Assembly: GCA_016178585.1 (NCBI GenBank)
Contig: JACOTA010000002.1
Location: 1-32,319 of the forward strand
Source: Nitrospirota bacterium
GTDB taxonomy: Bacteria; Nitrospirota; Nitrospiria; JACQBW01
Direction of reading: 5' to 3'
DNA length: 32,319 nt
Below, piece after piece: positions 1 to 32,319 of the stretch. Positions within the stretch are counted from its first letter, which is position 1; every line of letters starts with the position of its first letter. The notes beneath the pieces were generated by a model, which worked only from the letters and a program-made list of their open reading frames with translations, was not told the origin of the DNA and made no database searches. Position numbers and translations under genes: made by a program.

Positions 1-49
1 GATAGAGGCCTTGTCTTTGGGCTTCGAGCTCTTCCAGAGATTTTTCCAT
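1..49 (-). CDS. 5' end of an unidentified gene (partial)
   Basis: An ATG at 49-47 on the minus strand follows a strong Shine-Dalgarno AAGGAGGT (60-53). Only 16 codons are in the window, reading MEKSLEELEAQRQGLY, a charged helix-like start. This resembles the N-termini of small proteins that begin with a Leu/Glu/Gln-rich helix before a Cys-containing domain, but 16 residues cannot identify a family. The reading is supported mainly by the ribosome binding site and by the promoter and palindromic operator directly upstream. The gene is divergent from glyQ. Confidence 0.6.
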   Translation of the reverse strand, partial: MEKSLEELEAQRQGLY

Positions 50-58
50 GGGACCTCC

Positions 59-88
59 TTATCTGATTGTTATATAACAATCAGATAA
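59..88. promoter_or_regulatory. 30-bp perfect palindrome, probable operator
   Basis: The arm TTATCTGATTGTTAT is followed directly by its exact reverse complement with no spacer. It overlaps the -10 hexamer of the minus-strand promoter and ends one base from the Shine-Dalgarno of the left-edge gene. A dimeric repressor of TetR, GntR or MarR type bound here would block both polymerase and ribosome. No T-run follows on either side, so it is not an intrinsic terminator. The regulator is not identified. Confidence 0.65.
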
Positions 89-113
89 TAGGCCAAAAAA
101 AAGGAAAAGTCAA
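85..113 (-). promoter_or_regulatory. Sigma70-type promoter of the left-edge gene
   Basis: On the minus strand TTGACT (113-108) and TATTAT (90-85) are separated by exactly 17 bp. The predicted start near 78 falls inside the 30-bp palindrome. This is one of the best promoter matches in the window. Confidence 0.65.
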
Positions 114-223
114 TATTTACCCATAAATTTGTCTCACACCCCTCTCCTAGGGAGATCAGCCCTGCTTGACAAAGTAAAACGAACTTTGTTACCTTATAAA
201 ATCTTTTTAGCAGTGGAGAATAA

Positions 224-1135
224 TTGTTTTTTCAAGAGCTTACGCTATCACTTTCCCGTTTTTGGGCCGACCAGGGGTGCGTCATCCAGCAGGGCTACGA
301 CCTGGAGGCCGGAGCGGGAACCTTTCATCCTTCGACATTTTTAAAAGTCCTTGGGCCCGATCCCTGGAAATCGGCCTATGTGGCTCCCTCCAGACGGCCT
401 GCCGACGGCCGATACGGGGAAAACCCCAACCGATTACAGCAGTATTACCAGTACCAGGTCCTCTTAAAGCCCGCCCCCGAAAATATTCAAGACCTTTATT
501 TGAAAAGTTTAACCACGGTAGGTATCGATCCCTTGAAACATGATATCCGATTTGTTCAGGATGATTGGGAATCTCCAAGTATCGGCGCCTGGGGACTGGG
601 GTGGGAGGTCAGACTGGATGGAATGGAAATTACCCAGTTTACTTATTTTCAGGAAATCGGCGGGATTGCGCTTGAGGTTATTCCAATCGAAATTACCTAC
701 GGCACGGAACGGATTGCCATGTATCTTCAGGAAGTCGACAACGTCTTTGATTTAAAATGGACCGAAGGGGTAACCTACCGAGATGTTCATTTCCTGGGAG
801 AAGTGCAAAACTCTATTTATAACTTTGAAAAAGCGAATATCGATACCCTGCTTACGGTATTTGAATTGTATGAAGCCGACGCAAAAAAACTGATTGAACA
901 GCAATTGGTCATTCCGGCCTATGATCTTTGTATAAAATGTTCCCATATCTTTAATCTATTGGATGCCAGGGGAGCGATAAGTGTTACGGAACGAACGAAT
1001 TATATCGGACGTATCCGGTATCTCGCAAAAAGGTGCGCGGAAGGTTATTTAAACCTGATTTCGAAAAAGGAACCTGCGGGCCAGCAAGCCCAAACCGCCG
1101 CCGATAACCTGAAAACGGGTCCCCACCCCTCATGA
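224..1135 (+). CDS. glyQ: Glycyl-tRNA synthetase alpha subunit
   Basis: Class II glycyl-tRNA synthetase alpha chain, which forms an alpha2beta2 enzyme with GlyS and carries the aminoacylation active site. Very close to the family throughout: GAGTFHP near residue 30, [18 protein letters not shown] near 55-70, [24 protein letters not shown] near 120-145 and [13 protein letters not shown] near 245-260. Length is 303 aa against about 300 in E. coli. The start is a TTG at 224 behind GGAGA (215-219); no ATG lies further upstream in frame that matches the family start. The protein therefore begins about seven residues later than E. coli GlyQ. The stop overlaps the glyS ATG by 4 nt, so the subunits are translationally coupled. 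Confidence 0.95.
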
Positions 1136-3243
1136 AAGCCCGTTCGTTATCCCGTGAAATGAAAGAATTTCTACTTGAAATAGGCGTCGAGGAAATTCCT
1201 TCCCGCCTGATTTCATTCGGGATGAAAAAAATGGAAGAAACGGCCATAAAGTTTTTCAACGAGTCCCGGTTGAACTTTGAAGGGGTCAAAACCTATGGAA
1301 CCCCTCGAAGATTCATTCTTCATGTCGCGAACCTGGCTGAAAAACAGGCGGAGTCGTCGGAAGAGGTTATCGGACCTCCAAAAAAAATCAGCTTTGATTC
1401 TCAGGGAAACCCGACGCAGGCCGGTCTTAAATTCGCTGAAGCCCAGGGGGTTTCGATAAAAAACCTCACAACGAAGATTACCCCTAAAGGGGAGTATCTT
1501 TCGGTTATCAAAAAAAGGCCTCAACTTAAAACCAGCCACCTTTTAAAAAATGAACTTCCGCGTTTTATTCAATCCATTTCCTTCCCGAAATCGATGGTTT
1601 GGGGTCCGTCAAAGGTCCGTTTTGTCCGGCCGATCCGGTGGATCGTCGCCCTTTATGGGGAGAAACCGATTTTTTTTAAGCTTGGAGAGATCAAAAGCGG
1701 AACGGTTTCCCGTGGTCACCGGTTCATGGCGCCTAAATCAATGCGCGTTCTAGATTTTATAACCTTTGAGAAGCAGCTCCGGAAACAATTTGTGATAATT
1801 GATCCGGCAGAGCGAAAAGAGATTATTCAAAAAGAAGCTCGTCGTTTGGGCCTTGTCTGCGGTGGACTCGCGGAAATTCAGGAAGAAATCCTGGAGCAGG
1901 CGACGGATACGGTCGAATACCCGGTCGTTTTTAAGGGAAATTTTGAAGAAAGTTTTTTAAAGCTGCCGAAAGAAATTATTATAAACGCGATGTGCGAACA
2001 TCAAGGCTACTTTCCAGTGATGAACGCCGCCGGCGATCAGCTTCTCCCTCATTTTATCGCCGTCAGCAACATTAAAACCCGCGAGATGAAAATCGTTCAA
2101 AAAGGAAATGAGCGGGTGTTGCGTTCCCGCCTCTCCGATGCCCAGTTTTACTTTGAATCCGATTTAGAGGTCAAACTGTCAGACCGTGTTGAAGAGCTGA
2201 GAAAAGTGGTTTATCAGGAAAATCTGGGAAGTCAGTTTGACCGTGTCGAACGCCTTTCCGCTTTATCCGCGGAAATCGGGATAATGTCAGGCTCTTCCCA
2301 ACCTCAAATTGACAAAGCTCGAAGGGCAGGGATTCTTTCGAAAGCAGATTTACTGACCGGAGTCGTTCGGGAATTTCCGAAATTGCAAGGACTTATGGGA
2401 AGAGAATATGCGCGTCTTCAAGGTGAACCTCAAGAGATTGCCGTTGCGCTTGCGGAACAATATTTGCCCAGGAGCTCGGGAGATACCCTCCCTCAAACCC
2501 TGACCGGAAAAATTCTTTCAATGGCAGATAAAACCGATGCCATTGTAGGGGCCTTTGGCGTCGGGTTGATTCCGACCGGTTCAGAAGATCCCTACGGATT
2601 AAGAAGGCATGGAACGGGGTTGATTCAAATCGCTCTCTCTTTGACTTTTCCCTTGTCATTACAGGAGTTAATAGAGAAATCAATCGGCCTGTTCGGAAAG
2701 AAAGTGTCGGTTGCTATTAACAAAGAGGTGATGGAATTTCTGAAACAACGGTTTGAATTTGTGCTTGTTTCCCGGGGATACCGCTCTGATATAATACAAT
2801 CGGTTATTTCGGCCGAATTTAATGATCTGATCATCGGACTTAAAAAAGTGGAGGCCCTGACGAATTTCAGTTTAAGACAGAAGCCTGTTTTTGAAGCCTT
2901 GTTGACCTTATATAAACGGATGAACAATATTGTACCGAGAAAGCTGAACCAGGAGGCTGTTGTCGAAGATTTGTTTAAAACAGAGGCAGAAATAGCTCTC
3001 TATGCGGCCTTAAAGGAAAAAACAGAAGAAATCAATCGGTTGCAAGGGTCCAGCGACAGCTCATTTGAACCTGTTTTAAACGCCCTTTCACCATTAAAGG
3101 ATGAAATCGACCGGTTTTTTATTGCAGTCATGGTGAATGATCCGGATGAACAGCTTAAGCAAAACCGTTTAGCTTTGCTGAGTCGTTGTTTACAGCTTTT
3201 TAGAGAAATCGCGGATTTTTCAAAAATTACGGCAGAAGCGTAA
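1132..3243 (+). CDS. glyS: Glycyl-tRNA synthetase beta subunit
   Basis: Beta chain of tetrameric GlyRS, responsible mainly for tRNA-Gly recognition. Length of 703 aa is typical. Recognisable segments are the N-terminal [15 protein letters not shown], the middle [13 protein letters not shown] near 165, the [10 protein letters not shown] and FIAVSNI segment near 285-305, and a C-terminal DALR-like anticodon-binding region with [21 protein letters not shown]. The annotated ATG overlaps the glyQ stop (ATGA). A second ATG ten codons in (MKEFLLEIG) is closer to the usual family start, so the exact N-terminus is open. A 20-nt gap with a good ribosome binding site leads to ppdK, so the three genes probably share a transcript. 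Confidence 0.95.
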
Positions 3244-3263
3244 TTTATTTTAAGGAGAGTGTC

Positions 3264-5912
3264 ATGGCAGCGCCAAAGAAAAAAAAGAAATACGTTTATT
3301 TTTTTGGGGAAGGTAAGGCGGAAGGAAAAGGGAACATGAAGGACCTTTTAGGGGGAAAAGGCGCCGGACTGGCCGAAATGACCAATCTCGGAATCCGGGT
3401 TCCCCCGGGGTTTACCATCTCCACTGAAGCGTGTATTGCTTATTTTACCAACCGGGAAAAATATCCCGATGGAATGTGGGAAGAGGTGTTGTCCAATTTA
3501 AAGCGGTTGGAAAAAGTGATGGGCATGAAATTTGGCGACCCGAAGGCCCCTCTTCTGGTTTCTGTCCGATCGGGTGCGAAAGCTTCGATGCCGGGGATGA
3601 TGGATACCGTTTTAAACCTTGGATTAAATGATGAAACCATTCAAGGGTTAATTGCAAAAAACGGAAATGAACGGTTTGCTTTGGATACCTACCGCCGGTT
3701 TATTACCATGTTTGCCAGCGTGGTGATGAACGTGAAGCGGGACCTGTTTGAAAAGATCCTCGAAGAAAAGAAACACTCGCTGGGGATGTCACTCGATACA
3801 GATCTAGATATAGGGGCTTTAAAAGAGCTGATACAGTCCTTTAAGGATCTGGTCCATTCAGAAACCAGGAACACCTTTCCCGAAAAACCGATGGAACAAT
3901 TAAGAATGGCCGTCAATGCGGTCTTTGATTCGTGGTACGGGAACCGTGCCGTTACCTATCGCAGATTGAACAAAATTCCGGATTTCTGGGGAACAGCCGT
4001 CAATATTGTCGTAATGGTTTTCGGCAACATGGGGGAGACCAGCGGAACAGGGGTGGCGTTTACCCGTGATCCGAATTCCGGCGAGCGGAAGTTTTTCGGA
4101 GAGTTTCTTTTTAACGCGCAGGGAGAAGATGTGGTTGCCGGAATTCGTACCCCGCTTCCGATTTCAGCCCTGGCAAATAAACTTCCTCAGGCTTATAAAG
4201 ACCTGGTGACGATTTATAAGAAGCTGGAAAAATACTATAGGGATATGTGTGATATTGAGTTTACTATTCAAGAAGAAAAACTCTACATGCTCCAGACGCG
4301 GGTCGGAAAACGAACCGCCGCCGCAGCCATTAAAATGGCCGTTGACATGTGCAGGGAAAAATTGATTGATCAAAAGACGGCTATCCTCCGGGTGGATCCT
4401 CTCCAGCTGGATCAATTACTTCATCCAACCATAGACACCAGAGCCCATGTCAAGGTGATTACCAAGGGATTGCCCGCCTCACCGGGCGCCGCGGTGGGGA
4501 AAATTACCTTTACGGCTGAAGAGTCTGAACGGATGGCCGATTTGGGAGAAAAAGTGATCCTGGTGAGAACCGAAACCTCGCCCGAAGATATTGGCGGAAT
4601 GCATGCGGCTCAGGGGATTTTGACAGCGCGGGGCGGAATGACGTCTCATGCCGCTGTGGTTGCCCGCGGAATGGGAAAATGCTGCGTGGTGGGCTGTTCG
4701 AGCCTGGTTATTCATGAAGAAAGAAAGACCGTCCAGGTCGGAGATCTTGTTTTAAGGGAAGGAGATTCCATTACGCTGAATGGGTCTACCGGAGAAGTGA
4801 TTTTGGGGGAGGCGCCGCTCATTCGTCCCCGGTTAAGCAAGGAATTTAAAATCTTGATGGGGTGGGTCGATAAAACCCGGCGGTTGGGTATCCGCACCAA
4901 TGCCGATACCCCTCATGATGCCAGGGTGGCGAGAGAATTTGGAGCCGAAGGAATCGGACTTTGCCGGACAGAACATATGTTTTTCAGTACGGACCGGATT
5001 AAAGCCGTGCGGGAAATGATTTTATCCGACGCTCTTGAAGGACGAAAGAAGGCGCTGGAAAAACTCCTTCCTTACCAAAAAAATGATTTTATCGGGATTT
5101 TCAAAGAGATGAACGGATTGCCTGTAACGATTCGGTTGCTGGATCCTCCTTTGCATGAATTTTTACCTCATACCGATGAGGAATTGAAGAGTCTTTCCGA
5201 AGAAATGGGAACCACTTTTGAAGCGCTTTCGCAAAAAAATAAATCTCTCCATGAATTCAATCCGATGCTCGGACATCGGGGGTGCCGCCTCGGAATTACC
5301 TATCCGGAAATTTACGAAATGCAGGTCCAGGCGATATTCGAAGCCGCCTGTGAATTAAAAAAAGAAAAGTATAAAGTCATTCCGGAAATCATGATTCCTC
5401 TGGTGGCTCATGTTCATGAATTTGAAATGATGAAAGAGCTGGTAGACCGTATAGGTCAACGGATTATGGAGAGTTATAAAGTCAAAATTAGTTACCGCGT
5501 AGGAACAATGATCGAGCTTCCCAGAGCGGCTCTCGTGGCGGACCAAATTGCCAGGACGGCTGAATTTTTTTCTTTCGGGACCAATGATTTAACCCAAACC
5601 ACTTTTGGTTTAAGCCGGGATGACGCGGGGAAATTCCTTCCCGCCTATATTGAAAAAAACGTTTTACCCCAGGATCCCTTTGTCTCCATCGACCAGGACG
5701 GAGTCGGCGCTTTAATCCGAATGGGGGTCGAAAAAGGACGATCCACCCGGAAAGAGTTGAAAACCGGGATTTGTGGAGAGCATGGTGGAGAGCCTCAGTC
5801 GGTTGAATTTTGCCATAAAATCGGGCTGGATTATGTCAGCTGTTCTCCCTATCGGGTTCCGATAGCCCGTTTGGCGGCGGCACGGGCCGCGATTAACCCC
5901 GGAAAAAAATAA
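3264..5912 (+). CDS. ppdK: Pyruvate, phosphate dikinase
   Basis: Interconverts pyruvate + ATP + Pi and PEP + AMP + PPi. The 882-aa length is typical of bacterial PPDK. Domain order is as expected: N-terminal ATP-grasp-type nucleotide domain (GGKGAGLAEM near 28, SVRSGAKASMPGMMDTV near 95), the swivelling phospho-His domain with GGMTSHAAVVARG (catalytic His about 462), and a C-terminal TIM barrel with GTNDLTQTTFG and catalytic Cys about 837 in GICGEHGG. AAGGAG at 3251-3256 precedes the ATG. In autotrophs and many anaerobes the enzyme runs toward PEP. The PPi it makes could feed the membrane pyrophosphatase encoded at 25455. Confidence 0.97.
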   Translation: MAAPKKKKKYVYFFGEGKAEGKGNMKDLLGGKGAGLAEMTNLGIRVPPGFTISTEACIAYFTNREKYPDGMWEEVLSNLKRLEKVMGMKFGDPKAPLLVSVRSGAKASMPGMMDTVLNLGLNDETIQGLIAKNGNERFALDTYRRFITMFASVVMNVKRDLFEKILEEKKHSLGMSLDTDLDIGALKELIQSFKDLVHSETRNTFPEKPMEQLRMAVNAVFDSWYGNRAVTYRRLNKIPDFWGTAVNIVVMVFGNMGETSGTGVAFTRDPNSGERKFFGEFLFNAQGEDVVAGIRTPLPISALANKLPQAYKDLVTIYKKLEKYYRDMCDIEFTIQEEKLYMLQTRVGKRTAAAAIKMAVDMCREKLIDQKTAILRVDPLQLDQLLHPTIDTRAHVKVITKGLPASPGAAVGKITFTAEESERMADLGEKVILVRTETSPEDIGGMHAAQGILTARGGMTSHAAVVARGMGKCCVVGCSSLVIHEERKTVQVGDLVLREGDSITLNGSTGEVILGEAPLIRPRLSKEFKILMGWVDKTRRLGIRTNADTPHDARVAREFGAEGIGLCRTEHMFFSTDRIKAVREMILSDALEGRKKALEKLLPYQKNDFIGIFKEMNGLPVTIRLLDPPLHEFLPHTDEELKSLSEEMGTTFEALSQKNKSLHEFNPMLGHRGCRLGITYPEIYEMQVQAIFEAACELKKEKYKVIPEIMIPLVAHVHEFEMMKELVDRIGQRIMESYKVKISYRVGTMIELPRAALVADQIARTAEFFSFGTNDLTQTTFGLSRDDAGKFLPAYIEKNVLPQDPFVSIDQDGVGALIRMGVEKGRSTRKELKTGICGEHGGEPQSVEFCHKIGLDYVSCSPYRVPIARLAAARAAINPGKK

Positions 5913-5936
5913 GACCAGAAATCCTCTCTTAGGTTT

Positions 5937-7049
5937 ATGAACCGTGTGATGGACGAAGATGAAAGACTGATGAAAAAAGCGCTCCATCTTGCCCAAAATG
6001 GAAGGGAGAGCGTTTCGCCGAATCCGCTCGTGGGAGCCGTCATCACCCGGAAGGGAAAAATTGTCGGCAGAGGGTATCATCAAAAAGCAGGGCTGCCCCA
6101 CGCCGAGGTTAATGCGATCCGCCAGGCGGGAGCTAAAACCCGGGGCGCGACTCTTTACTTGAACCTTGAACCCTGCTGTCATTCTGAAAAAAGGACTCCC
6201 CCTTGCACGGAAGCCATTTTAAAAAGCGGTATTAAAAAAGTCGTTGTCGCGATGAAGGACCCTAACCCGAAAGTCAACGGGAAAGGAATTTCCTTCCTCC
6301 GAAACCATGGTGTTTTGGTTCGAGAAGGGGTATTAAAAACCGAGGCAGAGGTCTTGAATGAGATTTTTTTGAAATTTATCACCACACGCCTTCCGTTTGT
6401 CGCCTTGAAAATTGCAGCCACGTTGGATGGAAAATTAGCGACTGCCGCCGGGAAATCCAGATGGATTACCGGAGAGAAGGCCCGGATGTATGGTCATCGT
6501 TTAAGAAACCAATATGACGCAGTGTTGGTCGGAAAGGGGACCGTCGCTGCCGATGACCCTGAATTAACCGTAAGACTTTCACTCCATTCCAAACGGAATC
6601 CGATTCGGATTGTCGTCGATGAAACGTTATCCGTTTCCCCGGATTCAAAAGTTTTTAACCTCCAGGGGGAAGATCGGGCGATTGTCGCTACGACACGGCT
6701 GGCTGAGATAGTCAAAAAAAAAGAATTTGAGAAAAGAGGCGTTAAGATCCTTCAAATTGAAGAAAAGGAAGAAGGGGTAAGCCTTTTGGCCCTGATGAAG
6801 GTTTTAGGTCAGATGGAAATTACCAGTGTTTTAATTGAAGGAGGTTCCCGGATTAACGCGTCTGCAATCGATGAAAAGGTCGTTGACAAGATTTATTATA
6901 TGGTGGCTCCGAAACTCATGGGTGGAGAGAATTCCGTTTCCGCCGTCGGCGGACGCTCTCCCGCCGATCTTTCAGCATTAACGGTGTTAAAAAAAGTGAA
7001 GATAAAAAAATTAGAAAATGATATTTTAATTGAAGGGTATTTGAATTAA
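5937..7049 (+). CDS. ribD: Bifunctional diaminohydroxyphosphoribosylaminopyrimidine deaminase / 5-amino-6-ribosylamino-uracil reductase
   Basis: Second and third steps of riboflavin synthesis from GTP. The N-terminal deaminase domain shows SPNPLVGAV, zinc-binding HAEVNA (His about 55) and PCCHSEKRTPPC. The C-terminal reductase domain begins near 145 with KIAATLDGKLAT and includes WITG, DAVLVGKGTVAADDP and the late VLIEGGSRINAS. Length of 370 aa is normal. The start is ATG 5937; an ATG four codons later is possible because the upstream ribosome site is weak. The 24-nt gap from ppdK suggests co-transcription. I saw no FMN riboswitch signature upstream. Confidence 0.95.
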   Translation: MNRVMDEDERLMKKALHLAQNGRESVSPNPLVGAVITRKGKIVGRGYHQKAGLPHAEVNAIRQAGAKTRGATLYLNLEPCCHSEKRTPPCTEAILKSGIKKVVVAMKDPNPKVNGKGISFLRNHGVLVREGVLKTEAEVLNEIFLKFITTRLPFVALKIAATLDGKLATAAGKSRWITGEKARMYGHRLRNQYDAVLVGKGTVAADDPELTVRLSLHSKRNPIRIVVDETLSVSPDSKVFNLQGEDRAIVATTRLAEIVKKKEFEKRGVKILQIEEKEEGVSLLALMKVLGQMEITSVLIEGGSRINASAIDEKVVDKIYYMVAPKLMGGENSVSAVGGRSPADLSALTVLKKVKIKKLENDILIEGYLN

Positions 7050-7073
7050 TTTTTTCTGTCACGAATAAAACAG

Positions 7074-7161
7074 GTGAAGCATCAGGCTTTGCCTGTGCGG
7101 AACATGGGGTTCGGGGGCATCGGAGGATTTCACGAAGTAAAACCGCACGGGCCCCTGAATA
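7074..7161 (+). repeat. 88-bp leader element, copy 1
   Basis: First of four full-length copies. In element coordinates, stem P1 is 10-14 with 18-22 (CAGGC/GCCTG here), the invariant core is 33-51 (GGGGTTCGGGGGCATCGGA), stem P2 is 52-60 with 64-71 around a GAA loop, and closing stem P3 is TTCGGGG (37-43) with CCCTGAA (80-86). This copy has ATG instead of the usual GCG just before the core and a C-A mismatch in P2. It ends 16 nt before the ATG at 7178, and the Shine-Dalgarno AGGAG lies in that gap. Confidence 0.85.
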
Positions 7162-7177
7162 AAACAAGGAGAAAGAA

Positions 7178-7567
7178 ATGAAATTGTTTTTTATCGGGAC
7201 TTTGATTTTTACAATGGTTGTTTTTTCCTCTTCGAAGCTGTATGCCGCGGAAGACCGTACGCTGGAAAATGTTTTTAAGAATGCTTATTACGGAGCTGCC
7301 ATTGGAGGATTGCTGGGCGCCGCCATTATGGTTTTCACAGACAGGCCGGTTGATCACTTAAACTATATCGCATATGGAGTGGCCGGAGGGGTGATTGCAG
7401 GAACCGTTTATGGTATGACGGTTCAGGCCAGATCTTTTGCTGACATTAACCAGGGCAAACTCGTGATCAATCTTCCTGAACCCGAAATTAAAAATGATTC
7501 GCTGCTGGATCCGGCCGAAAAGAAAAGAACGATCGTTTTCCTTCCCCTCCTTCGTTACCATTTTTAA
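7178..7567 (+). CDS. Small exported or inner-membrane protein with glycine-zipper segments
   Basis: Not a family I can name. The 129-aa product has a signal peptide or N-terminal membrane anchor (residues 1-23, MKLFFIGTLIFTMVVF then a cut near YAAE). Two Gly/Ala-rich hydrophobic stretches follow, GAAIGGLLGAAIM near 47-60 and YGVAGGVIAGTVYG near 67-82, which look like a glycine-zipper helical hairpin. The tail is polar with a hydrophobic end (TIVFLPLLRYHF). AGGAGAAAG precedes the ATG, and the 88-bp element lies directly upstream. The ribE GTG begins 3 nt after its stop. It interrupts the usual ribD-ribE adjacency, which suggests a later insertion with its leader. Confidence 0.75.
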   Translation: MKLFFIGTLIFTMVVFSSSKLYAAEDRTLENVFKNAYYGAAIGGLLGAAIMVFTDRPVDHLNYIAYGVAGGVIAGTVYGMTVQARSFADINQGKLVINLPEPEIKNDSLLDPAEKKRTIVFLPLLRYHF

Positions 7568-7570
7568 TCT

Positions 7571-8188
7571 GTGTTTACGGGTATTGTTGAAGAGACGGGT
7601 GTCGTTAAGAAAATCGCCAAATCGAAGCAATTTGCCCGTATTACGATTGAAGCTAAAAATGTTTTAAAAAATGTCGTTCCCGGAGAAAGCATTTCAGTCG
7701 ATGGGGCTTGTTTAACAGTGGTTCAGTATTCCAGACCGATTAGAAACAAACCGCGGGGGGGGAGTATGTTTTCAGCCGATCTTTCAGACGAAACGCTGAA
7801 GCGGACGACGTTGGGCAGCCTTCATCCGGGAAGCCCGGTGAATCTTGAACGGGCGGCGCGATTTTCAGACCGGATCGGAGGGCATCTCGTTTCCGGCCAT
7901 ATTGACGGCATCGGCGCCATCAAAAAAATAGAACCGGTTGAAAACGCTTGCCTTTTCTTCATTGAGTTGCCCAAAAAGCTCTTAAAGTATTGTATTGAAA
8001 AAGGCTCCATTGCCATTGATGGCGTCAGCTTAACCGTGAACCAAATCAACCCGCGTGGGATTTTCCTGATGATCATCCCCCACACGTTAAAAGTGACCAC
8101 GCTCGGCCATAAAAAAGAAGGCGACAAAGTGAATATTGAAAACGACCTGGTGGGCAAGTACGTCGAACGGTTCGTAAAATTCAGATAA
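7571..8188 (+). CDS. ribE: Riboflavin synthase alpha chain
   Basis: Final step of riboflavin synthesis: dismutation of two 6,7-dimethyl-8-ribityllumazine molecules to riboflavin. Starts at GTG with the hallmark MFTGIVEETG, and has the internal duplicated barrel: first half with SISVDGACLTVV and SDETLKRTTLG, second half with GGHLVSGHIDGIG and SIAIDGVSLTVNQ. The 205-aa length is close to usual. The ribBA and ribH genes that commonly follow are absent; the accessory region begins immediately after the stop. Confidence 0.96.
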   Translation: MFTGIVEETGVVKKIAKSKQFARITIEAKNVLKNVVPGESISVDGACLTVVQYSRPIRNKPRGGSMFSADLSDETLKRTTLGSLHPGSPVNLERAARFSDRIGGHLVSGHIDGIGAIKKIEPVENACLFFIELPKKLLKYCIEKGSIAIDGVSLTVNQINPRGIFLMIIPHTLKVTTLGHKKEGDKVNIENDLVGKYVERFVKFR

Positions 8189-8196
8189 GGTAACAA
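8187..8196. repeat. 10-bp direct repeat AAGGTAACAA, left copy
   Basis: This sequence overlaps the last bases of ribE and recurs at 11501-11510, just beyond the truncated end of the acetyltransferase remnant. The pair brackets a 3.3-kb block carrying HigBA, the oxidoreductase, DUF2834, NTF2-like and GNAT genes, and could be an insertion scar. Ten bases can match by chance, so this is suggestive only. Confidence 0.35.
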
Positions 8197-8293
8197 AGAT
8201 CGAGCCCGATTAAACAGACTTTGTCCGTAAGACCATGTTTTTCAATAATTACACCTACTTATCTGAACTTATTTTTCAACAGGCTTGGGCAGT

Positions 8294-8611
8294 CTAGGCA
8301 GGGGCCAGTTGGTGGTCCTTAGCCTTACGGGTCTTGAGAGTCGGCAAAGCCTTGATGGACTTCCCAGTTTTTTGTTCGGCCAAGCATAGCTCATAATTAC
8401 TTTGCAGGTTGAGCCAAAATTGTCCGCTCGTGTTGAAATAATGGCCAAGGCGCAGAGCCGTGTCGCCGGTGATAGAACGCTGTCCGTTCAGAATTTCAGT
8501 GACGCGGTTGGTCGGCACCTTCATCTGCCGGGCGAGTTCGGCGGCGCTCATGTCGAGCGCTTTCAGTTCTTCGGCCAAGTGTTCGCCGGGGTGAATCGGA
8601 ATACGTGCCAT
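8294..8611 (-). CDS. higA: HigA-type antitoxin (XRE helix-turn-helix)
   Basis: 105 aa, matching the HigA antidote family: IHPGEHLAEELKALDMSAAELARQMKV, then the recognition helix region PTNRVTEILNGQRSITGDTALRLGHYF, and the conserved FWLNLQSNYEL. It would neutralise the adjacent HigB and repress the shared promoter through its helix-turn-helix. It lies 12 nt downstream of higB; toxin-first order is typical for HigBA. The last 20 or so residues (TLKTRKAKDHQLAPA) are a short basic tail. Confidence 0.92.
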   Translation of the reverse strand: MARIPIHPGEHLAEELKALDMSAAELARQMKVPTNRVTEILNGQRSITGDTALRLGHYFNTSGQFWLNLQSNYELCLAEQKTGKSIKALPTLKTRKAKDHQLAPA

Positions 8612-8623
8612 TTTTAAATCCTC

Positions 8624-8908
8624 CTAATGGTAATCAACAATTTCTACTTTTACCGGTCCGAGAGAATCTTCGGGCCATTCGAAGCATAGGCGCCACTGAT
8701 CGTTAATGCGGATGCTAAATTGGCCACGCCGGTTACCTTTCAGCGCTTCGAAGCGATTACCGGGCAAGCCGACAAGATCTTTGAGAGACAGGGCTGCTTC
8801 AAGACGGTCGAGCTTCAGCCGCGCGGCTCGTTCGATACTGGCAAACGGTTTCACTCGTTTACCCACAGCGAAGTCTCTAGTCCGCTTGTCCCGATAGCTG
8901 ATAATCAT
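8624..8908 (-). CDS. higB: HigB-type mRNA interferase toxin
   Basis: 94 aa of the RelE/HigB fold that cleaves mRNA on the ribosome. It has the family pattern of a starting strand (ISYRDKRTRDFAVGK), the helical RAARLKLDRLEAA, then GNRFEALKGNRRGQFSIRINDQWRLCFEW, which holds the basic and aromatic residues expected at the active face. No frame damage is seen, so the pair should be functional. The ATG at 8908 lies only five bases from the predicted -10 box with no Shine-Dalgarno, so the transcript may be leaderless. Confidence 0.92.
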   Translation of the reverse strand: MIISYRDKRTRDFAVGKRVKPFASIERAARLKLDRLEAALSLKDLVGLPGNRFEALKGNRRGQFSIRINDQWRLCFEWPEDSLGPVKVEIVDYH

Positions 8909-8913
8909 TACTT

Positions 8914-8942
8914 ATGATAGGACTAATTATTCATTACGTCAA
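8914..8942 (-). promoter_or_regulatory. Promoter and small inverted repeat for higBA
   Basis: On the minus strand TTGACG (8942-8937) and TATCAT (8919-8914) are 17 bp apart. An inverted repeat, ATTACG-N5-CGTAAT (8933-8949), overlaps the -35 and is a candidate HigA operator. Confidence 0.6.
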
Positions 8943-9125
8943 GCGTAATTATTTTGGATAAAAGCAAATATTGAGAAGATTGTTTTATTGATTAGCGTTT
9001 GTAATCGAGTATCCGGCCAGATAGCCGAAGCTTGTGGACTTCAGGAATGTTGCTCGTCGCACGCCCCACCTACCAAACCTAAAAAACCAAATGCCTTAGA
9101 ATTGGTGATTTTCAATATAAAGAAA

Positions 9126-9194
9126 GTATAACGCTTAGCTTATCGGGATGTAACCCGGCTTGGCAGGGTTATCAGGTTGAAGCCGTTGTTAGGT
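9126..9194 (-). other. attC-like imperfect palindrome (possible integron cassette site)
   Basis: On the minus strand the segment starts with ACCTAAC (9194-9188), which fits the RYYYAAC core, and ends with GTTATAC (9132-9126), one mismatch from GTTRRRY. The 69-bp interval is a bulged inverted repeat: TAAC/GTTA, GCTT/AAGC and an inner TAACCC/GGGTTA around a 9-nt loop. The stop codon of the oxidoreductase gene lies inside it, as is common in gene cassettes. The match is by eye; no integrase gene is in the window. Confidence 0.35.
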
Positions 9195-10179
9195 TTTTGT
9201 TGTCATGTTCCACAGTTATTACTACTTTTCCTTGGGCGTGGCCTTCTTCAAGATACCGGAGTGCTTCAGGGACTTCACTCAGCAGATAACATCTATCGAT
9301 GACAGGTTTTATTTTGCCGGATTCAAGAAGCTCTTTCAGAAAGAGCAGATCCTTCTGGTTAGGTGTTGACGTCAGGGCACCCATCTTCTTGCTCCCGGCC
9401 ATGGATATCCATGGTCCCAGAAGCAGGGCTTGAAATAGCTGGGCTGTATTACCTCCAGCCATAACATAAATCCCTCGGGGACTTAATGCACGCTTGTAAT
9501 CGAAGATCGAACGAAATCCGTTCACCGCAAGGATCAGGTCATAATGCCGCCCGCTCTTGATGAAATCCTCCTGCGTGTAGTCGATAACATGGTCGGCGCC
9601 AATCGAGCGCGCCATATCCACCTTCCCCGTGCTACACACGGCGGTAACTTCAGCCCCGAAATACTTGGCGATCTGCACCGCAAACGTACCAACACCACCG
9701 GACGCACCATTGATCAAAACCTTTTGTCCCGTCTGTATCTGCCCCTTGTCGCGAAGTCCGTGCAAGGCGGTGAGTGCTGCCAAAGGCACGGCCGCCGCTT
9801 CCTCGAACGATATATTGGCTGGCTTCAACACCAATTCATTTTCACGGGCACACTTATATTCGGCAAATCCGCCAAAACCACTTGCGAATATGTCCCCGAA
9901 CACATCATCACCAAGTTGAAACTGGCCGACATTCTTACCCACCGCCTCAACCCGCCCCGCAATGTCGGCACCGAGTATCTGGAATTTTGTTGGCTTTAGA
10001 AGCCCGGAGTACAGACGGGCCAGGAACGGGTCAGCTCTCATGAGACGCCAGTCAGCGGCATTCACTGATGCCGCACGGACTTTTACCAGTACTTCATTGT
10101 CCTTGGGAGTAGGTTTTTCTACTTCTTTTAATTCAAGAACATCCGGTGGTCCGTATTTTGTGTATACAATTGCTTTCAC
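9172..10179 (-). CDS. NAD(P)-dependent medium-chain dehydrogenase (quinone oxidoreductase / zinc-free alcohol dehydrogenase type)
   Basis: 335-aa MDR-superfamily enzyme. The N-terminal GroES-like domain starts KAIVYTKYGPPDVLELKEV and contains ASVNAADWRLMRADP; ILGADIAGRVEAVGKNV leads to the Rossmann domain with INGASGGVGTFAVQIAK and the NADPH-side segment VCSTGKVDMARSIGADHVIDY. The Cys/His set of zinc alcohol dehydrogenases is absent, so it is probably a quinone or enone reductase. The start is GTG 10179, placed five bases after GGAG; a longer in-frame reading to 10281 lacks family similarity. DUF2834 lies 40 nt upstream on the same strand. Confidence 0.9.
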   Translation of the reverse strand: MKAIVYTKYGPPDVLELKEVEKPTPKDNEVLVKVRAASVNAADWRLMRADPFLARLYSGLLKPTKFQILGADIAGRVEAVGKNVGQFQLGDDVFGDIFASGFGGFAEYKCARENELVLKPANISFEEAAAVPLAALTALHGLRDKGQIQTGQKVLINGASGGVGTFAVQIAKYFGAEVTAVCSTGKVDMARSIGADHVIDYTQEDFIKSGRHYDLILAVNGFRSIFDYKRALSPRGIYVMAGGNTAQLFQALLLGPWISMAGSKKMGALTSTPNQKDLLFLKELLESGKIKPVIDRCYLLSEVPEALRYLEEGHAQGKVVITVEHDNKNLTTAST

Positions 10180-10219
10180 CGTTTCTCCATGATCTCTGTT
10201 AAATGTAAGTTCCAAACGG

Positions 10220-10537
10220 TCAATTTCCAAGCCGTTTCGCTCGGAAATAAAGAAATAGCGGCAACCCGAATGAAAGGCCAATCAGCAATGTCGCTGGAAT
10301 AAAAAGCCAAAGATTTTTCATATTAAGGCGGCTCCCCTCGTAAAATAAAAATACGAAAAACACGACTACTGAAACAAGCAGATCCCCCGCGACGGCAGAA
10401 GAGACATGATTTGCAAATATGGATGTGAAGAAAAGAGAGATTGTTGGCTCTGGAACCCCAAGGAAGCCAATAAGAAATGCCCAGGGGATAAGGACGCCTG
10501 GAACAGACAAAATCAAGTAAAACGTGCCCTGTGTCAT
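10220..10537 (-). CDS. DUF2834 family membrane protein
   Basis: 105 aa with three hydrophobic segments (about 5-25, 50-70 and 75-97). The family signature is visible: SLFFTSIFANHVSSAVAGDLLVS, then FFVFLFYEGSRLNMKNLW and a final GLSFGLPLFLYFR. Function is unknown in the family. The ATG sits behind AAGGAGAAAG. A GTTAGGC core (10561-10555, minus strand) lies 17 nt upstream, which is the typical first motif of an integron cassette; see findings. Probably co-transcribed with the downstream oxidoreductase. Confidence 0.85.
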   Translation of the reverse strand: MTQGTFYLILSVPGVLIPWAFLIGFLGVPEPTISLFFTSIFANHVSSAVAGDLLVSVVVFFVFLFYEGSRLNMKNLWLFIPATLLIGLSFGLPLFLYFRAKRLGN

Positions 10538-10681
10538 ATTTCTTTCTCCTTATATGCCTAACATTCAGAGTAAACGGGCCAGATGGAAGAGAGTTCCGGG
10601 ACCGCAAGATTAGATATCGGTTTTACGGTTGTGGGTCTTTTGGTCCCCTTATGGAATTAACCCCAGCAAAGTGACACACCT

Positions 10682-11071
10682 TTACTTCAAGGGCTGAGTG
10701 ATTGACCAGTGAGTTTGGATGATCCGCCAATGACCGTCTTGATGCTGATATACCTCGGAGCAATTCCAGCGCATTTGTGTTTCTCCGGTATACGAAATGT
10801 AATTAAACGTGAGCGCGGCCACCTCGCCGCATATTTGTACTTTTGGATTGATGATCTCATCTCGGTCAATTAAAATTCTTCCTCGGATGGCTTCGTAATA
10901 ACGGGTCAGCGCCTCCAGGCCATCCAAGCGACGTTCCAGAAAGGGGTCAAAATATAAAACCTCAGGAGCAGAGATCTCCAAATAGCCGGAGGGGTCTCCC
11001 TTGCCCCATCGATCCAAGGCCTTACGTTCCATGGCAATAATGGTCACTCCAATGTCTTTCTCGGTTTCCAT
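10682..11071 (-). CDS. SnoaL/NTF2-like protein (DUF4440 type)
   Basis: 129 aa with a single-domain NTF2-like fold pattern: helix AMERKALDRWGKGDPSGYLEISAPEVLYFDPFLERRLDGLEALTRYYE split over residues 14-60, then alternating strands with ALTFNYISYTG, MRWNCSEVYQHQDGHWRIIQTHWS. The closing WRIIQTHWS matches the usual DUF4440 end. Substrate unknown; such proteins are often small polyketide-cyclase-like or steroid-isomerase-like enzymes or ligand binders. The ATG at 11071 is 14 nt from the GNAT remnant on the same strand. Confidence 0.85.
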   Translation of the reverse strand: METEKDIGVTIIAMERKALDRWGKGDPSGYLEISAPEVLYFDPFLERRLDGLEALTRYYEAIRGRILIDRDEIINPKVQICGEVAALTFNYISYTGETQMRWNCSEVYQHQDGHWRIIQTHWSITQPLK

Positions 11072-11085
11072 AGTTCCCCCATTGT

Positions 11086-11490
11086 TTAGATTTTATTTAG
11101 TTCTAACTTCATGATAAGCGCCTGAACACCGACACGATTTACATGTTCGGTTCCCTCTACAATTTGAAATCCAAACTGTTTGTAAAGTTTTACAGCGGGG
11201 TTTTTGGCTCGCACACCTAAAGAAATAGAGGAGTAAAAGCGTGTTGCAGACTCGATGAGTAATCTCAATAACTCAGTTCCTATTCTCTTATTCTGGTGCT
11301 CTGGAAGAACACCTATAGCCAGTTCCGGCGTGAAGTCATTCAGATATCCATAACCTTTCTCCGGCCCATTCAGTAAGCGGATCCAGGCAGCCCCCACCGG
11401 TTGTAAACTGTGTGCTTCAAACGCGGCAAAGCCTAATAACGACCCAATTCGAGACGCCGCTAATACCCGTTCAGCTTCTGCAACAATGGG
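11086..11490 (-). pseudogene. GNAT acetyltransferase, 5'-truncated
   Basis: The frame stays open from 11490 to the stop at 11086 and reads as the C-terminal three quarters of a GNAT enzyme: ERVLAASRIGSLLGFAAFE, VGAAWIRLL, YLNDFTPELAIGVLPEHQNKRIGTELLRLL (acetyl-CoA loop, here Q-N-K-R-I-G-T for the usual Q/RxxGxG/A) and AVKLYKQFGFQIV. A TAG at 11493-11491 stops the frame before any start, so the N-terminal strand and helices are missing. A GTG at 11397 could still start a 103-aa product lacking half the fold. The break lies about 10 bp from the direct repeat at 11501. Confidence 0.8.
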
Positions 11491-11500
11491 CTATGCTTTC

Positions 11501-11510
11501 AAGGTAACAA
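11501..11510. repeat. 10-bp direct repeat AAGGTAACAA, right copy
   Basis: Matches 8187-8196 exactly and sits at the truncation point of the GNAT gene. The next bases (GGTAAGCAG...) carry no gene until the fragment at 11676; I see nothing else recognisable in 11511-11675. Confidence 0.35.
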
Positions 11511-11675
11511 GGTAAGCAGTTAATTGAATATAAAGAAATTTCCATCAATTAACAAGCCTAAAAAAAGGCCGATTGGGCAACATTATAAAGTGTAAGGTCA
11601 CGATCTCCATCGATTTCCAAAAGATGGTAAGTTAGAGGAAGGTCTTCAGTGGCGTCTTTCAAGAAGCGTTGTTGA

Positions 11676-12179
11676 TCTACGAGGATTCAATTCCAGAATA
11701 TTGAAAATAAAGGGGTTTTTCCAAAAAATGAAATTTTTGGCAATCCCGCTTTGCTCCAATCGATGGATGACGATGGAAATGCGTTTGCGGTTTGGGTTCA
11801 GCGTCATTGTATCCAGCGAAATTGTGTCTCTTCAAATGTCTGGGCAAATCGATATACAACAGAATCCGGGTGGAAGGGAGCAGTTCAACTGGCACACGGA
11901 GCCTCCGATGTCCAGGTGGCAATGGATGGAAACGGTCATGCGATAATCACCTGGGCCCAATTAAAAGGTATTTTTTGGAAGAAATGGAAAATCCAAGCAA
12001 ATTTATATATGCTCAAAGAAAAAGGGAAGAGTAATATAGGATTCGAGGCGGGCACCCAAAATGCCTCTCATCCAGCGATTGCGGTCAATGATCATGGTAA
12101 GGCGGTCATCCTATGGGACGAAACAGACGAAGCCACTTATAAAATGTGGGCTATGTTTATAACCCTTCCTAAGCCATAA
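11676..12179 (+). pseudogene. Fragment of a secreted repeat protein (MDxxGNAxAVW repeats)
   Basis: The only + strand coding signal in the accessory region. The frame is open from 11676 to the stop at 12179 and carries three related repeats: QSMDDDGNAFAVWVQ, VQVAMDGNGHAIITWAQ and PAIAVNDHGKAVILWDE, with NVWANRYTTESGW between the first two. These are typical of large extracellular beta-propeller-like proteins. There is no signal peptide, convincing start or ribosome site (the best start is TTG 11751), so this looks like the 3' end of a larger gene. Its C-terminal end appears natural. Confidence 0.6.
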
Positions 12180-12275
12180 GCAACCGCAAGTGCCCCGAAC
12201 TTTTAAATCTATCCACTTGATCACCTCCTTTACAATCACCACGGAAAAACACTTTGTCGGGGAGGAAGGATTTGA

Positions 12276-13007
12276 TCATAACCTTATTCTTTGACGGTTT
12301 TGAGGAAGACTGTTGTGTATTTTCTCCCAAATACTTCCGTTCCACTTTTCAAAGTGTCGAAAGTAAAATGGAATCACTTTTGCCTTTAATAAATTATCTC
12401 CTTGATCAAATAAATTAATATGTAAATGGGGAGCCGTGGTATTACCGGAATTTCCGACCTCTCCAATTTTTGCTCCTATTCTCACGTGCTGACCCAAAGA
12501 AACTGCAATCGACCCCATTTTCAGATGAGCCATTAGAACGGCAAAACCTTTTGGGGATTGAATGACGACGTGATTTCCCGCATTTGGTCGGAAGTCGATC
12601 TTACCATTCTCACTTTTTGGACGAAAAAGAAAAGACCGTAAATAGGCACTGAAAAACTCTTTAAAGAAATTTAGGCTTTTTCGATCCTGCCAGCCATCTT
12701 GTGCCTGTACAACAACGCCATCACAAGGCGCAAAAACAGGCCTTGACCACCCAAACCATTCTTCTGACTGAACCAGATTAATAAAATAACGCAGCTTGCT
12801 TCCCGGAAAATATCCCCTTTGCCCTTCGGCTCTCCCCATGAAGTCAAAGGCAAAAGGGTGATGACCCGGGGCACGCATATAACCCCATTCACCGCGAAGA
12901 GGAAACTCAATCACAGGTCCGGATTCTGAAGAGAAATCTTTTTTCATAGCGTATTTTATTTTAGAAGCCACGGAATCGACTATTGGATACCAGAAAGTGA
13001 GGCCCAT
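12276..13007 (-). CDS. M23-family metallopeptidase
   Basis: 243 aa. The zinc site of LytM-type peptidases is visible: a first His with a nearby Asp in GHHPFAFDFM (about 49-55) and the late HLHINL, with VFAPCDGVVVQAQDG, GNHVVIQSPKG and LGQHVRIGAKIGEVGNSGNTTAPHLH in the expected order. M23 enzymes cut peptidoglycan cross-bridges or act as regulators of amidases. No signal peptide is seen, which is odd for an envelope enzyme; the N-terminus may be misplaced or the protein may act on other targets. No Shine-Dalgarno precedes the ATG at 13007. Confidence 0.85.
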   Translation of the reverse strand: MGLTFWYPIVDSVASKIKYAMKKDFSSESGPVIEFPLRGEWGYMRAPGHHPFAFDFMGRAEGQRGYFPGSKLRYFINLVQSEEWFGWSRPVFAPCDGVVVQAQDGWQDRKSLNFFKEFFSAYLRSFLFRPKSENGKIDFRPNAGNHVVIQSPKGFAVLMAHLKMGSIAVSLGQHVRIGAKIGEVGNSGNTTAPHLHINLFDQGDNLLKAKVIPFYFRHFEKWNGSIWEKIHNSLPQNRQRIRL

Positions 13008-13034
13008 TGTTTAAAATAATTTATAAGAATTGAC

Positions 13035-13386
13035 TTAAAATACCATTGCATGGTCGACTAAACATTTTGAGTTTTGCTCAACCAGGACCAATTCGGCCAC
13101 AAATTCTCCGCTTTGTTTTGTACACCATTGCTTCCAAATGATGGCTAGAGATGACGGGCGCCGAAAGACCGCAACAAACTTCCTTTTTGAAAAATAGCCC
13201 CATTCAGTCTGGTAGCGCTTGCAGACTTTCTCAAAATGTTCTTTAGTCACAATCCCTTTCAATCTGTCGGTGAAATCCCTCGTGTGTTTTTGATAATTAA
13301 TCTCCGTTGAGCCTGCCATGAGGTTATCCATGATTGGGTTGGCTATCGCCAGAATGTCATTATCGGATTTTTTGGCCAGTTCCATA
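13035..13386 (-). CDS. Hypothetical protein
   Basis: I do not recognise the family. The start is taken at ATG 13386, eight bases after GGAGG, giving about 116 aa beginning MELAKKSDNDILAIANPIMD. It is predicted soluble and mixed alpha/beta, with a basic middle (KEHFEKVCKRYQTEWGYFSKRKFVAVFRRP) followed by WKQWCTKQSGEFVAELVLVEQ, a strand-rich end that resembles small NTF2-like or DUF-type stress proteins. A 13-bp palindrome, TTCACA-T-TGTGAA, at 13429-13441 lies upstream and may be regulatory. The next 160 bp (13442-13605) show no gene. Confidence 0.6.
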
Positions 13387-13605
13387 AGTGGGCCCTCCAC
13401 AACACTATTATTTTCTTTTAAACCTATTTCACATTGTGAACAATTTATATGAGAAATGATCAGGTGTCAATTTGGATCAAAACCATTCGGGTATTCTGAG
13501 GAATCCCGTTTACTATAGTCTTGGATGGAATGGCGGATGTCGGACCTGAGACTTTCAGGAAGCAATTATGATGGAAAGTCGAGTGCCGAAAATGTGTGAA
13601 ACGTG

Positions 13606-14220
13606 TCACCGATGGTGATCATGGGCATTCTCGCCCTTTGCCATAGCGAGGTGATGGGGCTGATGATGCGCACCCTGAACGAGTAAACCAATAAATCCAA
13701 GTCCGCGGATTTTTGCCAGAGTCTTGGAATCATTGGGATCTTTTGTCTTAACTATCAAATGTACGCCACCTGGGACCTTCTCCACCTCCGCTAACCATTG
13801 AGGCATTTCGTTGAGGATAGCTGTATGCGGGACCACCATTGATTGAATCGCCTCTTCCGTTCGTCCCTTGCCTATGATCTCCATCGACAATCCGGAAGGA
13901 ATTTGCCTCGACTTCACCTCAGATCGCAGGATGACCTCGTTCATGTCAATAAGATGTTGACGTAACTTTTCAAGGTCCACCTTGTTCCAATCGGTATTCG
14001 GTTCCCTTTCGAGGATTTGAACAATTTCCTGTATGGCACCAAACGCATCTTGTCCTGGCAACGTCGGCGTTGAACGCGAATTCTGCTCCTCGATCATCTG
14101 CAGGTGGGTCTCGTGCATTGCTTTCATGTCAACAGACTCGTCGCCATACACTAGATCACCTCCGATAATAAGTAGAGCCAAGGCGAAAATAACTCGAACT
14201 GTAGAGGACCGTAACTTCAT
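13606..14220 (-). CDS. Periplasmic His-rich protein of unknown function
   Basis: 204 aa with a clear signal peptide (residues 1-26, VIFALALLIIGGDLVYG). The mature protein has MHETHLQMIEEQN, LPGQDAFGAIQEIVQIL, a central LRQHLIDMNEVILRSEVK and a C-terminal part GLGFIGLLVQGAHHQPHHLAMAKGENAHDHH. The histidine cluster and scattered Met/His suggest metal binding. I have seen this kind of layout in hypothetical proteins of metal-cycling bacteria but cannot name a family. It lies 53 nt downstream of the MarR gene on the same strand, so the two are likely an operon and the protein may belong to the MarR regulon. Confidence 0.75.
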   Translation of the reverse strand: MKLRSSTVRVIFALALLIIGGDLVYGDESVDMKAMHETHLQMIEEQNSRSTPTLPGQDAFGAIQEIVQILEREPNTDWNKVDLEKLRQHLIDMNEVILRSEVKSRQIPSGLSMEIIGKGRTEEAIQSMVVPHTAILNEMPQWLAEVEKVPGGVHLIVKTKDPNDSKTLAKIRGLGFIGLLVQGAHHQPHHLAMAKGENAHDHHR

Positions 14221-14273
14221 AAATGTTTCCTTCCCACGGAACTGTCATTTCCGATGATTCGATGTTTAGGTAT

Positions 14274-14744
14274 TCAGACCTTCTTTCTCTCTTCTCTCAT
14301 ATTTGCCTCATGAATCGCGTTCGAAAGCACATCAAGGCTGTGAAAAATCTGAAGGAGTTCGTCCTTGGAAATCTGCTCGAGAATCTCGCTGAAGCGCCCC
14401 CGGCTCGCTTTTAAAAGTGAGTCTGCCAGTCGATAGCCCTTTTTCGTAAGGGACACCTGATGAACCCTACGATCGTCTTCGGACTGACGCTGTAGGATAT
14501 AGCCATCTTCCTCCAGAGCTCTGCAAAGACGAGTCACATTGCTTTTGTCCAGCGCCAGCGTTTTCTGAATATCCCCCTGCGAAAGAGGACCTTCTCTGCC
14601 CGCCGTTTTCAAAGACATCAGAGCATGTGCTGCTGAAACTGAAATGGGCTTGCCGCAGGGCGTCTGGTTCCTTAGCAGACCAAAAACGCGAATAAAACGC
14701 TGGATTTTTTCTCGAAGGATTAACTCGATAGATTCTTCAGTCAT
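14274..14744 (-). CDS. MarR-family transcriptional regulator
   Basis: 156 aa from ATG 14744 (MTEESIELILREK); an upstream TTG would add three residues only. Winged helix in order: ALMSLKTAGREGPLSQGDIQKTLALDKSNVTRLCRALEEDGYILQRQ split across residues 45-90, then the wing SEDDRRVHQVSLTKKGYRL. The DDRR motif in the wing is characteristic of MarR. It likely represses itself through the palindrome at 14761-14790 and controls the downstream His-rich protein. No Cys-based sensor is obvious apart from the Cys in QTPCGKP near residue 30 and CRALEE near 77. Confidence 0.92.
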   Translation of the reverse strand: MTEESIELILREKIQRFIRVFGLLRNQTPCGKPISVSAAHALMSLKTAGREGPLSQGDIQKTLALDKSNVTRLCRALEEDGYILQRQSEDDRRVHQVSLTKKGYRLADSLLKASRGRFSEILEQISKDELLQIFHSLDVLSNAIHEANMREERKKV

Positions 14745-14760
14745 ATAAAACAAGCTTATC

Positions 14761-14790
14761 AGATATTAGTTGCTAACGCAACTAATATCT
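14761..14790. promoter_or_regulatory. MarR operator
   Basis: Arms AGATATTAGTTGC and GCAACTAATATCT are perfect reverse complements separated by TAAC. The inner TTGC-N4-GCAA layout is typical of MarR-family sites. It lies 16 bp upstream of the MarR start codon, so autorepression is the simplest reading. Confidence 0.75.
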
Positions 14791-14892
14791 TGCTGCTAAA
14801 GTCTTTGCTAATCGAATTAACTCGTCTAATCACGGTTGTAATCTACGATGGTTTTGGATGGAACGTACCTATTGCTTCCAGGAAGGAAGGAT

Positions 14893-15189
14893 TTATCTGT
14901 TTTTCCAATAACCAGGTCGCCGCCGGCCATGCGCGACTGCGACAATCTGAACATTAGTGTTTTTTACCCGATATACAATTGAAAAAGGGAACCTGTGTAA
15001 AAAATATCGCCGTGTTCCCCGAACATATTTAGGCCATCTTTCGGGCGCTTCTTCAATTTGACTCATCCCATGATCAACTTCATCAAGAAAGGCTTTGGCT
15101 ACCGATTCGTTCTGCTCTTTGTACCAAAGGAAGGTTGCCTGCGTTTCAGCTACAGATTCAGGATGTAACTCAAGAGAATAGATTGGCAT
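14893..15189 (-). CDS. RelE/ParE-family toxin
   Basis: 98 aa from ATG 15189. ParE-like pattern: SLELHPESVAETQATFLWYKEQN, then AFLDEVDHGMSQIEEAPERWPKYVRGTRRYFLHRFPFSIVYRV split over residues 35-75, and the end strand VQIVAVAHGRRRPGYW. The HGRRRPGYW end is a strong match to this group. The start overlaps the antitoxin stop by one base (TAATG), so the pair is translationally coupled in the antitoxin-first order. Whether the target is gyrase (ParE) or mRNA (RelE) cannot be decided from sequence. Confidence 0.92.
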   Translation of the reverse strand: MPIYSLELHPESVAETQATFLWYKEQNESVAKAFLDEVDHGMSQIEEAPERWPKYVRGTRRYFLHRFPFSIVYRVKNTNVQIVAVAHGRRRPGYWKNR

Positions 15190-15413
15190 TAATTTTTGAG
15201 GATTTTTCGACGGGCTTCGGACCAAGGGATCATTCGAACAGTGGAAGCGTCAACTTCTTTCAAGCGCTTAGCAATTTCATCTTCCCAAGCCGCCTCAGCT
15301 TCTGGATCGAGGGTATCTTCTAAGCTTTCCAATAAGGTTCCGGCCAAAGCCGCACGCGCCTCAGGAGGAAGATTCAAGGCTTCTTTTAATATTTTAGAAG
15401 TATTCGCTGACAT
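15189..15413 (-). CDS. Addiction-module antitoxin (Unstab_antitox type)
   Basis: 74 aa from ATG 15413 (MSANTSKILKEALNLPPEAR). It matches the small antitoxin family that accompanies RelE/ParE toxins: LPPEARAALAGTLLESLED, then AAWEDEIAKRLKEVDASTV and WSEARRKIL. A longer open frame runs upstream into the palindromic repeat but has no family similarity. No Shine-Dalgarno is seen; the extended -10 box ends seven bases before the ATG. Confidence 0.88.
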   Translation of the reverse strand: MSANTSKILKEALNLPPEARAALAGTLLESLEDTLDPEAEAAWEDEIAKRLKEVDASTVRMIPWSEARRKILKN

Positions 15414-15420
15414 GAAAAAC

Positions 15421-15429
15421 ATTATACCA
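15421..15429 (-). promoter_or_regulatory. Extended -10 promoter of the ParE-type module
   Basis: Reads TGGTATAAT on the minus strand, an extended -10 (TGn plus perfect TATAAT). No good -35 is visible 17 bp upstream. The A of the antitoxin ATG would be about the first transcribed base, suggesting a leaderless message. Confidence 0.5.
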
Positions 15430-15465
15430 CAATGTTCTTTATGAAACATCCATTTGAATTGACCC

Positions 15466-15599
15466 AAGACCAGCGATAGACTTCGCACCCACTTATTAAT
15501 CATGTCATTGCGAGCACCGAAGGGTGCGTGGCAATCTTATCGTAAAGTCTTGAGATTGCTTCACTTTGTTCGCAATGACAGCTTTCTAACTCTGTTCTT
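15466..15599 (-). mobile_element. 134-bp MITE-like palindromic repeat, copy A
   Basis: Identical to 31195-31328 in the opposite orientation except for one base in the terminal repeat. Outer ends are AAGAACAG and CTGTTCTT (here one end reads CTGGTCTT); inner arms GTCATTGCGA and TCGCAATGAC also pair, as in the GTCATTGCGAGC repeats found in many bacterial genomes. It has no coding capacity. This copy lies in the 3' part of the RES toxin gene. No clear target duplication is visible. Confidence 0.85.
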
Positions 15600-15956
15600 A
15601 GGAACAATGACGGACGGCACTTGGAGAACCGCCGAACGCCCGCTTTGCGCCCACTCGCTTCCAATATTTTGAGTTGACAACTGCGGCGGGTTCAGCCTCC
15701 AATCAGAAGGGAGGGGGATATTGAGTTTTATGACCAAATCCTTCGGTGTCTCCAGTTGAAAAAGCACATAGGGAATACCTTCACCTTCGGGACCGGTATG
15801 TACTCTGACCTCAAGGATAGCAAGGGAGGGTGTGCTACAGACATATACCATTGGGATGCCATATAAGTTCCAGCGTCCGGGATACCCACGGGCTCCCTCG
15901 CCGCTAAGGACACCTTTTACGTATTTTTTCTTTACAATCCTCCATGCGGTGATCAA
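15561..15956 (-). CDS. RES-domain toxin, C-terminus replaced by repeat sequence
   Basis: Toxin of the Xre-RES type; characterised members degrade or modify NAD+. It opens with MITAWRIVKKKYVKGVLSGEGA and keeps the conserved Arg in GRWN, Glu in AILEVRVH and Ser in VPSVIVP, the three residues that name the domain. After SVIVP the reading frame enters the 134-bp repeat and ends after 13 foreign codons (KNRVRKLSLRTK), so the normal final NPxHPDF-type segment is missing. Length is 131 aa against roughly 150 usual. The start is a TTG overlapping the antitoxin stop. Activity is uncertain. Confidence 0.88.
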   Translation of the reverse strand: MITAWRIVKKKYVKGVLSGEGARGYPGRWNLYGIPMVYVCSTPSLAILEVRVHTGPEGEGIPYVLFQLETPKDLVIKLNIPLPSDWRLNPPQLSTQNIGSEWAQSGRSAVLQVPSVIVPKNRVRKLSLRTK

Positions 15957-16522
15957 GCAAGGACCCCGTGCTCGATCCTCATGAGAAGACTTTCGACTTC
16001 CCGTGCTCCCGTTTCGCTTTTCATTAGTTCAATCGGAATCTTACCACCCAGTCCAAACTGTGGTCGTTTCAACCAGGACCATGCTTTTAGTTTGTCGTCG
16101 AATACCCCGGTTGCGATCTCGAGGATCCTGGCAAAACGTACGAGGCGATCGCTTGCATTGTTATCCAGGTCTTTATTAGACTTTCGCCATCTCAGGAACG
16201 TGCTTTCGCTTGTACCCAGCACATCCGCTATCTCTTTGTCGTTGAAATTGAGTTCTTTTTTAAGTGTATCTGCCACAGAAAAATCGATCCCATGCATAAT
16301 CGCTTTATGAATGGCGAAAGCCTCCCCCTCCGTTCCCGGCTTATTCTTTAAGACATACATAACGAGCCGTTTCGTGACTTCGGTTCGAGAGTGTCCGAAC
16401 CACTTATTCTCGGCGGCCTGAACTTTGTTGTGGGAGACTATGCCGTTGGTTTTTTCATCAGCTCTATGTTTCAATGATGCAGTTCTTTTCTTTGTCTTCT
16501 TTGCATGAGTGTGGATATCCAT
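15953..16522 (-). CDS. Xre/MbcA/ParS-type antitoxin
   Basis: 189 aa, partner of the RES toxin. A basic, disordered N-terminus (KKTKKRTASLKHR) precedes a helix-turn-helix with NFNDKEIADVLGTSESTFLRWRK near residues 95-117. The C-terminal toxin-binding domain (DUF2384) contains RLVRFARILEIATGVF and WLKRPQFGLGGKIPIELMKSETG split over 125-175, with the usual final HGVLA. The gene is intact and lies first in the pair. It is preceded by a consensus promoter with an operator, so autorepression is expected. An intact antitoxin beside a shortened toxin fits decay of the module. Confidence 0.92.
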   Translation of the reverse strand: MDIHTHAKKTKKRTASLKHRADEKTNGIVSHNKVQAAENKWFGHSRTEVTKRLVMYVLKNKPGTEGEAFAIHKAIMHGIDFSVADTLKKELNFNDKEIADVLGTSESTFLRWRKSNKDLDNNASDRLVRFARILEIATGVFDDKLKAWSWLKRPQFGLGGKIPIELMKSETGAREVESLLMRIEHGVLA

Positions 16523-16538
16523 GATGAGTCCTTTCTTA

Positions 16539-16582
16539 TGTCATTTGGTGGTATTATATCATTCAAATGACACTATTGTCAA
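16539..16582 (-). promoter_or_regulatory. Consensus promoter with operator for the Xre-RES module
   Basis: On the minus strand a perfect TTGACA (16582-16577) and perfect TATAAT (16558-16553) are 18 bp apart. The inverted repeat TGTCATTTG (16539-16547) with CAAATGACA (16564-16572) flanks the -10 on both sides, which is the expected place for an antitoxin-family repressor. It begins 17 bp upstream of the Xre ATG. Confidence 0.75.
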
Positions 16583-16695
16583 TGACCGCTCGAATGGAAC
16601 AAATATTCAAAATCCCAGACCTATAATCATGTAGAGTTTTTATGCGGCACCTATTCATTCTAAATGGGTATTCCGCCAAAAAAGGGTTAATCAGG

Positions 16696-17043
16696 TTAAC
16701 TTCTTCCACCTTCCTGATGAAACCTATGGAGCAATCGGTGAATGATTGGGGCCAAAAGTATTCCCGCAATAACAATGAAGATAAGCCCTGAAAAGAGTGC
16801 GTAACATCCGGCAAATATCTTTCCGGCAGTCGAATGAAGCTCATTGACCGGGCCCATACCCCCTAAAATCATCGAGGCATTTAGAAATGCATCTACCCAG
16901 GGGAGTCCTTCAATGAAATGGTATCCAAATATTCCGGCGGAAAGAGCGGTGATAACGACCAATGAGGCCACCCCGGCGTTGATTAAAATGCGTCCTAGAA
17001 ATACCCTAAAAGGGAGAACAGGATGGTTTTTGTGCTCAAACAT
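16696..17043 (-). CDS. K+-channel-like two-helix membrane protein with altered filter
   Basis: 115 aa arranged as helix (about 23-45), re-entrant loop (about 50-66) and second helix (about 75-103). The loop and second helix resemble ion-channel pores: WVDAFLNASMILGGMGPV, then TAGKIFAGCYALFSGLIFIVI, which parallels the pore helix, filter and inner helix of simple K+ channels. The filter position holds GGMGPV instead of TVGYGD, so K+ selectivity is unlikely or changed. A short His-rich cytoplasmic tail follows (HRLLHRFHQ). It begins 38 nt after the response-regulator gene on the same strand. No Shine-Dalgarno precedes the ATG. Function as a channel is inference. Confidence 0.7.
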   Translation of the reverse strand: MFEHKNHPVLPFRVFLGRILINAGVASLVVITALSAGIFGYHFIEGLPWVDAFLNASMILGGMGPVNELHSTAGKIFAGCYALFSGLIFIVIAGILLAPIIHRLLHRFHQEGGRS

Positions 17044-17081
17044 CGGAAGTATACGGGTTCAAAGGGTTCATTGCGGTCAGT

Positions 17082-18470
17082 TTAATTATCTTTTGCGGCG
17101 ATTTGATCAATCGAAACACCGAGAATCTGAAGTTTGTAAGCCAGCATTCGCCGGCTAATCCCCAGCATTTGGGCGGCCCGGGTTTGGACATAGTGATTTT
17201 TTTTAAGGGCTTTTACAATTAAATCTTTTTCAAATTCTTTTACCGCCTGTTCAAAATTAATTTCTCCGGAACTGTGGCCCTGTGTCAAAGGCATAGATTT
17301 AACCGATGATCGGCAGGTTTCCGGAATATCGTTGGGGGTAATCGTCGACCCGGAAGAAAGGGTATAAACCCGTGAAATAATATTTTCCAGCTCCCTGACA
17401 TTCCCGGGCCAATCATATTGAATGAGGCTCGCGAGCGCATCAGGGGCGATTTCTTTCACCGGTTTTTTTTCTTCGGCCGCTTTTTTCCTGATAAAATGCT
17501 TAACGAGCAACCCGATATCTTCTTTTCGTTCTCTCAGAGACGGGAGAAACAGAGGGACGACATTAATCCGGTAGTAAAGATCACTCCTGAAGTTTCCTTT
17601 TTTAACCTCTTCTTCCAGATTTTTATTGGTTGCTGTGATGAGTCTGACATCAGATTTAATGGTCTGATTTCCTCCCACCCTCATAAACTCTTTTTCCTGA
17701 ATCACCCGGAGAATCTTAGCCTGCGTCGTAAGGCTCAGGTCGCCGATTTCATCTAAGAACAGCGTCCCCTCGTGAGCCGCTTCAAACTGCCCGATCCTTT
17801 TTCCCTGGGCATCTGTAAAGGCCCCTCGTTCGTGCCCAAAAAGTTCGCTTTCAATAAGGGTTTCGGGAATGGCCGCGCAATTAATGGCAATAATGGGCTT
17901 ATCCCGCCGGCTGCTGTTATAGTGGAGGGCTCTCGCCACCAATTCTTTCCCTGTTCCGCTTTCGCCGGTAATGAGAACCGTTGTTTTGGTGTCGGCCAGG
18001 AGTTCTATTTTTTCATAGATATCGTGCATAACCTGGCTGATTCCAACCAGGTGCTCAAAATTATAAACCGTATTAATTTCCTGATGGAGCCTTTTGACCT
18101 CTTTTTCGAGAGAGTGTTTGGACAGCGCGTTCTGAATGACCAGAATCAGTTCTTCCGGGTCAAACGGCTTGGTCAGATAATCCGCGGCGCCCGCTTTAAT
18201 CGCTTCCACAGCAGCTTTTACCATTGACGTGCCGGTAAGCATAATGACGGGAAGATGAGGTTTCATTTGCCGAATAGCTTTTAGCGCCTCTATTCCGTTC
18301 ATCCCCGGCATGATAAGGTCAAGCAGCACCAGATCGATATCTCCTTCGTTGAGGAGGTTTAATCCGTCCTTCCCTCCCGCGGCGGTTTGTAGATTAAACC
18401 GGTCTTTTAGGGCGACTTTGAGAGTCTCACGGATGCTGGACTCGTCATCGATGATTAGAAGATTATGCAA
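17082..18470 (-). CDS. NtrC-family sigma54-dependent response regulator
   Basis: 462 aa. Receiver domain with acidic pair D8-D9, phospho-acceptor Asp51 in LLDLIMPGMNG and the conserved Lys in LTKPFD. The AAA+ domain has Walker A GESGTGKE near 170, the sigma54-contact loop as GAFTDA in place of GAFTGA, Walker B LFLDEIGD and the sensor region FRSDLYYRINV. The C-terminal Fis-type helix-turn-helix is QTRAAQMLGISRRMLAYKL. Start is TTG 18470. No histidine kinase is adjacent. It is in line with UPF0182 (27 nt) and the channel-like gene. GAFTDA variants occur in this family, so loss of activity is not implied. Confidence 0.94.
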   Translation of the reverse strand: MHNLLIIDDESSIRETLKVALKDRFNLQTAAGGKDGLNLLNEGDIDLVLLDLIMPGMNGIEALKAIRQMKPHLPVIMLTGTSMVKAAVEAIKAGAADYLTKPFDPEELILVIQNALSKHSLEKEVKRLHQEINTVYNFEHLVGISQVMHDIYEKIELLADTKTTVLITGESGTGKELVARALHYNSSRRDKPIIAINCAAIPETLIESELFGHERGAFTDAQGKRIGQFEAAHEGTLFLDEIGDLSLTTQAKILRVIQEKEFMRVGGNQTIKSDVRLITATNKNLEEEVKKGNFRSDLYYRINVVPLFLPSLRERKEDIGLLVKHFIRKKAAEEKKPVKEIAPDALASLIQYDWPGNVRELENIISRVYTLSSGSTITPNDIPETCRSSVKSMPLTQGHSSGEINFEQAVKEFEKDLIVKALKKNHYVQTRAAQMLGISRRMLAYKLQILGVSIDQIAAKDN

Positions 18471-18497
18471 TGTTTTTAAAATTCCTTTCCTGATCCG

Positions 18498-21182
18498 TTA
18501 TTTCTTATCCCGGGCTAATTGAGTTAAGGTTTGCTCCAGTTGATGGAGCATTTCGCCATAGTTTGTCCAGTTTCCTTCTTTGAGATACCGTTGCGCTTTT
18601 TGAAATTGATCGAAAGCAATTTTCCCGAGAGGCGTTTCCGTGACTTTTTTCCCTTCAGGTTCTGGAGAAGGCGGGCTTTCCGGGGCCGGTTTTTTGCCAA
18701 AAAGACTTTGGAGAGCCGTTTCAAGATTCTCTTCCATGACCAGTTGATTTCCGTAAGCCACAATAACCCTTCTTAATTCCGGAAGAGAGCCTGCTTCAGC
18801 GGCGAGATAAAGCGGCTCAATATAGAGAAGCGAGTCTTCAATCGGAATAACCAGCAGGCTCCCGCGAATGACCTGTGAACCGCGCTGATTCCAAAGCGAG
18901 AGCTGCTGGGAGATAAAGGCGTCTTGATCGATTCTGGCCTCCACCTGCCTTGGTCCGTAAATCAGTTTTTGTTTGGGGAAAAGATACATAATCAGCTTTC
19001 CGTAATTGGGTTCATCCGACCTTGCGGCAAGCCACGCAATCATGTTGTCCCTTTTTGAAGGCGTAAAAGAGTTGAGCAGGACAAATTCTTCTTTGTTTTC
19101 GTGTGGAAGCTTCATGATCGTATAATAAGGTTCCATGGCCCGATCCCCTTTCTTGGGGATATTAAAGAGGTCTTCTTTATTATAAAAAATTTGCGGGTCT
19201 TTCATGTGATACGTCGAATAAAGGTAAGCCTGTAAATTAAACATGTCGACGGGATACCGGATATGGCTTCGCAAATCTTTTGGCATTTTTTCGAGCGGGA
19301 GAAAGAGCCCTGGAAATATTTTAGCATAGGATTGGATAATGGGATCCTCCGGATCACTCATGTAAAGGAGGATTGACCCGTCATAGGCATCGACCGTGAT
19401 TTTGACCGCGTTCCGGATGTAATTTCCAAAACCGGCTACAGGTTGGGAATAGGGAATCATCGACGTCGTGGTGTAGCCGTCTAACATCCAGACCAAACGG
19501 CCTTCATCGGTAATGACCAGATAGACATCCTGGTCCAGCGTAATAAACGGGACAAGCCTGGAAACCCTTTCCTGGACATTCCGGAAATACATGATTCTGG
19601 AGTCGGCGGTAAGATCATTTGAAAGCAAGATTTTTAAACTGCCGAAATAAGCGGCAAAAACCAGCTTTTGTCCGAGAGACGAAAGGGAGACCCCACCCTT
19701 GCCTTGATAAGTCGTATAAACATTGGAATCTCCGGAGGGATAATCAAATTCTTTGGCTTTGGAATGGACAAAAACATATTCATTTGGAATCTCGCCAAAA
19801 TAAATTTCGGGACGGGTGATTTTTAAAGGGATGGTTGAAACCGGCGGGATGTCTTTGATGAAAAACTCCGGAAGACCCTCTTTTGAAATCCGGTTGACAG
19901 GCCCGAGGGATACCCCATAACCGTGTGTAAAAGTTAAATGTTCGTTGATCCAGTTTCTAATCGGTAGATTCTTATACGTCAGTTCTCTGGGAGACAGCGT
20001 GATTTGACGATACTCCCCGTTAATCCAGTATCGGTCGTTATCGACATCGACAAAATCATAGTAAGGTCGGATTTGTTGAAGCTGGCGATAAGTGACCGCC
20101 AGTGGTGCGTGGTCCCAGAGACGGACGTTTTTTAACGTTGTTTCATGTTTTGAAAGGACTTCTTTGTTCAAATTATCCGCCGCCGGGAATTCTTTGACTT
20201 CAATTTTATTTAAATTGTAGCCAAACCGGGTATTTTCGATATTCCGTTCAATATAGGGGCGTTCCATTACAATTTCATTGGGGGCGACTTTGAATCTCTG
20301 GACGAGGTCAGGCAGAATACTTCCCCCGAGAAATTGAACCGCGACCACTGTCCCGATGACAGCCAGGGGTATCCCGTAACCCTTTCTGAAACTGCTAACG
20401 ATCATTAGGACGCTTGCCAGAAGAGATAAAAGTGTCAAAAATTTTAGAACGGGTAGTCTTGTATAAATGTCGGCGTAAACCGCCCCATAGACGATCCCGC
20501 GTCTGGAATAGACCAGGTTGTAAATATCCAACTGGTATCCCCATGCCAGCACCAGAAAAAAGAGGGCAATCAGAATACTGATATGCTGTAATGGTTTCTG
20601 ATCAATGGAAAAACCTTGGGGATTAACCCGGATTCCTTCCTTGAAAATATAAAAAAGAACCACAAAAGCCAGGATGGTCAGAATTGAGACGGTAAACCAA
20701 TGTTGGAGAAAGGTGATAAAGGGAAGTTTGAAAACAAAGAAGCCAAGATCAATTCCCAACAGGGGATCTGGTCTCCCAAAGGATGAGGGATTGGAGAGCA
20801 ATAGAAAACTTTTCCATTCACTGGAACCCTGAACCCCGCTCAGAACGCCCCCGGCAAAGGAAACCAAAAGGATGGCGAGAGGAAAATAATTCTTCAAGAG
20901 GTTAAATGGAGGCGTATTGAGCTGGCTTTCCCACATCCCCCACGGACGGGTTGTTTTAAAACGGTTTACCCAAAGGAGGTTGGGGTAAATCAGCAAAAAG
21001 AATAAAATGCCAAAGACGCTCCCCAGTTGAATTTCAGTGAAAAGGGTTTTTGAAAAAACCTGTTCATAATGAATTTCTGAAAACCAGAGGGAATTGACAT
21101 AAAGAGAGATTAAATCCCCCGAAAAGAGGAAAAGAGTGATGAAAAGGATAAGAAGGGCCAGGTTTCTAATTCGCTGAATCAT
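18498..21182 (-). CDS. UPF0182 family membrane protein
   Basis: 894 aa, within the 900-residue range of this family of unknown function. The N-terminal third holds about seven membrane helices (LALLILFITLFLFSGDLI at the start). A large extracytoplasmic domain follows with family segments such as LWDHAPLAVTYRQLQQIRPYYDFVDVD (330-380), NEYVFVHSKAKEFDYPSG, YRQITLSPREL, and WLAARSDEPNYGKL near 690. The C-terminus is a Pro/Glu-rich linker (PAPESPPSPEPEGKK) and a helical tail. Its ATG overlaps the PP2C stop by 4 nt, so production of the two is coupled. Confidence 0.93.
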   Translation of the reverse strand: MIQRIRNLALLILFITLFLFSGDLISLYVNSLWFSEIHYEQVFSKTLFTEIQLGSVFGILFFLLIYPNLLWVNRFKTTRPWGMWESQLNTPPFNLLKNYFPLAILLVSFAGGVLSGVQGSSEWKSFLLLSNPSSFGRPDPLLGIDLGFFVFKLPFITFLQHWFTVSILTILAFVVLFYIFKEGIRVNPQGFSIDQKPLQHISILIALFFLVLAWGYQLDIYNLVYSRRGIVYGAVYADIYTRLPVLKFLTLLSLLASVLMIVSSFRKGYGIPLAVIGTVVAVQFLGGSILPDLVQRFKVAPNEIVMERPYIERNIENTRFGYNLNKIEVKEFPAADNLNKEVLSKHETTLKNVRLWDHAPLAVTYRQLQQIRPYYDFVDVDNDRYWINGEYRQITLSPRELTYKNLPIRNWINEHLTFTHGYGVSLGPVNRISKEGLPEFFIKDIPPVSTIPLKITRPEIYFGEIPNEYVFVHSKAKEFDYPSGDSNVYTTYQGKGGVSLSSLGQKLVFAAYFGSLKILLSNDLTADSRIMYFRNVQERVSRLVPFITLDQDVYLVITDEGRLVWMLDGYTTTSMIPYSQPVAGFGNYIRNAVKITVDAYDGSILLYMSDPEDPIIQSYAKIFPGLFLPLEKMPKDLRSHIRYPVDMFNLQAYLYSTYHMKDPQIFYNKEDLFNIPKKGDRAMEPYYTIMKLPHENKEEFVLLNSFTPSKRDNMIAWLAARSDEPNYGKLIMYLFPKQKLIYGPRQVEARIDQDAFISQQLSLWNQRGSQVIRGSLLVIPIEDSLLYIEPLYLAAEAGSLPELRRVIVAYGNQLVMEENLETALQSLFGKKPAPESPPSPEPEGKKVTETPLGKIAFDQFQKAQRYLKEGNWTNYGEMLHQLEQTLTQLARDKK

Positions 21183-21919
21183 GGGTTCTGAAACTGAATG
21201 AGCAAAAGAGTGATATTGTCCGCTCCGCCATGATCATTGGCGAGGTCGATTAACAGCTGGCTTTTTTTCTCGAGATCTTCGGGGCCGTTAAGCAAGTTTT
21301 CCATTTCATCCTTTTGGAGCATATTGGTTAAACCATCTGTGCAGAGGAGAAGTAAATCGTCTGACTGCAATGGGAGATTGATAATATCAGCTTCAACATG
21401 TTCCTGGGTTCCGACCGCCCGGCTTAAAACATGCTTCAATGGGTGATGTTCCACTTCGTCCGGCTGGAGGATCCCTTTCGTCACGTAATCGTTTACCAGA
21501 GAGTGGTCGGATGTCAATTGACGCAAATTACTTTTCCTTAAAAGATAAGCCCTGCTATCGCCAACATATCCGATAGAGGCATTATTCTGATGAAGCCAGG
21601 CAACCACCACTGTTGTGCCCATGCCGGTTGTTTCTGGTTTCTTTTTTCCCTCCTCGAAAATTTTTAAATTAGCTTTCTGGATGGCATCGTTCAAATAGTG
21701 GGATATTTGTTCAAGCCGGGAATCATCGGGTTGTTTTTTTACCCGGAGGGCGTTATAAGTTGTTTCAACAGCCAGTTTGCTGGCAACCTCTCCCGCCTTA
21801 TGTCCCCCCATGCCATCGGCAACGATAAATAACGATCCTTCAGGAAAAATACCGAAGGAATCCTCATTGGCCGTTCTCACTTTACCTTTATCGCTTTTTG
21901 CGGAAACCTGTATCGGCAA
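21179..21919 (-). CDS. PP2C-type serine/threonine protein phosphatase
   Basis: 246 aa, a compact bacterial PPM phosphatase of the Stp/PrpC type. All metal-site motifs are present: DKGKVRTANEDSF at the N-terminus, DGMGGHKAGEVAS near 35-47, GYVGDSRAYLL near 116, LLLLCTDGLTNML near 193 and GGADNITLLLI near the end. It should remove phosphate from Ser/Thr residues using two Mn2+ ions. No Hanks-type kinase is visible. It is first in the minus-strand run with UPF0182, the response regulator and the channel-like protein, and is divergent from ispE. Confidence 0.95.
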   Translation of the reverse strand: MPIQVSAKSDKGKVRTANEDSFGIFPEGSLFIVADGMGGHKAGEVASKLAVETTYNALRVKKQPDDSRLEQISHYLNDAIQKANLKIFEEGKKKPETTGMGTTVVVAWLHQNNASIGYVGDSRAYLLRKSNLRQLTSDHSLVNDYVTKGILQPDEVEHHPLKHVLSRAVGTQEHVEADIINLPLQSDDLLLLCTDGLTNMLQKDEMENLLNGPEDLEKKSQLLIDLANDHGGADNITLLLIQFQNP

Positions 21920-22036
21920 GGGGAAACCTCTCCAAAGTAGAAAACTTAATTCTATATAAGTCTCCTGACGATGTCTAGGCCATTTTCAAGAAACGGGCTT
22001 TTGAAAATTCTGCGCTAAAACCTCTTCAATTTTCAA

Positions 22037-22066
22037 TTGCCCTTTAAATTTCGAAAAAGGTATATT
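22037..22066 (+). promoter_or_regulatory. Promoter of ispE
   Basis: TTGCCC (22037-22042) and TATATT (22061-22066) are 18 bp apart. The ispE ATG begins six bases after the -10 box, so transcription would start at or beside the A of the start codon. Confidence 0.5.
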
Positions 22067-22072
22067 GGGGCC

Positions 22073-22924
22073 ATGGTCAAATCTTACGCAAAAATCAACC
22101 TGTTTTTGAAAATTTTAGACAGGCGTCCGGATGGTTACCACAACCTGATTTCGTTATTTCAAAGAATTGATTTATACGATGAGTTAGAATTTGAACCTCA
22201 AGAACATGGGATTGTCATCGAATCCGATGATCAAGGCCTTCCTGTGGATGGTTCAAACCTGGCCTATCGGGCCGCCGATTTGTTAGCTCGAAAAGCCAAA
22301 ATAAAAAAAGGCGTCCGGATTTCGATAAAAAAAAATATTCCGATCGGAGGCGGGTTAGGGGGCGGGAGCAGTAACGCGGCGTCGACTCTTCTAAAATTAA
22401 ACGAATTATGGGGTTTAAACTATTCCCTGATCGAGCTGGGGGAGATGGGAGCCTCCCTGGGAAGCGATATCCCTTTTTTCTGTTACCGGACTTCTTCCGC
22501 ATGGGTTTCCGGCAAGGGCGAAATGATCCAGCCGGTTGTCCTTCCTGCGGATTATTGGCTTTTGCTGGTGTTTCCTTCTTTCTCAATCAACACGGCTGAA
22601 GCCTATCAGCTTTGGGATTTGTCCCGAAACCCTGATAAAAATGGATTGACAAAAAAGGGAAATCATAATAAAATCTCAAGTTTTCAAACCCTGGCAGAAG
22701 AAGGTTTTAAAAACGATTTTGAAACCGTCCTCTTTGGCAAATATCCAGGATTAAGAGAGATTCAAGATCGTTTATATCAGGAAAAGGCTGAAAAAGTATT
22801 GCTGAGCGGGAGCGGGTCAACCATTTTTGCGGTTTTTTCGATGGAAAAAAAAGCAAGAGAGGCGGGAGAAAACCTGATAAAGGCGTTTTCTCACACGGGA
22901 ATTCAAGTCGTCCGGCCCATTTAA
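22073..22924 (+). CDS. ispE: 4-diphosphocytidyl-2-C-methyl-D-erythritol kinase
   Basis: GHMP kinase of the MEP isoprenoid pathway. The start is set at ATG 22073 (MVKSYAKINLFLKILDRRPDGYH), which is the family's canonical beginning; the open frame 12 codons further upstream is not conserved. The ATP loop is PIGGGLGGGSSNAASTL near 92-108, followed by LGSDIPFF, and the C-terminal LLSGSGSTIFAVF. Length is 283 aa, normal. No Shine-Dalgarno is visible and the -10 box is very close, so a leaderless message is possible. It heads the ispE, tRNA-Gln, prs, rplY, pth run. Confidence 0.95.
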   Translation: MVKSYAKINLFLKILDRRPDGYHNLISLFQRIDLYDELEFEPQEHGIVIESDDQGLPVDGSNLAYRAADLLARKAKIKKGVRISIKKNIPIGGGLGGGSSNAASTLLKLNELWGLNYSLIELGEMGASLGSDIPFFCYRTSSAWVSGKGEMIQPVVLPADYWLLLVFPSFSINTAEAYQLWDLSRNPDKNGLTKKGNHNKISSFQTLAEEGFKNDFETVLFGKYPGLREIQDRLYQEKAEKVLLSGSGSTIFAVFSMEKKAREAGENLIKAFSHTGIQVVRPI

Positions 22925-22960
22925 CAGGTCTCGAAAAAATTTCTTAAACTAAAGGATTAT

Positions 22961-23032
22961 TGGGGCGTCGACAAGCGGTAAGTCACGAGAATTTGGATCT
23001 CGCATGCCCAGGTTCGAATCCTGGCGCCCCAA
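22961..23032 (+). tRNA. tRNA-Gln (anticodon TTG)
   Basis: Full cloverleaf: acceptor TGGGGCG (22961-22967) pairs with CGCCCCA (23025-23031), discriminator A at 23032. The anticodon stem is CGAGA/TCTCG around loop ATTTGGA, giving anticodon TTG. The T arm is CCAGG-TTCGAAT-CCTGG. CCA is not encoded. The weak first pair (T-A) is typical of tRNA-Gln. It lies between ispE and prs, a placement shared with many bacteria, and is probably cut from their transcript. Confidence 0.95.
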
Positions 23033-23058
23033 TCAAGTTAATTCAATTCGGGTAAAAG

Positions 23059-24000
23059 ATGTCCATGGAAATGAAAATTTTTACAGGAAACTCAAATACT
23101 TCCCTGGTTAAGGAAATATGCGATTACCTTTCAATTCCATTGGGTCGGGCAACGGTTTCCCAGTTTAGCGATGGAGAAACGCAGGTTCGCCTTGATGAAA
23201 ATGTCAGAGGGATGGATATTTTTGTCATTCAATCGACTTCTGATCCGGCTGATCGGCATTTAATGGAAATGCTGGTTATGATTGACGCGCTCAAGAGGGC
23301 TTCGGCCGGCCGGATTACCGCTGTGATTCCCTATTTTGGCTATGCCCGGCAGGACCGAAAAGACCAGCCGAGAGTTCCGATTACAGCCAAACTCATTTCC
23401 GATCTGATTACCACGGCGGGAGCGAACAGGGTTCTGACGATGGATCTGCATGCGGGTCAAATTCAGGGGTTTTTTAATATTCCGGTGGATAATCTTTATG
23501 CCACGCCGATTCTTCTGGATTTCTTTAAAAATCAAGCGCTTAAAGATATCGTAGTGGTTTCTCCCGATGCGGGAGGTGTGGAAAGGGCGAGAGCCTATGC
23601 AAAACGCCTTAAAGCAGGCCTGGGGATCATCGATAAGCGGAGAGAGGGCCCAAACCGTGCAACGGTTATGAATCTGATTGGCGATGTTAAAAACAAAGAG
23701 GTTCTGATGGTAGATGATATGATCGATACGGCCGGGACCATTTCTGAGGGGGCAAAGGCCATTCATCATGCGGGCGCAAAAAAAATCATTGCCGGATGCA
23801 CCCATGGTGTTTTATCGGGTCCTGCCATTCAAAGGCTGAATGAATCGCCGATCGATCAAATTGTGGTGACCAATACCGTTCCGTTAAACGGGAAGGAGCA
23901 GGGTTGTCCGAAAATTAAAACCCTCTCGGTGGCTCCTCTTTTAGGTGAAGCGATCAAAAGAATTCATATCGAGGAATCGGTAAGTTCCTTATTTGTTTAG
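23059..24000 (+). CDS. prs: Ribose-phosphate pyrophosphokinase
   Basis: Makes PRPP from ribose-5-phosphate and ATP for purine, pyrimidine, His and Trp synthesis. 313 aa. Conserved: FTGNSN, the ATP segment YARQDRKDQPRVPITAK near 97-115, the DLHAGQIQGFF site, the flexible-loop KRREGPNRATVM and the PRPP-binding VDDMIDTAGTI near 219-229. ATG 23059 is chosen; two in-frame ATGs follow within five codons (MEMKIF, MKIF) and could also be used since no strong ribosome site distinguishes them. Confidence 0.96.
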   Translation: MSMEMKIFTGNSNTSLVKEICDYLSIPLGRATVSQFSDGETQVRLDENVRGMDIFVIQSTSDPADRHLMEMLVMIDALKRASAGRITAVIPYFGYARQDRKDQPRVPITAKLISDLITTAGANRVLTMDLHAGQIQGFFNIPVDNLYATPILLDFFKNQALKDIVVVSPDAGGVERARAYAKRLKAGLGIIDKRREGPNRATVMNLIGDVKNKEVLMVDDMIDTAGTISEGAKAIHHAGAKKIIAGCTHGVLSGPAIQRLNESPIDQIVVTNTVPLNGKEQGCPKIKTLSVAPLLGEAIKRIHIEESVSSLFV

Positions 24001-24037
24001 TGAATGAAGAAAAACAGTTTTTTTAAGGGAGAATGAA

Positions 24038-24769
24038 ATGCAAAAAGTAGATTTGACAGTCCAAAAAAGAGAGATAAGCGGTAAAGGACCGGCCAGGCAG
24101 TTAAGGTTTCAGGGGAAAATTCCGGCTGTTTTGTATAGCGCGGGAAAGTCTGCCCGGATTGTTTTGAACCCTTCCGATGTTAAAAGGGTGATCCATTCAA
24201 AAACGGGTGAAAACACCATTCTCAACATGAAGATTGAGGGAGAAGAAAATCAGCAGGATCGGCTGGCCATTTTCAAAGATTTTCAAAAAGATCCTTTAAC
24301 CGGCGCGGTCCTCCACGTAGACTTATTTGAAATTTCGATCGATAAGCCTTTGCGGGTTAAAGTTCCCCTGGAAATGGTGGGGAATCCTGTCGGTGTTAAA
24401 GAAGGGGGTATTCTTCAGCATCTCATCCGTGAGGTTGAAATTGAAGGCCTTCCTTTAGCCATTCCGGATCATCTTAAGTTTGACGTTTCTTCACTGCCCA
24501 TTGGGGGGGCTGTTCACGTGGATGAAATCCCTTTGGTTGAAGGGATACAGATGTTATCGGAAGGACGCCAGGTTGTCGTATCGGTTTCAGCGCCTATTTC
24601 AGAAGAAAAGCTGTCTGCTCTGCTGGAATCAGTGCCAAAAGAAACTAAAGAACCTGAAGTGATCGGCAAGAAAAAAGAGGAAGAAGGAGCGGCAGAAGGT
24701 AAAGGCGAGGCAAAAGGCAAAAAAGAGGAGGCAAAAGAGGAGAAGAAAGAGACTAAAGCCAAGAGTTAA
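24038..24769 (+). CDS. rplY: 50S ribosomal protein L25, long CTC form
   Basis: 243 aa, the two-domain TL5/CTC type. The N-terminal 5S rRNA-binding domain begins LTVQKREISGKGPARQLR and includes IPAVLY and DPLTGAVLHVDLFEI; the C-terminal domain includes VPLEMVGNPVGVKEGGIL and HVDEIPLVEG. The last 35 residues are a low-complexity Lys/Glu/Ala tail. AGGGAG lies six bases before the ATG. The stop is 2 nt from the pth GTG. Its place between prs and pth is the usual one. Confidence 0.96.
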   Translation: MQKVDLTVQKREISGKGPARQLRFQGKIPAVLYSAGKSARIVLNPSDVKRVIHSKTGENTILNMKIEGEENQQDRLAIFKDFQKDPLTGAVLHVDLFEISIDKPLRVKVPLEMVGNPVGVKEGGILQHLIREVEIEGLPLAIPDHLKFDVSSLPIGGAVHVDEIPLVEGIQMLSEGRQVVVSVSAPISEEKLSALLESVPKETKEPEVIGKKKEEEGAAEGKGEAKGKKEEAKEEKKETKAKS

Positions 24770-24771
24770 GC

Positions 24772-25335
24772 GTGACTATTATTGTGGGTTTGGGAAATCC
24801 CGGACAAAAATACGAAAAATCCCGCCACAATGTCGGCTTTATGGTTGTGGACTATTTAGCTGAAACGAACCAGATTCTCATCAATAAAAAAAATAATTTA
24901 TATGAATCTGGTTCAGGATTGCTTCTTTCCCATAAGGTTTTGTTGGTAAAACCTGCGACTTTCATGAATCAAAGCGGTATCGCTGTCCGACAGATTATCG
25001 ATTATTTTCATGAAAGCTCTGCCCGGCTCATCATTATTCATGATGAACTCGATATTCCCTTTGGAGAAATCCGGATTAAATTGAAAGGGGGATCAGGGGG
25101 ACATAACGGGGTAGCCTCCCTGATGGACTTTCTGAATACGGATCAATTTTTGCGTATCCGGGCGGGGATTGGCCGACCCGTCGAAAACGAAGATGTGGTT
25201 TCCTTTGTTTTGTCTCCCTTTTTCAAGGAACAGCAGGTTGTTTTACAGGGGATGATTAAAAAATCCGCTGAAGCGGTTAAAGAGGTTCTATCCTCAGGGG
25301 CTCATCAAGCCATGAATCTCTATAATCAGAGGTAA
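24772..25335 (+). CDS. pth: Peptidyl-tRNA hydrolase
   Basis: Frees tRNAs from prematurely released peptidyl-tRNA. 187 aa, starting at GTG with MTIIVGLGNPGQKYEKSRHN, which carries the catalytic His about 20 (RHNVGF). Further motifs: KPATFMNQSG near 63, IHDELDIPFGEIRIK near 89-103 and GGSGGHNGVASL near 106. The gene is adjacent to rplY, as in many bacteria. The 88-bp element begins 17 nt after its stop. Confidence 0.96.
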   Translation: MTIIVGLGNPGQKYEKSRHNVGFMVVDYLAETNQILINKKNNLYESGSGLLLSHKVLLVKPATFMNQSGIAVRQIIDYFHESSARLIIIHDELDIPFGEIRIKLKGGSGGHNGVASLMDFLNTDQFLRIRAGIGRPVENEDVVSFVLSPFFKEQQVVLQGMIKKSAEAVKEVLSSGAHQAMNLYNQR

Positions 25336-25351
25336 TACAGATAAATATTAA

Positions 25352-25439
25352 GAGAAGCAGCCGGCTTGGCCGGTGCGGAACGCGGGGTTCGGGGGCATCG
25401 GACGATTTCACGGAGTGAAACCGAACGGGCTCCTGAATA
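25352..25439 (+). repeat. 88-bp leader element, copy 2
   Basis: P1 here is CCGGC/GCCGG, a compensated change from CAGGC/GCCTG in copy 1. The 19-nt core is unchanged. P2 is TTTCAC/GTGAAA with a GGA loop and one C-C mismatch at the base; one pair of P3 becomes G-U. It ends 15 nt before the hppA ATG at 25455, with AGGAG in the gap. Confidence 0.85.
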
Positions 25440-25454
25440 AAATAGACTAGGAGA

Positions 25455-27497
25455 ATGTCGATGGATGTCACTCAGGGATTTCTTGTTTTTTCGTTTGGTT
25501 GCGCGATTGCCGCGGTGGTTTACGGGGGGATTTTATCCCGCTGGATTATGAAACAAAGTCCCGGATCTGAAAAAATGCAAATCATTGCCCAGGCTATCCA
25601 GGAAGGGGCAAAAGCTTTCTTAAACCGCCAATATACGACCATTGGAATGGTGGGGTTGTTTTTGTTTGCGGTTTTATGGATTGCTTTAGGCGCGGCAACG
25701 GCAATCGGATTTTCTATCGGCGCTTTATTATCCGCTACCGCGGGTTACGTGGGCATGAATGTTTCAGTTCGAGCGAATGTTCGGACGGCTGAAGCTTCCA
25801 AACAGGGGTTGGCTCAAGGTCTCAAAATCGCAGTGAACGGCGGGGCGGTGACAGGTCTTTTGGTGGTGGGGCTTGGTCTTTTAGGAGTCGCCGGCTATTA
25901 TGCGGTTTTGTATATGATGACCCCCGCAGGTTCCGCGCCCTCGATTACCCCTTTGATTGGTCTTGGTTTTGGAGGAAGTTTGATTAGCCTTTTTGCCCGT
26001 TTGGGGGGAGGCATTTATACGAAAGCGGCGGATGTGGGAGCCGACCTGGTGGGCAAAGTGGAAGCGGGAATTCCGGAAGATGATCCTCGGAATCCTGCTG
26101 TGATTGCAGACAACGTGGGAGACAATGTCGGGGATTGCGCCGGAATGGCCGCTGACCTTTTTGAAACGTATGCCGTCACCATTATTTCGGCAATGCTTTT
26201 GGGGCAACTGACGTTTGGCAACTCGCCCAAGGCCCTGATTTTCCCCATTGCTCTTGGAGCGGTTTCGATCGTGGCCTCTATTATAGGAACATTTTTCATT
26301 AAGCTCGGCCCGAGTCAAAATATCATGGGGGCTTTATATAAGGGTCTTGCGGCGAGCGGAATCCTTTCGGCATTAGCGTTTTATCCAGTGACCAGGTTCT
26401 TAATGGAAGGCGTCGGCGCCACTCCGGTCAACAATCTTTACTGGTCGGCCTTGATTGGATTGATTGTTACAGCGGCCCTGGTGGTCATTACCGAGTACTA
26501 TACCTCAACCCATTATAAGCCGGTTCGTCATATCGCGGAGGCTTCTAAAACCGGCCACGGGACAAACATTATCGCAGGGCTGGCTGTTGGAATGAAGGCG
26601 ACGGCTCTGCCGGTTCTCGTGATCGGGGCGGGGATTCTCGGTGCTTATTATTTTGCCGATATTTACGGAGTCGCTATCGCGGCGGTTTCCATGCTTTCCA
26701 TGGCGGGAATTGTTGTGGCCCTGGACGCCTACGGCCCGATTACCGATAACGCGGGAGGTATTGCCGAGATGGCCGGCCTTGATAAATCGGTTCGGGCCGC
26801 GGTTACCGATCCCCTGGATGCGGTGGGAAACACGACGAAAGCGGTAACAAAAGGATACGCAATCGGGTCGGCTGGTTTGGCCGCTGTGGTTTTATTTTCT
26901 GCCTATACCCAGGATCTTAACGCAAAATTAATGAAGGTCATCGTGTTTACCCTCAGTGACCCCTATGTTTTAGTGGGTTTATTTATTGGGGGACTTCTCC
27001 CTTACCTCTTTAGCGCATTGAGCATGGAAGCGGTAGGACGGGCGGCAGGACAAATTGTTGAGGAGGTTCGAAGACAGTTTAAAGAAATTCCCGGAATTAT
27101 GGAAGGAACGGCAAAGCCGGATTATGGGAGAGCGGTTGATATCGTGACCAAGTCCGCGATCAAGGAAATGATTCTTCCCGGGATTATTCCGGTGGTTACC
27201 CCGATCATCGTGGGGCTGCTTTTGGGACCCGCGGCGCTCGGAGGTGTCCTGGTAGGAACCATCGTGACCGGCCTCTTCGTCGCAATTTCCATGACCAGCG
27301 GCGGCGGCGCATGGGACAACGCAAAAAAATATATTGAAGAGGGAAATTTTGGGGGAAAAGGGAGTGAAGCCCATAAAGCGGCGGTGACCGGGGATACCGT
27401 AGGAGACCCTTATAAAGACACCGCCGGACCGGCAATCAATCCGATGATAAAGATCATCAATATTGTCGCACTGCTCCTTGTCCCTTTTATGAAGTAG
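25455..27497 (+). CDS. hppA: Membrane-bound proton-pumping pyrophosphatase, K+-independent type
   Basis: 680 aa with about 16 membrane helices. Couples PPi hydrolysis to ion export. Hydrolytic signatures are complete: [20 protein letters not shown] and [19 protein letters not shown] in the middle, [12 protein letters not shown], and the C-terminal [14 protein letters not shown] and [17 protein letters not shown]. In the segment [16 protein letters not shown] the Lys after GNTT marks the K+-independent H+-pumping class (K+-dependent enzymes have Ala). A second ATG at 25461 is better spaced from AGGAG. The gene sits between pth and ychF, which are normally neighbours, so it and its leader element look inserted. 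Confidence 0.95.
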
Positions 27498-27501
27498 AAG
27501 A

Positions 27502-28590
27502 ATGGGCATTAATTGTGGCATACTCGGTCTTCCCAATGTCGGAAAATCGACATTATTTAACGCCTTAACGGCGGCGAAAGCTCAAGTCGCAAATTATCCC
27601 TTTTGCACGATCGATCCGAATGTGGGGATTGTTCCTGTTCCCGATTCCCGCCTTCAGAAGCTGGTCGAGCTTTATCAGCCGAAAAAAGAAACGCCGGCGA
27701 CCGTTGAATTTGTAGACATCGCCGGATTGGTGAAAGGAGCCAGTCAGGGCGAGGGGTTAGGAAACAAATTTTTATCGAATGTACGGGAAGTCAATGCGCT
27801 GATTCATGTCGTCAGGTGTTTTAAAGATCCGGATGTCGTGCATGTTCACGGAGAAGTCAATCCGGTCTATGACATTGAAATTATAGAAACAGAGCTGGCT
27901 TTAGCGGATCTGGAGACTCTTCTTAAGCGAATTGACCGGACCGAAAAAAAGAAGAAAACCGGGGATAAAGCGGCGCAAAGGGAATCGGAATTTCTTTTAA
28001 AGGTTAAAAGCCTGATTGAGGCCGGGAAACCGATCGAGGAAACGTCGCCAGAAGAGAAAATCTGGTTGAAAGAGTACAACCTTTTGACCGCAAAACCGGT
28101 TCTTTATGTTGCCAATGTTTCGGAGAATGAGATTAAAACGGGAAATCGATGGGTCGACCAGATCAAAGAAATCGCGAAAAAGAAAAACATGGATTATGTG
28201 ATGGTCAGCGGAGCGATAGAAGCGGAAATTGCATCCCTTGCCCCCGAAGAAAAAAAAGAGTACCTCGCTGAATTGGGGCTTGAAGAATCCGGTTTGGCCC
28301 GTCTGATCCGAAAAGCCTATCAGATTCTTAAGCTCGTTACCTTTTTCACTGCCGGGAAAGACGAGTGTCGGGCCTGGACCATAAAAAAAGGGTCCAGGGC
28401 TCCGCAAGCGGCAGGACAAATTCATTCGGATATTGAAAAAGGTTTTATCCGCGCCGAAGTTTTTTCTTATGACGACCTGGTGGTCTGCAAATCTGAGGCT
28501 GCCATTAAGGAAAAAGGCCTCCTGCGCCTTGAAGGCAAGGAATATGTGGTTCAGGACGGGGATGTTGTTTATTTTCGTTTTAATGTGTAG
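27502..28590 (+). CDS. ychF: Redox-regulated ATPase YchF
   Basis: 362 aa, Obg-related P-loop protein that prefers ATP and binds the ribosome. N-terminal G1 motif GLPNVGKSTLFNAL, DIAGLVKGAS for the G3 region, the coiled-coil insertion around KRIDRTEKKKKTGDKAAQRE (130-150) and a C-terminal TGS-type domain beginning TFFTAGKDECRAWTI with IHSDIEKGFIRAEV and YVVQDGDVVYFRFNV at the end. It begins 4 nt after hppA, so hppA and ychF are co-transcribed now. Confidence 0.96.
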   Translation: MGINCGILGLPNVGKSTLFNALTAAKAQVANYPFCTIDPNVGIVPVPDSRLQKLVELYQPKKETPATVEFVDIAGLVKGASQGEGLGNKFLSNVREVNALIHVVRCFKDPDVVHVHGEVNPVYDIEIIETELALADLETLLKRIDRTEKKKKTGDKAAQRESEFLLKVKSLIEAGKPIEETSPEEKIWLKEYNLLTAKPVLYVANVSENEIKTGNRWVDQIKEIAKKKNMDYVMVSGAIEAEIASLAPEEKKEYLAELGLEESGLARLIRKAYQILKLVTFFTAGKDECRAWTIKKGSRAPQAAGQIHSDIEKGFIRAEVFSYDDLVVCKSEAAIKEKGLLRLEGKEYVVQDGDVVYFRFNV

Positions 28591-28622
28591 GTTAAAAAAA
28601 AAGACGTGTTGCAAAAAATGGG

Positions 28623-28678
28623 ATCTGTTATTAAGACAGGTCTGCTAGTGTCCTTGCTTCTGCTCAAGAGGCAGGGGC
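28623..28678 (+). promoter_or_regulatory. Two hairpins in the rpsF leader
   Basis: The first hairpin (28623-28641) has a 6-bp stem around TATTAAG. The second (28650-28661 with 67-78) has 12 pairs, including three G-U, around GCTCA. They lie 22 nt before the rpsF start in the position of the S6:S18 autoregulatory leader, but I do not see its conserved CCG box, so a homologous switch is not proven. No T-run follows, so this is not a terminator. Confidence 0.4.
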
Positions 28679-28700
28679 TAATCAATCCACAGGGAGGTTA

Positions 28701-29090
28701 ATGATGTTAAATGATTATGAATGTGTCTTTATTGCAAGATCTTCTTTGTCCGAAGAGGATGTCGCCGGCCTGGCTGAGAAAGTCAAAAACGTTGTTGAGA
28801 AAAGCGGCGGCCAAATGGTCAAGACGGAAAACTGGGGAAAAAAGAAACTGGCCTACGAAGTGAAAAAAGAGAAAAAGGGAATTTATGTTCTTTCTCATAT
28901 CAAAGGCCCGGGCCCTCTTGTCGCTGAATTGGAAAGAAATTTAAAAATTCAGGATGGCATCCTCAAGTTTTTAACCGTTAAACTCAATATGAAAGAGGAA
29001 GAAAGCAAAGCTCAAAGAGCGGGAAAGCTCGTGGAAGCGGCGAGAGAAAAAGCTCTTGAACCGATCAGCGAGAAGGAGTCTCCGAGCTAG
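28701..29090 (+). CDS. rpsF: 30S ribosomal protein S6
   Basis: 129 aa. Typical S6: NDYECVFIARSSLSEEDVAGL at the N-terminus, NWGKKKLAYEVKKEKKGIYVL near 47-67 and a helix ERNLKIQDGILKFLTVKL. The charged C-terminal tail (90-129) is longer than in E. coli-like proteins lacking the glutamate tail. AGGGAGG is four bases before ATGATG; either ATG could be used. S6 pairs with S18 (29706) on the 30S platform. Confidence 0.96.
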   Translation: MMLNDYECVFIARSSLSEEDVAGLAEKVKNVVEKSGGQMVKTENWGKKKLAYEVKKEKKGIYVLSHIKGPGPLVAELERNLKIQDGILKFLTVKLNMKEEESKAQRAGKLVEAAREKALEPISEKESPS

Positions 29091-29138
29091 CTTTGGGAAC
29101 GATTTCACAGCGTACATAGAGATAGAAGGAGTTTTAAA

Positions 29139-29534
29139 ATGGCGAGTTTCAATAAAGTCATTCTCATGGGCAACCTGACAAAAGATCCCGAAATTCGTTA
29201 TACGCCATCCGGGACCGCAGTGGCCAATTTCCGGATTGCCGTTAATCATCGCTATAAACAAGGAGATGAAACAAAGGAAGACGTTTGTTTTATTGATATT
29301 GTGGTTTTTGGCAAACAAGGGGAAAGTTGCGGTCAATACCTGCATAAAGGTAATGGCGTGATTGTCGATGGCCGCCTTCAGGAAAGACGATGGGAGACCG
29401 AAGACGGACAAAAAAGAAGCAAGTATGAGGTCGTCGCTCAAAGTGTCCGATTTCTTCCTAAAAGAGATGGATCTGGTGAAAAAACCGAGGCCGTAGTGGA
29501 TGAGGTCGCCGACAATAATGATGTCCCTTTCTAA
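29139..29534 (+). CDS. ssb: Single-stranded DNA-binding protein
   Basis: 131 aa with one OB fold: FNKVILMGNLTKDPEIRYTPSGTAVANFRIAVN at residues 4-36 in family form, then FIDIVVFGKQGESCGQYLHKG and the strand VIVDGRLQERRW. The C-terminal linker is short and ends NDVPF, the conserved tip that recruits repair and replication partners. It lies between S6 and S18, a common arrangement. AGAAGGAG precedes the ATG. Confidence 0.96.
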   Translation: MASFNKVILMGNLTKDPEIRYTPSGTAVANFRIAVNHRYKQGDETKEDVCFIDIVVFGKQGESCGQYLHKGNGVIVDGRLQERRWETEDGQKRSKYEVVAQSVRFLPKRDGSGEKTEAVVDEVADNNDVPF

Positions 29535-29544
29535 AAAAGAGTAT

Positions 29545-29590
29545 GGAACAGGCTTTGTCTGACCGAACGAGGGGTATAGGCCCCTGAATA
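29545..29590 (+). repeat. Deleted copy of the 88-bp leader element
   Basis: A 46-bp relic eight bases upstream of the full copy 3. It keeps the P1 side (CAGGC TTT GTCTG) and the 3' end GGCCCCTGAATA, but lacks the core and P2. The remaining halves form AGGGG-TATA-GGCCCCT as a new hairpin. The best match is to copy 1, so it is a deletion derivative of a copy-1-like element. Confidence 0.7.
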
Positions 29591-29597
29591 TGAATAA

Positions 29598-29685
29598 GTG
29601 TAGCAGCCGGCTAAGCCGGTGCGGAACGCGGGGTTCGGGGGCATCGGAGGATTTCACGAAGTGAGACCGGACGGGACCCTGAATA
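29598..29685 (+). repeat. 88-bp leader element, copy 3
   Basis: P1 CCGGC/GCCGG, unchanged 19-nt core, P2 GG-A-TTTCAC / GTGAGA-CC with all positions paired, P3 complete. Ends 20 nt before the rpsR ATG; AGAGGAA lies in the gap. The element also has an open frame ([15 protein letters not shown]) that continues in frame into rpsR. Confidence 0.85.
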
Positions 29686-29705
29686 TGAATAGAGGAAACT
29701 TTTTA

Positions 29706-29972
29706 ATGAGAGACACCAAAGATAAAAAAGATAAAAAAGACAAAACTGAAAAAAAGACATTTCAAAGAAAAAAAATGTGCCGGTTTTGTGCCGATAAAAT
29801 TGAATACCTTGATTATAAGGATCTGGTGACTTTAAAGAATTTTTTAACCGAACGGGGAAAGATCATTCCAAGGAGAATTTCAGGGAACTGCTCAGGCCAT
29901 CAACGGCAACTCACCTTGTCCATCAAACGCGCAAGAAATATTGCCCTGTTGGCGTTTGCCGAAGAACGATAA
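29706..29972 (+). CDS. rpsR: 30S ribosomal protein S18
   Basis: 88 aa from ATG 29706. A Lys/Asp-rich N-terminus ([15 protein letters not shown]) precedes the conserved part: [43 protein letters not shown] and [13 protein letters not shown]25-x2-C28 and the later Cys-x3-His are spaced like the metal-binding (C+) form of S18. The open frame extends upstream through copy 3 of the leader element to a GTG, which could give a 29-residue N-terminal extension, but the ribosome site and family length favour 29706. Confidence 0.95.
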
Positions 29973-30081
29973 ATCGGCCCCGAGCCGTTGCGGGTCAGGG
30001 ATGTTTTTAAACTTCCGCGTTTAAATTCAGCCGTTGCTTTGTTGCCGGATTAACGACCGCATCTGATGAGGAATTTTAAAC

Positions 30082-31026
30082 TTGGCTATTGGGAAAAAGT
30101 CTCCATGGGTTGAAATCGGCTTTATTACGGCTGTAATGCTTTTCCTTGCCACTTCCATTTATTTCCGCAACTGGACGGGGTTTGCGGTCGGTCTTTTTTC
30201 CTTTACTCCGCTCGTTCTTTTTTATCTCCATTATCAATGGAAGGTTTTTATACCGGTTAGCCTGTTGCTGGCGGTTGGTTTTTTTCTGGTTCTCGGAAAA
30301 CATGAAGCCGTTTTCCTGATTTCAACCTACATCCTGTCTTCCATTATTATCGGGGAAATGATTCGAAGACGGATAGCGATTGAACGGGTGGTGCTGGCGG
30401 GAATTATTCCTCCTTTAATTTCAGGCGCCGGAATGTGGTTTTTTCAGGCTTTTAAAAACCATGTTGACCCCGTTTCTTCTTTTTATTCTCTGATTCAGCA
30501 AAATTTAAAGGGAACCATTCAATACTACGAAAAGATTGGAATCGATAAGGAAACGATCGAATTTTTAAATTCTTCCCTCAATGATCTGACGACCGTTATT
30601 TTTTATTTGTTTCCCGGAATGTATTTAATCGCTTTAATTTTTACCATTTTTTTAAACTATCTTCTCGTTCGGTTTATTTTAATTAAGCTGGAGACCCCTG
30701 CGCTTCATTTTAGCCCGCTCACTTCCTGGTTTGCGCCCGACCATTGCGTATGGGGGTTGATATTTTCATGCGCACTCCTAATCCTTCCTTTCCCGATAGG
30801 TAAAATCATTGGAGGTAATTTGTTTCTCCTGTTTATGCTTCTCTATTTTTTCCAGGGTCTGGCTCTTGTGGCCGACTTTTTTAAAAAAAAGGAGGTCAGG
30901 CATTTTTGGCAGGCTTTTTCATATTTTCTTTTGCTGATCTGGCCTTTGTTAAGCGCTGTGGTGGCTTTGTTCGGGTTGTTTGATCTGTGGATTGATTTTA
31001 GGAAGATTAGACAGGTAGAGGGATGA
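30082..31026 (+). CDS. DUF2232 membrane protein
   Basis: 314 aa with about eight membrane helices, first near 11-28 (IGFITAVMLFLATSIYF). It belongs with the YybS/DUF2232 group usually found between rpsR and rplI. The start is TTG 30082 behind GAGGA. The middle has a soluble loop (about 135-165, QNLKGTIQYYEKIGID) before the helices resume. Function is unknown; the position suggests envelope or division support. 108 bp separate it from rpsR and hold nothing recognisable. Confidence 0.85.
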   Translation: MAIGKKSPWVEIGFITAVMLFLATSIYFRNWTGFAVGLFSFTPLVLFYLHYQWKVFIPVSLLLAVGFFLVLGKHEAVFLISTYILSSIIIGEMIRRRIAIERVVLAGIIPPLISGAGMWFFQAFKNHVDPVSSFYSLIQQNLKGTIQYYEKIGIDKETIEFLNSSLNDLTTVIFYLFPGMYLIALIFTIFLNYLLVRFILIKLETPALHFSPLTSWFAPDHCVWGLIFSCALLILPFPIGKIIGGNLFLLFMLLYFFQGLALVADFFKKKEVRHFWQAFSYFLLLIWPLLSAVVALFGLFDLWIDFRKIRQVEG

Positions 31027-31121
31027 GAGGTCCCTGTAGCAATGGAAAACCGGCTTTAACCCGTGACCGGCTGATCTGGGTTCAACTATTTGAATATTAC
31101 AAAAAGTTTACAAATTTAACC

Positions 31122-31151
31122 TTGACTTTATCTATTCCCCCCTGTTATAAA
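31122..31151 (+). promoter_or_regulatory. Sigma70-type promoter upstream of the YVTN gene
   Basis: TTGACT (31122-31127) and TATAAA (31146-31151) are 18 bp apart. Transcription from about 31158 would give a leader near 300 nt containing the palindromic repeat and copy 4 of the 88-bp element. The stretch 31027-31461 holds no credible gene; a 61-codon frame from 31023 has no family similarity. Confidence 0.5.
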
Positions 31152-31194
31152 CCTTTCAATTATTTTTATTTTAAGAATCTGAAAACACGAACCC

Positions 31195-31328
31195 AAGAAC
31201 AGAGTTAGAAAGCTGTCATTGCGAACAAAGTGAAGCAATCTCAAGACTTTACGATAAGATTGCCACGCACCCTTCGGTGCTCGCAATGACATGATTAATA
31301 AGTGGGTGCGAAGTCTATCGCTGTTCTT
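31195..31328 (+). mobile_element. 134-bp MITE-like palindromic repeat, copy B
   Basis: Perfect terminal inverted repeats AAGAACAG/CTGTTCTT, extendable to CCAAGAACAG/CTGTTCTTGG. The inner part contains GTCATTGCGA and TCGCAATGAC arms. One mismatch from copy A across 134 bp shows recent mobilisation or duplication. It lies between DUF2232 and the YVTN gene, where rplI would be expected. Confidence 0.85.
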
Positions 31329-31353
31329 GGTTAAACTTTTAAAAACAAAATAA

Positions 31354-31441
31354 GTGAAGCAACTGGCTTAGCCCGAGCGTAACGCGGGGTTCGGGGGCAT
31401 CGGAGCATCTGCCGAAGGCGGAGCGGACGGGTCCCTGAATA
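31354..31441 (+). repeat. 88-bp leader element, copy 4 (divergent stem)
   Basis: The 19-nt core and P3 are unchanged, but P2 is rewritten as GC-A-TCTGCC / GGCGGA-GC and still pairs fully. P1 has one mismatch (CTGGC/GCCCG). It ends 20 nt before the ATG at 31462. This copy gives the strongest evidence that the stem, not the base sequence, is kept. Confidence 0.85.
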
Positions 31442-31461
31442 TAATAGAAGAAAGGGTCATC

Positions 31462-32319
31462 ATGCGTCAGCATCCTGGATTTAGGAAAGCTCTTTTCGTC
31501 CTTATTTTATTAGCTCTTCCCGCACTTCTCTTTTTGACCCTTTCCAGGGTTTATTCCCAAACCCCCTCAGTCATCACCGTTTCGGTGGGCAACGAACCCC
31601 GCGGCGGAGCCTATAACCCCTCGACCTACAAAGGGGTGGTGTCAAACCACAACACCAATACGGTAACCATTATCAATGCGACCAACTTTTCGACGACCTC
31701 CGTCACGGTCGGCTCTCATCCATACGGCGTCTCTATTAATAACAGCACGAACAAAGCCTACATCGCCAACGAACAGTCCGATACCGTCAGCGTCATTACC
31801 CTGTCCAACAATACTGTTACCGCAACCATTCCGGTCGGAAACAACCCAAGAGGGATTGCGGTCAATTCATCGACCAATGTGGCCGTAGTCGCCAACTCCA
31901 AATCAGACACAGTCTCGATCTTAAATCTCTCCAATAACAGTGTCATTTCGACTTTGGCTGTCGGAAGCGATCCCGAAGGAGTGGTCATTAACGCGGCCAA
32001 CAACAGCGCTTATGTCACCAACTACGGCTCCAACACCGTCTCGGTCATTAATTTAACCAATAATACCATTTCAACGACGATTTCCGTCGGTTCAGGCCCA
32101 TTGGGGATAGATATCAATACGGCCACTTCCAAGATTATGGTGGCGAATCACTTTTCCAATACCGTCAGTGTCATCACTCCCTCGACCAATACCGTTACGG
32201 CGACGATTAACGTCGGCTTGGCCCCTTACGGAGTTGCCATCAACTCCACTACTTCGAAAGCCTATATTACCAATGAATATTCCGACTCCGTATCAGTGAT
32301 CAATATGGGGACCAATACC
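31462..32319 (+). CDS. Secreted YVTN-family beta-propeller protein (partial)
   Basis: Open for 286 codons to the window edge. A signal peptide (residues 1-32, ALFVLILLALPALLFLTL) precedes tandem repeats of about 42 residues of the form VGxxPxGVAIN...KAYITNxxSDTVSVI...NTVTATI; six are at least partly present. Such propellers occur in S-layer-like or adhesive surface proteins and some redox-associated exported proteins. Codons are strongly biased to C-ending Thr/Asn/Val triplets, unlike the neighbouring housekeeping genes. The ribosome site (AAGAAAGG) is moderate. It has its own promoter candidate and leader element. Confidence 0.9.
   Translation, partial: MRQHPGFRKALFVLILLALPALLFLTLSRVYSQTPSVITVSVGNEPRGGAYNPSTYKGVVSNHNTNTVTIINATNFSTTSVTVGSHPYGVSINNSTNKAYIANEQSDTVSVITLSNNTVTATIPVGNNPRGIAVNSSTNVAVVANSKSDTVSILNLSNNSVISTLAVGSDPEGVVINAANNSAYVTNYGSNTVSVINLTNNTISTTISVGSGPLGIDINTATSKIMVANHFSNTVSVITPSTNTVTATINVGLAPYGVAINSTTSKAYITNEYSDSVSVINMGTNT

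Follow-up and report, generated by a model that had tools for sequence, protein, structure and literature searches.

A stretch of DNA of 32,319 nucleotides from an uncultivated Nitrospirota bacterium (its whole length is called the window here) contains four copies of a short repeat that can be folded into two hairpins. In an earlier note on this DNA, the P2 stem of copy 4 was described as having been rewritten, relative to copy 3, by changes on both sides of the stem, so that base pairing rather than coding would have been kept. The locus thus raises the questions of what this repeat is, whether its pairing is indeed the conserved property, and how the copies came to lie between the genes where they are found.

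Identity and fold of the repeat

We observed that the window's own genome (G000, 2.45 Mb) carries ~130 copies of a ~95-nt interspersed repeat having two hairpins, a density of about one per 18 kb. The covariance model R1, which was built from 55 copies (alignment A2), gave 141 matches in this genome at E <= 0.1 and ~130 at E < 1e-4, with the best E-values going down to 1e-22. When the 106-nt stretch of copy 4 was used as a BLAST query, 49 matches were obtained in the same genome. In an Rfam search of the window, only a tRNA scored above the curated threshold and no family was found for the element, the best sub-threshold match to it being freshwater-2 (18 bits, against a threshold of 49.9). 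The element is a family missing from Rfam. We take the four copies of the window to be members of a large family of small non-autonomous mobile repeats, which the earlier note had not recognised as such. The copies and the hairpins of copy 4 are listed in Table 1.

Table 1. Positions in the window of the element copies and of the hairpins in copy 4
Feature	Position	Strand	Score, neighbours or structure
Copy 1	7072..7166	+	R1 104.2 bits; between presumed ribD (5937-7049, named by reading its sequence) and small exported-protein ORF (7178-7567)
Copy 2	25350..25444	+	R1 96.3 bits; between pth (24772-25335) and hppA (25455-27497)
Degenerate fifth copy	29538..29595	+	R1 27.0 bits, E 8e-4; directly upstream of copy 3
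Copy 3	29596..29690	+	R1 97.5 bits; between ssb (29139-29534) and rpsR (29706-29972)
Copy 4	31352..31446	+	R1 91.0 bits; upstream of exported-protein ORF with short repeats (starts at 31462, runs off the window)
P1 hairpin, copy 4	31359..31378	+	two mismatches, A-A and U-C; consensus pairs read onto the sequence
P2, copy 4	31390..31439	+	basal stem 31390-31398 with 31431-31439, A bulge, then 31400-31402 with 31428-31430
P2 apical stem, copy 4	31405..31424	+	31405-31413 with 31417-31424, A31407 bulged, GAA loop; site of the both-side changes

The element consists of two hairpins in succession, P1 and then P2. P1 is capped by GGC-NNN-GCC, and the basal stem of P2 is centred on GGGGGC/GCCCCC. The internal loop of P2, in which CAUCGGAGGA faces CCGCACGGG, is conserved, and the apical stem above it varies from copy to copy, usually being closed by C-GAA-G. 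At the 5′ end, the element reads AAGTGAAGC or AGCGAG in the alignment. Its size ranges from about 85 to 150 nt, and it also occurs in tandem arrays, with four copies before ruvA. In copy 4, the mismatches of P1 are A31361 opposite A31376 and U31364 opposite C31374. The 3′ end of copy 1 is an AAATGA lying over the next ATG, and there the reading frame runs through, as it does in a few copies.

Additional sequence was seen in and around some of the copies. The apical loop may carry an insert of ~40 nt, CATAGCTTCGCTGCGG...AAGCTTTGTGG (L142:3452, L154:3712 and L188:6261), and further copies have other inserts of 40–70 nt. An alternative 5′ domain, GTGACGGACTTGGGAATGGTCGTAGTTAGACCGAGCG, either replaces P1 or comes after it in some copies (L005:595-689, L008, L009 and L126). 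At 31211-31292 of the window, shortly before copy 4, there is a palindromic repeat of another sort, TGTCATTGCGAAC ... GCTCGCAATGACA.

Base pairing is conserved among the copies

We compared the apical stem of copy 3, GGAUUUCAC-GAA-GUGAGACC, with that of copy 4, GCAUCUGCC-GAA-GGCGGAGC. Reading from the outside in, the first G-C pair is the same in both; the second changes from G-C to C-G on both sides and is followed by the A bulge and an unchanged U-A pair. The next two pairs change on one side each, from U-G to C-G and from U-A to U-G, and in the inner part C-G becomes G-C and A-U becomes C-G, both sides being altered each time, before a C-G pair that is common to the two copies. The both-side changes reported for this stem are real: three of the eight pairs differ on both sides, two on one side, and none is lost. 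When 4+4 random substitutions were introduced, all eight apical pairs were preserved in 0.14% of the trials (P about 0.001). The change from A-U to C-G in P1 between copies 1 and 2, which had also been claimed, was confirmed by comparing the sequences.

A larger alignment had been named beforehand as the check by which P2 pairing might be refuted, and we found the pairing strongly supported on three of them. In A2 (55 copies), which was made by MAFFT and not fitted to the structure, 97.6% of the cells pair, compared with 87.8% after shuffling and 33–49% after sliding, and the covariation score was 0.301 against 0.114 in the shuffles (reached in 0/500). In A3, having 142 distinct copies and fitted to the covariance model, 95.7% of the cells are paired and both-side changes occur in 20 of the 21 pairs (0/500 shuffles). 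A4, which is confined to the eight apical pairs in 16 copies, gave 97.7% pairing, with both-side changes in six of the eight.

We also analyzed which strand folds. In the paired columns, G-U exceeds A-C by 270:16, or by 61:16 when two columns that are mostly G-U are left out, and therefore the sense strand is the folding one. The same strand asymmetry would also fit a single-stranded DNA intermediate.

The reading frames behaved differently from the pairs. The best frame is open in 44 of the 125 copies, versus 32 ± 5 in shuffles, and no frame is conserved; the copy lengths are spread over all three classes modulo 3. We rejected a coding element, as the frame is not retained. With covariation on three alignments and no reading frame retained, it is base pairing and not coding that is conserved, as had been proposed.

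The apical stem of copy 4 is a recurring type

The description of copy 4 as compensatory rewriting stands as far as the pairing is concerned, but that the rewriting took place within copy 4 itself is less certain, the same stem type being found elsewhere. The type TCCGCC-GAA-GGCGGA, or near forms of it, is present in about nine copies including copy 4, and these copies have differing P1 stems. Other recurring apical types are TTTCAC-GAA-GTGAAA, a short GCGAAGC, CATTGA...GAAGG, and types with an extra 40–70 nt, all of them assigned by rough pattern matching, with which 42 of the 125 copies remained unclassed. Because this type recurs in other copies, the stem of copy 4 may be a recurring cassette that was received by exchange instead of by stepwise change.

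Sense-oriented placement at gene junctions

We analyzed the gene context in the stretches around the copies, where gene calls were simple ORF scans made without a trained gene finder. By these scans the copies lie mostly at gene ends, and among the 125 copies from the window's genome both neighbours are in sense orientation for 59 and both antisense for 3 (p about 2e-14). A stop codon of the upstream gene is found within −6 to +12 of the element in 31 cases, versus one in the antisense control, and the start codons cluster 2 nt and 10–17 nt past the element. Often, the element begins at the stop codon of the preceding gene (TAA, or the TGA in AAGTGA) and ends just ahead of the start codon or ribosome-binding site of the next one. 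The downstream genes, whose names are our reading of their sequences, belong to all functional classes (rpsR, rplI, rplA, rpoB, hppA, clpP, purC, metK, dnaX, lepB, ruvA and others), and some copies are located between convergent or unrelated genes.

At two loci, L121:15094 and L157:9483, the next gene takes the beginning of its frame (GTGAAACAACC and GTGAAGCAACTGG) from a partial second copy located at the 3′ end, by which VKQ is added to the N terminus of the product. In the g16 genomes (L056 and L059), the 5′ end of the tmRNA gene directly follows a copy, which abuts this gene and does not enter it.

Orthologous junctions are mostly empty in a sister genus

The gene block ispE-prs-rplY-pth-hppA-ychF-rpsF-ssb-rpsR, which includes the junctions occupied by copies 2 (pth/hppA) and 3 (ssb/rpsR), is syntenic across much of the class. 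Both of these copies are absent at those junctions in the two other genera of the family (G001 and G002, the latter a sister genus) and in most other relatives. We then considered all the copies for which both flanking genes are syntenic in G002, in a comparison covering 0.80 Mb of that genome. There were 47 such copies, with tandem ones counted individually, as for the four at ruvA, which makes the number of independent sites somewhat smaller; 44 of the sites are empty in G002 and three are occupied. At the empty sites, the two genes often overlap by ATGA or are less than 30 nt apart.

As 44 of the 47 orthologous sites are empty, we concluded that the element is mobile and is not a gene-specific riboswitch, which these empty sites nearly exclude. 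It could be argued that G002 has lost the element from these sites; this is unlikely in view of the clean ATGA overlaps at many of them.

At the filled sites, several copies show an RTGA or longer repeat at both junctions, and the junction repeats average 5.28 nt versus 4.76 in shuffles. A target-site duplication of fixed length was not found at the element junctions, and neither a transposase nor an autonomous parent was found for the element. In another genome, G019, the pth/hppA junction is occupied by a separate copy, which lies within a second repeat whose inverted ends measure 17 bp, AGGGGCTCGCGTCGCCC ... GGGCGACGTGAGCCCCT. This second repeat was seen in L257 (from G019), in L040 and at L014:1028.

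A copy inside the RNase P RNA

We found a copy of the element between the two P3 strands of a class A RNase P RNA, both in the window's genome (contig C30, L157:2572-2657) and in G002 (contig C7, 90160-90218). The RNase P RNA was matched by Rfam RF00010 with 264.9 bits. In G000, the P3 strands flanking the insert are CUCUCCC and GGGGAGAG, and six relatives have a short P3 at the same place. No RNase P RNA other than this insert-bearing one was found in G000, and likewise in G002, so that the essential ribozyme appears to function with the insert present. The rnpB copy also provides compensation at a fixed site: GGUCAGAU/AUCUGACC in G000 corresponds to GAUCAAAU/AUUUGAUC in G002, with two pairs changed on both sides in place.

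Distribution in other genomes

By BLAST, the element was detected in 19 of the 58 relatives sampled, mainly in families f1, f3, f4, f5 and f9 and, by one weak match, in f7; in this sample it was not found in families f2, f6 and f8. There was a single match in G117, from a distant family of the phylum, for which contamination is possible.

Related cores are patchy in other phyla. Multi-copy cores having the same loop letters are present in genomes from soil that carry the label Deltaproteobacteria (DP_23, DP_26 and relatives), and a slightly varied core is present in multiple copies in a Myxococcales MAG. These cores from other phyla also share a 3′ motif, ACCGCACGGGC, which was absent from the search pattern. 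When public genomes were scanned with an exact pattern, many of the matches were due to chance, and only those confirmed by the covariance model were retained; for the exact-pattern matches in viral contigs, the model gave no confirmation. In the order of the DP_23 genome, which is outside the window's phylum, G270 has 26 copies of a related core, and two of the seven genomes of this order are without it.

Comparison with known repeats

MIRU lie in sense orientation in operons and have a DTGA target. Among the systems that we compared, they are the closest to the element in placement, as at ATGA sites such as L149:10598 and L117:7657, and the element is likewise sense-oriented between operon genes. 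Overlapping stop and start codons of the DTGA form are found at several of the empty sites (hits 47, 68, 73 and 102), and other copies come after a TAA stop. MIRU are described as short repeats inserted at start codons, with coupling to the neighbouring gene by a −4 nt overlap (PMC12548453). We set the element apart from them by description: MIRU retain an ORF coupled to the next gene, whereas here it is the fold that is retained and not the frame.

RPE are dispersed palindromic elements that occur also within the genes for tmRNA and RNase P M1 RNA (PMC2229807). The element resembles them in lying within a functional RNA gene; however, RPE are known for insertion within ORFs, and the present copies lie mostly at gene ends. 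The BOX repeats of Streptococcus pneumoniae are modular, with exchangeable inner modules, and are predicted to fold when transcribed (PMC3049150). Modularity with an exchangeable inner part is shared by the element, but BOX is overrepresented between convergent genes and the element is almost always between co-directional ones.

With REP/REPIN, the element has in common over 100 intergenic hairpin copies per genome. REP sequences have a GT(A/G)G head at the foot of the hairpin (PMC2817692); the element lacks this head, and the distribution of the RAYT transposase does not match that of the element. ERIC and Correia repeats are also intergenic, transcribed and of similar length, and are able to act on transcripts (PMC3049150), but the element has two successive separate hairpins, and its two ends do not form an inverted repeat. 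Unlike MITEs, it is without terminal inverted repeats.

Proposed model and alternative explanations

Considering the observed copy number, sense bias, presence and absence at orthologous sites, covariation and rnpB insertion together, we regard the element as a mobile, sense-oriented, structured intercistronic repeat, with a probability of about 0.82. In the model that we propose, it would be transcribed within polycistronic mRNA, each copy forming two self-contained hairpins, P1 and P2, the apical cassette of the latter being exchangeable. The hairpins would leave the adjacent stop and start codons free, so that insertion would be tolerated even in ribosomal-protein and RNA polymerase operons and in the RNase P RNA. 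Selection on the transcribed strand would maintain the pairing and the internal-loop core. The fold would thus render insertions harmless, and we infer that a trans-acting factor recognises the conserved core, either for movement or for mRNA processing. As a first guess, movement may be brought about by a transposase acting on the folded single strand; our confidence in any single mechanism of movement is far below that in the mobile-repeat reading.

A conceivable alternative, though one to which we give a minor share, is that the element serves in the processing or stability of intercistronic mRNA, as an RNase target or barrier that helps operons and spreads secondarily by recombination between copies. 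The sense-only intercistronic placement and the conserved fold would be expected of such an element, and ERIC and Correia repeats do act on transcripts in other bacteria (PMC3049150). However, nearly all of these junctions lack it in the sister genera, and the copies between convergent or unrelated genes do not agree with such a function.

It is unlikely that the element is a palindrome of the REP/REPIN type, or derived from IS200/IS605, that is moved by a resident Y1 (RAYT-like) transposase. Besides the missing GT(A/G)G head, the element is present in several genomes having no match to Y1_Tnp (PF01797), among them G002, G036 (a single contig), G044 and G050, and the Y1_Tnp genes of G000 are not flanked by copies of it. 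In favour of this reading are the abundance of hairpin-rich copies, over 100 of them, and the presence of Y1_Tnp genes in many of the genomes.

A highly speculative form of mobility is that of an element selected and recognised as RNA, which would spread via its transcript or a single-stranded copy and land almost always in sense at gene junctions, with the internal loop serving as the handle for a partner conserved in several phyla. If this holds, the element would be the equivalent of a SINE in bacteria.

We consider it very improbable that the copies are riboswitch-like or protein-responsive leader RNAs serving a large regulon. Such a leader could explain the two-hairpin fold with its conserved internal-loop letters and the position just before start codons, but hardly the empty sites in the sister genus, neighbours from all functional classes, copies in the middle of operons and within the RNase P RNA, and the lack of an Rfam family at gathering score. 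Finally, comparisons of two copies can mislead and an alignment made with a covariance model is fitted to its structure, but with the unfitted MAFFT alignment in agreement and E-values as low as those found here, chance similarity or an alignment artefact is a negligible explanation.

Knowledge of small dispersed repeats comes from a handful of well-studied bacteria, in which they are regarded mostly as DNA elements. The mobile repeat described here is a family with strong covariation on the transcribed strand, and its core is met again in other phyla. A riboswitch search that relies on covariation alone could be misled by it. The family also provides a natural experiment for asking how a structured RNA is tolerated when it is inserted into operons and into an essential ribozyme.
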